A stretch of 47,206 nucleotides of DNA from Candidatus Berkelbacteria bacterium (lineage in GTDB: Bacteria > Patescibacteriota > UBA1384 > DTJR01). The notes beneath the pieces were generated by a model that had not been told where the DNA came from, did not search any database, and saw only the letters and a list, made by a program, of their open reading frames with translations. Made by a program: the position numbers and the translations under genes. Positions within the stretch are counted from its first letter, which is position 1. The number at the start of each line of letters is the position of its first letter. Below are positions 1 to 47,206 of this stretch, piece after piece. Location: positions 1-47,206 of the forward strand of contig JAPLVK010000011.1 of the NCBI GenBank assembly GCA_026397175.1, given 5' to 3'.

Positions 1-47
1 CGGTAATTCGCCGACAGAGACACAATAAAATACCCAAAACAAAGTAA

Positions 48-80
48 AAACAAAAAAACTCGCCAAATAGCGAGTGGTTT
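48..80 (-). terminator. Rho-independent terminator candidate, second of a tandem pair downstream of rplK
   Basis: Minus strand reads ACTCGC-tatttg-GCGAGT followed by TTTTTTTG. Confidence 0.6.
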
Positions 81-159
81 TATATTTATGAGCCGGAAAT
101 TACACAACTTTTACAAAATTTGACATTTGCCGACAGGCCCCGAGTCACTAGTATGGAGG

Positions 160-195
160 GAAAAAGAATTCCCCGCCGCAAGGCGGGGTTTTCTT
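160..195 (-). terminator. Rho-independent terminator candidate downstream of rplK
   Basis: CCCCGCC-TTGC-GGCGGGG hairpin followed on the minus strand by AATTCTTTTT. Confidence 0.7.
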
Positions 196-215
196 TATGT
201 CTTCTTTTAGATCTT

Positions 216-641
216 TTATTTGGTAACTTCGATTCCCATAGATCTGGCTGTGCCTTCGATAATCTTAACGGCTTGATTGATGTCTGTCGCGTTAAGATCA
301 ACCATTTTCTTTTCGGCAATTTCTTTAACTTGACTTGCACTCACCTTGCCGACTTTCTCCTTATTCGGAGTACCCGAACCCTTTTGGATATTTGCCGCTT
401 TTTTCAAGAGGACTGCAGCCGGCGGGGTTTTTAAGATAAAGTCAAATGTTCTGTCTTCGTAAATTGTAATTTCGGCCGGAACAATCAAATCACCCATTTC
501 GCGCGTCTTCTCGTTGAACTTTGTAACGAAATCCATAATATTAACACCGTGTTGACCCAAAGCCGGACCAATAGGAGGAGCAGGCGTGGCCTTTCCAGCC
601 AGTGCTTGAATTTTGATTTTGATTTTTACTTTTTTAGCCAT
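216..641 (-). CDS. rplK: 50S ribosomal protein L11
   Basis: [46 protein letters not shown] is typical L11; precedes a terminator pair. Confidence 0.97.
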
Positions 642-686
642 TTTTTTCTTTATAAACTTTACGAACTTTTTACTTTATGAACTCAT

Positions 687-1241
687 CTACACTTTCTTCG
701 CCTGCAAGAAGTCAATATTAGCAGGGGTTTCTCGACCAAACATATTTACCGAAACCTTTATCTTGCCTTTTTCCTCATCAATTTCCGAAACCTTACCTTC
801 AAAGCCCTTAAGTGGACCATCGTTGATTCTAACCAAATCACCAATTTTAAACTCAATTTTATGCTTGGGCTCTTTGACAGCCATTCTTTTCATGATTCTG
901 GCAATTTCTTCTTCACCAACAGGAGTGGGTCGAACTCCAAATCCAACAAATCCGGTAACATTCGGGGTATTGCGGACAACATACCACGATTCATCCGTGA
1001 CAATCATTTCAACCAGCACATAGCCCGGAAAAATTTTCTTTTCCACAACATTCCTCTTACCGTTTTTGATCTCGATCTGTTTTTCGACAGGGACGATAAC
1101 ATTAAAAACAAAATCATGAATTCCGGTCGTCTCAATTCTTTGCTTCAAATTTTCCGCAACTTGATCTTCATATCCGGCATAGGTATGGATCACATACCAC
1201 CCTCTTTTTCCTTCTTGTTTGATATTTCTTTTTAAACTCAT
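687..1241 (-). CDS. nusG: Transcription termination/antitermination protein NusG
   Basis: WYVIHTYAGYEDQVAENLKQRIE...PGYVLVEM...VRNTPNVTGFVG... plus KOW-type C-terminus; between secE and rplK. Confidence 0.96.
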   Translation of the reverse strand: MSLKRNIKQEGKRGWYVIHTYAGYEDQVAENLKQRIETTGIHDFVFNVIVPVEKQIEIKNGKRNVVEKKIFPGYVLVEMIVTDESWYVVRNTPNVTGFVGFGVRPTPVGEEEIARIMKRMAVKEPKHKIEFKIGDLVRINDGPLKGFEGKVSEIDEEKGKIKVSVNMFGRETPANIDFLQAKKV

Positions 1242-1245
1242 ATGG

Positions 1246-1440
1246 TTATCCTATTTTAGAAATTGCCATTTTAAAAAGTTCGGTGAAGCCAAAATCGATC
1301 AATCCAAGAATCGTGCCGCTAATTATTAGCGCTATAACAACAATTACCGTATCGTTATAAACCCTTTTTCTTGAAGGCCAACTGATCGCTTTAATTTCCG
1401 TGGCGATTCCATTGACCCAATTTGAAAGTGAATTAAACAT
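1246..1440 (-). CDS. secE: Preprotein translocase subunit SecE
   Basis: 64 aa, single TM, 'EIKAISWPSRKRVYNDTVIVV' SecE signature; immediately upstream of nusG. Confidence 0.92.
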   Translation of the reverse strand: MFNSLSNWVNGIATEIKAISWPSRKRVYNDTVIVVIALIISGTILGLIDFGFTELFKMAISKIG

Positions 1441-1542
1441 TTTTTCCTTTAAAAAATACCACTAAATATTTAATGGCATTCTTGCTCGATTACCTTGATA
1501 AATTATAGCTTGAAGCCACGCGTTTGTCAATCTTTTGTTCCA

Positions 1543-2554
1543 TTAATCAAATTTTAATGCTTTTCTCCTTAAATAAATGCTTTGAACGACTCCCAGAATC
1601 GCTGATTCAATTATAACCGAAGTTCCACCATATGAAACCAAGGGCAAAGGGATTCCGGTTACCGGCATAATTCCGATATTCATCCCGATATTTACCAGTG
1701 CCTGAAACAAGATAAAAGACGCGGCACCCAGTAAGGATCACCGATCCGACAAATCCAGTCGCCTCCGCCCAGCCGGAAAAAATAAAGTCAATGTGAGCGA
1801 CTGGCAGAAATTGCAATTGACTTTGCGTTGCACCACCAAATCCCTTACCAAAAAGTCCACCCGATCCAACCGCGATTTTGGCTTGGCTTACATTATAACC
1901 ACTCCCCAATGTGTCTAAATTTGGTTCAATAAAAGCTGTTACCCGGCTCTTTTGATATGGTTTTAACTTCATCCAAACAAACGGAGAAATAAGAGCAATT
2001 AAAATCAACCCTCCGATAATTATTTTCATTGGAACCTTGACTGCAAAAAATATAATCAAGACCCCAAAAAGGATTGTAAGGGCAGTTCCGAGGTCGGGCT
2101 CTTTCATAATCAATAAAACCGGAATCGCCGTTAAAACCAAAAAATATAAAACATTCAAGAGGGTTGGTTTGATATCTTTTGCAAAAAAGCTGCCGGCAAA
2201 AAAAAGGAATATCAGCTTCATAAGCTCTGATGGTTGAAATTGAAAAAATCCAAGATCAATCCACCTTCTTGATCCAAAAATAGAGAGACCAACAAAATCA
2301 ACCACGAAAAGCAAAATTACGCCGAAAATAAATAAATAAGAATAAAACGATCTAAATTCACGATAGTCAAACAACATCAACAAAAAATAAATAACGGCAC
2401 CAACGCCAATATATATAATTTGGCTGCTAGCCAGATAGGTCTTACCGGAAACAGAAGTAATGCTATACAAAGTAGCAACTCCTGCGATAGCAAGCAGGAT
2501 TGGGACTACAACCAAAGTCCAGTCGAGCTCTTTATTGATCCTTGGTAGTTTCAC
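1543..2554 (-). pseudogene. rodA: Rod-shape determining SEDS protein RodA, frameshifted with internal deletion (or assembly error)
   Basis: N-terminal ORF 1607..2554 is SEDS/RodA; after GFVGSVILT the frame is lost, and another frame resumes GAASFILFQALVNIGMNIGIMPVTGIPLPLVSYGGTSVIIESAILGVVQSIYLRRKALKFD* ending at 1543. About 27 residues are missing relative to the in-window FtsW. Confidence 0.85.
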
Positions 2555-5468
2555 TTAACCTAATATACACTTTTCCATAAGATATTTTTGCCTCAAAATA
2601 CTCGGCATCTTGCTTTGATTCATTTTCGAGCTTTTTTAACGAGGCGGAATTCATAATCTCTTTTTTGTTTTCGTCTGTCAACTTTTCTGAATCAAAGTCA
2701 GTTGCGTAAAATGCAGAGATTTTTTCTGATGGCTTAAGTCCCATTTTCTTTCGTTTATCTTGAATTGCCCTGATAATTTCGCGGATGTTCCCCAGATTTT
2801 GAAGCCGCTCATTAATTTCCGATTCGATTATCACCTCTAAATCATTTTGCTTAAATTTGAGCGGACTGGAAAATTTCTTTTCATTTGTTTTCTGTTCGAT
2901 ATTAAGCTCGTCGAGAATAAGCGATTCAAACTCTTTTTGTTTTGACCCAAAGGAAACATTAAAATAAATTTTTTCGAGTGGTTGGCGGACACGGATAAGT
3001 TTTTGGGAGCGAAGAGAATGCCCGACTTCCACAGTTTCTCTTGCCTTTTTCATATCCTTCTCGATCTCTTCATCAATTAACTCTTGCTCGGCCTTGGGCC
3101 ATTCGGCCAAATGCACACTTATTGGATCATTTTTATCCCTGACTGTTTGCCAAATATTTTCTGAAATAAACGGTGAAAACGGCGCCATAACTTTGGCAAG
3201 GTTTTTTAAAACGAGATGAATCGTATCGAAGGCCGATAGTTTATCTTCTTCGCTTTCCGATCTAAACCGCTCCCGACTTCTTCTCAACCACCAAGTCGAA
3301 AAATCATCTATAAAAGACCTAATTTCCCTTGTGGATAAAACGGTCTCGTAATTATTTAAATTTGCCTCAACGGACAAAATTAAATCTTGTAGTCGCGAAA
3401 TGATCCATTGATCCAAGACATTTTGGTTTCCCTTTTCACAACTTGATTTTGAGCCGATTTCTTTATAAATTTCATAAAAACTTACTATATTATAAGTTGT
3501 ATTAATAACCTTGTTATAAATTTCGCGAAGATCAACTTCTTTAAAAAACAGATTGTCGGCTTGCATAACAACAGAGTTCATCAGATAAAACCTTAGAGCA
3601 TCAGCACAATACCGATCGAAAATATCCGAAGGGTCTGGATAATTTTTGAGTCGCTTGGACATTTTTTTGCCATCTTCGGCCAAGATTATTCCATTTACAG
3701 CAACATTTTTATAAGCCGGCTTGCCCATTATCGCAGTAGATAAAATGTGCAGATAATAAAACCAAGCACGAGTTTGATCAATTCCCTCTCCGATAAATTC
3801 TGCTGGAAAATTTGCCTCGAATTTTTCTTTATTTTCAAATGGATAATGCATTTGAGCATATGGCATTGAGCCAGAATCAAACCAAGTATCTAGAACATCC
3901 GGAACCCTCTTCATCTTACCGTCGCAGGACATACAGGCAAAATCTAATTTATCAGTAATGTGCTTATGAAGGTCTGTAATTTTTTGTCCTGACGCTTCTT
4001 CCAGCTCGGCAACTGAACCAAAAACTTTAATCTCGTTGCATTTATCACATTTCCAGATTGGTAGAACCGAAGCCCAATATCGTTGTCTGGAAATCGACCA
4101 GTCGCGAGCGCCTTCGAGCCATTTTCCAAAGCGACCTGCCTTGAGATGATCAGGATTCCAATTAATTGATTCGGCTAATTCGATTACTTCGCTCTTAATC
4201 TTCTCAACCGCAACAAACCACGAAGTTGTTGCGTAATTAATAAGCGGTGTGTCACAGCGCCAACAGTGCGGGTACGAGTGCTCATATTCTTTACTGCTGA
4301 ACAACAAATCCTTTTTCTCTAAGTATTCAATAATTTTTTTATCTGTTGCTCTAACATCATTTGCCGGTTTAACTGACAGGCCAGAGAATCCTCCATAACC
4401 AGATTTAATAATTCCATCCATGCCAACATGCTGAATAAATGGCAAATCTAATTTTTTACCCAAATTCATATCATCTTCACCAAACGCCGGAGCGATATGC
4501 ACAATTCCTGTCCCATCTTCGGTCGTGATAAAGTCCGCTTCAACAATTTGCCAGCCATTTTCAGCATTTTTAATATTTTTAATCGGGTCGAAACCAAAAA
4601 GCGGTTGATATTTTAGTCCGACTAAGTCATGACCCTTGAATTCTTCGACAGTTTTATATTTGTCCTTGCCAAAAATTCTCTGCAAACAATCTTTCGCCAA
4701 AATAAATTGGACAAATTTTTTACTTCTCTGATCTTTTTTCTCAATTTTTACATAATCGATGTCAGCACCGACAGCCAATACAACATTGCCGATCAATGTC
4801 CATGGTGTTGTTGTCCAAGCTAAAATTGATGTATCTGGCTCATCCTTTAGTCGAAACTCGGTAATAACTGACAAGTCCTTAATATTCTTATAACCCTCGG
4901 CAACTTCGGATTGCGACAGAGTTGTTTCACAGCGAGGACAAATATGCATCGAGCGGTAACCCTCATAAATCAACTTTTTGTCCCAAAGATTCTTAAAAAC
5001 CCACCAAACGGATTCCATGTACTCTAGGTCCATGGTTTTATAGGGGTTGTCCATATCAACCCAACGCCCCAATCGTTCAATTGTGCCTTTCCATTCTTCT
5101 GCGTATCGTAAAACTTTCGAACGGCAGAATTCATTAAACTTTTCGACTCCGTATTCCTCAATCTGTTTCTTGGTTTTGATTCCAAGCTCCTTTTCGGCAA
5201 TGTTTTCAATCGGCAGACCGTGGCAATCCCAGCCCCAGCGCCGCTCCACCCTCTTCCCCTGCATCGTGAAAAAACGAGGGTAAACATCCTTGACTGTCGA
5301 AGCTAGGATATGTCCATAGTGCGGAAGTCCTGTCGCAAACGGCGGCCCGTCATAAAAAACATAAGGTTTGTCTTTGGGTCGCTCGGAGATTGATCTTTCA
5401 AAAATTTTATTCTCACGCCAGAAATTGAGGATTTCTTCTTCTTTTTGTGAATATGGTGATTTTTCCAT
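2532..5468 (-). CDS. ileS: Isoleucyl-tRNA synthetase
   Basis: 978 aa; FYDGPPFATGLPHYGHILASTVKD (HIGH-like), KMSKRLKNYPDP (KMSKS), zinc-binding Cys pairs. Confidence 0.97.
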   Translation of the reverse strand: MEKSPYSQKEEEILNFWRENKIFERSISERPKDKPYVFYDGPPFATGLPHYGHILASTVKDVYPRFFTMQGKRVERRWGWDCHGLPIENIAEKELGIKTKKQIEEYGVEKFNEFCRSKVLRYAEEWKGTIERLGRWVDMDNPYKTMDLEYMESVWWVFKNLWDKKLIYEGYRSMHICPRCETTLSQSEVAEGYKNIKDLSVITEFRLKDEPDTSILAWTTTPWTLIGNVVLAVGADIDYVKIEKKDQRSKKFVQFILAKDCLQRIFGKDKYKTVEEFKGHDLVGLKYQPLFGFDPIKNIKNAENGWQIVEADFITTEDGTGIVHIAPAFGEDDMNLGKKLDLPFIQHVGMDGIIKSGYGGFSGLSVKPANDVRATDKKIIEYLEKKDLLFSSKEYEHSYPHCWRCDTPLINYATTSWFVAVEKIKSEVIELAESINWNPDHLKAGRFGKWLEGARDWSISRQRYWASVLPIWKCDKCNEIKVFGSVAELEEASGQKITDLHKHITDKLDFACMSCDGKMKRVPDVLDTWFDSGSMPYAQMHYPFENKEKFEANFPAEFIGEGIDQTRAWFYYLHILSTAIMGKPAYKNVAVNGIILAEDGKKMSKRLKNYPDPSDIFDRYCADALRFYLMNSVVMQADNLFFKEVDLREIYNKVINTTYNIVSFYEIYKEIGSKSSCEKGNQNVLDQWIISRLQDLILSVEANLNNYETVLSTREIRSFIDDFSTWWLRRSRERFRSESEEDKLSAFDTIHLVLKNLAKVMAPFSPFISENIWQTVRDKNDPISVHLAEWPKAEQELIDEEIEKDMKKARETVEVGHSLRSQKLIRVRQPLEKIYFNVSFGSKQKEFESLILDELNIEQKTNEKKFSSPLKFKQNDLEVIIESEINERLQNLGNIREIIRAIQDKRKKMGLKPSEKISAFYATDFDSEKLTDENKKEIMNSASLKKLENESKQDAEYFEAKISYGKVYIRLSETTKDQ

Positions 5469-5612
5469 TTATTTTAAAATTATTTCGGTTGTGTCGGAGT
5501 CGGTCACATGTCCTCGCCTGCTGGCTCGGCTAGTTTCGAGTTCCACCCTCGAAACCCCCGCCTCACATTGCTCAATTTGGTCGAAGACCATGAGCGAGCG
5601 AAGCGAGTCGAA

Positions 5613-5686
5613 TGGCAGGCCCTAGAGGAGTCGAACCTCTGACTGTGGTTTTGGAGACCACCATTATACCGTTTAACCAAGGGCCT
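5613..5686 (-). tRNA. tRNA-Trp (anticodon CCA), CCA 3' end encoded
   Basis: Acceptor AGGCCCT/AGGGCCT, anticodon loop CTCCAAA, T arm GAGGTTCGACTCCTC, G discriminator then CCA. Confidence 0.93.
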
Positions 5687-5688
5687 AC

Positions 5689-5707
5689 ATCCGCCTTGCG
5701 GCGGAAT
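5689..5707. repeat. Short palindromic hairpin TCCGCC-TTGC-GGCGGA
   Basis: Perfect 6-bp stem with tetraloop between tRNA-Trp and rpmG; similar core to the hairpin near 170. Confidence 0.5.
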
Positions 5708-5718
5708 AAAATTTCAAT

Positions 5719-5886
5719 CTACTTGGACTCTTTGTGTACAGTATGTTTTTTGCACTTTGGACAGTGTTTTTTCAACTCCAATTTGGTTATGGGTTGAATG
5801 TTGGATCTTTGCGTTATTTTATTTCTTGATCCGCAAATCGTACATTCTAAAACCAAACAATTTAATCGTGTTCCTTTTTTTGCCAT
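5719..5886 (-). CDS. rpmG: 50S ribosomal protein L33
   Basis: Not in the ORF track (55 aa): MAKKGTRLNCLVLECTICGSRNKITQRSNIQPITKLELKKHCPKCKKHTVHKESK; two CxxC pairs. Confidence 0.9.
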   Translation of the reverse strand: MAKKGTRLNCLVLECTICGSRNKITQRSNIQPITKLELKKHCPKCKKHTVHKESK

Positions 5887-5888
5887 AT

Positions 5889-6116
5889 TTACCTCTTCTT
5901 CATGTTTCTTATTACTTTTAATATTGTCAATAAAATTGCCAGTAAAATAAGGATCAATCCAACTATCAACAGAAAAGTGCCACTCGAAAAACTGTTTTGA
6001 GTTACCGAATCGGCGCTTGCTAAAAACGAAGGATTATTTGCTTGGACCAAACTAACAATTCCAATTATTAACAAAAAGACGCTGACTGTGTAAGATGTAA
6101 AAATATTTTTTATCAT
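5889..6116 (-). CDS. Hypothetical small membrane protein, two predicted TM segments
   Basis: 75 aa with two hydrophobic stretches; located between tRNA-Thr and rpmG. Confidence 0.6.
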   Translation of the reverse strand: MIKNIFTSYTVSVFLLIIGIVSLVQANNPSFLASADSVTQNSFSSGTFLLIVGLILILLAILLTILKVIRNMKKR

Positions 6117-6136
6117 ATTTTTCCTTTTTATTAATT

Positions 6137-6212
6137 TGGAGCCGTTGACCGGATTCGAACCGGTGACCTACTCCTTACCATGGAGTTGCTCTACCAGCTG
6201 AGCTACAACGGC
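6137..6212 (-). tRNA. tRNA-Thr (anticodon GGT), CCA encoded
   Basis: GCCGTTG/CAACGGC acceptor, ACTCC-ATGGTAA-GGAGT anticodon arm, GGTTCGAATCC T loop. Confidence 0.94.
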
Positions 6213-6381
6213 AGAATTTTGAGTGAAGGAGCGAAGTGTGGTGCCGGGTGAAGGATTTGGTCACCGGTCGATTTCTGCTGAAATCGCCGTCGACCCCGCC
6301 TCGGCCCGTCGGCCTCCGGCTTTCAAATCCTCACCGTCCCAAATATTTTCCCGCTTGGGGCAAGCCCCAATCGGGAAAATC

Positions 6382-6468
6382 TGGTGCCGGGTGAAGGATT
6401 TGAACCTCCGTAGCCACAAGGGCGTCAGATTTACAGTCTGATGCAATTGACCGCTCTGCCAACCCGGC
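6382..6468 (-). tRNA. tRNA-Tyr (anticodon GTA), long variable arm, CCA encoded
   Basis: GCCGGGT/ACCCGGC acceptor, CAGACTGTAAATCTG anticodon arm, class II variable arm. Confidence 0.93.
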
Positions 6469-6606
6469 AAATATTAGCTTCCAGCTTCCAGCCGTCAGCA
6501 AAATACTCTGTCAAAATAACTTGTCCCACTCCAGTAAACTTACGCGGGACACACTTCTTTTTTTATTCGGTGGCTGCGCCACGCGAAGCTCCGAAAGAGC
6601 GAAGTG

Positions 6607-6681
6607 TGGAGCCAGCGAAGGGATTCGAACCCCCGACCGTCACTTTACAAAAGTGCTGCTCTACCACTGAGCTACGCTGGC
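6607..6681 (-). tRNA. tRNA-Thr (anticodon TGT), CCA encoded
   Basis: GCCAGCG/CGCTGGC acceptor, loop TTTGTAA, T arm GGGGGTTCGAATCCC; variable position in anticodon stem closing pair. Confidence 0.9.
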
Positions 6682-6819
6682 TTATTTACTGCTCTACTTC
6701 ACCCCGCCCCTCTCGGGCGGGGCAAGCTGAGCTATCTCGGCGAAAATCAAATTTAACAATCGGCACTTCGTACCTTAAATGATATTATCAGAAAAACTTT
6801 ATTACCTCAAGCGCTATCT

Positions 6820-7359
6820 TCAGAACGGTTTGTTTTTGAGCTCTTCGAGCCACTTTTTATATTTTGAGTTTTTTGAGTCCAGCCGAACACATTTTTTGGC
6901 ATTCGCGATCGCTTCTTTCTTATCACCTTGAGAATTTAAGGCAAAAGATAAATTAAAATATTGACTTGCCGAATTGCTGTCCAATTTAATTGCTTCATTT
7001 AAAGCATCAATCGCATCTTTAAAATTTCTCTGATCAAGATAGATGACCCCCAAACGCGAGTAAATTCTAGAATTTTTTGGGTCTTGTTTGGCAGCTTCGA
7101 TATACCACTTCTCGGCAGATATATATTGTTTCTTAGAAAAGAGATCTTCTGCTTTAAGGAATGTTTCATCCCCTTCCGACCTCGCAAATACCCTGGGTTC
7201 GATTTCTTTTTCTTCTTGAAGAATAGCTGCTGTGTTTCCATTTAATATCACCGAATCCTCTGTAACCGGTGTTTCTTTTTGCACCAAATAAGCCCTTCGC
7301 CAGACAATTACAAACCCGGCTATCAGGAGCGCCAGTATTATCAGTGGATAAATAATCAT
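6820..7359 (-). CDS. TPR-repeat membrane-anchored protein
   Basis: N-terminal TM then tetratricopeptide repeats (AEKWYIEAAKQDPKNSRIYSRLGVIYLDQRNFKDAIDALNEAIKLD). Confidence 0.8.
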   Translation of the reverse strand: MIIYPLIILALLIAGFVIVWRRAYLVQKETPVTEDSVILNGNTAAILQEEKEIEPRVFARSEGDETFLKAEDLFSKKQYISAEKWYIEAAKQDPKNSRIYSRLGVIYLDQRNFKDAIDALNEAIKLDSNSASQYFNLSFALNSQGDKKEAIANAKKCVRLDSKNSKYKKWLEELKNKPF

Positions 7360-7360
7360 T

Positions 7361-8032
7361 TTAAAGTTTTTCTTTTATGGCCCTATTATAAATATACAAG
7401 TCCTCTAAAATCAGCTTTAAATTTACATTTGTGCTGTCTAGCTTAATTAAACCCTTAGCAATTTTTTTGTAAAGGTGTTTATTAACATCATTTAACCCTT
7501 TTATTTTAATTTCTTCAAGCCCCCCCATTAGCATATCCTTAATTTCGTCTTTTTCAATGTTTTTGATTTCTAAAACAAACTGTGAAAATGACTTATTATC
7601 AACCATATCCAATATACTTTGACGATCGTGAATTATGTTATGATCAAAGATAAATTTTTGGCACCTGGATTTTATGGTGGCAATAATCCTAGAAGTGGTT
7701 GAGGAAAATAAAATAATTCTGCCATAATCCGGTGGCTCCTCAAGTGTTTTTAATAAAGTGTTTGATTGCTCCAAATTTAATTTATCGGCCGAATATACTG
7801 AAAATAACCTGAATGGGCTGGAATGGGGTTTGAGTTCAAATTTGTTTATTTGCTCGCGAAGGTCCTTAACTCCCCCGTCGGGATAAAAAAACAGGTTGTC
7901 GCTTTTGCTGATATTGAGCTCATCGGATATTTTTTTGGAAATATCCTCCCAGTCATGAATACCGGAACCAATAATCAATAATGGTTGGGACGAATTTTGT
8001 AAATTTTGAATAAGTTCTTGCTTTATTGGCAT
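7361..8032 (-). CDS. DNA polymerase III delta-prime-like clamp loader protein
   Basis: ADKLNLEQSNTLLKTLEEPP...ILFSSTTSRIIATIKSRCQKF is delta'/DnaX-like; no Walker A motif. Confidence 0.75.
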   Translation of the reverse strand: MPIKQELIQNLQNSSQPLLIIGSGIHDWEDISKKISDELNISKSDNLFFYPDGGVKDLREQINKFELKPHSSPFRLFSVYSADKLNLEQSNTLLKTLEEPPDYGRIILFSSTTSRIIATIKSRCQKFIFDHNIIHDRQSILDMVDNKSFSQFVLEIKNIEKDEIKDMLMGGLEEIKIKGLNDVNKHLYKKIAKGLIKLDSTNVNLKLILEDLYIYNRAIKEKL

Positions 8033-8064
8033 GATAAGATTAAAATTATGTTACAAGGAACAAA

Positions 8065-8382
8065 ATGGAAATACCAAAGTTTGAAGATAAAACATTTGAC
8101 TGCAAGGTTTGCCAAAAAGAATTTAAATGGTCGGCAAGGGATCAGCAATATTATGCTAAAAAAGGGTTCAAAAAACAACCCCAAAAATGTAGCGAATGCC
8201 GGGAAAAATCTAACAAGCTTCGCGATGAGTCAATGTTCTATATTCACTGCGGGATTTGCGACAAGGACGGAGTTTCACTTTCCCCTCCACCCAAAGACCG
8301 AGTGGCAATTTGTGAGCAATGTTACAATAAACTGGTTAACGACTCTCTTGGTTTGAAGCAGGAAGTTGCTCCTTCAAGCTGA
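8065..8382 (+). CDS. Zinc-ribbon domain protein
   Basis: CKVCQKEF..WSARDQQYYAKKGFKKQPQKCSECR plus second CxxC pair. Confidence 0.7.
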   Translation: MEIPKFEDKTFDCKVCQKEFKWSARDQQYYAKKGFKKQPQKCSECREKSNKLRDESMFYIHCGICDKDGVSLSPPPKDRVAICEQCYNKLVNDSLGLKQEVAPSS

Positions 8383-8569
8383 TTCCCTTTTTCTCAAGAG
8401 TTCTAAAGCAATTTTGACAAAACTTAACGCCCCATTTTTTTTGCAAATTAGGTTTAACAACCCTTTTTGTTTTATGCAAAGAATGCGGTCTGTTTAAAGA
8501 CATCGTGTCGCCTTTCCCGCAGAGATAGCATGCATTTTTTGATTTAAATCTGGTTTGAATGCTTGACAT
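8336..8569 (-). CDS. rpmB: 50S ribosomal protein L28
   Basis: CYLCGKG...SLNRPHSLHKTKRVVKPNLQKKWGVKFCQNCFRTLEK; L28-like. Confidence 0.8.
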   Translation of the reverse strand: MSSIQTRFKSKNACYLCGKGDTMSLNRPHSLHKTKRVVKPNLQKKWGVKFCQNCFRTLEKKGISLKEQLPASNQESR

Positions 8570-8636
8570 ATGTATATTTCCTCTGTAGTATATTTGAACT
8601 GAACAAATTCTAACAGAAAACTTTAATTAAATCAAC

Positions 8637-9239
8637 ATGGAAACTTCGACGGTCTTTGCGGTAATCATATCATTTATCGGTTTTTTTATTTGTCTATCTG
8701 TTCACGAAGCATCCCACGCGTTCGTTGCTTATAAACTTGGTGATCCGACATCGAAGGTTTTGGGTAGAATGACCTTAAATCCCTTGGCCCACATTGACCC
8801 AATCGGAACCGTTCTCGTACCGATATTTCTAATTTTAACCGGACTGCCTGCGTTTGGCTGGGCCAAACCGGTGATGGTGGACATTAGAAATTTTCAAAAA
8901 CCGTCTGTTGATAATTTTATGACTGCTCTGGCCGGACCGATTTCAAATCTTCTGTTTGCAATTTTACTGGCGTTTATTATCAGGTTATTTCCCGCTGTTT
9001 CATTTTTAGGACTTCTTGTTCAAATTAATGTAATTCTGGCCGTTTTTAATCTGTTGCCGATTCCGCCGTTAGACGGAAGCAAGGTCTGGCATTTGATTTT
9101 GCCGGATGAATCATATATCGCGCTCGAGCGGATGGGACCATTTATCTTAATTGCAATTTTGATTTTTTCTAACTCGTATGGCGGGTTTTTGTTTAATTTA
9201 ATCGGAACAATCTCGGATTTTATTTTAAAAATTATTTAA
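8637..9239 (+). CDS. Site-2 protease (M50) family membrane metalloprotease
   Basis: HEASH (HExxH) in first TM and NLLPIPPLDGSK motif. Confidence 0.9.
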   Translation: METSTVFAVIISFIGFFICLSVHEASHAFVAYKLGDPTSKVLGRMTLNPLAHIDPIGTVLVPIFLILTGLPAFGWAKPVMVDIRNFQKPSVDNFMTALAGPISNLLFAILLAFIIRLFPAVSFLGLLVQINVILAVFNLLPIPPLDGSKVWHLILPDESYIALERMGPFILIAILIFSNSYGGFLFNLIGTISDFILKII

Positions 9240-9261
9240 CTCTTTGTGCTATAATTAAATT

Positions 9262-9396
9262 GTCCCCGGATAAAATGATGCGGATTTGTTTCAACAATTT
9301 TTATTTTAAGGGAGAACAATATTTGGTCGAGTCGCGGCTCGATCGTGCGTTCACCCACCTCATACAAGAGGAACACATCCATCATTGCCGGGGATT
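9262..9396 (+). ncRNA. Putative structured ncRNA of unknown family
   Basis: Extended -10 TGCTATAAT at 9247-9255; closing stem CCCCGG-ATGATG (9264-9280) with CATCAT-CCGGGG (9380-9393); internal hairpins TCGAG/CTCGA and CCTC/GAGG; no sense ORF. Confidence 0.45.
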
Positions 9397-9448
9397 TTAA
9401 TTTGAAAATTTTGTTCAATAAGATAAGATGGGGGTAGTTTATTCCAGT

Positions 9449-9525
9449 GTCGGAGCATAGCACAGTTGGTAGTGCGCCGGGCTGGGGGTCCGGAGGTCGG
9501 CAGTTCAAGTCTGCCTGCTCCGACA
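9449..9525 (+). tRNA. tRNA-Pro (anticodon GGG), CCA not encoded
   Basis: GTCGGAG/CTCCGAC acceptor, CCGGG-CTGGGGG-TCCGG anticodon arm, GGCAGTTCAAGTCTGCC T arm. Confidence 0.85.
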
Positions 9526-9639
9526 CTGGAATAAATAGTTAACGCCGGGCTGACACTCGTACCCCTATTGTTTTATACTTAGGATAAAAATAAATCATCC
9601 CCAAATACACATTTAAACTAATTTTAGAAAACGATACTT

Positions 9640-9675
9640 GCCCCACTTCTCTGCTTCGAAGTATAATAGTGGTAA
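9640..9675. promoter_or_regulatory. Degenerate palindrome P1 upstream of TrpR-like gene 1
   Basis: CCACTTCTCTGCTTC|GAAGTATAATAGTGG; 12 of 18 arm positions symmetric. Confidence 0.65.
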
Positions 9676-9689
9676 AATGAATATATAAT

Positions 9690-9971
9690 ATGGTAAAAAG
9701 AGGAATTGATTTTGAATCGAAAAAGTTACTGATCGAGTCACTAGAGAAATTAGAAAGTGATGAGTTTGTTGATTTTCTTGAGTCACTTTTATCATCAACG
9801 GAAATAAAAAATATCTCTCGCCGCACTATGGCAGCAAAAGTATTGTTTGAAAAACATACCTACGAAGATGTTGAGGAACTCATGGGAATGTCGCCTGGAA
9901 CTATCAACAAAATTCATTTCAAAACCAAAGGCAGTCCAGCTTTCCGTAAACTATTCGACACAAAACGCTAA
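9690..9971 (+). CDS. TrpR-like (YerC/YecD-type) HTH DNA-binding protein, copy 1
   Basis: 93 aa; SRRTMAAKVLFEKHTYEDVEELMGMSPGTINKIHFKTKG Trp-repressor-family fold. Confidence 0.88.
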   Translation: MVKRGIDFESKKLLIESLEKLESDEFVDFLESLLSSTEIKNISRRTMAAKVLFEKHTYEDVEELMGMSPGTINKIHFKTKGSPAFRKLFDTKR

Positions 9972-9972
9972 T

Positions 9973-10008
9973 TTTCCACTTCCATACTTCGAAGTATAGA
10001 AGTGGCAA
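9973..10008. promoter_or_regulatory. Palindrome P2 just downstream of TrpR-like gene 1
   Basis: CCACTTCCATACTTC|GAAGTATAGAAGTGG; starts 2 nt after the stop codon; no T-tract follows. Confidence 0.8.
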
Positions 10009-10150
10009 GTTAAGTGGTGTAGGTAGGGTGTGCAGACAAAAGCCAAATAGTATGATACAATGAAGTTACATTTTAGTATAAAACAAGTAGCGTAGTCGAA
10101 CTATTTTTTTATACAATCTAAATGTAAACATATTAAATAAGGTATATATT

Positions 10151-10381
10151 ATGCAAAAAGGAAAAATCAAACGGTTGACGGATCGCGGATTTGGATTCAT
10201 CGAGATCGAAGGTCAAGAGAAAGATTTATTCTTTCATTCCAACGCGCTCGAAGGTGTAACCTTCGAAGAGTTAAAAGAAGGCGATGAAGTCCAGTTCGAA
10301 GTAGCTTCTGGTCCAAAAGGCGACAATGCAACAAATGTATCCAGAGTAGATGCAGGTGCGCCTGTAGCTGCAGCAGAATAA
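10151..10381 (+). CDS. Cold-shock domain protein
   Basis: MQKGKIKRLTDRGFGFIEIEGQEKDLFFHSNALEG...L.EGDEVQFE; RNP1/RNP2 motifs. Confidence 0.95.
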   Translation: MQKGKIKRLTDRGFGFIEIEGQEKDLFFHSNALEGVTFEELKEGDEVQFEVASGPKGDNATNVSRVDAGAPVAAAE

Positions 10382-10397
10382 GTAAAATTATTCTAAA

Positions 10398-10440
10398 CAA
10401 AAAACGCCTCGTCCGTATGGGAGAGGCGTTTTTTGTTTTT
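10398..10440 (+). terminator. Rho-independent terminator of the csp gene
   Basis: AACGCCTC...GAGGCGTT followed by TTTTGTTTTTTT. Confidence 0.9.
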
Positions 10441-10448
10441 TTATAAAC

Positions 10449-10622
10449 TTACTCTGCTTTTTTGGTACCGAGGATTTTGAACATTTTTGTTCCACACTCG
10501 GTGCAGATACCTTTCATGGCTTTTCGGCCATTTTTCATCTCTACTTCTTCCGTATCCTTCATCTCTCTTTTTTCCTTACACTTCATGCAATGTCCGGTCT
10601 CGACTACTTTTGCTTCGTCCAC
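10449..10622 (-). CDS. Small CxxC protein, DUF5679-like
   Basis: Missed by ORF track (GTG start, SD-like AAAGGAG): (M)DEAKVVETGHCMKCKEKREMKDTEEVEMKNGRKAMKGICTECGTKMFKILGTKKAE. Confidence 0.75.
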   Translation of the reverse strand: MDEAKVVETGHCMKCKEKREMKDTEEVEMKNGRKAMKGICTECGTKMFKILGTKKAE

Positions 10623-10739
10623 AATACTCCTTTGTTATTTGTTGCTACTTTTTAAGTATACACGCTCAAAAAAATCTATCAACTAAAAATTAAACCGATT
10701 GGACATCCAGATAAGTTTACTCGGACACTATAGCGAAAT

Positions 10740-10802
10740 TAGGAATTATGAGCTAAGATTTAGACAATAATCCCATACAAAGAAATTATTAAAATCTTGG
10801 AA
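10740..10802 (+). pseudogene. 5' remnant of a ybaK-like gene including its promoter region
   Basis: AGGAATTATGAGCTAAGATTTAGACAATAATCCCATACAAAGAAATTATTAAAATCTTGGA aligns gap-free to 14287-14349; reads IIPYKEIIKILE vs MDPYQEIIKLLD. Confidence 0.6.
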
Positions 10803-10934
10803 TGGAAAATATTATTGCACATTGGAAATTTCGGGGGTATCCCCAAAAAAATAAGGTAGATTTAGCAATAATAAACGATACTAGTAAGAGTTATCGAGGG
10901 GTTGGAAAATAATAAATATTCATGACGGAGATTT

Positions 10935-11573
10935 ATGAAAAACGAAAAGAAAGTTATTCGGGGAATGCAGTTTAAAATTACTCTAAATGACAGTAAACCC
11001 AAAGTATGGCGTAGAATTGTGGTGCCAAGTGTTTATTCGTTTTTTGATTTACATTGTGCGATCAAAAACGCAATGGGTTGGTCTGATTGTCATTTACATG
11101 GTTTTTATATTGCCCCAAAAGGCACATCGGGTTTGATCATGATTAAATTTCCCGATCCAGATAATGATTATGGATATTTTGATAATGATGATTTAGACGA
11201 GAGAAAAGAAAAAATTGCTGACTATTTTGGCAAGCGAATCAAACAATGTCAATACACTTACGATTTTGGCGATAGCTGGGATCATACAATATTGTTTGAA
11301 AGAGAGTATGTAGCAGCCATCAGGGCGAAATATCCAATCTGTTTGGCTGGTGAAAATGCCTGCCCCATAGAAGATAGCGGTGGAACCGATGGCTATGAAG
11401 GGTTGACTAAAATTTTGAAAAATCCAAAGCACAAAGAGTATGATGAGATGTGTGAATGGCTGGGAATTGAAAGTGGAGAAGAAATTGATCCCACAGAGCT
11501 TGTTGTGTCCGATGTCTATTTTGAAAACCCGCGACAGTGTCAGAAAAATTGGGAAAAAGGTTGCAGAATTTAA
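10935..11573 (+). CDS. Plasmid pRiA4b ORF-3-like family protein
   Basis: MQFKITLNDSKPKVWRRIVVPSVYSFFDLHCAIKNAMGWSDCHLHGFYI...YTYDFGDSWDHTI. Confidence 0.88.
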   Translation: MKNEKKVIRGMQFKITLNDSKPKVWRRIVVPSVYSFFDLHCAIKNAMGWSDCHLHGFYIAPKGTSGLIMIKFPDPDNDYGYFDNDDLDERKEKIADYFGKRIKQCQYTYDFGDSWDHTILFEREYVAAIRAKYPICLAGENACPIEDSGGTDGYEGLTKILKNPKHKEYDEMCEWLGIESGEEIDPTELVVSDVYFENPRQCQKNWEKGCRI

Positions 11574-11623
11574 ATGGTCGTCAGATTGTCATAAATAAAA
11601 ACATAAATAAAAAAAAGGATATT

Positions 11624-12526
11624 ATGCAAAAAGGTACTGTTAAAAAATTAATAGAATATTTTTTTAAGAACCATTCGCATGAGATGATTTTCGCAATGAG
11701 AGATTTTTTTGGCGAGAACAACATTGGGCCTGGCGGAAATATAAACATTCAGAATAACCAAGAAGAAGGATTATTTATGGAATGGATTGTCTTTGATTAT
11801 CGTTTTCAAAATGGAAAAGGATTATTAGATAATTTTATTTCTGAAAATCCACTCGATATGTCAAAGAGCGAATTACGGATTTACGAGGACTTGCAAATAA
11901 ATAAGTATGGTTTTTTCGAGATCATTAGCGTCAAAAAAGATGAATATCTTGAGCTCGAGAGTTTGCAAAGCGGAAAAATATACAAAGTGCAGGAAAAGAT
12001 GGGAACCTACAACGCCGAACCCAAAACTACCCTTGTCTGCCGTGTTGGCAAAGTTGCTGATCACTGGGAGTTGATTGGCAGCGATCCAGTCGGTTTTCCC
12101 ATTCACTATACAGAGCGAGCGAAAAAATTAATGCGAGAAGATAAAGGTAAATATTCCCCAAAAGATATCCGTAAACTTTTAATTGACAAAAAAAACAATC
12201 CAAGTAAATTCGAGAAAAACTTACGAATGAAGGATGAGGATTTTATTAAAAAGCAAAACCAGATTAGGACTTCGCTCGAAAAACAGCTGATAAAATCCAA
12301 AAGCACTGCAAGCGTAGATGACATTCTGAAAATTGTCTATAGAGAGAAAAGGCATGACGATATATCTAAAATCGTCTCCCTACTCGGCAATAATAAAAAT
12401 GTGATAATGCAGAGTTTGCTCGATTTAGCATCTAGTGCTTGGAATTATTTTCCACACAAATCGCTTGGCGGTAAATCCCCAGCTGAAAAAGCCAAAGAAA
12501 TTTATGGAGATCAGAAGAAGATCTAA
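11624..12526 (+). CDS. Hypothetical protein of the pRiA4b/helicase cassette
   Basis: In-frame ATG at 11624 (MQKGTVKKLIEYFFK...) avoids the 37-nt overlap of the longer ORF (11537) with the upstream gene; ends WNYFPHKSLGGKSPAEKAKEIY. Confidence 0.7.
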   Translation: MQKGTVKKLIEYFFKNHSHEMIFAMRDFFGENNIGPGGNINIQNNQEEGLFMEWIVFDYRFQNGKGLLDNFISENPLDMSKSELRIYEDLQINKYGFFEIISVKKDEYLELESLQSGKIYKVQEKMGTYNAEPKTTLVCRVGKVADHWELIGSDPVGFPIHYTERAKKLMREDKGKYSPKDIRKLLIDKKNNPSKFEKNLRMKDEDFIKKQNQIRTSLEKQLIKSKSTASVDDILKIVYREKRHDDISKIVSLLGNNKNVIMQSLLDLASSAWNYFPHKSLGGKSPAEKAKEIYGDQKKI

Positions 12527-12546
12527 AAAAATATACGGAAGGTATA

Positions 12547-14247
12547 ATGAATCAGACCCAAGCTCTCAAAATTTTAAAGACCGGAGCCAATGTATTCCTT
12601 ACGGGTGAGCCGGGAAGTGGCAAAACATATGCAATCAATCAGTATGTGGCATATTTACATTCCCATGGGATCGAGCCAGCGATTACGGCTTCGACCGGAA
12701 TCGCCGCCACGCATATCGGCGGGATGACAATACATTCTTGGAGTGGTATTGGAATAAAAAGCAAGTTGAGCAAGACCGATCTTAATAAGATTGCTACAAA
12801 CGATTATGTTAAAAAAAGAGTTGGGAAAGCCAAAATTTTGATAATTGATGAGATTTCGATGTTGCCACCCCAGACCCTGCAAATGGTTGATGCAATTTGC
12901 AAAGAAGTGAAGAAAAGTCCAGAGCCCTTTGGGGGCATACAAGTGGTTTTAGTCGGAGATTTTTTCCAGCTTCCCCCAGTTGTCAGAAAGTCATTTAATG
13001 AAGAGTCGCAAGAAAATCTATTTGAGGAAACGCCGGTTCGCTTCGCTTACGATGCTCCTGTATTCAAACAAGCAGAATTTGTTACGAGCTATATCACCGA
13101 GCAACATCGCCAAGACGATAAAGAGCTGGTTTCGGTCTTATCGAAAATCCGTAGTAACAGCTTTGACGAGCTATCACTTGGGCACATTAAAAAAAGAAAA
13201 ATTGATTCTCTAAAAGTTCCGGGCTATGCGCCCAAACTATATTCGCATAATGTTGATGTTGATATCGTAAATGATCGAATGCTAGCCAAGATTCCGGGGA
13301 ATGAACGATTATTTAAAATGGCAGCAAAGGGACACGAGGGGTTAATAAATGTAATGAAAAAGGGCTGTTTGTCGCCTGAAAATTTATATTTGAAAACCGG
13401 TGCCTCGGTCATGTTTACAAAAAATAATACTAAGGAGGGCTTTGTAAATGGAACGCTGGGGATAGTGGAGGGATTTAGTAAAGAGACAAAGCTGCCTATT
13501 GTTAAAATTCGAAATGGCCGCAAAATTAAGGTCTCGCCTGCGGACTGGACTGTTGAGGAAGATGGGAAAGTAAGGGGTAAACTGACACAGATTCCACTTC
13601 GCTTGGCTTGGGCCATCACCGTGCATAAAAGCCAAGGGATTTCTCTGGACGAAGCAGTTATTGACTTATCGAAGGTCTTCGAATTTGGTCAAGGTTATGT
13701 GGCGATTTCGCGGGTTAGGCGACTTTCCGGAATTTATATTCTTGGTTTCAATGACATGGCTTTTCGGGTTGATCCGGAAGTACTGCAAAAAGATAAGGAG
13801 TTTTTTGCTCAATCAACCGACGCCCAGACGGTGTATTCGCGTTTTTCGGAGAATGAATTCGAAAAAATGCGAAAGGACTTTATCGTTTTTTGCGATGGAG
13901 AACTGGATACATCGAGCGTTGTTTCGAAAGATCACGAGAAGAAACCGGCGACATACGACGAGACATTAAAATTATGGAAAGAGGGAAAGGATATTGCTCA
14001 AATCGCTAAAATTCGCAATTTAAGCGAGGGAACAATTTTAGGCCATGTCGCGAACTTGATTGAAAAAGGAAAAATAGATAGAGCTGATCTTGTGCGAGTT
14101 GTGCCGCCAAATCTTTCGCGAGATCTTTCAAAAATCCATGCCGCCTTCAAAAATCTCGGCACCGATAAATTATCACCGGTGTTTAATCATTTCCAAGGCA
14201 GATATTCATACGACGAACTAAAACTTGCTAGGATGATGATGGAATAA
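12547..14247 (+). CDS. Pif1/RecD-like AAA helicase with C-terminal HTH region
   Basis: FLTGEPGSGKTYAINQY (Walker A), ILIIDEISMLPPQTL, AITVHKSQGISLDEAVIDLS; C-terminal ETLKLWKEGKDIAQIAKIRNLSEGTILGHVANLIEKGKI. Confidence 0.92.
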   Translation: MNQTQALKILKTGANVFLTGEPGSGKTYAINQYVAYLHSHGIEPAITASTGIAATHIGGMTIHSWSGIGIKSKLSKTDLNKIATNDYVKKRVGKAKILIIDEISMLPPQTLQMVDAICKEVKKSPEPFGGIQVVLVGDFFQLPPVVRKSFNEESQENLFEETPVRFAYDAPVFKQAEFVTSYITEQHRQDDKELVSVLSKIRSNSFDELSLGHIKKRKIDSLKVPGYAPKLYSHNVDVDIVNDRMLAKIPGNERLFKMAAKGHEGLINVMKKGCLSPENLYLKTGASVMFTKNNTKEGFVNGTLGIVEGFSKETKLPIVKIRNGRKIKVSPADWTVEEDGKVRGKLTQIPLRLAWAITVHKSQGISLDEAVIDLSKVFEFGQGYVAISRVRRLSGIYILGFNDMAFRVDPEVLQKDKEFFAQSTDAQTVYSRFSENEFEKMRKDFIVFCDGELDTSSVVSKDHEKKPATYDETLKLWKEGKDIAQIAKIRNLSEGTILGHVANLIEKGKIDRADLVRVVPPNLSRDLSKIHAAFKNLGTDKLSPVFNHFQGRYSYDELKLARMMME

Positions 14248-14312
14248 ATGACACCTGCGAGGTGTACATGCGTGTGTAGTAGAATCAGGCATTATAAGCT
14301 AAGATTAAAAAA

Positions 14313-14777
14313 ATGGATCCATATCAGGAAATTATTAAACTTTTAGACGAAAACCAAATTGATTATCAAAAAACCGAGCATGAGGCGGTTTACACTTGTG
14401 CACAAGCAGCGAAGGTTCGGGGCGTATCCGAGGACTCTGGTGCAAAGGCACTGCTTCTAAAGGCGGATGGAGAATTTATTTTGGCACTTTTGCAAGGCAA
14501 TAGGCGGCTTGACTCTAAAAAATTGAAAAAAACACTGCAAATAAAAAGTTTTAGATTTGCTTATCCAAATGAGGTCGAGGATACAATGCATTGTCAAATC
14601 GGTGCATGTTATCCATTTGGAAATATCGTGGATTTGCCGACTTATGCCGACATCTCACTTTCAAATATGGAAAGTATTAATTTTAACGCGGGCCATCACG
14701 AAAAATCAATACAGATGAAATGGAATGATTTTGAGAAAATCGCAAAACCAAAAATTATTAACATCGCACAAGAATAA
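14313..14777 (+). CDS. YbaK/ProX-like aminoacyl-tRNA deacylase domain protein
   Basis: DYQKTEHEAVYTCAQAAKVRGVSEDSGAKALLLKADGEFILALLQGNRRLDSKKLKK. Confidence 0.85.
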   Translation: MDPYQEIIKLLDENQIDYQKTEHEAVYTCAQAAKVRGVSEDSGAKALLLKADGEFILALLQGNRRLDSKKLKKTLQIKSFRFAYPNEVEDTMHCQIGACYPFGNIVDLPTYADISLSNMESINFNAGHHEKSIQMKWNDFEKIAKPKIINIAQE

Positions 14778-14778
14778 T

Positions 14779-15129
14779 ATGAAAAATAAAACCATTGCAG
14801 TTTTTCATATGATTGTTCTTTTAGCGGCTGTATTGTCGCCGGTTTGGATTGATTGGCAAATTATCGTTGTCGGCTACATAATCTACATTTTGCAGATAAT
14901 TATTTTTAAGGGCTGCGTTTTAACCTTTGCTCAATTCGGATCAGAAAATGGTCGGCCACACAGAAGATTCACGGCATATTATATTATCAAGACCTTCGGG
15001 ATAAAATCGATCACAGAAGAGCAACTCGGAATAAAACTTGATCGTTATCTTGCCCCAGCCGTTCCGATTGTGGCTATAATAATTCAAACCGTTTTTAGCT
15101 ATCAGCCATTTGTAAACATTTTTAAATGA
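14779..15129 (+). CDS. Hypothetical membrane protein
   Basis: ATG 14779 directly after the previous stop; three hydrophobic segments. Track start 14725 is probably too early. Confidence 0.6.
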   Translation: MKNKTIAVFHMIVLLAAVLSPVWIDWQIIVVGYIIYILQIIIFKGCVLTFAQFGSENGRPHRRFTAYYIIKTFGIKSITEEQLGIKLDRYLAPAVPIVAIIIQTVFSYQPFVNIFK

Positions 15130-15164
15130 ATGCGTATTTGTTATAAAATTTAATATTTATTAGG

Positions 15165-15200
15165 ATTCTACTTCCATACTCTAGAGTATGGAAGTAGAAT
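15165..15200. promoter_or_regulatory. Perfect 36-bp palindrome P3 upstream of TrpR-like gene 2
   Basis: ATTCTACTTCCATACTCT|AGAGTATGGAAGTAGAAT; all 18 arm positions symmetric. Confidence 0.9.
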
Positions 15201-15202
15201 AA

Positions 15203-15493
15203 ATGATAATGCCAGAGAGAAATATTGATAGAAAAGCCAAGGAATTATTTATTAAAACTCTTGCAGAGCTTAAAAAAGAAGATGATATTTTGATGTTTCT
15301 TGAAAACCTGTATTCCTCTTCGGAAGTTAAGGATCATTCACGACGACTGCTGGCTGCAAAAATGTTGATCGAAGGAAGTACTTACGAAGATATCGCTTTG
15401 GTTATGGGCATGGGGACAGGAACCATTAATAAAATACACTTTAAGACCAAGGGTAGTCCTCTTTTAAACAAATTATTTAAAGAAAGGCAATAA
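15203..15493 (+). CDS. TrpR-like (YerC/YecD-type) HTH DNA-binding protein, copy 2
   Basis: 96 aa; SRRLLAAKMLIEGSTYEDIALVMGMGTGTINKIHFKTKGSPLLNKLF, clearly paralogous to 9690-9971. Start may be 15209. Confidence 0.88.
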   Translation: MIMPERNIDRKAKELFIKTLAELKKEDDILMFLENLYSSSEVKDHSRRLLAAKMLIEGSTYEDIALVMGMGTGTINKIHFKTKGSPLLNKLFKERQ

Positions 15494-15528
15494 TTCTGCT
15501 TCTATACTCTAGAGTATAGAAGCAGAAT
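15493..15528. promoter_or_regulatory. Perfect 36-bp palindrome P4, starting on the last base of the TrpR-like gene 2 stop codon
   Basis: ATTCTGCTTCTATACTCT|AGAGTATAGAAGCAGAAT; no T-tract follows. Confidence 0.9.
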
Positions 15529-15538
15529 AGTAAGAGAT

Positions 15539-16048
15539 ATGAAATGTGCACGAGATGAAAAGATGGATATTGTTGATGAAAATGACGGGGTTATTGGGAG
15601 TGCGACGCGAAAAGAAATTTATGAAAAAGGGCATCGCCATCGAATTGTACATGTTTTAGTTTTTAACAAAAGCGGTGAGATGCTGCTGCAACTGCGGTCA
15701 AAAAAAGTTGATTTTTTGCCCAGATATTGGAGTACTGCGGCCGGGGGCCATGTTTCATCCGGCGAGAGTTATCTAGACGCCGCAAAAAGAGAGCTAAAGG
15801 AAGAACTAGGGATTACCGGGGATTTGCAAGGAATTGGGAAATACGAATTTTATGGCACGATAAATAAAATATATAAATTTATCTACTTTTACAAAATTGT
15901 TTTTGATGGAAGATTCAATTTAGATTATAATGATGTCGAGAAAGTTGAATTTTTTTCAAAAGATAAACTAAGAAAGATGATAAAAAATGGCAGTAAGATT
16001 CATCCGGAGTTATTGTTTTATCTTAAAAAATATTTGGAGGAAAAATGA
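15539..16048 (+). CDS. Nudix hydrolase (IDI-like)
   Basis: GGHVSSGESYLDAAKRELKEELGI Nudix box. Confidence 0.9.
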   Translation: MKCARDEKMDIVDENDGVIGSATRKEIYEKGHRHRIVHVLVFNKSGEMLLQLRSKKVDFLPRYWSTAAGGHVSSGESYLDAAKRELKEELGITGDLQGIGKYEFYGTINKIYKFIYFYKIVFDGRFNLDYNDVEKVEFFSKDKLRKMIKNGSKIHPELLFYLKKYLEEK

Positions 16049-16386
16049 ATTTAGATAGTGCGATATTTTATACAAAAGATGTTAAAAAAATCACGAAATT
16101 TTATCAAAAAGTGATGGGTTACAAATTGGAATATAAACGGGGAAACGAATTCGTTTCATTTATTTTTAAAAATAATGCACGACTTGGAATTCGATACGAA
16201 AAAGGAACGCGTGAAATTGCCGGGCATCAGACCACATTTATTGCAGTTAAAGACATCGAAAGGGAATTTAAAAAAGCTAAAGATAAAAAACTAAGTATTT
16301 ACCGTGAGCTCGAAAATCATCCTTGGGGAAAAGCGTTTGCAATTTTAGATCCTGATAATAATAAAATTGAATTTATATCAAGATAG
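16045..16386 (+). CDS. VOC/glyoxalase superfamily protein
   Basis: AIFYTKDVKKITKFYQKVMGYKLEYKRGNEFVSF...WGKAFAILDPDNNKIEFI. Confidence 0.85.
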   Translation: MNLDSAIFYTKDVKKITKFYQKVMGYKLEYKRGNEFVSFIFKNNARLGIRYEKGTREIAGHQTTFIAVKDIEREFKKAKDKKLSIYRELENHPWGKAFAILDPDNNKIEFISR

Positions 16387-16402
16387 AATAGTTTAAAAAA
16401 AT

Positions 16403-17578
16403 CTAATCTTGGACTTTAAAACCCGCTTTGGAGCATGCATAGATAAATAAACCCGCGCCCCACGCCCAAGGGCTTTCGCTTTTGTAAAACAAGAGTTTGA
16501 TGGGTTTATTTTTTCGATAAATTTCGTGAACTGTTTTATCGCGAGCAATAACTTTTGAAATTGACTCGAGAATTTGAATGGCCTTTTTTTTCTCACCAAG
16601 TTTCAGCTTGACCAAAGCAGCAAGGCACCCGAGCCAAAGCCAAGAAAATCCAACATGATAGTTTTTAATTCCAGCAAGTTGATTTGTAAAATAAATCCGC
16701 CAAAAATAATACCTATCTGATGTCAATGGCAACGGGGGATTTGATACATTTAACAATTTATTTAATTGCCGATTTATTTTTAATATTTTCCCCTCGTCTG
16801 CGATATCAAACCAAATCGCTAGTAAATTTCCGTCTGAATTAAAATAGTGGTGGCGGTTAAACCCGAACCAATCGCTATAAAATCCCCCACCAACATCTTC
16901 CCAAAGTTTTAGATCTATTGATTTTTTTACGAAAAGATATTGTGATTTATAAAAATCAGAGTTATCTTTTTTGTGAAGCAAAAGCGCCATTTGGCTCATA
17001 CAATCAAGACATTTTACATAGCACATATTTGTATAAGAAATCGCGCCGCGTTTTAAAACACTTTCTGCCCAACCACCGCCAATCGCCTCGCGCAAAAGCC
17101 CGCTGTTATATGTGTAATTTGATAAAAAATTAATAATTTTTGTTAATTTCGAATAGTTTACCTTTAAAAATTCTAAGTCCTTTGATTTTTCAACATATTG
17201 AAAAAAAGAAATAATAAAAACAGGACATTGCGAAATACTTTTTCCGGTATAGTAAGGACTCATATAGCTTGGCTTTTGCTTGCTCGTTTCTTCGCTAATT
17301 GGAATTTTTAAAAACCTTAGCGGATAGAGAGGGTTTGCAACCCGTTTTGGTATGTTGCCGTTTTTATTTTGATAATCAAGATATAATCTTAAGTTTTTTT
17401 TGACAATTTCAAAATCATCAATCTCCAATGATCCGAACGAAGCAAAAAATGAATCCCAGCTCCAATAAACGCCACGGGAGCCGGTTTTGATTCCCCTCTT
17501 CGTATAGCACGACCTTAAATCTGCTTTTGCGATTTTAATCGCTTCTTTAATTTGAGTCATTTTTATATCATATACCAT
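16403..17578 (-). CDS. (alpha/alpha)6-barrel glycoside hydrolase, amylo-alpha-1,6-glucosidase/trehalase-like
   Basis: RGVYWSWDSFFASFGSLEIDDFEIVKKNLRLYLDYQNKNGNIPKRV...GFSWLWLGCLAALVKLKLGEKKKA. Confidence 0.65.
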   Translation of the reverse strand: MVYDIKMTQIKEAIKIAKADLRSCYTKRGIKTGSRGVYWSWDSFFASFGSLEIDDFEIVKKNLRLYLDYQNKNGNIPKRVANPLYPLRFLKIPISEETSKQKPSYMSPYYTGKSISQCPVFIISFFQYVEKSKDLEFLKVNYSKLTKIINFLSNYTYNSGLLREAIGGGWAESVLKRGAISYTNMCYVKCLDCMSQMALLLHKKDNSDFYKSQYLFVKKSIDLKLWEDVGGGFYSDWFGFNRHHYFNSDGNLLAIWFDIADEGKILKINRQLNKLLNVSNPPLPLTSDRYYFWRIYFTNQLAGIKNYHVGFSWLWLGCLAALVKLKLGEKKKAIQILESISKVIARDKTVHEIYRKNKPIKLLFYKSESPWAWGAGLFIYACSKAGFKVQD

Positions 17579-17595
17579 TCGGAGATAGATTAAAG

Positions 17596-17684
17596 TGGAG
17601 CCCCCTTCGCTAAAGCTTCGGGAGGATTACCCTGTTCGCATTCATCCCCAAACAAGAGTTTGGGGCATTCTGCGAAGGAGGGTA
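17596..17684. repeat. Compound intergenic hairpin
   Basis: Nested CCTTCGC...GCGAAGG and CCCCAAAC-aaga-GTTTGGGG stems between divergent genes. Confidence 0.5.
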
Positions 17685-17752
17685 AAAATTGCCGACTGTA
17701 GCCGAAATAGATATAATAAATTAAAGGGGGGAAAATCGAAGTTACAAAAAGT

Positions 17753-18925
17753 ATGATATTTAAAAAGATCGTTCTGGCGAGTATTGTTTTTTTGATTATT
17801 ATTCCAGTTTACCAACCACAAAAAACAAAAGCGGTCTCAAACCCCGACCAAGCATGCCCGCATGTATTTAATACCGGCTTTTACACTTATGCTTCGCGAT
17901 GGCCAGTGATGGTTTTTAAACCGAAATACAATACTATTGATGGAGTTGATATCAGAATAAAGCAGGTCTTTAATGAGGGACGCGGCGCAAATGTAAAAGT
18001 CGAAATATTGGATTTTAGCGTTGATCCAACTCATGTCCTTGGCTCCTCAACTCAACTAATTACAACGGACGAGGAAATTTGGCAAGTTTATGCTTTGGAC
18101 GATATATCCGTTGTTCCAGAAAGAGAATATGCTTTAAAAGTTAGTTCTCCGGAACTCGAACATGCCGAATGGATCGCAACTGGCGACACATCCTGTTATA
18201 CACGCGGATACGCGATGGATAGATATAGTGCTCGGCTCAATGATAGGATTTTCGGCTTTGCAACTTACGGCAGAAATGTTGCTGCCTCAACTCCTGTCCC
18301 GGCAGCAGATAACTCAAATCCAGGAACTGGAAACGATCAAAGCGCTGATTCAAATTCTGGCTCTACAGATCAAAACAGCTTGTCAAACGAATCCGGAGAT
18401 GCATCCTCACAAGACCAACTTTCAAATCCAGCTGGTGTTACAACTGGTTCAAATCAGTCCCCTTCAGCAACTATTTCAAAATCAATTGAGTCACCAAAAG
18501 ACCTAACTGGATTATACGGCTCTAGCGGTTTTGTAAAGCTGGACTGGAAGGCCTCTGGGACAAAAAATATTGATGGATATAAGATCTATAGGAGTGATAA
18601 GTTGTCAACAGATTTTAAAGAGATCGCCAAGACACCTAAGGATATTTTAAGCTACAAAGACACTAAATATCTAAAAAACAAAAATAATTATTATTTTGTC
18701 AGGACATATAAGGGCAACGACGAGTCGGCAAGCTCGAATACGGCAAATGTTTCGACAAAATCCAGCGAATCAAATACGGCTTTTGGTATTTATGCTCTTT
18801 ACAGAATGCTACCCGGGCTAATTATTTTTACGATTTTTGTTTGCGGGCTGATTGGTTTTATTCTTCTTCTGCTGCTCATGAAAAAGAAAAACAAAGTTCA
18901 GCCAGTTAACCAAGAGAGAAAATAG
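17753..18925 (+). CDS. Secreted/anchored protein with fibronectin type III-like domain and C-terminal TM
   Basis: Signal peptide; SPKDLTGLYGSSGFVKLDWKASGTKNIDGYKIYRSDKLSTDF...YYFVRTYKGNDESASSNTANVS; low-complexity linker; TM plus basic tail. Confidence 0.75.
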   Translation: MIFKKIVLASIVFLIIIPVYQPQKTKAVSNPDQACPHVFNTGFYTYASRWPVMVFKPKYNTIDGVDIRIKQVFNEGRGANVKVEILDFSVDPTHVLGSSTQLITTDEEIWQVYALDDISVVPEREYALKVSSPELEHAEWIATGDTSCYTRGYAMDRYSARLNDRIFGFATYGRNVAASTPVPAADNSNPGTGNDQSADSNSGSTDQNSLSNESGDASSQDQLSNPAGVTTGSNQSPSATISKSIESPKDLTGLYGSSGFVKLDWKASGTKNIDGYKIYRSDKLSTDFKEIAKTPKDILSYKDTKYLKNKNNYYFVRTYKGNDESASSNTANVSTKSSESNTAFGIYALYRMLPGLIIFTIFVCGLIGFILLLLLMKKKNKVQPVNQERK

Positions 18926-18973
18926 ATCTGGTTCTCGCTGAAAACATTACAGGTAGAGCAGGAGTTTCGCCTG

Positions 18974-19369
18974 CTATCGGTTTGTTAACATCATAATCCA
19001 TGATTGCAGCCCTCCCATCGGGGAGACCAACCATAAAACTATCAATAATACGACAAGAGAAACCACGCAACACGCAAGGCAGGCGCAACAAATTTTTAAA
19101 AAATTGTTGTTTGATGGCGGATTCTGGGTCTGTTGGGTTGCTGCGGGAGTTGCGGGAGTTGCGGTTGGTGTCGTTTCTGGTTTTTCCGGTTCTGATTTTT
19201 TCTCTTCTTCTTTCGGTTTTTCCTCTTCTTTTGGCTTCTCTTCTTTCTTTGAGGTTTCTTTTTCCGGTTCGGCCTTTTCTTCAGTTTTTACCACTTCTTT
19301 TTCTTCTTTTTTAGACTCGGCCTTATCTTCTTCTTTTTTAGCTGCCATCTTCCTCCTTTTATTACTCAT
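18974..19369 (-). CDS. Hypothetical TM protein with Glu/Lys/Pro-rich cytoplasmic-type region
   Basis: KEEEKPKEEEKKSEPEKPETTPTATPATPAATQQTQ followed by a hydrophobic segment FLKICCACLACCVVSLVVLLIVLW. Confidence 0.55.
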   Translation of the reverse strand: MSNKRRKMAAKKEEDKAESKKEEKEVVKTEEKAEPEKETSKKEEKPKEEEKPKEEEKKSEPEKPETTPTATPATPAATQQTQNPPSNNNFLKICCACLACCVVSLVVLLIVLWLVSPMGGLQSWIMMLTNR

Positions 19370-19388
19370 CTATAATTTTATCATATTT

Positions 19389-20483
19389 TTAATTAATTCG
19401 CCCAGAACCCAGGCAAATATCATTTTTATAAATAACAGCAAACTGACCCGAGGTAATTGAAACTTGGGGTGATTTAAAATCTATGATGACTTTTTTATTT
19501 GCTAGTCCTAGTTCTGCTTTTTGCAATGTTTGGGTTGATCTAGTTTTTACCTGAACATCGATTTTTCCGGAAGGTGAACTTGAAATAAAATTGTAAGGAG
19601 AAAGAAATATCTGTTTTGTGGCAAATTTTTCTGGAGTTTTTGAAACAACCAAAATATTTTCTTTGATTTTTTTATCAACAACATAATATGGTCCACCGGG
19701 CAAATTGATATTTTTTCTTTGTCCAATCGTGAAAAAGTGAAGACCATTATGTTCGCCTAATTTTTTGCCATTTTCATCAACCATATCTCCTTTTTCAATG
19801 CCAATTTCTTTTTCCAAAAATAACGGCAGGGATGATCCGCTCACAAAACAAAAGTCCTGACTTTGCTTATTTTTTTTATAAAAATCACCGAATCCTAATG
19901 ATTTTGCTTTTTTGTACATATTCTCTTTGGTAGTTTCCCCCAGCGGAAAAATAATCCTTGAAAGTTGATTCTGATTTAAAAACGACAACGAATATGTCTG
20001 ATCTTTGGTTTTGTCTTTCGCCATCAATAGATTATATTTTTTTGATTTTGGATCGTACGAAACATTGGCATAATGACCGGTTGCAACATATTTTATTTTA
20101 TGTTCGTCGGCAAATTTCAAAAGTTTGGCAAATTTTAATTTCGCATTGCAAATAATACATGGACTTGGGGTTCTTTTCTCTTTGAGCTCTCGTTTAAAAT
20201 AGTCAATCACTTCTTTTTGAAAACTGTCCGATACATCAATTTGAAAATATTCAACGCCGAGATCTTTGCAAATTTTTTTGGCGAAATCAAATGATTTTTT
20301 CGAACAACAAACATTCTCCTTGCAATTGTTGCATTTATCTTTCCAGACAGAATATTTTAAAGATACACCCACTGGCTGATAGCCCTGCTCTTTTAGCATA
20401 ACAAGAGCCATTGACGAATCAACGCCACCCGACATTCCGACAACTATTTTTTGCGGATTGTTTTTACGATTTAATCTTTTCAT
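19389..20483 (-). CDS. mnmA: tRNA-specific 2-thiouridylase MnmA
   Basis: VGMSGGVDSSMALVMLKEQGY; TPSPCIICNAKLKF; KDQTYSLSFLNQNQLSRIIFPLG; QSQDFCFV. Confidence 0.95.
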   Translation of the reverse strand: MKRLNRKNNPQKIVVGMSGGVDSSMALVMLKEQGYQPVGVSLKYSVWKDKCNNCKENVCCSKKSFDFAKKICKDLGVEYFQIDVSDSFQKEVIDYFKRELKEKRTPSPCIICNAKLKFAKLLKFADEHKIKYVATGHYANVSYDPKSKKYNLLMAKDKTKDQTYSLSFLNQNQLSRIIFPLGETTKENMYKKAKSLGFGDFYKKNKQSQDFCFVSGSSLPLFLEKEIGIEKGDMVDENGKKLGEHNGLHFFTIGQRKNINLPGGPYYVVDKKIKENILVVSKTPEKFATKQIFLSPYNFISSSPSGKIDVQVKTRSTQTLQKAELGLANKKVIIDFKSPQVSITSGQFAVIYKNDICLGSGRIN

Positions 20484-20553
20484 TAAATATTGTCTTTACT
20501 TCAAAAAAATTGGATTTATAATCCATTTCAAATTCGCTTTAAAATTAAGGATA

Positions 20554-20793
20554 TTATGGTCTTTTCTTCCCGTAGCCCGAAAAACCAAAAATGTAAATGA
20601 TTTCTAGGATTCCCAAAGTATTGACGATTAAAAGGACTATATACCATGCCAGGGTCTCATTTCTGGCTGCTCTCCATAATGCCCAGCCCTTCCAAATAAA
20701 AGACCAAATCATCAAAATAATAAATAAGACCGTGAATCCCGCTGACCATGTTGATGAGTCAAGATTTGCTAACATATATTTAATCACTCCCAT
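20554..20793 (-). CDS. DUF5652-like small membrane protein
   Basis: WKGWALWRAARNETLAWYIVLLIVNTLGILEIIYIFGFSGYGKKRP. Confidence 0.7.
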   Translation of the reverse strand: MGVIKYMLANLDSSTWSAGFTVLFIILMIWSFIWKGWALWRAARNETLAWYIVLLIVNTLGILEIIYIFGFSGYGKKRP

Positions 20794-20858
20794 CTAAAAA
20801 TTATGTTCTGTTTTCAAAAATATATTACCAAATATTCAAATATTTAAAAAGCAGCAAA

Positions 20859-21560
20859 TTACAAATGAAGAAAATCCCTGTTGTCCCGAAGATATTCTCT
20901 GCATTTTTTATAGTTGCTAGAATGTGATAACACCAAACCCCAAAATGCCTTAGAATGATTTTTTATTTCTGTATGAGCGAGTTCGTGAACAACTATATAT
21001 TCGATTACTGTGGGACTGGCCATACTCAATATTGCATTGAAACTTAAACGGTTTTTTGCGGTACAGCTCCCCCACTTTGATTTATAAAACTTAAAAGTTA
21101 CTTTTGATTTATCGAATGTAAATGCACGATCGTATTTTTGCAATAAATTTTTTACTATTTTCGATGTTTCGTTCTTGTAGAAGTCCTGTAATTCATGCTT
21201 TGTGTAAATACCCAGATCTTTTTTTTCTCCAAGATATAAAAACTTCTCGGATTTTTTAAATTGATATTCTATCCGCGTTTTTTGATTGTATTCGTGGATT
21301 TTTTTGTTTATCCAAGCAGATTTTTCTTTGACGAATTTAGAAATTAAAAATTTGGGGCAATACAAAGGAGAACGAACAACGAGTTCCCCTCCCCTGATTT
21401 CCAAACAAATAGTCCGTCTTCTGGATCTTACTATCTTAAATTTATTTTGAGTAGCAACCGCAGCACTTAGAACAGTCGTCGCAACCCTTGTCTTTGTCTT
21501 TAACATCTTTGGTTTCTTCGTCTTTGTCTTCGCCTGCTTTTTTGTCTTTTTCTTCTTCAT
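20859..21560 (-). CDS. YgjP/DUF45-type metal-dependent hydrolase; N-terminal start uncertain
   Basis: YIVVHELAHTEIKNHSKAFWGLV (HExxH); core begins near KIVRSRRRTICLEIRGGELVVRSP; first ~35 codons overlap another ORF. Confidence 0.85.
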   Translation of the reverse strand: MKKKKTKKQAKTKTKKPKMLKTKTRVATTVLSAAVATQNKFKIVRSRRRTICLEIRGGELVVRSPLYCPKFLISKFVKEKSAWINKKIHEYNQKTRIEYQFKKSEKFLYLGEKKDLGIYTKHELQDFYKNETSKIVKNLLQKYDRAFTFDKSKVTFKFYKSKWGSCTAKNRLSFNAILSMASPTVIEYIVVHELAHTEIKNHSKAFWGLVLSHSSNYKKCREYLRDNRDFLHL

Positions 21561-21564
21561 TCAT
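21442..21564 (-). CDS. Small acidic protein with Cys-rich C-terminus
   Basis: Not in track: MNEEEKDKKAGEDKDEETKDVKDKDKGCDDCSKCCGCYSK; SD-like GGAGGT upstream of ATG. Confidence 0.6.
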   Translation of the reverse strand: MNEEEKDKKAGEDKDEETKDVKDKDKGCDDCSKCCGCYSK

Positions 21565-21628
21565 TTTGACCTCCACTTATTATTTTTACATTATGATTCT
21601 ACAATAAAATCGACAAAAAGAAAAATGG

Positions 21629-22849
21629 TTATTTTTGTAATTTATCAAAGATTTTTTTCTCGAGTCCCCTTTCGGTGGGTAAATAATATTTTTTGTTTTT
21701 TAAACGCTCCGGTAAATGTGTTTGTTCAACTTTGGCATTTTCAAAATTATGAGCATATTTGTAGCCCTTGCCATAGCCCATTTCTTTCATCAATTTGCTT
21801 GGAGCATTTCGCAAATGGCTCGGTACATCCAGATTCCCATAACTTTTAATGTCCGATCTTGCAGACAAAACAGCCGTATAAAGCGAATTTGATTTAGGGG
21901 CGCACGACAGATGAACTACCGCTTGGGCCAAAATAACATCACATTCAGGAACCCCGATATAGTGGCAACTAGCATAAGTCGCTTGTGCCACCATAAGCGC
22001 ATGAGGATCGGTCATGCCAATGTCTTCCGAGGCGAATCGGATCAGGCGCCGCGCAATATAAAGCGGATCCTCCCCGGCATCGAGCATTCTTAACATCCAA
22101 TAAATTGCCCCATCCGGGTCGGAGTCGCGCATCGATTTATGAAGGGCCGAAATTATATTGTAATGTTCTTCGCCGTTTTTATCGTATTTTAGTGTCTTCA
22201 AAACATTTGAATTTTCGATTGATTTTTTAGTAATATTATTGCTTTGGCTAAATAAATCTTCAAGGGTATTAAGGAGGACTCTTGCGTCGCCGTTTGATTC
22301 ACCAATAATAATTCTTTTGGCTTCTTCTGTAATTTTTACTTTCGAAAATTTTTTTAAACCACGATTCAAGATTTTTTCCAGATCTTCATATTCCAGTCGG
22401 TTTAAAACCAAAACTTTTGACCTTGAAATTAACGGCGAGATAACGGTAAAAGAAGGATTTTCCGTCGTTGCCCCAATTAAAACGATTGAGCCGCCTTCTA
22501 CATACGGCAAAAGGACATCTTGTTGGGCTTTATTAAAACGATGGATTTCATCAACAAAAATAATCGTTTTCTGTCCCATTTTAACCGCTTCCTCCGCCTT
22601 CAGAAGTTCTTCTTTGAGAAGTTTTACCGTTCCCAAAACAGCATTAATTTTGACAAATCTCGATTTGGTCGCGTTTGCAATAATATGCGCAAGCGTGGTT
22701 TTGCCGCTTCCGGGAGGTCCAAATAAAATAACCGAGGAAAGTTCGTCTTTATTGATTGCTTGGCGCAACCAACTCGAAGTTCCGACAATTTGCGACTGTC
22801 CGACAAAATCATCTAATTTTTCCGGTCTTAGCTCGTATGCTAACGGCAT
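21629..22849 (-). CDS. rarA: Replication-associated recombination protein A (RarA/MgsA AAA ATPase)
   Basis: MPLAYELRPEKLDDFVGQSQIVG...ILFGPPGSGKTTLAHIIA...IIFVDEIHRFNKAQQDVLLPYVE. Confidence 0.95.
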   Translation of the reverse strand: MPLAYELRPEKLDDFVGQSQIVGTSSWLRQAINKDELSSVILFGPPGSGKTTLAHIIANATKSRFVKINAVLGTVKLLKEELLKAEEAVKMGQKTIIFVDEIHRFNKAQQDVLLPYVEGGSIVLIGATTENPSFTVISPLISRSKVLVLNRLEYEDLEKILNRGLKKFSKVKITEEAKRIIIGESNGDARVLLNTLEDLFSQSNNITKKSIENSNVLKTLKYDKNGEEHYNIISALHKSMRDSDPDGAIYWMLRMLDAGEDPLYIARRLIRFASEDIGMTDPHALMVAQATYASCHYIGVPECDVILAQAVVHLSCAPKSNSLYTAVLSARSDIKSYGNLDVPSHLRNAPSKLMKEMGYGKGYKYAHNFENAKVEQTHLPERLKNKKYYLPTERGLEKKIFDKLQK

Positions 22850-22986
22850 AAATTTTTCTTATTTTGTATCTTTACTTTACATCTACTTTATTAATTATCA
22901 ATCAATTAGCGACAGTACTGTGATTCTGCTTTGAAATTAGCAGAGATATTGCTTTTCTGATACAATTTCTTATAGTAAAGAAGTAA

Positions 22987-25173
22987 ATGAACGAGATTAT
23001 AAATTATACTCGATTAACAACATCGGACAGGTTGTCTGATCGGTTTTTGACTTGTCAGGCCTACAACCCGGTAGATCCGGAACAAGCGGAATTGGGTACG
23101 GTTTTCTCTCATGTGGAAATATTAAACCCCTGGTTTCCCACATCGCAGATTGGCCAGACAGTCATTAACACTCTTATCCGAGAATATTACAGAGGTAAAA
23201 ACACCTCTGAACTTGTTAATTTTGAAGAGGCGATTAAAAAAGTAAATGAAGCGCTTGCCCAGACCGCTCAAAACGGAGATACGGATTGGATTGGAAAGTT
23301 TTCTTCGGTTTTGGTTATGCAAAACAAAGGTGAAATCCATTTTGCTCAAACCGGACAGTCGCATGCTTATTTATACCGAAACGGAAAAATTAATCACATT
23401 ACGGAAGGGCTCGAGCAAGAAGAGGCACCGCACCCATTAAAGACATTTAGTAATTTAACTTCCGGAACTCTACAAGTCGGCGATAAAGTGATAATCGCCA
23501 ATTCCGCTTTTTATGAGATAATTCATCCGGCGGAGTTAAAAACAATCATAACTTCTTTTAATTCGACTCTTGCCGCAATCGAAACAGCCAAAATTTTGCA
23601 AGAGCATAATGCACAAGAAGCAAATGCAATTTTCTTAGAGTACACGACCAAGGACGAATTGGCTAACTGTCCACCAGACCAAAAACTTGAAGCAATTTAC
23701 ATTGACCAACAATTACAAGGAATCGGGACAGCGACAAAAAAAATTTTCAAAAAAACATTTGAAGCCATTGGCCGAATTTCAAAAAGTTCTGCTTCAGCAA
23801 TTTCAAAAACAAGCAAGTCACATCTGTTGCCTCTGGCCAAAAAGGGTTGGCAAGCATCCAGGAAAGGATCTCGAAAGGCCTTCTCAACAACTGCCGAACT
23901 AGCGAAAAAAAAGTTTAATAAAATCAGCGAAAAAAACCATACCGAAAATATAGAAAATTTTGATAATCATCAAAATGACAAACAAGAAAAAGAAAAAAAT
24001 GACGGGCTATTATTCGCTAAGACATTTCTTTTAAGAATAAAAAATAAAATTCGCCGGTTTTTGATTTCTATCGGATTTTATTCCAAGAAAAAATCCAAGA
24101 TGTATTTATCGGCTTTGATTATTATTTTGATTGTCTTGGGCATAAGTTTATTTTTCGGACTTCGCCAAAAGTCAAAAAATGATGTGGTAAAAACCGCTCA
24201 AAGCCAAATGACTCAAATAACATCCCTTGAAGGCCAGGCGGCGGTTTTGACTTCGCAAAAAAAGGACTCTGCTGCTCTTTCTGAATATAAAAATATAATT
24301 GAACTTGCATCAAAACTTAACGGCACAAAATATCAGGACGAAGCCAGCAAGGCGTCGAGTCAAGCGCAATTAAAAATTAGCGAAATCACAAAAATGACCT
24401 TTCTTGAACCAAAGTCAAAAATTTCGGTTTCAGACGAGCAATCGTCTTTTGCCTTAGCAAATAACGATCTTTTTCAAATTATTCAAAGTGGTAAGGTTTT
24501 TGAAAAGAAAAGTAATGCAAGCAATTTGAATTTATTTTCCGATTCCGGGAAGATTCCGAGCAAAATCATTTCCAGCACATACATCAGTGAAAGCAATTCG
24601 TTCGCCTTGTCGCTTGAGAATAAAACTGTTCAGACAATTAATTTAGATAATAAAAAAATTTCCACAGAAGAAGTAAAATTAAATTATGCCGGCATGATTT
24701 CGGCGTTTTCCGGCAATATTTATCTTCTAGATCCTCCGGGAAATCAAATTTGGAAAATCGCCCCGGAAAATAGTCAATACAAAACCAATGCACCTTATAT
24801 TAAAGATCAAACGATTGATATTTCAAGCACTCAATCAATGGCGATCGATGGAAGTATATATGTTTTAAAGGCCAACGGTTCGGTCGAAAAAATTTCAAGG
24901 GGCAGTAAAACAAATGAATTTGGTGTTTCGCTTCCCGCTGATGAAAAATTGAGCGATTATATTCAGATATTTACAAGCGAAAAGTCGGATTATTTATTCT
25001 TGGTGGTAAAGGACGCGGGACAAATTAGAATAATTGAGCTCAAGAAAAACGGGACCTTCGTAAAACAGTACTTTCTTAATGAATCAAGCAACTTCCAAAA
25101 CACCTTAGTGAATCCAGATACATTAGAATTTTATGTTAAAACACAAAAAGAAATATTGGTCTATCAGCCCTAA
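22987..25173 (+). CDS. PP2C-like (probably degenerate) domain, TM, C-terminal repeat/propeller-like domain
   Basis: N-terminal phosphatase-like fold pattern (KFSSVLVMQNKGEIHFAQTGQSHAYLYRNGKINHITEG), single TM, large extracytoplasmic region. Confidence 0.6.
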   Translation: MNEIINYTRLTTSDRLSDRFLTCQAYNPVDPEQAELGTVFSHVEILNPWFPTSQIGQTVINTLIREYYRGKNTSELVNFEEAIKKVNEALAQTAQNGDTDWIGKFSSVLVMQNKGEIHFAQTGQSHAYLYRNGKINHITEGLEQEEAPHPLKTFSNLTSGTLQVGDKVIIANSAFYEIIHPAELKTIITSFNSTLAAIETAKILQEHNAQEANAIFLEYTTKDELANCPPDQKLEAIYIDQQLQGIGTATKKIFKKTFEAIGRISKSSASAISKTSKSHLLPLAKKGWQASRKGSRKAFSTTAELAKKKFNKISEKNHTENIENFDNHQNDKQEKEKNDGLLFAKTFLLRIKNKIRRFLISIGFYSKKKSKMYLSALIIILIVLGISLFFGLRQKSKNDVVKTAQSQMTQITSLEGQAAVLTSQKKDSAALSEYKNIIELASKLNGTKYQDEASKASSQAQLKISEITKMTFLEPKSKISVSDEQSSFALANNDLFQIIQSGKVFEKKSNASNLNLFSDSGKIPSKIISSTYISESNSFALSLENKTVQTINLDNKKISTEEVKLNYAGMISAFSGNIYLLDPPGNQIWKIAPENSQYKTNAPYIKDQTIDISSTQSMAIDGSIYVLKANGSVEKISRGSKTNEFGVSLPADEKLSDYIQIFTSEKSDYLFLVVKDAGQIRIIELKKNGTFVKQYFLNESSNFQNTLVNPDTLEFYVKTQKEILVYQP

Positions 25174-25192
25174 TTTACAAGATCCTGTCAAT

Positions 25193-26860
25193 TTAGATTT
25201 CTTCGAGCTTCGATATTCCTAAGACATCAAATAATTTACCGAGAACAATTTGGGTCAATTGCACTAAATACATATTCTTAGCGGTGGCGGTCTCACTATC
25301 TGTAATAATTTTTTCTTTTTCGTAAAAAGCGTTGAATTGATTAGAAATTTGATAGGCAAATTCCGCGATGAGATTTGGGCTGCTGTTTTGAGAAGAGATA
25401 TCAAGGACTGATTTAGCTCTCACGATCGTTTGCAGGACTTCCCGAAACAATGGATTAAAATTTTTTTCAATTTTTAAATTTGGATATTTCTTTTTTGACT
25501 CTCGGATTAAACTCTGTGTTCTGGCATAACTATATTGAATGTATGGGCCACTGTTACCTTGAAAGTTTATGAATTTCTCAAGGCAAAAAACAATGTCTGA
25601 TTTTCTGTTGCTGGAAAGATCGGCGTATTTTATTGCGGAAATTCCTATTTTTTCGGCTACTTCTTTTTTATTTTTTAGATCAGAATTTTTTTCTTCAATT
25701 ATCGCCAGCGATTTTTCTTTGGCTTTTGATATTAAATCATCTAACAAGACAATGCGACCTTTTCTGGTTGACATTTTGCCTTCGGGCAAGCGCATCATAC
25801 CGTGTCCGGCAAAAATAATTTCGGTTTTATCGAGCCAGTCCAATTTTTTCGCCACCGCCCCTAACTGTTTAAAATGAAGGGATTGGTCGTTGCCGACATG
25901 ATAAATTATTTGCGCGGGTTTGTATTTTTCGATTCGATATTTTAAAGCCGCCAGATCGCGAGTCATGTACAACGATGCATCATCTGATCGTTTTATGAGC
26001 GCAGGCGGCATATTCTCAAGCTCGACAATTTGTGCATCTTCCGACTTTTTCAATAACTTTTTTTCTCTTAGCTCATCAATGACTCCTTCTTGTTTATCTT
26101 TATAAAAACTCTCGCCTACTACTTCGTCAATTTTCACATCAAGGGTTTTGTAAATTCGGTCGAATTCTTTAAAGCTCCAGGCAACACATTTTTGCCAAAG
26201 TTCTCTCGCCTCATTATCGCCGTCTTCCAATTTTTTTGACCACGCTCTCGCTTGATCTTCGATTTGCGGATTTTTTTGGGCTTCTTCGTGAAACTTGACA
26301 TAAAGTTCATTAAGTTTAGGGATTGGATCTTTTTCGATTTCCGACTCATCTCCCCAGGACTTAATAGCATAAATCAATTTGCCAAACTGCGTCCCCCAAT
26401 CGCCAATATGATTGATGCCAACAGTTTTGAAGCCAACCGATTTATGAATATTTAAATTTGCTTGACCAATTACCGTTGATCTCAAATGCCCGACCGAAAA
26501 GGGCTTGGCAATGTTTGGTGATGAATAGTCAAAAACAATCGTCTTATCTTTATTTTGCGAATTTACCAAATATGACTCGATGTCATTTTCGATTTTTTGA
26601 AGTTCCTCCGAATAAGCCGATTCGGAAAAATAAATATTAATGTAGCCGTTTTTGTATTCAACTTTTTCAGCCAGACCGGATTTTGAAAGCTCGACTTTAA
26701 TAATTTCGATTAATCTCTTAACCTTGATTTTTTGCTTTTTGCAAATTTGGTTAATTTGCCCGGGATTTAAGCAGCAATCACCAAACCCATCTCTTGAAAA
26801 TTCAATTCTAATTCCATCTTGAAGTATTTCTTTAAGTAACTGATTTATTTCGTCAAGCAT
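25193..26860 (-). CDS. argS: Arginyl-tRNA synthetase
   Basis: SSPNIAKPFSVGHLRSTVIGQ, GDWGTQFGKL, MSTRKGRIVLLDDL. Confidence 0.96.
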   Translation of the reverse strand: MLDEINQLLKEILQDGIRIEFSRDGFGDCCLNPGQINQICKKQKIKVKRLIEIIKVELSKSGLAEKVEYKNGYINIYFSESAYSEELQKIENDIESYLVNSQNKDKTIVFDYSSPNIAKPFSVGHLRSTVIGQANLNIHKSVGFKTVGINHIGDWGTQFGKLIYAIKSWGDESEIEKDPIPKLNELYVKFHEEAQKNPQIEDQARAWSKKLEDGDNEARELWQKCVAWSFKEFDRIYKTLDVKIDEVVGESFYKDKQEGVIDELREKKLLKKSEDAQIVELENMPPALIKRSDDASLYMTRDLAALKYRIEKYKPAQIIYHVGNDQSLHFKQLGAVAKKLDWLDKTEIIFAGHGMMRLPEGKMSTRKGRIVLLDDLISKAKEKSLAIIEEKNSDLKNKKEVAEKIGISAIKYADLSSNRKSDIVFCLEKFINFQGNSGPYIQYSYARTQSLIRESKKKYPNLKIEKNFNPLFREVLQTIVRAKSVLDISSQNSSPNLIAEFAYQISNQFNAFYEKEKIITDSETATAKNMYLVQLTQIVLGKLFDVLGISKLEEI

Positions 26861-26862
26861 TT

Positions 26863-28044
26863 TTAACTTTTTATCTTTAGCACGCGAAGTTTGCCAACTT
26901 TGAGTATATTTTCACCAGCCAAATCGTAAATATAATTTACATCATTTATTGCATCACCGTTTATTTTTACAGCGCCTTGCTCTATAAGTCGGCGAGCTTC
27001 ATTTTTGCTTGACACAAGTCCGGTTTCAACCATCGCATCAATTAAAAGTCCGCCTTTTTTAACTTCTTTAACTTCCAGATTTTCCGGCAGTTTTTTTTTG
27101 CTAAAAACATTCTCGAAATTCTCTTTAGCAGCGCGAGCATCTTCTTGTGAATAAAGTTGTTTGACAATCTCATAAGCCAATTCGGCCTTTGCATCTTTAG
27201 GGTTAACTTCTTTGCCTAAAGTTTGCTTTAGTTTATCTATTTCTTCCATTGTTTTATCGGTTAGAAGCTCAAATCCAATTAAAATTAATTCGTCCGGATA
27301 GGCCATAACTTTACCGAAAATATTTTCCGCACTGTCTGAGAGAGAGATGATATTTCCTTCGGACTTGCCCATTTTTTTGCCCACTCCATCCGTCAGAAGT
27401 TTCACCGCCATAACAAATTTTTCTTTATTTTTTACTTTCTTCATGAGGGTGCGTCCGGCCAGCATATTGAATATTTGATCGTTACCGCCGATTTCCATAT
27501 CAACATCCATCGAGACAGAGTCATAGGCCTGAAAAATTGGGTACAAAAATTCGTGAAGAAATATCTCTTTATTGTTCTTTATTCGATCCTGAAACATATC
27601 TCTTTCGATAAGCTGCTGAAAGGTAAAATGTGATGCCAGCTCCAGCATATCAACCGGTTTTAATTTATTAGTCCAGTCCTGATTGTGCAAAAATCTTAAA
27701 TTTGCAGCGCTTGTATCCAAAATCTTTCCGATTAGCTCTTTGTAATTTTTAGCATTTTCCTCTATCTGCTGCACCGTTAATTTTTGCCTGGCCGCCGTTT
27801 TGTCCGTCGGATCTCCAATTTGAGCAGTAAAGTCGCCAATCAGAACAATAATATCATGCCCCAAATCCTGTAACTTTCTTAATTTTCTCAAAACCACCAT
27901 ATGACCGATATGCAGTTCGCCCGTTGGGTCAATGCCGTTATATACTCGTAGCTTTTTCCCCGACTTCAAAGCTAATTCCAAGGTCTCTGGTTTAGGATAG
28001 ATTGCCGAGACACCACGGGTCAAAACATCATCTATTTGATCCAT
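26863..28044 (-). CDS. tyrS: Tyrosyl-tRNA synthetase
   Basis: GIDPTGELHIGHMVVLRKLRKLQDLGH, KMGKSEGN, C-terminal S4 domain. Confidence 0.96.
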   Translation of the reverse strand: MDQIDDVLTRGVSAIYPKPETLELALKSGKKLRVYNGIDPTGELHIGHMVVLRKLRKLQDLGHDIIVLIGDFTAQIGDPTDKTAARQKLTVQQIEENAKNYKELIGKILDTSAANLRFLHNQDWTNKLKPVDMLELASHFTFQQLIERDMFQDRIKNNKEIFLHEFLYPIFQAYDSVSMDVDMEIGGNDQIFNMLAGRTLMKKVKNKEKFVMAVKLLTDGVGKKMGKSEGNIISLSDSAENIFGKVMAYPDELILIGFELLTDKTMEEIDKLKQTLGKEVNPKDAKAELAYEIVKQLYSQEDARAAKENFENVFSKKKLPENLEVKEVKKGGLLIDAMVETGLVSSKNEARRLIEQGAVKINGDAINDVNYIYDLAGENILKVGKLRVLKIKS

Positions 28045-28111
28045 TGTTTCTCCAATTAAAAAATATCTTCTCGAGTTTTATTTTACTTGTTTTATGATAT
28101 AATTCAACTGA

Positions 28112-30889
28112 ATGAAAATTGGTGGAATATTAAATGTCGGGTCTTCCCGTAAACCATATATCAAGCCAAGGCGGGTTGACCGCAAAAAACTCAAAAAAAC
28201 TATTTATTACGCGATAGGAGCTTTTTTTGCGTTTATTGTTCTGCTTTTTGTTTGGTATGCAAAAGATATTCCGACTCCTGCGCGGCTTGCTAAAATCCAT
28301 GCTGCCGAATCAACTCAAATACTAGATCGAAAAGGCCAAGTGCTTTATGAAACAGGCGATCAAAGAAGAACGGTTATTGATAAGAAGGATATTCCAGATA
28401 GCATTAAAAAAGCGACTGTTGCGGCAGAGGATAACAACTTTTATAATCATCACGGTGTTGATTTTAGGGGAATATTGCGAGCCCTTGTTGCAAATGTTTT
28501 GCATATGAAGGTTTCGCAAGGCGGTTCAACGATAACTCAACAGTTTGTTAAAAATGCTGTATTATCACCACAGCGATCTGTCAGCCGAAAAATCAAAGAA
28601 GTTATAATGTCGATTGAAATTGAGCAGATATATAGTAAAGAGGATATCTTGGCGATGTATTTAAACGAGATTCCATACGGTGGAAATGTCTATGGGGTCG
28701 AAGAAGCAAGCAACATGTATTTTAACAAAAGCGCTAAAGACCTAACCCTGTCAGAATCGGCAACTTTGGCAGCCGTGGCCAACGCTCCAACTTATTATTC
28801 GCCATACGGCTCTCATACCGACGAGATGTTTGACCGAAAAAACCGCACTCTTGATAAAATGGCGAAGTTAAACTTAATAACCGAAGATCAAGCGAAACAG
28901 GCCAAATTAGACGCTCCGAATAAAGAAAAACCGGATTTCAAACCAAGGCACGATTACATAAAAGCACCTCATTTTGTGATGTATGTTAAGGAAAAATTGG
29001 TTGAGCAATACGGCGAACGAATGGTAAACGCAGGAGGACTTAAGGTTACAACCACACTTGATATGGACAAGCAAAATGCAGCTCAAGATGCGGTTGATAA
29101 AAATGTAAATAAGATTACAAAATATGGAGCGTCAAATGCCGCTCTTGTTTCAACTGATGTCAAAACAGGAGAAATTGTTGCGATGGTTGGGGGCAAGGAC
29201 TTTTTCGATATAGAACACGGCGGAAATGTAAATGTTACCGATTCCGAAAGACAGCCGGGTTCTTCGTTTAAACCAATTGTATATGCGACCGCATTCAAAA
29301 ATGGTCGTTTTTCCCCCGCTTTTACGCTGTATGATGTGCGAACCGACTTTGGGGGATATGAGCCGCAAAATTATGACGGATCAACTCACGGCGCGGTGTC
29401 AATGAGAACGGCACTAGCGAATTCTTTAAACATTCCTGCGGTTAAAACCTTGGGGTTGGTAGGCGTTCCGGAAGCCCTAAAAACGGCACAAGATCTCGGT
29501 ATAACCACACTTGATCAGCCACAACGATATGGTCTTTCTTTGGTTTTGGGCGGCGGAGAAGTAAAGCCGATCGAAATGGCCGGGGCATTTTCCGCTTTCG
29601 GCAATCAGGGAGAATTCCATCGTCCGGTTGCAATTTTGAAAGTTCAAGACGATAAAGGAAAAACACTATACGAATACAAACCAGATCAAAATAAGTTTCA
29701 GGCGATCGATCCACAAATTGCTTACGAAATTACCGATATCCTAGATGACGATAACGCCAGAAAAATGATTTTTGGTTCACACAGTCCCCTTGATTTTGGC
29801 GACCAACATGTTGCGGCAAAAACCGGTACAACTCAAGAATTCCACGATGCTTGGACGGTCGGCTACACACCGAAATATTCTGCAGCTGTTTGGGTCGGAA
29901 ACAATGATAATACAAAAATGTCGAGTGGAGCAGACGGATCCGTAGTTGCCGCACCAATTTTCCATGACTATATGGCAACACTAGTTGACAACTCGGAATT
30001 TGTCAGACCAAAAGAGATTCAGGAGTTGACCGTTGAAAAATATTCAAGTAAATTGCCAAGTCAATATTCAAAGGACTTCGTCAAAGATATTTTTGCGTCC
30101 TGGCAGGTTCCAACGGCCCACGATGATATCAATGTTGTTTTTAAGGTGAATAAAACAAATAATCAAATAGCTACCGATCAAACTCCTGTAGAACTTATTG
30201 AAGATAAACTTTTCACCAATCTTCATAACGAATGGGGAGACGCTTGGCAGAAGTATCCAAACTGGGAGGGGCCGGTTAGAGGGTGGGCCGAAGCAAACGG
30301 CATGTCGTTGCCGCCGACCGGTAAAGATGACAGCTATTCAAAGTTGCCGGATATTTCTATTAGTGCACCTTCAAATAATCAAACCGTCAAAAATCAAATT
30401 GACATCACGGTCTCGACGAGTTCGGATCATGGAATATCTAATGTGGTTTATTTTCTCAACGATGCCGAAATTGGGTCAAATTCAGCCGCCCCATATTCAA
30501 TACCTTTTGATACTACAAAATATGCTAACGGCACATATAAGCTATTGGCTAAGTTGACCGATTCAAATGGTGTGAACTCTTCTTCGTCCACAATCCAATT
30601 AAATATTCAAAATACAAAAGCGGCGGTTATCAGCGGGCTGACTGTTTCGGCAATTACTGCCAATTCCGCAACAATTTATTTTACCACTGATCTGGGTACC
30701 AGCTCAACCATCTCTTATGGCATAAGTCAAAACGCTTTATCGAACTCCCAAGCAAGCGGCACAAACACAACTTCGCACTCCGGAGCACTTTCAGGATTAT
30801 CTGCCGGAACAAAATATTATTTTAAAATTATTGCGACAAACGCCGCCGGAGACCAAACAATACAAACCGGAACTTTTAACACTAGCTAA
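28112..30889 (+). CDS. Class A penicillin-binding protein (PBP1A type) with C-terminal Ig-like and FN3-like domains
   Basis: Transglycosylase EDNNFYNHHGVDFRGILRA, GGSTITQQFVKN; transpeptidase GSSFKPI, SLNIPAV, KTGTT; C-terminal NNQTVKNQIDITVSTSSDHGI... and FN3-like repeats. Confidence 0.93.
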   Translation: MKIGGILNVGSSRKPYIKPRRVDRKKLKKTIYYAIGAFFAFIVLLFVWYAKDIPTPARLAKIHAAESTQILDRKGQVLYETGDQRRTVIDKKDIPDSIKKATVAAEDNNFYNHHGVDFRGILRALVANVLHMKVSQGGSTITQQFVKNAVLSPQRSVSRKIKEVIMSIEIEQIYSKEDILAMYLNEIPYGGNVYGVEEASNMYFNKSAKDLTLSESATLAAVANAPTYYSPYGSHTDEMFDRKNRTLDKMAKLNLITEDQAKQAKLDAPNKEKPDFKPRHDYIKAPHFVMYVKEKLVEQYGERMVNAGGLKVTTTLDMDKQNAAQDAVDKNVNKITKYGASNAALVSTDVKTGEIVAMVGGKDFFDIEHGGNVNVTDSERQPGSSFKPIVYATAFKNGRFSPAFTLYDVRTDFGGYEPQNYDGSTHGAVSMRTALANSLNIPAVKTLGLVGVPEALKTAQDLGITTLDQPQRYGLSLVLGGGEVKPIEMAGAFSAFGNQGEFHRPVAILKVQDDKGKTLYEYKPDQNKFQAIDPQIAYEITDILDDDNARKMIFGSHSPLDFGDQHVAAKTGTTQEFHDAWTVGYTPKYSAAVWVGNNDNTKMSSGADGSVVAAPIFHDYMATLVDNSEFVRPKEIQELTVEKYSSKLPSQYSKDFVKDIFASWQVPTAHDDINVVFKVNKTNNQIATDQTPVELIEDKLFTNLHNEWGDAWQKYPNWEGPVRGWAEANGMSLPPTGKDDSYSKLPDISISAPSNNQTVKNQIDITVSTSSDHGISNVVYFLNDAEIGSNSAAPYSIPFDTTKYANGTYKLLAKLTDSNGVNSSSSTIQLNIQNTKAAVISGLTVSAITANSATIYFTTDLGTSSTISYGISQNALSNSQASGTNTTSHSGALSGLSAGTKYYFKIIATNAAGDQTIQTGTFNTS

Positions 30890-32171
30890 AATTTTGTTTT
30901 ATTAACTCATTAATCGGCAAATCGGCACAAATTACTGTAAAGCCGATTTTTTTTGCGGCCTTGATAATTTTCTTTGCCTCCGATGGAAGATGTAGCCGTC
31001 CCGCCAGATCAACCTCGCCCAAGAATAGGTTTTTGCCGTTTAGGGATTTACTTAAAAAACTGCTGGCTAGCGCCATTAGAATCGCCAAGTCACCAAGCGG
31101 ATTTTTGAGTTTATAGCCATCCGAAATATTAACAAAACAGTCATGTTGTGAAAGATCAACTTTTGAATGACGAGCCAATATCGCAATCATCATCTGAAGT
31201 CGGTTAAAATCATATCCGACAGCGTTTCTTCTGGGCATGGCAAATGGTGATTTCTGAACCAAGGCCTGAACTTCAATAAAATAAATTCTGCTGCCTTCTA
31301 GAACAGCGCATTTGGCAACACCAATAGGCACTTTTTTTGAAGACGAGATTCGTCCAAAGTCGTCCGAGTTCTGAAGTCCGCTTTCACCAATTGTAAAAAC
31401 GCCAAGCTCATCTGTTGGCCCAAAACGGTTTTTGTGAGATCGCAAAAATCTTTCGTTCGAGCCCCTTTCGCCATCAAGATAAAAAACGGCATCCACCAAA
31501 TGTTCTAAAATTTTTGGGCCCGCAACTTCGCCGTCTTTTGTTACATGCCCAACAAAAATTGTTGCCACAGAAAATTTTTTGGCCGCATTGATGATTTTCA
31601 TGGCCGATTCCTTGACTTGCATTATCGAGCCAGGTGATCCCGAGATACCACTGTCGTAGACGGTCTGAATTGAATCAATAATTAAGAGGGTCGGTTTTTC
31701 TTTTTCAATTATGGAAAGCCAACTCAAAATGTCCTGATTTTCGAAAATGGTAATATTTGAATTAGAACCCTTGAGACGATTTGCTCTTATTTTGATTTGT
31801 TCGGGCGATTCCTCGCCGGCTATATAGAAGACCTTTTCTTCAATTGAGCTCGCAATTTGCCAGACCAAAGTTGATTTACCAATACCCGGATGCCCCCCAA
31901 GCAAGATCACCGATCCGGGAACGATTCCTCCGCCCGAGACCAAATCAAATTCCGAAATTTCTGTTTTAATTCTTGACTCAAAATTATTTTTTATATCCGC
32001 AATTTTAATCGGCCTTGCATCTTCGCTGGATCTCGATAGCGTCTCCGAAACGCCCCGTAATTCCTTAAGCGTATTCCAGCTGTTACAATATGAACACTTT
32101 CCCGACCAGGCAAAATGCTCGCCCCCACAATCGGAACAAATCCATATTGATTTATTCGTTTTCTTTGACAT
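30882..32171 (-). CDS. radA: DNA repair protein RadA
   Basis: N-terminal CSDCGGEHFAWSGKCSYCNSWNTL zinc finger; LLGGHPGIGKSTLVWQ; KNRFG motif. Confidence 0.95.
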   Translation of the reverse strand: MSKKTNKSIWICSDCGGEHFAWSGKCSYCNSWNTLKELRGVSETLSRSSEDARPIKIADIKNNFESRIKTEISEFDLVSGGGIVPGSVILLGGHPGIGKSTLVWQIASSIEEKVFYIAGEESPEQIKIRANRLKGSNSNITIFENQDILSWLSIIEKEKPTLLIIDSIQTVYDSGISGSPGSIMQVKESAMKIINAAKKFSVATIFVGHVTKDGEVAGPKILEHLVDAVFYLDGERGSNERFLRSHKNRFGPTDELGVFTIGESGLQNSDDFGRISSSKKVPIGVAKCAVLEGSRIYFIEVQALVQKSPFAMPRRNAVGYDFNRLQMMIAILARHSKVDLSQHDCFVNISDGYKLKNPLGDLAILMALASSFLSKSLNGKNLFLGEVDLAGRLHLPSEAKKIIKAAKKIGFTVICADLPINELIKQNFS

Positions 32172-33789
32172 CTTTTAAAATTAAATCAATTTTTTCGTTT
32201 CCATTCCATCTATTTATATCAATACAAAACGCAATGTCCAGAATGTCACCTTTGGCAATTATCCAATTTCCTTGTGCAAAATTAAATAAAACGGCTTGAT
32301 GATAATGATTGGATTTAATAAATGTAACTTTGCGATGCGATTGGTCCCGACCGATTGATCTAATTGAATCAACCTTTATTTTTTCGACCGCAAAGATCGG
32401 TTTTGGGTTTCCCGCGCCATATGGTTCAAGTTTTTCTAAATCATCGGCAAGTTGCATTTTAATCTGCGAGGACTCGATTAAAGCATCAATGTTTAAGCAT
32501 TTTTCAAAAACATTTTTGTTGATTTTCTGGGCATAATTTAAAATTGATTTTTCGAATTTTTTAAATTTTGATTTTACTAAAGATAAACCGGCCGCCTGTG
32601 AGTGTCCCCCAAAAGACAACAAACAATCTGATGATTTTGATATTAATTTCGTAATATCAATTTGCGGAATCGACCGCGCACTTCCTTTTATCTTTTCATC
32701 AATTTCAGTTAAAACAATCGCCGGGCGATTAAATTTCTCAACTAACTTGCTTGCGATTAATCCAACAATGCCCTCATTCCATTGGCCTCTTACAATGATT
32801 AAATTTTTCTTAAAAAGGCCTTTGGTGCCAACAATTTCGCACGCTTCATTTTGTCCATTTTCCAACAATTTTTGTCGTTTAATATTCAGCTCGTTTAATT
32901 TTTGAGCTAGCTTTTTGGCCTCGCCTTCGTCTTTTGTAATTAAAAGTTTAAAACTATCTTGAGGATTTGATACCCTACCGGCAGCATTAAGTCGTGGCGC
33001 AACCATAAAGCCAATTTCATAACAGCCGATTTCCCCCATCTTTAAATTTGCAACCTCAATTAAATGTCGAAGTCCAAGATTTTTGGTTTTGTTTAGAACA
33101 AGCATGCCGTATTTAACAATCGTTCTGTTGTCTTCCACTAAGGGCACGACATCAGCGACCGATGAGATAGCGGCGAGATCCAAAAGCCATTTCTCCCGGC
33201 CGTTTCGATTATAGAGTTCGCGGCAAAGCATGTAAGCAACGCCGCCGCCCGACAAATCTGAACATATTTTTCCTTTTTTTAAAATTTTTGGATGGACGAT
33301 TGCATACGATTGAGGCAAAATCTCGTCAAGCTGGTGATGGTCAACGACAATCGTATCAATTTTTTGTTTATTTAAATTGGCAACTTCCAGAACACTTTTT
33401 ATGCCGCAATCAACCGTGATTAAAAGATTTATTTTTTCTTTAATAAAGTATCGCGTAGCGTTTTTCGACAACCCGTAGCCCTCTCGACGATGCGGTACAA
33501 GATAGCACGGTTCATTTCCCAAGTCATTAAGTGTCTTATAAATTATCGCTCCGCCACAAATTCCATCTGCGTCATAGTCCATAAATATGCCGATTTTTTC
33601 TTTGAGCACAATTGCCTGTCTTATCCTTTTGGCCGCCGTCTTTAATTGCGCCATTGCGTTATCGCTTGAAATCAAATCATAAGAGGGATCTAGGAACTCC
33701 TTTACTTTTTCAATTTTACGCAAATGCAAAATTTCTTTAAGTGGATCTTTTGGATTAAACAATGATATATTCCACTTTGAGAATTTCAT
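32152..33789 (-). CDS. recJ: Single-stranded-DNA-specific exonuclease RecJ
   Basis: FMDYDADGICGGAIIYK, VDHHQLDE, GGHSQAAGLSL. Confidence 0.95.
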   Translation of the reverse strand: MKFSKWNISLFNPKDPLKEILHLRKIEKVKEFLDPSYDLISSDNAMAQLKTAAKRIRQAIVLKEKIGIFMDYDADGICGGAIIYKTLNDLGNEPCYLVPHRREGYGLSKNATRYFIKEKINLLITVDCGIKSVLEVANLNKQKIDTIVVDHHQLDEILPQSYAIVHPKILKKGKICSDLSGGGVAYMLCRELYNRNGREKWLLDLAAISSVADVVPLVEDNRTIVKYGMLVLNKTKNLGLRHLIEVANLKMGEIGCYEIGFMVAPRLNAAGRVSNPQDSFKLLITKDEGEAKKLAQKLNELNIKRQKLLENGQNEACEIVGTKGLFKKNLIIVRGQWNEGIVGLIASKLVEKFNRPAIVLTEIDEKIKGSARSIPQIDITKLISKSSDCLLSFGGHSQAAGLSLVKSKFKKFEKSILNYAQKINKNVFEKCLNIDALIESSQIKMQLADDLEKLEPYGAGNPKPIFAVEKIKVDSIRSIGRDQSHRKVTFIKSNHYHQAVLFNFAQGNWIIAKGDILDIAFCIDINRWNGNEKIDLILKDVKENE

Positions 33790-34589
33790 TTAATAAATCC
33801 GACTCCCTCGACCCTTAAGTCCACATAGTCCTTAATATCGGCTCTATTCGTTTCGAGTATCTGCTTTAGACCACTTATCTGATTTTTTAAAGAAGTAGAT
33901 GAATCCATAATAATTTCATAGCCATCGGAGGTCTTAAATTTTATCTTGAAAGTCGTTTCCTCTATCTTCGTTTCAGTTATTTGAATAGACATATTTTTCA
34001 GTTCATCAAGAGCACCAAGATAAAAATTTATAAATTGTGGCGAAACGATTTGCTGGCCAATTTCAACCGGCATCTGCCCTTGATCGTTTAGAACTATCTT
34101 GTCGCTTGGTTTTGAAATCTCCCGATAGACATACCCAAAACTGTCAACTTCGTAACATTTAGCCGAATTACACCAAACCATTATTTGATTTCTCTCCTCA
34201 ACAACAATCTTTACCGTAGAGGGAAGTCCTCTAATAATTTGCGCTTCTTTTAATATCGGGAAATTTTTAGAAAGGGCACTTAAATAATCGCCGGTTTTTA
34301 ATAAAAGTATATTTTTGCCAAGCAAAGTTCGATTAAGATAGTCCGATATTTCAACCGATTTTACTCCTTCGATATCGATTGTTTTTATTTTAAAAGTCGT
34401 AGAGAAAAATAAAAAATACAATATACCCGAAACGATAACAAGATAGAAAAATGTTTTTAACGGCAAAAGGTTGATTTTTAATTTTGGCCTTTGGGGTTTT
34501 TCCGTTCTCCTGATAATTTCCGGTTTTCTAAACTCGGGTCTTATTGTTTTATGACTTACCCTTCCAATCTGATTCATTCCACTCCCCAA
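33786..34589 (-). CDS. ftsQ: FtsQ/DivIB-like cell division protein
   Basis: Single N-terminal TM and POTRA-like FKIKTIDIEGVKSVEISDYLNRTLLGKNIL; adjacent to murB. Confidence 0.8.
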   Translation of the reverse strand: MGSGMNQIGRVSHKTIRPEFRKPEIIRRTEKPQRPKLKINLLPLKTFFYLVIVSGILYFLFFSTTFKIKTIDIEGVKSVEISDYLNRTLLGKNILLLKTGDYLSALSKNFPILKEAQIIRGLPSTVKIVVEERNQIMVWCNSAKCYEVDSFGYVYREISKPSDKIVLNDQGQMPVEIGQQIVSPQFINFYLGALDELKNMSIQITETKIEETTFKIKFKTSDGYEIIMDSSTSLKNQISGLKQILETNRADIKDYVDLRVEGVGFIK

Positions 34590-35520
34590 GATATTCTATT
34601 TCTTCTACAAGCTCTATTTTAAATTTTTCTGAAACCGCATCTCGCATTTTTTCTATAAGATGCCTCACTTCAAAACCTGTTCCATGACCTGAATTTATCA
34701 CCCAGTTTGCATGTTTTTTGGAGACATAAGCCCCACCGACCTTAAACTTCTTTGCTCCTGATTGATCAAGCAGATACCCCGCTGTTTTTTCCTGCTCATG
34801 ATTATTTTGGGCATTATCCGTCCCAACGGGATTTTTAAATATGCTGCCGCATGTTCTCTCGCCAACCGGCTGATTTGCTTCCCGCCATTTTTTGTATTTG
34901 GCAATATTTTTGATAATTTCTTCTTTTTTCTTTCTCTGAAATTGGAAAATTACATTTAAAATGACCGGGGCAGCATCATTTTTCTTGTATTTTAGTCGGC
35001 TAGTTCGATATCCAAACTCAAACCAATCTCCCTTAACACTTAATAATTTATCAGATGATATAATGACTGATGCTGACTTCAAATATTGTGCGATGCTTAC
35101 TCCGTGTGCGCCGGCATTTACAATAACCGCTCCTCCAACCGTACCCGGAATCCCGTAAAGCGTCTCGAGTCCTCCTAATCCGTTTGACGCCGCATCCAAA
35201 ATTACTCTCGATAAAGAAGCGCCACTATCTGCGATCACGCGACCCGACTCGTTATCAATATTTATCAAGGATGATTTATTACATATAATTAAGCCGTTAT
35301 ACTGGTTTTCCGATACAACAATATTTGATCCCGCTCCAATTATTTGGTACGGCGCTCCACAATTTCTGGCGATAGAAACAGTTCGGATCAAATCATCAAT
35401 TGATTTAGCAGTATATAAAAATTGAGAAATGCCGCCAACTCCAAGAGTCGTGTACTTCTTAAGAACTTTGTTTTCCTTTACTCCATTTAAATTTTCTTTA
35501 AGTCGCTCTTGCCAAGCCAT
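34549..35520 (-). CDS. murB: UDP-N-acetylenolpyruvoylglucosamine reductase
   Basis: YTTLGVGGISQFLYTAKSIDDLIRTV...IGAGSNIVVSE...GLETLYGIPGTVGGAVIVNAGAHG. Confidence 0.95.
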   Translation of the reverse strand: MAWQERLKENLNGVKENKVLKKYTTLGVGGISQFLYTAKSIDDLIRTVSIARNCGAPYQIIGAGSNIVVSENQYNGLIICNKSSLINIDNESGRVIADSGASLSRVILDAASNGLGGLETLYGIPGTVGGAVIVNAGAHGVSIAQYLKSASVIISSDKLLSVKGDWFEFGYRTSRLKYKKNDAAPVILNVIFQFQRKKKEEIIKNIAKYKKWREANQPVGERTCGSIFKNPVGTDNAQNNHEQEKTAGYLLDQSGAKKFKVGGAYVSKKHANWVINSGHGTGFEVRHLIEKMRDAVSEKFKIELVEEIEYLGEWNESDWKGKS

Positions 35521-35581
35521 TTTACTCCTAAGTTTAATTTACCAATCAAATCAATTTTTTACAAATAAAAATCGGCAATTA

Positions 35582-38035
35582 CTAACTTTTCTTTAAATAT
35601 CCTTCGCCAATTTCAAAAACATCCGTTGCGCCCATGGTCATCAAGATGTCGTTACTTTTTAGGTTTTCGTTTAGATAGTTTACCGCATCCTCATACCTAG
35701 AAAAGTAAGCGGTATTTTTCTTCGACCTTTTTTTGATTGTTGAGACCAGATCCTCACTTGAGTGTTTTGCATTTTCATCCCGACCGGCAATTTTATATAC
35801 CGGCAAGACACCAATAAAATCTGCCTTGGAATTTTTAAATGAATCAACAAATTGTTCAAAAAATTCGTTCATTCGGCTTTGTTGATGGGGCTGATAAATT
35901 ATGACTTTTCTGCGTTTGGGATAAAGCTCCGACAAAGCATTGAGGGTGGCTGTGATCTCTGTCGGGTGATGAGCATAATCATCATAAACCATGACATTAT
36001 CCCTTGAACCCTTATACTCGAAACGACGGGCCGCACCCACAAAATCCATGACTGATTCTTGAGAGCATATCGTGGAGACACCCAGTGTCTGCGCAACCGC
36101 TAGGGCGGCAGCCGCATTTGATGCAAAATGTCTGCCAATAACTGCCGATTGAAAGTCCGCTTTTTGGAAAGGTGTTTTAATTTGAAATTTACAAAGTGTG
36201 TGTTCGACCGAATAGCTTCGAATAGAAAAAGTTGCGGATGGCTTAAATCCAAAAGAAATAATTTTTATTCTTTTTTCAATCAAAAGATCAAGATTTTGTT
36301 TTACGCAGTCATAGACATTCGGATCATCAGCCGAATAAATCAAAACCCCGCCAGGGTAGATTTTTTGGATAAATTTCGAAAAATGTTGCTTTATTTCTTC
36401 TAATCCATTTTTAAAATAATCAAGATGTTCTTTTTCGATATTTAATATGACACCGATTGTGGCCGGAAAGGCCAAAAATGAATCGTCGTATTCGCAGGCC
36501 TCGACAATAAAATCGCCGCCCGATCCTAAATTATAAGTTTTATTGTTCGCAGAGTCCGGAGCACCGATTAAATAGGACGGGTCAAGACCTGCATTTTCGA
36601 AAATTCTGGCCAAAAGCGAAGCGACCGTTGTTTTGCCATGCATGCCGGAAACCGCGATTCCTCTTTTGTCCCCCATGAGCCAACCAATTGCCTTTGCTCT
36701 TTTGACAATTGGGATTTTAAGCTCGCGAGCCCTTTCGTGTTCCACGCTCGCAGGCGAGATTTTATCTGCCGCCGATGAATAAATTACCAAATCAAGACCC
36801 AAATTAATATTTTGCCGCGAGTGGCCTCCCATTTTTATATCGCTGCCTTTAACATTTACGCCGACTTTGCTCAAAAGACAGGAAAAGGCCTTCATCGAGA
36901 CACCGTTAATACCAATCATAAAAACATTTTTGAGTTCTTTAAGTTTCTGGCTATTAACTAAATCAATTATGTTTTGTGAAATAACTTGTGCCGACTCTGG
37001 AAAATATAAATTTGATACTTTGCTTGTTTTATCTTCTAGCAATTTCTCAATCTTTTTGTAAATGTCTTCCGACGGATCTTTTTCAAAATAAATTTCAGCG
37101 AGACCCTCTTTTTTCAAATATAGAGCATTTATTTCTTGATGAACTGTCACGAAATTTGGTATCGGGACAAATATCGCCGGGCGGCGACACGCAGCAATCT
37201 CGAAAATGCTTGTTGCACCCGCTCTTGAAATCACTAATTTTGCATTTGAAATCAGACCACTCATATTATTTGAAAAATCCATGATTTCGTATCTATTTTG
37301 TTTTTTTTCGGATAATTGGCTTTTAAAATTTTTCGCTCTGTCAAAGTCATAAGCGCCGGTTAAATGTACAATTTTTTCTTTTTCTAAAATTTTATCTGCA
37401 ATTTCAAAGACCCGACTGTTTAAGCTCACCGCTCCCAAGCTGCCACCCATCACTAAAATATATTCACCGTTTGGCACATTTTTTTTGAAGACATTTATAA
37501 AGTCGTCATTTAAAGGAATTCCCGAATAAAATGATTTTTCTCTGATTGAAGATGGATAAAGTTCTTGTGGAAATGCAACCGCAATTTTTTTGGCAAATTT
37601 TGCGCTGATTTTTGTCGTAAGGCCGGGGAGTATATCGGATTCGTGCGAGATAACCGGAACTTTTAAAATGTACGAGGCCAAAATTACCGGCAAAGAAACA
37701 AAACCGCCTTTTGAAAAGACAACGGTCGGTTTAATTTTTAAAAGAAAATAAATCGCCTGACAAAAACCACCGGCTATCTTAAATACATCAAAAATATTTT
37801 GAAACAAATTTGGGATGGAAAAGTGTTTGCGTAACTTCCCGCAGAATATTTTTTGGTAAGGCATGTGCTCATCGCGAGATTTATCTTTTTCAATTTTAGC
37901 TCCGGAACCGATATATAAAAATTCAATTTTTTGATCAATTTTCTTAATTTCTTTGGCAACGGCAAACAAGGGGTATGTATGACCTGCCGTACCCCCTCCG
38001 GTTAAAACAATAATTGTTTTATTGTGTCTGCGCAT
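35582..38035 (-). CDS. MurG-MurC fusion protein
   Basis: 817 aa in one frame: N-terminal IVLTGGGTAGHTYPLFAVAKEIKK...VVFSKGGFVSLPV (MurG); from about residue 370 FMIGINGVSMKAFSCLLSKVGVNVKGSDIK...SGMHGKTTVASLLARIFENAG (MurC). Confidence 0.92.
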   Translation of the reverse strand: MRRHNKTIIVLTGGGTAGHTYPLFAVAKEIKKIDQKIEFLYIGSGAKIEKDKSRDEHMPYQKIFCGKLRKHFSIPNLFQNIFDVFKIAGGFCQAIYFLLKIKPTVVFSKGGFVSLPVILASYILKVPVISHESDILPGLTTKISAKFAKKIAVAFPQELYPSSIREKSFYSGIPLNDDFINVFKKNVPNGEYILVMGGSLGAVSLNSRVFEIADKILEKEKIVHLTGAYDFDRAKNFKSQLSEKKQNRYEIMDFSNNMSGLISNAKLVISRAGATSIFEIAACRRPAIFVPIPNFVTVHQEINALYLKKEGLAEIYFEKDPSEDIYKKIEKLLEDKTSKVSNLYFPESAQVISQNIIDLVNSQKLKELKNVFMIGINGVSMKAFSCLLSKVGVNVKGSDIKMGGHSRQNINLGLDLVIYSSAADKISPASVEHERARELKIPIVKRAKAIGWLMGDKRGIAVSGMHGKTTVASLLARIFENAGLDPSYLIGAPDSANNKTYNLGSGGDFIVEACEYDDSFLAFPATIGVILNIEKEHLDYFKNGLEEIKQHFSKFIQKIYPGGVLIYSADDPNVYDCVKQNLDLLIEKRIKIISFGFKPSATFSIRSYSVEHTLCKFQIKTPFQKADFQSAVIGRHFASNAAAALAVAQTLGVSTICSQESVMDFVGAARRFEYKGSRDNVMVYDDYAHHPTEITATLNALSELYPKRRKVIIYQPHQQSRMNEFFEQFVDSFKNSKADFIGVLPVYKIAGRDENAKHSSEDLVSTIKKRSKKNTAYFSRYEDAVNYLNENLKSNDILMTMGATDVFEIGEGYLKKS

Positions 38036-39140
38036 TTTGAGATTGTTTTGAAATATTTAGCAAAATTCCTATTTGGATAAGAGAAACAGCCATCGAGGTT
38101 CCGCCGTAGGAAATAAATGGCAGTGTAACGCCCGTCATCGGAACCATTCCCAAAATTGCCGCAAGATTTACCAACGCCTGAATAATTAATAGCGATGTAA
38201 GACCCAGAGCAAGCAGCCGGCCAAAATTATCCGGGGCACCCTTTGCAATTTTCAAGCCAAGCATAAAGAGATAAATAAAAGCGACAACCAAAAAAGCCGC
38301 TCTAAAGAAACCTAACTCTTCGCAAATAATTGCGAAAATTGAGTCGGTATGCGGCTCCGGAAGATATCTCATTTTTTGCAACGATTGTCCAAACCCCTTT
38401 CCCCACAGTCCGCCTTGGCTAACAGCAATAAACGCTTGATTCACATGATATCCCTGGCCAAGGGATTCGGCCGAAGGGTTTAAAAAAGTTATAAATCGAT
38501 CCCAGCGATAAGATGCAGATCGGACAAATATTGCAAAAATACCGACCAGAAAAACCCCCAAAGAGCCGATGTGCCAAACCGGCGCACCAGCGGCAAAAAA
38601 CAAAATAATCGAAGTTAAAATGATTATACTTAATGTTCCAAGATCCGGCTCCAAAATAATCAAAGCCGATATCACCATAAGCATTAAGGCAAATGGCAGA
38701 AGAGCGCGACCGGCTTTATTTAATTGATCTTTGCGGGAATCAAGCCAAACACTCAAATAAATAACAAACGCAATTTTTGCGATTTCGGAGGGTTGAAAAG
38801 AGAAACCTATATTCAGCCAACGGTGAGCGCCTTTTGCAGAAGTGCCGATAACTGGAAAAAAAACTGCAAGAAGTAAAATTAGCACCGTGATTATTAAAGG
38901 GACAGCAATTTTGCGGAAATTTTTATAATCAAAGTTTGAGAAAAAAGACATGCCTATTAATCCAACAATTAATGCAATCGCCTGATGCCATACAAAATAA
39001 TAATCGTTTGAACCACCATATTTCTCATACGCAACAACCACGGAAGATGAGGCGATCATGATTATTCCAAAAATTGCCAAGCAAATTGATAAAATTGCTA
39101 TTTTGTAGTCCGGCTTAGCTCTCTGTCGAATGTAGTTCAT
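38019..39140 (-). CDS. ftsW: SEDS glycosyltransferase FtsW
   Basis: HRWLNIGFSFQPSEIAKIAFVIYLS...PEPHTDSIFAIICEELGF...MTGVTLPFISYGGTS. Confidence 0.93.
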   Translation of the reverse strand: MNYIRQRAKPDYKIAILSICLAIFGIIMIASSSVVVAYEKYGGSNDYYFVWHQAIALIVGLIGMSFFSNFDYKNFRKIAVPLIITVLILLLAVFFPVIGTSAKGAHRWLNIGFSFQPSEIAKIAFVIYLSVWLDSRKDQLNKAGRALLPFALMLMVISALIILEPDLGTLSIIILTSIILFFAAGAPVWHIGSLGVFLVGIFAIFVRSASYRWDRFITFLNPSAESLGQGYHVNQAFIAVSQGGLWGKGFGQSLQKMRYLPEPHTDSIFAIICEELGFFRAAFLVVAFIYLFMLGLKIAKGAPDNFGRLLALGLTSLLIIQALVNLAAILGMVPMTGVTLPFISYGGTSMAVSLIQIGILLNISKQSQNAQTQ

Positions 39141-39143
39141 ATA

Positions 39144-40478
39144 TTAAAATTTTTGAAACAAATTATTAAATCCCTGTCCTCTTTCGGCATAATTTGAAAA
39201 CTGATCGAAGCTTGCGCAAGCAGGTGAAAAAAGTACGGCTGAAAAATTATTTTGATTTTTTAAATTGAAAAAAATTTCTTGAAGTGATGAACACTTTTTG
39301 ATTAATGTCTGGAGACCAATCCGACTTAGTTCTTTTTCTATTTCGTTTGCGGTCTCACCAGAGAGATAAATTAATCTAATCAATTTATTCTCTTTTATTG
39401 CCTTCGCCAAATCATTAAATTTGAGATTTTTGCTCGAGCCGCCTAAAATTAATGCAAATGGGTCAACCATTGTTTTGATCGCTTCGATGGTTGAAATCGG
39501 ATTTGTGGCAGCTGAATCGTTAAAGAAATTTAGTCCATTTTTTTGGCCAACAAATTCAATTCTGTATGGCATTTTTTTAAAGTCGTGCAGAACTTCTGTC
39601 AAATCACATTTTAAATCCAGCGCAAATGAAAATGCGGCGGCGGCAATTAAGTCAATTTCAGGAATTTTTTTCTCTTGACTTAAGTCCTTGATTTTTTCAA
39701 CTTTCATTTTCTGGTCGTTTTTTGAGCAAATTAATTCTTCCTCAAGATGACAGTCGCTTGTTTTTCGATCTTCGGAAAAATATAATTTTCTCGCCTCGAT
39801 TTTTTCAACAAATAATTTAATATTCGGGTCATCATAAGAAATTATAAAATCCCCACTTTGCATAAAATTTGTTAAATTCATCTTGGCAGAAAAATATTCT
39901 CCCTCGTTCTTATGGTGATCTAGGTGGTCGCTTAAAATCGGCAGTATCACTGCAACATCGGGAGAATATTTTAAGTCACAAATTTGAAAACTGGAAAGTT
40001 CCAAGACCGAATAGCTATCATCGTCTATCTGATCAACAAAGTCCAATGCTGCACTACCAATATTCCCTCCGGTAAAGACATTTTTGTTATTTAACTCAAG
40101 AATTTTAGTTATCAAAAGTGCGGTCGTTGATTTTCCTTTAGTCCCCGTTATCGCAATGATTTTGCCTTTATGAGTTTCGAAAAATAAATTCGTCGGTGAG
40201 GATATTTCGACATTTTCCGGTAGGACACTTTTCAATCTGTCAACTTCAACGCCAGGACTTCGATATGCAATATCAATTTTAGAGTAATCATTTCTATTGA
40301 ATTCACCAAAAATAAATTTTACTTTTTCATAATTGTTAACGACCAACTCATCCTTTTGTTTTTCGTCAAAAACAATTATATTTTGCGCGTCATGCGATAA
40401 TAAATATTTAACAAGAGATCGTCCTTCAACGCCAAAGCCAAACACACCAATATTTTTTTCTTGAAATAAATTTTTCAT
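39144..40478 (-). CDS. murD: UDP-N-acetylmuramoylalanine--D-glutamate ligase
   Basis: IIAITGTKGKSTTALLITKIL...FNDSAATNPISTIEAIKTM. Confidence 0.94.
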   Translation of the reverse strand: MKNLFQEKNIGVFGFGVEGRSLVKYLLSHDAQNIIVFDEKQKDELVVNNYEKVKFIFGEFNRNDYSKIDIAYRSPGVEVDRLKSVLPENVEISSPTNLFFETHKGKIIAITGTKGKSTTALLITKILELNNKNVFTGGNIGSAALDFVDQIDDDSYSVLELSSFQICDLKYSPDVAVILPILSDHLDHHKNEGEYFSAKMNLTNFMQSGDFIISYDDPNIKLFVEKIEARKLYFSEDRKTSDCHLEEELICSKNDQKMKVEKIKDLSQEKKIPEIDLIAAAAFSFALDLKCDLTEVLHDFKKMPYRIEFVGQKNGLNFFNDSAATNPISTIEAIKTMVDPFALILGGSSKNLKFNDLAKAIKENKLIRLIYLSGETANEIEKELSRIGLQTLIKKCSSLQEIFFNLKNQNNFSAVLFSPACASFDQFSNYAERGQGFNNLFQKF

Positions 40479-40479
40479 T

Positions 40480-41508
40480 TTAGCTATTTATTAAAACGAG
40501 AGCTAGTCCGATTGTGGTAGAGACCGCGGTAATAATCCAAAATCTCATCGTAACCTTTGTCTCGGGCCAACCCTTGGCTTCAAAATGATGATGAATAGGC
40601 GCAACCAAAAAGACCTTTTTGTGAAAAAACTTTTTCGAGGCAATTTGAATGATTGTTGATAAGGCCTCAATTACCATGATAAAACCGACGAACGGCAGAA
40701 CATAAACAGTGTTAGTTAAAAAGGCAATGACCCCAAGAGTCATGCCTAAACTCATTGCGCCGGTATCGCCCATAAAAAACCTTGCGGGATAAACATTAAA
40801 CCACAAAAAGGCCAAAATTGCACCGGTTATGGTGGCGCAAAAAATCGCCAATGGAACATTGCCTTGCGATAGCGAAATAATAATATATGCCCCAAATGAA
40901 ATCGCAAAAATTCCTCCGGCCAAGCCATCCAGTCCGTAGGTTTGATTTGCAGCAAACCCACCAAAAATTAAGACAAGAATAAAAACAGGGATATACCAAT
41001 ACCCTAAAATAATATTGCCAAGCCCTGGGATAAATAAAGGCCTAATGAGCCAATCAAGTTTGAAAGCAAACCATAGCGAGCCAGCAGTTGCAATAATTGA
41101 GTAAAAAAGAAGTTTTGTTCGAAACCTCATTCCTCCACGGTCCATTCCAATCCCAAAGACATTCATCAAGTCGTCAATAGCGCCAATCACTCCGGAACAA
41201 AACAAGGTAAAAAGAGGCAATAGGGTTCCGCCTCTCGAAAAGTTTGTAAACAAAGTCACAATCGCAGTTATTCCCCAAATTAAAACACCACCCATTGTCG
41301 GAGTGTTTTCTTTGCTTTGATGCAATTTGGAAAAAATTGGCGTTTTGTTGCCTTCATAATCCGCAGTTCTTATCTTTTTGCCAATCCTGTTCCTATATAA
41401 AAAATCAGTAAAAATCGGGGTTATCAAAACCGTCAGCAAAAAAGCAAAAGTCAAAAAAACGAAGACCTGAAATATTTGCGAAACATCAAAGGAAAATGTT
41501 TTAATCAT
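40480..41508 (-). CDS. mraY: Phospho-N-acetylmuramoyl-pentapeptide transferase
   Basis: TPTMGGVLIWG, GAIDDLMNV, PARFFMGDTGAMSLG, APIHHHFEAKGWPETKVTMRFWII. Confidence 0.97.
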   Translation of the reverse strand: MIKTFSFDVSQIFQVFVFLTFAFLLTVLITPIFTDFLYRNRIGKKIRTADYEGNKTPIFSKLHQSKENTPTMGGVLIWGITAIVTLFTNFSRGGTLLPLFTLFCSGVIGAIDDLMNVFGIGMDRGGMRFRTKLLFYSIIATAGSLWFAFKLDWLIRPLFIPGLGNIILGYWYIPVFILVLIFGGFAANQTYGLDGLAGGIFAISFGAYIIISLSQGNVPLAIFCATITGAILAFLWFNVYPARFFMGDTGAMSLGMTLGVIAFLTNTVYVLPFVGFIMVIEALSTIIQIASKKFFHKKVFLVAPIHHHFEAKGWPETKVTMRFWIITAVSTTIGLALVLINS

Positions 41509-42650
41509 TTAAGTTTCTCCACTATTTTTTCCAAATGATTTGATCGTGAACCCTTGACTAAAACAATATCATTTGGTTTTAAAATATTATCAATCTCCTT
41601 CTCTAATTCTCCCACATTTGCATACCAGTAATCAAGGTTTGCCTCCTTGAAACCTTCACCAACTCCGATTGTTAACTTGGCGATTTTTCGCGCGGCTTTG
41701 GATATTTCAATATGGGACTTGTCTGAAATCTTGCCAATTTCTTTCATTTCCCCCAAAATAGCAACTTTACGACCGTACTTTATCTTATCCATAACTTCAA
41801 GAGCCGCCATCATTGACAAAGGATTTGCATTATAACTTTCATCAATAACTAAAATATCTCGCCTTCCGACAAATCTATTTCCCCTTCCATCAAGAGGAGT
41901 GAGATCGTCAATGTAATCAATCATCTTTTTGTTCCCCGTTACATTTAGAAGTGCAAGCAATGCGAGCTCCAGATTCCATATATTATGTACACCCAAGAAT
42001 TGAAAACTTGTTGTAAATTTCTCTCCCTGAACAAAAAGGTCAAATTCGGTCTTATTCGTAAGAAATTTTATGTTGTTTGAATATATTGTTTCCTTATCAG
42101 GGACTAACAGAATTTCGGCATTGGGTTTTGTTAGATTTTGACATCTTTCGAAGACATCGTGAGTTGTAATAATTTTTTGTTTTGTCGCAGTCGCTAATTT
42201 CCATTTTTCTTCAGCAATTTTTTCAACCGACCCAAACGCTTCGATGTGCGCCACCCCAATATTTGTGATTACTGCCACATCGGGCGCAATAATTTGAGTT
42301 AGATAATCCATATCGTTTGGCTTATCGGCAGCATATTCTAAAACCAAATATTTCGGATATTTCACGGTAAAGATGGCTTTTATCGGAGCGTATATTGCTA
42401 TCCACAAAAAATCCAAAATATTTGACGGGGATTTGGAAAACATCAGAACAGACAGGGGAAGTCCCGTTTCGGTATTCAAGTTACCCGAAGCAACATAGAC
42501 CGACTTTTCGGTCTTTTTTAAAAGTTCCCCGATAAAATACTTGGTAGTCGTCTTTCCGGAACTTCCGGTAATTCCAATCACAAACGGCCTAAATCTGGAG
42601 TAGATATATTTAGCAAAAAACGCTAATTCTTTTTCTAGCAGTTTAATCAT
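41505..42650 (-). CDS. murF: UDP-N-acetylmuramoyl-tripeptide--D-alanyl-D-alanine ligase
   Basis: IGITGSSGKTTTKYFIGELL, DESYNANPLSMMAALEVM, GEMKEIG, VKGSRSNHLEKIV. Confidence 0.92.
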   Translation of the reverse strand: MIKLLEKELAFFAKYIYSRFRPFVIGITGSSGKTTTKYFIGELLKKTEKSVYVASGNLNTETGLPLSVLMFSKSPSNILDFLWIAIYAPIKAIFTVKYPKYLVLEYAADKPNDMDYLTQIIAPDVAVITNIGVAHIEAFGSVEKIAEEKWKLATATKQKIITTHDVFERCQNLTKPNAEILLVPDKETIYSNNIKFLTNKTEFDLFVQGEKFTTSFQFLGVHNIWNLELALLALLNVTGNKKMIDYIDDLTPLDGRGNRFVGRRDILVIDESYNANPLSMMAALEVMDKIKYGRKVAILGEMKEIGKISDKSHIEISKAARKIAKLTIGVGEGFKEANLDYWYANVGELEKEIDNILKPNDIVLVKGSRSNHLEKIVEKLK

Positions 42651-44404
42651 TGATTTTGTTTGGGGACTTTTAAATAACTATTTAGAAGCCAATCGGCAAT
42701 TTCGCCAAAGATTGGAGCGGCTGACGATTCGGCCCATTCGACATTTTGCGGATGGTCAAGTTTGACCAACATGACAAACCTGGGGTCATCTGCTGGTGCA
42801 AATCCCGCAAACGAGCCAATGTGCTGATTTTCCTCATAACCACCTCCGGGTTTGGGAATCTGCGCCGTTCCGGTTTTACCGGCGACCTTAAAACCCTCCA
42901 CTTTCGCCTTTTTTCCATGACCATTTTCTACAACAGAAATCATCATATCCGTATCTTTTTTCGCATTTTCTTCACTCATAATTTTTATCGGTGTTTCCGG
43001 CTCATATTTAGTAACTTTGCCATCAGGTGAAATTACTTTATCAAGAATATGCGGTTTAACTAAACTTCCTTTATCTGCAATGGTTGAGTATGCTTGAGCA
43101 ATTTGTAAAGGAGTAACGGAAATTCCTTGTCCAAATGAAATTGTCGCGCGGTTAACATCTTTCCATGTCTTATACGAACTTACCTGCCCCGATGATTCAC
43201 CGGAAAGATCAATCCCCGTTTTTATACCAAATCCCATTTTTTTAATAAATTCACCCAGAAAATCATTCCCGATTTTATTTGCCACCCAGATCATCCCAAT
43301 ATTATCAGAATTTTCAAGAATTTGGGTAACTGACTCGAAGCCAAATGATTTGTCTTGTGAGTTGTGAATTTCGTATCCGCCTACATTAACTTTGTTTGAA
43401 AAACCACCTTCTTCGGGGCTCGGCTTTGAGTCGGGTTCAATAAACTTTCCCTCTAGCCCGGCTGCGGTTATAATCGGCTTAAAAATTGATCCCGGTTCCC
43501 AGTTTGAAGCAGTAATTGGATTTATAAAAATGCTTTGCTGATCTGTTTTGACTTCGTTAAATTTATTCGGATCATAGTCGGGCGACGAGGCCATCGCTAA
43601 AATCGCCCCTGTTTTTGGATCCATGATAACAATTGAACCGGCATCCGCCCCATACTTTTCAATTCCCTCTTTTAATTTTTTCTCGGCCATATATTGAACC
43701 GAACGATCAATGGTTAAAACAACACTTGAGCCATCTTTACCCGGTTCATTCTGTTGAATCTTAATAACTCGGCCCAGATTATCTTTAAGACCTTTCAAAA
43801 CCCCGCCTTCACCTTTTAAAACCCCGTCAAAATATTCCTCCGCTCCATATTTGCCGTTACCACCATAGTCAACAAAGCCCAGAACTTGTGATAAAAAACT
43901 ATTTTCCGGATAAAAACGCGAGTACTCCCCTTCCAAAAAAACACCTTTTAAATTTAGCGCGGCAATCTTATCCGCATCTTCTTTGGAAAGATGTTTTTTA
44001 AGCGGAGGGATATACAGTTTGTTATTGTTGATTTTTTCAAAAATTGCATTTTGGTCTTCGGATATTATTGGAGCAATTTTGTTTGCCGCATCTCTTTTGT
44101 CGGTAATATTTTTGGGAATGAGCGTTAAACTATAAAGTTCAAGGTCATTTGCAACCGTAAAAAGACCTGTCTTTGATTCGTCAATTAAATTTTGATTATC
44201 TTTGTCCTGAATAAAAATATCTCCCCGCTTGGCCGGTTGATCGATTTTTGTATAATATTGCTTGTCGGCAAGGGCAGTGTACTGACCAGAAGTTATGATC
44301 TGTCTTTGAAAAAGACGGCCGACAAAAATAACTCCTAGCAAAAAAAACAAAATGCCAAGATATTTAATTCTTTTGTCTTGGGGTCTATTGATATTTTGCT
44401 GCAT
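42647..44404 (-). CDS. ftsI: Class B penicillin-binding protein FtsI/PBP2-like
   Basis: AKRGDIFIQD, NWEPGSIFKPI, SDNIGM, AGKTGTAQIP. Confidence 0.93.
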   Translation of the reverse strand: MQQNINRPQDKRIKYLGILFFLLGVIFVGRLFQRQIITSGQYTALADKQYYTKIDQPAKRGDIFIQDKDNQNLIDESKTGLFTVANDLELYSLTLIPKNITDKRDAANKIAPIISEDQNAIFEKINNNKLYIPPLKKHLSKEDADKIAALNLKGVFLEGEYSRFYPENSFLSQVLGFVDYGGNGKYGAEEYFDGVLKGEGGVLKGLKDNLGRVIKIQQNEPGKDGSSVVLTIDRSVQYMAEKKLKEGIEKYGADAGSIVIMDPKTGAILAMASSPDYDPNKFNEVKTDQQSIFINPITASNWEPGSIFKPIITAAGLEGKFIEPDSKPSPEEGGFSNKVNVGGYEIHNSQDKSFGFESVTQILENSDNIGMIWVANKIGNDFLGEFIKKMGFGIKTGIDLSGESSGQVSSYKTWKDVNRATISFGQGISVTPLQIAQAYSTIADKGSLVKPHILDKVISPDGKVTKYEPETPIKIMSEENAKKDTDMMISVVENGHGKKAKVEGFKVAGKTGTAQIPKPGGGYEENQHIGSFAGFAPADDPRFVMLVKLDHPQNVEWAESSAAPIFGEIADWLLNSYLKVPKQNQ

Positions 44405-44712
44405 TATTGCGAACTTTGCTCCATTCCTTTCTCTTTGGCTTTATCTTGAATTAAAGAAAGGGCCTTAAGACGATTTGCCTCAACTTCGAGCCGTTCTTTT
44501 TCGCTCGTTACGCTTTTATTTTGCTCCTCTAGATCAGAAACGATGTAATTTTTAGTAGCGGACTGCGACGATTGCGAGAGATAGAAAAACGAAAAAGCAG
44601 CCAAAATCACAACAATTAAAACTTTAAATGAATTTGGGCCAAAAAACACCCGTCTTTCAACAGACCTTTGCCTAACCCCCAAATCCCTATTTCTTTTTCC
44701 TACAAAAAACAT
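44404..44712 (-). CDS. ftsL: FtsL-like cell division protein
   Basis: Small single-TM coiled-coil protein between rsmH and ftsI. Confidence 0.6.
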   Translation of the reverse strand: MFFVGKRNRDLGVRQRSVERRVFFGPNSFKVLIVVILAAFSFFYLSQSSQSATKNYIVSDLEEQNKSVTSEKERLEVEANRLKALSLIQDKAKEKGMEQSSQ

Positions 44713-45611
44713 TATTTAATCCTTTCTGCGACGCGGAGCTTCGCGCTCCGACTTCTTATGTTTCCTCTTATTTCATTTCTCGTCGGTACAATTGGTTTTT
44801 TCGTAATAATTTTAATTGATCCTACATCTGCGTTGCTTTTAAAAATATTTTTTATGAGCCGGTCCTCGCCCGAATGGAAACTGATTACCGCAACTCTTCC
44901 GCCAATGTTTAACTTTTCAATCGCCGCGGCGACACCTTCTGAAATTGCTCTATATTCGTCGTTGACCGCTATTCTTAAGGCCTGGAAAACTTTTGTGGCC
45001 GGGTTGGTTTTTCCGTGTTTGTTGCCTTTGATTTTGACAATTTCCGAGACCAAATCGGAAGTCCGTAAAAATTTTCGTTTTCTTCTTCTGTCAACGATCG
45101 CTTTGGCGATTTGGCGGGAAAGATATTCATCCGCAAAGTTATAAAAAATGTCCGCTAATTCCTTTTCGCTCGCTTCGTTGATAATATCTGAAGCCATTAC
45201 CGATTTTGATTTGTCGAGACGCATATCGAGCGGTTCATCTCCCTTAAATGAAATTCCTCTTTTTGATTCATCAAGATGAAAAGATGCGACGCCAAGATCA
45301 AATAATATTTTATCAATTTTAGAAATTTGCATGCCGTCTAAAATTGATGCCAAGTCCCTGAAATTTGCTCTGATCAGTTTGGTGTTTGGCTTTTGGAAGT
45401 CATCCCTTACCTGACTTAAAACCTCTTCATCCTGCTCGATGCCTATTAACAGCCCTTTTAAGCCAATCTTCTCTGAAATCAGCTTGGAGTGCCCTCCGAA
45501 GCCAAAAGTGGTATCAACCACAACTTCGCCCGGTTTGATATCAAGATTTTCCATCACTTCGTTGACTAAGACAGGTTTGTGCATCATTTTTTTGTCAAAG
45601 ATCAAAATCAA
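44712..45611 (-). CDS. rsmH: 16S rRNA (cytosine1402-N4)-methyltransferase RsmH
   Basis: HKPVLVNEVMENLDIKPGEVVVDTTFGFGGHSKLI...KIDKILFDLGVASFHLDESKRGISF...KVFQALRIAVNDE. Confidence 0.96.
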   Translation of the reverse strand: MILIFDKKMMHKPVLVNEVMENLDIKPGEVVVDTTFGFGGHSKLISEKIGLKGLLIGIEQDEEVLSQVRDDFQKPNTKLIRANFRDLASILDGMQISKIDKILFDLGVASFHLDESKRGISFKGDEPLDMRLDKSKSVMASDIINEASEKELADIFYNFADEYLSRQIAKAIVDRRRKRKFLRTSDLVSEIVKIKGNKHGKTNPATKVFQALRIAVNDEYRAISEGVAAAIEKLNIGGRVAVISFHSGEDRLIKNIFKSNADVGSIKIITKKPIVPTRNEIRGNIRSRSAKLRVAERIK

Positions 45612-45671
45612 AAATTGAGCCGAAGGTCAAAATTGATTTTCCGTTTTGATCTATCATTATTTTATTAAAGA

Positions 45672-45842
45672 ACATGGGCGGTAAGACTCCTCCTCACTTT
45701 CCGAACACGGGAAACCCCAGTATCCAGAAGAGCAATCCCACCGTTTAAGATGGCGAGAAGTCCCCCTCCTCGGGTGAACCGCCCATGTCAATTCACTCGT
45801 GAGCAGCTGACCTAAAGCCAGCACTTCACGTTGCTAATCACA
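45672..45842 (-). ncRNA. Candidate cis-acting structured RNA in the mraZ-rsmH intergenic region
   Basis: 11-bp closing helix ACATGGGCGGT/ACCGCCCATGT (45672-45788) enclosing three hairpins, plus a second hairpin domain (45800-45842); several stems need G-U pairs that exist only on the minus (sense) strand. Confidence 0.6.
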
Positions 45843-45844
45843 AG

Positions 45845-46276
45845 TTAAATTCCCAACTCCGACAGATCCTCGGCAATTTCGCCCGCCTCGCCTTCGACTT
45901 GACTGATTTGTTTGACCCAGGACTTTTTGTCCCAGATTTCAATTCGATCATACAACCCCGTGATTATAACCTGTCTTTTTATGCCTGCGTATTTTCGAAG
46001 ATAGGTTGGTAAAATTATTCTCCCCTGTTTGTCAAATTCCACATCGGACGCTCCGGCTAAAATCAACCGCGCATAAAGTCGAGCTGATGATTTTGAGACC
46101 GGTAGCTGACCGATAGATTGGGCCATTTTCTGCCACTTTTCCGCGGTGAACAAGAAAAGGCACCCATCAAGCCCTTTGGTGATGACTGCCTCGTTTTTGA
46201 TGAATTTCCTAAATTTTGCGGGTACTGCGACCCGTCCTTTTTCATCAATTGCGTGTTCGTACTGTCCAATAAACAT
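45845..46276 (-). CDS. mraZ: Transcriptional regulator MraZ
   Basis: MFIGQYEHAIDEKGRVAVPAKFRKFI...DKQGRIILPTYLRKYAGI; two AbrB-like repeats. Confidence 0.95.
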   Translation of the reverse strand: MFIGQYEHAIDEKGRVAVPAKFRKFIKNEAVITKGLDGCLFLFTAEKWQKMAQSIGQLPVSKSSARLYARLILAGASDVEFDKQGRIILPTYLRKYAGIKRQVIITGLYDRIEIWDKKSWVKQISQVEGEAGEIAEDLSELGI

Positions 46277-46286
46277 TTTTTATTCA

Positions 46287-46320
46287 CCACTTTTCCCCAC
46301 CTTGCACCACTCTTTTCCAC
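46287..46320 (-). promoter_or_regulatory. MraZ-type operator: four GTGG direct repeats at exact 10-bp spacing
   Basis: Minus strand GTGGaaaagaGTGGtgcaagGTGGggaaaaGTGG, about 11 nt upstream of the mraZ start. Confidence 0.85.
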
Positions 46321-46472
46321 TTCAACCATATTACCTCTGTATAGATGGGTGTCAATACGGAACAAAAGACGAACAATATTTATAGCAAAAAATGGCTACA
46401 ATAACCGAGAAAAGCTTGATATTAAGTCAAATTTATGCGAGTATATAAAACTCACAGAACTTTGACTTGTCG

Positions 46473-46492
46473 GGATCCCGCTTTAGCGGGAT
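46473..46492. repeat. Palindromic hairpin GATCCCGC-TTTA-GCGGGATC
   Basis: Perfect 8-bp stem in the leader of the downstream small ORF. Confidence 0.6.
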
Positions 46493-46656
46493 CAAAGCTG
46501 TCGCGGTGGACGACATTAACTACCACCCTGGTCAGGTTTATAGTGTACGGACAGAGATCTCGAAGTACTTTAGGCCAACAGTCCCAAAAGACGGTTGGAG
46601 AAGAAACTAAGAGGTCGGGCTGTCAGTCACGATATCGCAGACCAGAGGAGAAAAAT

Positions 46657-46866
46657 ATGAGAGTAGTAATCACCGGCCACAACCCAGAGAAGCCCGAAGA
46701 ACAGGTTGAGTTGACAGAGACCAAACTCGCCCCCTTGTACGAGCTCAAACCTCGCACATGGCGTAAATTGCTCAAAGGATCTAGGTTCGCGCAAGCTGTC
46801 CACAAGGTACTTGCATGTAGTACTTTGTCAAGTACCCATTTTTTAGACAAGTTGTCTGCACATTAG
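46657..46866 (+). CDS. Small hypothetical protein, 3' end probably altered by an IS insertion
   Basis: SD-like AGAGGAG before ATG; MRVVITGHNPEKPEEQVELTETKLAPLYELKPRTWRKLLKGSRFAQAVHKV...; tail overlaps the putative IS end. Confidence 0.5.
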   Translation: MRVVITGHNPEKPEEQVELTETKLAPLYELKPRTWRKLLKGSRFAQAVHKVLACSTLSSTHFLDKLSAH

Positions 46867-47206
46867 TTTGTTTTTCAAATTGTATTGCTCTAGGAAGTTT
46901 TGAGGCGACATTTTTAGTTTAGTATGGATTCTTTTATTGTTATAATAATAAATAGTTTGATAAATAGCATTGATTAGTTCTCCCAGAGTTTCAAACTGGT
47001 CTGTATGCCCAAGGTCCAGTTTGAAGTTGGAATAATATGATTCCTTATGCGGATTTTCCCATGGGGAGGCCTTTTTACTCATTGAGATTTGGATGTTTTC
47101 TCTTTTGAGTAGACCAAGGTATTTGTTCGAATCATATTCGCTGCCTTGATCGTCATGGTGATACAAAGGCGCCTTACCGACATTCACCAAAGCGTTTCTG
47201 AAAGCG
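46826..47206 (-). mobile_element. IS3-family (IS150-like) insertion sequence end, truncated by window edge
   Basis: rve integrase-core ORF open to the window end plus IS150-like terminal sequence TGTCAAGTACCCATTTTTTAGAC. Confidence 0.7.
46843..47206 (-). CDS. IS3-family transposase (integrase catalytic core), 5' truncated by window
   Basis: HHDDQGSEYDSNKYLGLLKRENIQISMSKKASPWENPHKESYYSNFKLDLGH...YYYNNKRIHTKLKMSPQNFLEQY. Confidence 0.9.
   Translation of the reverse strand, partial: AFRNALVNVGKAPLYHHDDQGSEYDSNKYLGLLKRENIQISMSKKASPWENPHKESYYSNFKLDLGHTDQFETLGELINAIYQTIYYYNNKRIHTKLKMSPQNFLEQYNLKNKLMCRQLV

Follow-up and report, generated by a model that had tools for sequence, protein, structure and literature searches.

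A TrpR/HisR-Fold Gene Between Two Palindromes of Its Own in Candidatus Berkelbacteria: A Candidate REPtron-Like Unit

1. Introduction

TrpR dimers can be arranged in tandem, shifted by 8 bp relative to one another, and tandem TrpR binding is the subject named in the title of PDB entry 1trr. It has been reported that the consensus site of HisR, cacTTTAnnnnnnTAAAgtg, has an ACT-n12-AGT spacing and that hisR is frequently autoregulated (PMC9413887). A second kind of association between a gene and palindromes is the REPtron, in which a Y1 transposase gene is flanked by paired palindromes (PMC3733652, PMC6006769), and a third point of reference is the Rickettsia palindromic element (RPE), with a length of 105–146 bp (PMC2229807). 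In the open-access literature on TrpR-like genes with palindromes in candidate-phyla (CPR) bacteria, no earlier description was found. Here, two such genes (units A and B) are described from the window, that is, the whole stretch of 47,206 nucleotides of contig JAPLVK010000011.1 (Candidatus Berkelbacteria bacterium) that was analyzed.

2. Architecture of the Two Units

The features of the two units are as follows (palindromes are given without strand):

9638–9667, plus strand: promoter-like TTGCCC-18-TATAAT, matching the consensus at 10/12 positions; its -10 lies within the upstream palindrome of unit A
9643–9672: upstream palindrome of unit A, a putative tandem operator overlapping the promoter; 11/15 pairs
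9690–9971, plus strand: gene of unit A for a TrpR/HisR-fold protein; 93 aa; PF01371 30.2 bits, cut-off 27
9976–10005: downstream palindrome of unit A; 14/15 pairs; half-sites ACT at 9978 and 9986, AGT at 9993 and 10001
15165–15200: upstream palindrome of unit B; perfect over 36 nt; centre TCTAGA
15203–15493, plus strand: paralog gene of unit B; 96 aa; 56% identical to the protein of unit A
15493–15528: downstream palindrome of unit B; perfect over 36 nt; its first base is the final base of the stop codon

The palindromes of unit A read CCACTTCTCTGCTTC|GAAGTATAATAGTGG upstream and CCACTTCCATACTTC|GAAGTATAGAAGTGG downstream, the latter starting 4 nt past the stop codon and not 2 nt, as a preliminary description of this DNA had it. 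The palindrome–TrpR–palindrome layout proposed there for unit A proved to be real: the 24-nt palindrome core is confined to these loci in the window, and a flank repeat of score at least 15 is shared by 0 of ~29 other window ORFs. A chance origin of the local layout is ruled out by shuffles, which expect 0 such cores, and by these ~29 control ORFs without paired flanks. Similarly, units A and B are two members of one family, as had been proposed, with a common layout and 56% protein identity, and their palindromes have the centres TTC|GAA and TCT|AGA that were claimed for them.

The upstream copy of unit A had been described as degraded, with 12 of 18 positions symmetric. It is indeed asymmetric, but a direct count gives 11/15 pairs, and simple decay is a doubtful account of it, since the copy may be adapted: the TATAAT -10 is created at its asymmetric bases. 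Judged from this overlap, the palindrome is probably an operator across the unit's own promoter that doubles as promoter. Unit B has only a weaker promoter match, located farther upstream.

Two further features of the window were noted. A tRNA-Pro at 9451–9524 lies within perfect 20-nt inverted arms (9438–9457 and 9516–9535), so that its acceptor stem is extended by ~12–13 pairs, and a window-edge ORF on the minus strand (46843–47190) resembles an IS3-type integrase fragment, the family being judged by eye.

3. Protein Fold and Half-Site Geometry

The two window proteins score 30.2 and 33.4 bits against PF01371, exceeding its curated cut-off of 27, and 34.0 and 37.2 bits against TIGR02531 (YerC/YecD), below its cut-off of 42.2; on these profile scores they are related to, but outside, the curated YerC/YecD subfamily. 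The AlphaFold model (pLDDT 91.8) has six helices in a TrpR fold. Its best PDB match is the HisR-like structure 3g1c, with a TM of 0.83, and E. coli TrpR was also matched; against 1trr, a tandem complex of TrpR with operator half-sites, the TM is 0.82. By fold and profile together, the unit proteins belong to the TrpR/HisR superfamily. The TrpR domain is the only one in their 93–96 aa, with no Y1 profile match in the window proteins, and no defence-family match was found either.

The centre-aligned consensus of 50 units, a set also used for the Mantel tests below and in which one copy may count twice in some units, is YACTWCMATACTNY.RNAGTATKGWAGTR. Its information peaks at two half-sites 8 bases apart, and the self-identity of the arm is 0.52 at offset 8 against 0.18–0.38 at other offsets, a result that is unchanged once the double counting is corrected. 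Across units, symmetry is maximal at the half-sites and minimal at the centre. The spacing from the left ACT to the inner AGT is ACT-n12-AGT, so that the consensus contains, near the units' own genes, two overlapping palindromic operator-like sites of this form, and the fit is better to HisR (n12) than to E. coli TrpR (n8). Because the spacing matches HisR and the half-sites repeat at 8, the palindrome can be read as a pair of HisR-type sites that overlap with an 8-bp shift. Such a geometry is what the binding of HisR/TrpR dimers in a tandem pair would call for.

4. Recurrence of the Units and Divergence of Their Palindromes

Among the 55 genomes of the window's class, 26 TrpR-like genes were found (a 27th match, below the cut-off and not TrpR-like, was left out); 17 have flanks sharing a repeat of score at least 15, and 2 have weak ones, while paired palindromic flanks occur in none of the class's seven canonical ~100-aa YerC-like genes. 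Phylum-wide, related genes occur in 112 of 379 genomes. In related genomes, 90 TrpR-like genes were inspected and 53 of them have paired flanking palindromes; the sample is weighted to top matches and multi-copy genomes and gives no estimate of frequency. Among control ORFs in other, partly repeat-rich loci, ~7 of 100 have such flanks. The two palindromes within a unit have a mean identity of 0.83 (median 0.89), compared with 0.50 between units, and the divergence between units holds even within a single genome, for example among the five paralogs of G216. Each unit has its own gene-specific palindrome, cognate to the gene by sequence pairing. Some orthologous units of one genus keep syntenic flanks, which argues that much of the inheritance is vertical. 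Carriage as phage or plasmid cargo was rejected: scans of IMG/VR and of plasmids returned no relative of the units, and phage records gave only three distant matches at ~32%.

Several other palindrome-bearing loci were recorded in these surveys. Two canonical-length YerC-like genes (L006, G045:C29; L007, G044:C24) have a different palindrome on both sides, centred on GTGTTAACAC, and a TTGACA promoter-like site overlaps the upstream copy. At L197, L198, L193, L189, L190 and L192, CPR Y1 (RAYT/TnpA_REP) genes lie between long paired palindromes that are specific to each gene and form their own REPtron set, and a further Y1 gene (L191, G045:C62:2041-2250) has on its flanks more than 130 nt of a near-identical repeat composed of CAAGCTGAAGCTTG-like short palindromes.

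The preliminary description had proposed that the helix-turn-helix (HTH) and the palindrome co-evolve and that DNA specificity diverged at the dyad centre. Palindrome distance is correlated with protein distance over the 50 units (Mantel r = 0.33, p = 0.0002), and since the permutations ignore phylogeny, this means that palindromes follow protein clades and is no proof that particular residues read particular bases. The correlation comes mostly from positions -3 to -7 (r = 0.41); positions -1 to -3 contribute weakly (r = 0.07–0.12; HTH r = 0.12), and at the two central positions, -1/-2, it vanishes (r = 0.00, p = 0.48), which lends no support to the dyad centre as the place of divergence. In a naive mutual information analysis, residues 71 and 68, at the HTH turn, ranked top with positions -8 and -7, but this residue–base covariation found no firm confirmation in 25 independent pairs. 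The lack of correlation that would have spoken against co-evolution was not observed for the palindrome taken whole. In the closest clade, of seven units, CTAG centres accompany Gly at residue 71 and TCG or TAT centres accompany Ser, a suggestive pattern that fits the idea of centre specificity in a number of units too small to decide it.

5. Dispersed and Truncated Copies in Relatives

The core pattern, flanking copies included, was counted 18 times in G040, 7 in G041, 8 in G031 and 7 in G048, and the reversed control pattern had 0 matches in these four genomes. Dispersed palindromes are present in G040, G041 and G048; the genome of the window has only its two pairs and no solo palindromes outside them. 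In G048, five copies lie 3–13 nt past stop codons. The miaB gene of G048 and G050 contains a 24-nt in-frame palindrome insert, and the corresponding empty site is found in G049, a sister species within the genus of G048, and in G054 and G044; likewise, a solo palindrome after rnhA is present in G048 and missing from G049. Empty sites of this kind in relatives could also be deletions. For the unit of G048, the flanks map to different contigs in G049, so that no clean empty site is available. G050 has six pattern matches and no TrpR-like gene was found in it.

Truncated derivatives were also observed. In G030, one palindrome and the first ~20 codons of the gene are fused to another ORF; in G041, two palindrome copies accompany a gene fragment that has lost an internal part; and one TrpR-like gene of G031 has an internal stop. 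The solo copies of G040 and G041 are nested in longer intergenic repeats, which confound an empty-site survey between these two genomes and suggest that the moving entity may be larger than the palindrome.

Two related observations were made. The G040/G041 loci, for example L114 (2910–3323), show abundant intergenic repeats with ends of the TTGTTCGAGG...CTCGAACAGTAA type, and in G021:C16 an ORF for a putative UvrD-like helicase contains a palindrome of the family (L093, ~1465–1490).

6. Proposed Mode of Action and Alternative Explanations

The reading that we prefer, with a probability of roughly 0.55, is that a HisR/TrpR-type protein regulates its own gene through tandem-dimer operators and that gene and operators together make up a REPtron-like unit. 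The unit would consist of a small gene for a dimeric DNA-binding protein of this type between two operators of its own, each a palindrome of ~26–36 bp with room for a tandem pair of dimers at a distance of 8 bp. At the upstream copy, the bound protein would block the promoter and produce autorepression, as is suggested by a promoter overlap like that of HisR, and binding downstream may cap the opposite end. The gene–palindrome pair would travel and diverge jointly, and in relatives the palindromes, which may themselves be mobile, would also spread as solo, REP-like copies, possibly with a part played by the protein. Counted against this explanation are the lack of a catalytic domain to account for movement, the lack of solo copies in the genome of the window, the longer repeats around the solo copies of G040 and G041, the pattern matches of G050 in the absence of a TrpR-like gene, the syntenic flanks of some units and the possibility that the empty sites are deletions. 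A bolder version, which we hold to be speculative and rather unlikely, is that these units form a new class of selfish palindromic elements in candidate-phyla bacteria, whose REP-like spread and persistence would depend on non-catalytic TrpR-fold tandem dimers recruiting host replication or repair enzymes, the pairs co-diversifying into many orthogonal ones.

The strongest competitor, possible though unlikely, is an ordinary HisR-type repressor that controls its own gene and has operators on both sides, serving for looping or for shielding the next gene, in which case the solo copies would be an ordinary regulon and nothing would be mobile. The promoter overlap in unit A, the autoregulation of HisR and the syntenic inheritance in some species would all be expected of such a repressor, as would the absence from G049 of both the close TrpR gene and the sites of G048. 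Against it stand the position of solo copies within the coding part of miaB and directly past stop codons, not in promoters, and the truncated remnants of units.

We consider it improbable that the palindromes, instead of being bound as DNA, work as RNA hairpins that terminate transcription in both directions or protect transcripts. Three of the four window palindromes fold strongly, with z-scores of -6.2 to -7.4, and palindromes sit after stop codons in relatives, as hairpins might; however, folding is weak for the upstream palindrome of unit A (z -1.5), the primary sequence with its 8-bp half-site repeat is conserved in unrelated units, and symmetry at the centre is lost by non-wobble changes while that of the half-sites is kept. 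In addition, no T-run was found on the coding strand at the window palindromes and a terminator match occurs on the minus strand at one copy only; an intrinsic terminator as the main role was rejected for want of the coding-strand T-run.

That the palindromes belong as REPs to a Y1 transposase (RAYT), with the TrpR-like gene as a passenger, is very improbable and was rejected, because the Y1 genes of the same genomes, although they share the palindrome–gene–palindrome layout, have gene-specific paired palindromes that differ in sequence from those of the TrpR units, and no Y1 gene was detected in G040 (with its 18 copies), G041 or G031.

7. Significance and Comparison with Known Systems

The units offer dozens of natural, putative protein–operator pairs, each labelled by its own flanking palindrome and including paralogs from one genome, which can be used to learn how the TrpR-type helix-turn-helix shifts its specificity. 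The units also point to palindromic repeats that are linked to a DNA-binding protein and have no transposase, which bears on the question of how REP families spread where no dedicated transposase exists.

Among described systems, the HisR (YerC/YecD) and TrpR repressors of PF01371 resemble the units in fold, profile, ACT/AGT half-site, the n12 spacing of HisR and promoter overlap. Unlike these repressors, the units have palindromes on both sides and two tandem sites (26–36 bp versus 20), fall below the TIGR02531 cut-off, and have gene-specific sequences with solo copies dispersed in relatives. With REPtrons (RAYT/TnpA_REP plus REP), they share a single small gene and paired, gene-specific, dispersible palindromes that often follow stop codons, but they lack a Y1/HUH transposase and a conserved foot tag, and their solo copies are few; no tetranucleotide tag (GTAG/CGTC) was found at the palindrome foot, where positions -14 to -16 have 0.18–0.47 bits. 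The TrpR-like unit is thus REPtron-like in layout and not a member of the REPtrons, because the transposase is missing. With RPE and other bacterial MITEs, the resemblance lies in relatives and not in the window: an in-frame palindrome insert in a conserved protein gene with empty sites elsewhere, namely miaB of G048/G050 versus G049/G054/G044. The net insert is 24 nt here and thus far shorter than an RPE, and, in contrast to RPE and MITEs, the gene family flanked by the matching consensus is known.

Follow-up and report, generated by a model that had tools for sequence, protein, structure and literature searches.

A TrpR-like gene enclosed by two matched palindromes in Candidatus Berkelbacteria and its relatives across sampled Patescibacteria

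A TrpR-like gene placed between two matched palindromes, which most likely serve its protein as extended operators, constitutes a real and recurrent architecture in sampled Patescibacteria genomes and, apparently, an undescribed one; literature searches found no published description of bracketed TrpR-like genes in CPR. As regards function, these units are probably autoregulated repressors of the TrpR/HisR type, whose paired operators are kept alike by concerted evolution and whose palindrome sometimes spreads like a REP. The window (that is, the whole stretch of 47,206 nucleotides of Candidatus Berkelbacteria DNA that was analysed) holds two of them, made up of the following features, where UP and DN denote the palindromes upstream and downstream of the gene:

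15165 to 15200, no strand: UP palindrome of the first unit, ATTCTACTTCCATACTCTAGAGTATGGAAGTAGAAT, perfect and an exact fit to the consensus TACTNCNATACTNNNNAGTATNGNAGTA
15203 to 15493, plus strand: TrpR-family (PF01371) HTH gene, 96 aa
15493 to 15528, no strand: DN palindrome of the first unit, ATTCTGCTTCTATACTCTAGAGTATAGAAGCAGAAT, perfect and sharing its first base with the end of the stop codon
9643 to 9672, no strand: UP palindrome of the second unit, CCACTTCTCTGCTTCGAAGTATAATAGTGG, imperfect
9690 to 9971, plus strand: TrpR-like gene of the second unit, 93 aa, sharing 55% identity with the first gene and found by a search of its own genome
9973 to 10008, no strand: DN palindrome of the second unit, TTTCCACTTCCATACTTCGAAGTATAGAAGTGGCAA, nearly perfect and directly 3' of the stop codon

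The earlier note had described the first unit as two perfect 36-bp palindromes abutting a 96-aa TrpR-family gene, the UP copy ending 2 nt before the ATG at 15203 and the DN copy starting at 15493, the final base of the stop codon, and every element of this description is confirmed. The same can be said of the mirrored differences between both palindromes: the four differing bases form two mirrored pairs. The sister unit at 9643-10008, by contrast, had been overlooked. With up to 3 mismatches allowed, the window contains the degenerate 36-mer just two times, and none of 100 shuffles contains it; neither of the 36-bp palindromes is expected by chance. Within the subfamily, the conserved start probably corresponds to the second ATG (15209).

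The window ORF scores 33.4 bits against the Trp_repressor HMM PF01371 (curated cut-off 27; E 4.8e-8) and 37.2 bits against the YerC/YecD equivalog TIGR02531, below its cut-off of 42.2; its relatives likewise pass the PF01371 cut-off. In the AlphaFold2 model of the protein (pLDDT 91.6), the 40 best PDB matches are all of TrpR type, with TMq up to 0.83, probabilities of 0.96-1.00 and a best Foldseek E of only 3e-3; the first-ranking fold matches are the TrpR-like 3g1c (the best one, TMq 0.83), 3kor and TrpR, and 1trr, by its title a tandem TrpR-DNA complex, is also among them. In a profile search of the window gene and seven bracketed relatives, PF01371 was accompanied by weaker HTH-type matches only, and no catalytic domain turned up.

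The arms of the two window units are similar (CACTTCCATAC versus TACTTCCATAC) and their 6-bp centres differ (TTCGAA versus TCTAGA). In the 1.01-Mb draft genome to which the window belongs, no match to either palindrome was found beyond the two units, and no solo copies. Close relatives of the window gene are present in three further genomes of the class, giving a subfamily of seven copies in four families that is set apart by a gap in score (1e-39 and better versus 1e-17 for other TrpR-like genes). All seven copies have a palindrome on both sides, including the one that is a pseudogene (in G022), and they lie in seven different contexts with no shared neighbours; the gene is absent from sister genomes. 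Genome G008, of the same genus as G022, carries one solo palindrome and a truncated unit at a site that is not equivalent to that of the most similar copy in G022; solo copies are also present in G027 and G049. A search for empty sites of this subfamily in G035 and G008 met rearranged neighbourhoods and no clean empty sites. In G008 (L164 2432-3352, on contig C19), a chimeric ORF joins, at its start, some 24 codons of a truncated TrpR-like unit to an unrelated secreted-looking protein. In G027 (L113 8500-11200, on contig C3), a nucleoside-hydrolase-like gene and a TrpR unit precede secY, which in G035 is preceded by a ribosomal-protein gene; the spc ribosomal operon thus appears to be split in G027. 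Relatives of the window gene were not found in viral contigs, plasmids or PHROGs. Five weak matches (30-37%) in phage records look like ordinary HisR-type genes, and the four examined have no bracket. The palindromes themselves match no Rfam family.

In order to gauge how general the arrangement is, every TrpR-like ORF in the fetched loci was scored for two matching palindromes, each no more than 130 nt from the respective end, all other ORFs of at least 80 aa located away from the units serving as controls. In the final set of sampled Patescibacteria genomes, a score of at least 20 was reached by 44 of 98 TrpR-like ORFs versus 10 of 496 controls, the former proportion being an estimate, since homology to the window gene guided the choice of loci and an earlier run had been seen when the threshold was fixed. 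The palindrome-HTH-palindrome unit of the earlier note is real and recurs across the phylum, each bracketed unit having its own palindrome. At least five of these 10 controls, all among the six with the highest scores, are RAYTs judging by how they begin, namely L129_4 (in which Y1_Tnp was confirmed) and those of four loci fetched as PF01797 matches (L150, L151, L153 and L155), so the test recovers the one known kind of palindrome-bracketed gene. These top-scoring controls (L129 lies in G027:C22) are CPR RAYT/Y1 transposase genes between matched palindromes. When the bracketed label is placed on a tree, it needs 14 changes versus 32 after shuffling, which indicates that whole clades inherit the bracket and that it was gained or lost several times. 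Syntenic homologues devoid of the pair, which the earlier note had named as evidence against its proposal, were not encountered in the clades that carry the bracket; 54 of the 98 genes have none, and most of these belong to other clades.

The content of the palindromes connects them to the protein. Operators of the TrpR family are palindromes of about 20 bp, cacTTTAnnnnnnTAAAgtg for HisR and TGTAcTnGTnnACnAgTACA for TrpR, and the TrpR half-site is GNACT (PMC9413887). Pooled over 176 half-sites, the consensus of the bracketed units is TACTnCnATACT beside a 4-bp centre, the whole being TACTNCNATACTNNNNAGTATNGNAGTA, which does not match the HisR operator; the half-site reads TACT-N4-TACT, so that the ACT half-site is present twice per arm with an 8-bp step. 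Given these TrpR-type half-sites in 8-bp repeats, the palindromes are most likely operators bound by the protein of their own unit. One CPR homologue without a bracket (L064) carries a lone site upstream, which conforms to the HisR consensus. Half-site distance correlates with recognition-helix distance once the N-terminal part is allowed for, the effect being small (partial r 0.15, p 0.012) and the N-terminal part correlating as well.

The two palindromes of a unit also change together. Across 19 locus pairs with shared neighbours, core identity is 0.88 between UP and DN within a unit versus 0.69 for UP-UP and DN-DN comparisons between relatives; some of these pairs share just one weakly similar neighbour, and the best-supported ones (L013/L090, L112/L180, L179/L188 and L187/L188) agree. 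In L013/L090, for instance, the values are 0.93/0.93 within units versus 0.68/0.68 between them. Furthermore, UP and DN have the same N6 centre in 35 of 44 units (in 18 of these it is not self-complementary), versus 1.4% between units, and mirrored differences between UP and DN arms number 28 versus 3.8 expected. Taken together, within-unit identity, shared centres and mirrored differences imply that both copies change in concert while symmetry is kept. Template switching at quasi-palindromes could preserve symmetry without selection. Centre identity, in centres that are not symmetric, exceeds what binding alone requires, a point against the operator reading, and it points to copying between UP and DN. 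In one copy, the centre is flipped between orthologues (L022 versus L096, L071 versus L093).

On the basis of these data, the following course of events can be proposed: (i) a TrpR-fold dimer would bind both palindromes, probably with more than one dimer on the TACT half-sites spaced 8 bp apart; (ii) on the UP copy, the protein would shut its own promoter, as TrpR and often HisR do; (iii) on the DN copy, at the stop codon, it may act as a roadblock or as a bridge to the UP site; (iv) both sites may be kept alike because one is copied or converted to the other, the protein and its sites co-adapting afterwards; and (v) in some lineages, the palindrome would additionally spread as solo copies. 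A promoter on the UP copy is weakly suggested by promoter scores of 9 or more (13 UP versus 8 DN sites) and by TTGACA (6 versus 2.8 expected), and a test for -10 or -35 boxes at a set place with respect to UP gives a weak signal. The solo copies of G004 and G005 do not lie clearly at promoters, which speaks against the operator reading. The earlier note had also proposed a repressor with paired looping operators. The notion of paired operators agrees with the half-site content and with the co-divergence of both sites; looping, on the other hand, gains nothing from the distances between the two copies, in which helical phasing was not found (Rayleigh p 0.87).

Bracketed units resemble the known TrpR/HisR regulators (YerC/YecD; PF01371, TIGR02531) in the TrpR fold with its HTH, in palindromic operators with TrpR-type half-sites and, if the predicted binding holds, in autoregulation via an upstream operator (PMC9413887). 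They differ from them in that (i) the operator is longer (28-40 bp, with four TACT half-sites); (ii) a second copy of it follows the stop codon, the pair being specific to its unit and evolving in concert; and (iii) no other target was found in the window genome, whose protein, besides, falls short of the YerC/YecD equivalog level.

Two other functions for the palindromes have to be weighed against paired autoregulatory operators. Were each palindrome merely to serve the next gene as its operator, forming a plain local regulon, the DN copy would control the gene downstream, which is often on the same strand and 40-180 nt away (in the window, a NUDIX gene at 15539 comes right after the DN palindrome). 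This is very unlikely: the next gene is convergent in several units (L009, L079, L088), a variable centre would need no match between UP and DN, and the DN copy adjoins the stop codon of the TrpR-like gene (its core starts a median of 3.5 nt after the stop) and stays there when the downstream gene differs between orthologous loci (L007/L009, L071/L093, L017/L066). Due to both this abutment and this persistence, the DN copy can be assigned to the TrpR-like gene and not to its neighbour. That same position next to the stop codon would suit RNA-level elements, i.e., hairpins at both ends of the transcript acting as terminators or mRNA-stabilising stems, and the copies at 15165 and 15493 do give hairpins of very high stability, with z -6.1 and -5.6, respectively. 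Nevertheless, the UP copy of the second unit lacks a fold signal (z 0.19), arm mismatches do not show the excess of G-T over A-C expected from RNA pairing (37 versus 27, p 0.26), and the sequence-specific half-site and the matching ends would be left unexplained. Neither is the DN copy a canonical terminator, as the earlier note had already pointed out: there is no T-tract on the coding strand, and the lone terminator-like match, on the other strand, is at chance level. Hairpins acting in the transcript are accordingly judged highly improbable.

A mobile module akin to REPs and their RAYTs (REP-associated tyrosine transposase, Y1_Tnp PF01797) is a more serious contender, although an unlikely one. 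The palindromes would then be the ends of an element, copied with or without the HTH gene, and the HTH protein would bind ends that an unknown enzyme cuts. Both systems share a single gene between two matched palindromes and complementary changes that preserve symmetry, and they agree in part in a palindrome that is dispersed intergenically in some genomes. The palindrome is indeed dispersed as solo copies in one genus. A consensus search returned 18 matches in G004, 7 in its sister species G005, few elsewhere and none solo in the window genome; the fetched contigs of G004 hold 11 exact copies, two of them bracketing a TrpR-like gene and nine solo, and the solo copies recovered from G004 and G005 are identical over the 28-bp core. 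Out of six solo sites that could be placed in both species (three of them by one flank), none is common to both, whereas the bracket pair is. The scattered distribution of the window subfamily, including the truncated unit of G008 at its non-equivalent site, also speaks for mobility, and identical centres with differing arms recall recombination sites. On the opposite side, the gene contains only PF01371 and no catalytic domain; Y1_Tnp was not detected in G004, G005, G176, G128, G097 or G022, and a RAYT acting in trans was for this reason set aside. Besides, bracketed units are syntenic across species or genera (L022/L096, beside the same mutM-like gene, L013/L090, L084/L086, L015/L094 and L089/L104), which implies that several of them are not hopping at those loci. 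The flanking copies are mostly direct (22 versus 4 inverted at a score difference of at least 5, orientation being unreadable in fully symmetric pairs such as that of the window), while the REPs of RAYTs are inverted, and the palindrome of TrpR-like units is AT-rich, continuous, without a GTAG head and with few or no solo copies in most genomes. Finally, the searches yielded neither a precise empty site nor a target duplication, the intergenic regions around the compared solo sites of G004 and G005 being rich in other repeats. Xer/dif-type modules can be likened to the bracketed units as well, having a 28-bp core of 11-6-11 and a centre that matches between two flanking sites; in any case, the arms of the bracketed units match the TrpR half-site and not dif, the unit has no recombinase, and the centre flips in some orthologues (L022 versus L096).

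The suggestion of a mobile or REP-like cassette consequently stands only in part: synteny between genera and the fact that no transposase is needed weaken it, and exact solo copies at unshared sites of two sister species, together with a patchy window subfamily without shared neighbours, hint that in some lineages the operator spreads in a REP-like manner. Between this spread and autoregulation there is room for a further, rather doubtful idea, namely, a transposase-free operator-bracketed HTH element in which the protein and its palindromic site would form a selfish pair. The site would be placed at either end of the gene and, in some lineages, elsewhere in the genome by copying; conversion or site-specific copying would keep the copies identical, and the protein would be maintained by acting on them. 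If the palindromes truly copy themselves, they would constitute a REP-like system without a transposase.

Under the preferred reading of an autoregulator with paired operators, the architecture, which is widespread in the sampled CPR genomes and present in many families, would offer dozens of natural protein-site pairs with jointly shifted specificity. The bracketed units are, in this respect, a ready set for studying how TrpR-type proteins choose their DNA and why a repressor gene needs a second operator past its stop codon.

Some minor observations concern the surroundings of the palindromes. The intergenic regions of G004 (L222-L261) and G005 (L262-L301) are crowded with other repeat families, such as GTTCTCGCTTCCGCTCGAACAGTA with 34 copies, and the solo palindromes are found among them, with partly conserved flanks. 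In two other genomes (L202 in G123, L208 in G288), solo consensus palindromes occupy short gaps between tandem genes, e.g., rfbC-like and rfbB-like ones. An identical 28-bp palindrome, TACTGCAATACGAGAAAGTATTGCAGTA, is present in three genera of two families (L200 in G303, G395:C26:7156 and G209:C9:9851), and it brackets a TrpR-like gene in L200.

Follow-up and report, generated by a model that had tools for sequence, protein, structure and literature searches.

A folded RNA was found between mraZ and rsmH (mraW), at the head of the dcw cluster, in a 47,206-nt stretch of DNA from a Candidatus Berkelbacteria bacterium (referred to here as the window). Because RNA of the same general build occupies the same spot in many relatives, this RNA probably represents an undescribed element that controls the cell-wall and division cluster.

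Locus and predicted fold of the RNA

Pfam analysis identified the flanking genes, both on the minus strand, as mraZ upstream (positions 45845 to 46276; PF02381, E value of 3.2e-37) and rsmH downstream (44712 to 45584; PF01795, E value of 2.5e-92). The gap between them measures 260 nt. The start of rsmH is the ATG at 45584 or possibly a TTG at 45611. Four RRGTGGNNNN repeats with 10-bp spacing were observed just before mraZ (46286 to 46322, minus strand; AAGTGGAAAA, GAGTGGTGCA, AGGTGGGGAA, and AAGTGGT), and their sequence looks like the usual MraZ operator. Also upstream of mraZ, the end of an open frame (46843 to 47205, minus strand) resembles by eye an IS3-type transposase (integrase core).

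A sequence-only reading of the window had proposed a multibranched RNA in the gap, and the fold analysis agrees with it. The minus strand of positions 45672 to 45842 gave a folding energy of -75.8 kcal/mol versus -55.7 ± 4.0 kcal/mol for dinucleotide shuffles (z score of -5.0), and 0 of 200 shuffles were as stable. The z score of the plus strand was -2.0. The longest single helix of the gap, taken alone, was modestly unusual (5 of 100 shuffles); the case for this RNA is made by the entire fold together with its conservation, not by that helix by itself.

Conservation was assessed in a three-species alignment (A7) of the window with two genomes of the same family, G001 and G002, whose RsmH proteins share 54% and 50% identity with that of the window and which carry the element in the same gap. 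Both species keep the fold, with compensatory changes. In A7, 93.4% of the cells pair, and changes on both sides were found at 8 pairs, compared with 4.0 in shuffles (at least 8 in 2 of 500). Sliding the partner by 1 to 3 columns reduced the pairing to 41 to 51%. Since A7 holds only three sequences, its support is good and not overwhelming by itself. Taken with the folding energy, it indicates that the RNA of the window is almost certainly a real structured RNA.

The whole element (45668 to 45837, minus strand, as are all of its parts) consists of an upstream hairpin domain, H1, and a domain closed by a long-range helix, P1. Both lie where the sequence-only reading had placed them. H1 (CGUGAAGUGCUGGCU/GGUCAGCUGCUCACG, 45798 to 45830) showed 97.6% paired cells in A7 and changes on both sides at 2 pairs. 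The P1-closed domain (45669 to 45790) contains a CCC-GAGGA-GGG hairpin and the helices P2, P3, and P4. The 5' arm of P1 (UGACAUGGGCGGUUC, 45776 to 45790) and its 3' arm (UACCGCCCAUGUUCU, 45669 to 45683) are 95.2% paired in A7, and a P1-like helix occurs in most relatives. The CCC/GGG pairs of the CCC-GAGGA-GGG hairpin (45762 to 45774) are invariant in A7; this hairpin includes a Shine-Dalgarno-like sequence, AGGAGGGGG (45762 to 45770), which, in the window, is no more than about half unpaired. P2 is formed by GGACUUCUCG (45754 to 45763) and GGAGGAGUCU (45684 to 45693), with 93.3% pairing and 2 double changes. This helix and the CCC-GAGGA-GGG hairpin are better supported than the GAGGAG/CUUCUC hairpin suggested originally, and a UUUCC-CGUGUUC-GGAAA hairpin, likewise unsupported, gives way to the longer P4 hairpin (CUCUUCUGGAUACUGGG/CCCGUGUUCGGAAAGU, 45696 to 45732; 89.4% paired, 2 double and 7 one-sided changes). 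The predicted hairpin CCAUC-UUAAAC-GGUGG was recovered as P3 (CCAUC-UUAAACG-GUGGG, 45737 to 45753). By A7 column mapping, P3 is 85.7% paired with 1 double change; its pairing is good in G000 and G001 and less clear in G002. The rsmH start lies 84 to 98 nt past the element; in the window, the P1-closed domain ends 86 nt before it. Between P1 and this start, a second hairpin, rich in AU, was seen (GATCAAAA...TTTTGATC; 45600 to 45651, minus strand).

The element of the window is traversed by an open frame of 55 codons, and G001 has one too, so that a small leader protein might be encoded in the gap, with the fold being incidental. The family of the window has no common open frame, however; insertions and deletions put the sequences out of frame, and the corresponding frame of G002 is interrupted by stops. 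A leader protein is therefore an extremely unlikely explanation of the structured RNA.

Occurrence of the element among Patescibacteria

Within the class of the window, a recognizable mraZ directly precedes rsmH in 23 genomes; the gap is 166 to 386 nt long in 22 of them and 39 nt in the other. Outside the class, mraZ adjoins rsmH in 52 of 60 sampled Patescibacteria genomes; the gap exceeds 90 nt in 18 of these and is shorter in 34, mostly below 60 nt. Twenty further regions were added, mainly from relatives of positives. Most long gaps contain a long-range closing helix corresponding to P1. In 32 of 52 long gaps, no more than 1 dinucleotide shuffle in 100 produced a long-range helix as long as the longest one of the gap; the same held for 1 of 15 control regions, which were taken from upstream of mraZ. 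Some long gaps (G067, G103, and G104) showed no unusual long helix relative to shuffles. Side observations were made in two further settings. Extra large GC-rich hairpins that have sequence in common, such as GTGAGTAATCCGAATTTATTTCGGATTAC and CCCCTCGAAAAGGGGAGG, flank the element in the gaps of L202 (G078) and L203 (G112). The mraZ-rsmH gaps of Planctomycetota (L043, L045, L056, L060, L062, and others) are also long, about 440 to 670 nt, with sizeable predicted helices.

P1 measures 10 to 28 bp and is often nearly perfect. Its arms are wholly different among families (CUAGCAGCCAG/CUGGCUGCUAG, GGUAGUUAGCGGGGC/GCCCCGCUAACUAUC, and GGUCUGAAGUCAU/AUGACUUCAGACC); the sequence varies freely, and the pairing is kept. 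Mimicry of the 16S decoding site by ACCGCCCAUG in P1 was dropped as an explanation, since other families have a different P1 sequence. A long double-stranded stem with free sequence and conserved pairing would also suit a processing or stability element, in which cleavage by RNase III separates the mraZ and rsmH mRNAs. Such a function does not account for the conservation of the unpaired motifs and of the inner helices, and we regard it as quite unlikely.

Inverted repeats alone would fit DNA elements too, namely a mobile element, an inverted-repeat operator, or a terminator, and a few AT-rich gaps (G076, L070, L072, and L100) look like simple repeats; these gaps are not to be counted. However, the element is single copy or locked in position, and fold energy and G-U pairs favor one strand, in agreement with the sense-strand preference that had been noted from the sequence. 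P1 carries no terminator-like site. A feature acting at the DNA level is thus highly improbable. Among the specific candidates of this kind, a mobile repeat was rejected, the genome of the window having one copy and the f11/f21 motif occurring once each in 3 of 379 genomes, and so was an intrinsic terminator, none being found at P1.

Shine-Dalgarno-like and anti-Shine-Dalgarno-like motifs

Comparison of the gaps revealed two types of element. Type A, which comprises most of the class of the window, carries the Shine-Dalgarno-like motif AGGAGGGG inside P1. It appears as AGGAGG(G) in most type A relatives, as the almost invariant UUAAGGAGGGGCAC directly before the P1 3' arm in families f11 and f21, as a CCC-AAGGA-GGG hairpin in G001, G004, and G005, and as AGGGAGG in only some members of f17. 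The sequence AAGGAGGGGCAC was also observed directly before protein-coding frames with an apparent CTG or TTG start (L269 in G014 C46 and L271 in G002 C9). In these genomes, the type A motif thus seems to be a genuine ribosome-binding site.

Type B, found in several other lineages, carries the anti-Shine-Dalgarno-like motif CACCUCC inside P1, in the forms CACCUCCUAA (f49 and f59), CAUCCACCUC (f48, f104, and f113), CAUCCAUCUC (f58), and CACCUCCAUCC (f37). These motifs are mostly unpaired (0.9 to 1.0), and type B elements also have A-rich linkers such as ACAAAAACAAAA. The type B motif resembles the usual 16S 3' tail, which the genome of the window keeps as GGATCACCTCCTT. Neither motif was present in the gaps of G061, G106, G120, G145, and G087. 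A CsrA-binding RNA, with GGA in hairpin loops, was considered and rejected: no PF02599 match was found in the genome of the window (93% complete), and the controls worked.

Covariation across families

P1 covariation was found in three separate alignments, representing the family of the window, f17, and type B. In the f17 alignment (A8, seven sequences; structure from RNAalifold on A8 itself), 17 double-change cells were counted versus 5.8 in shuffles, a value reached by 0 of 500. For type B, a MAFFT alignment (A2) of families f58, f104, f113, and f87 was used, with the P1 pairs assigned on A2 itself. Six of the 22 P1 pairs changed on both sides, e.g., from A-U to G-C or from A-U to C-G, and the whole-structure score was 0.273 versus 0.161 for shuffles.

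A covariance model (R1) built from the same four families was run over 379 Patescibacteria genomes. Matches were obtained in 12 genomes, all directly after mraZ and none elsewhere, and at least five of these genomes (G077, G177, G197, G164, and G216) lie outside the model-building set. The resulting 12-sequence alignment scored 0.362 versus 0.200; having been fitted to the model, this alignment is biased in its favor. The type A model (R2) found its own f11/f21 members and only two weak matches in the class (E values of 0.012 and 0.072), a range so narrow that types A and B cannot yet be joined by one model. The two types have in common their position, the A-rich linkers, and the P1-closed build, and the P1 stretch CUAGCAGCCAG is common to f11/f21 (type A) and f48 (type B). 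On this sequence evidence, common descent of the two types is likely. Conservation and covariation in relatives, which the sequence-only reading had named as checks on its proposal, are thus positive, and the element is very probably an undescribed one whose position and build are common to many Patescibacteria.

Possible control of rsmH translation

Genomes with the element have weaker Shine-Dalgarno pairing upstream of rsmH (median of -1.0 kcal/mol, n = 42) than genomes with short gaps (median of -4.1 kcal/mol, n = 40), with a P value of 5e-6 from a statistic that ignores the relatedness of the genomes. The distance from the P1 end to the rsmH start ranges from 3 to 140 nt and is mostly 10 to 90 nt. 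In four f11/f21 species (L115, L013, L021, and L026), GCAGCC in the P1 5' arm has two possible partners, a nearby GGCUGC and the distant P1 3' arm. The local GCAGCC/GGCUGC helix excludes P1 and is kept in all four species. These competing helices form a possible two-state switch; competing helices of this kind were not seen in the family of the window. An rsmH start just after the internal Shine-Dalgarno sequence of f11/f21 was rejected, the frame being open only in G026 and G034 and closed in G013 and G039.

The weaker Shine-Dalgarno pairing of rsmH, the position of P1, and the competing helices together favor translational control, short of proof. On this view, the dcw operon of many Patescibacteria, though not of all, would have a structured RNA that acts in cis from a fixed intercistronic position between mraZ and rsmH, where it most likely replaces a simple stop-start coupling of the two genes. 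Forming or opening of the P1 domain would set ribosome access to rsmH and the following genes, and base pairing to 16S rRNA or to ribosome-binding sites would be the way in which the motifs act. The more probable part of this model is that rsmH and the dcw operon are controlled in cis, and participation of the Shine-Dalgarno and anti-Shine-Dalgarno motifs is a tentative part. For an intercistronic cis-acting RNA whose P1 domain sets ribosome access, which is the best explanation as a whole, we see an even chance that it is correct.

A conserved 20-mer in family f59 and a possible role in trans

Model R3, which uses sequence only, also revealed short second sites in f59. A 20-mer, TATCACTTAGGAGGTGAAAA, is present in three copies each in G125 (L259, L255, and L262), G138 (L260, L256, and L263), and G190 (L257, L261, and L264), one G190 copy having a single mismatch. 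One copy lies in the mraZ-rsmH gap, antisense to the operon, and two form the ribosome-binding sites of an alanine racemase gene (PF01168) and of a gene whose product, a putative secreted protein, matches no Pfam family. Given this arrangement, the sense loop UUUUCACCUCCUAAGUGAUA would pair perfectly at both ribosome-binding sites. The 20 letters are unchanged, while the 60 nt upstream of both target genes drop to 20 to 67% identity.

These data could mean that the RNA is cut from the dcw transcript and acts in trans as an antisense small RNA, its loop pairing with the ribosome-binding sites of other mRNAs. The exact complementarity of the f59 loop, the identity of the site despite diverged flanks, and the mostly unpaired type B motifs would fit such a role. 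The evidence comes from one family only, however, and G095, which also belongs to f59, has no extra site. After the f59 finding, the complete genome of G112 (f49) was searched, and no comparable target was found, so that a general trans-acting antisense model was rejected. Moreover, the element always adjoins mraZ, as a cis element would, the type of the window carries the opposite motif, and a protein binding DNA or RNA at the imperfect palindrome TCAC-N7-GTGA could also explain the 20-mer. We therefore consider action in trans unlikely. A combined scheme, in which a widespread Patescibacteria element with Shine-Dalgarno or anti-Shine-Dalgarno mimicry controls rsmH in cis and, in some lineages, alanine racemase and other distant cell-wall genes in trans, is rather improbable; if it were true, the RNA would coordinate cell-wall supply with division. 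The f59 20-mer has no direct bearing on the RNA of the window itself, for which control in cis is the preferred reading.

Comparison with known systems

Rfam analysis of the window at the gathering score and of 13 related loci gave no family match, RF01746 included, and a search of positions 45500 to 46300 up to an E value of 10 gave two chance-level matches only, neither of them RF01746. The inability of the sequence-only reading to match the RNA to the actinobacterial mraW motif is thereby confirmed. Its proposal of a new structured RNA is upheld, and its suggestion of a cis-regulator of division and cell-wall genes fits the locked position between mraZ and rsmH and stays a prediction from sequence. 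The mraW RNA motif (RF01746) is a structured RNA with a published range in the Actinomycetales (PMC2864571, PMC3890552). Both RNAs adjoin mraW (rsmH) in the dcw cluster, but the hosts here are Patescibacteria, and the RNA is built as a P1-closed domain in the mraZ-rsmH gap.

Gene regulation in Patescibacteria is little known. A limited search of the open-access literature revealed no paper describing structured noncoding RNAs of Patescibacteria or the Candidate Phyla Radiation, and riboswitches were mentioned in one paper on Patescibacteria, as synthetic proposals.

Known antisense small RNAs with C-rich loops block Shine-Dalgarno sequences. The mostly unpaired CACCUCC of type B and the complementarity of f59 to two ribosome-binding sites resemble this arrangement, whereas the element is locked in an operon with no free-standing gene, has targets in one family, and carries the opposite motif in the window. 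Known structured leaders control translation through the accessibility of a ribosome-binding site, which they hide or expose. Like these leaders, the element precedes a gene, has a conserved structure supported by covariation, carries a Shine-Dalgarno-like or anti-Shine-Dalgarno-like motif, and in f11/f21 has mutually exclusive helices. It differs from them in lying between two operon genes and in its motif, which most members carry far ahead of the rsmH start. As an undescribed RNA that takes the place of the short junction usual at the head of the dcw operon, with a motif linked to ribosome binding, the element would rank with the first RNA-based regulators put forward for Patescibacteria.
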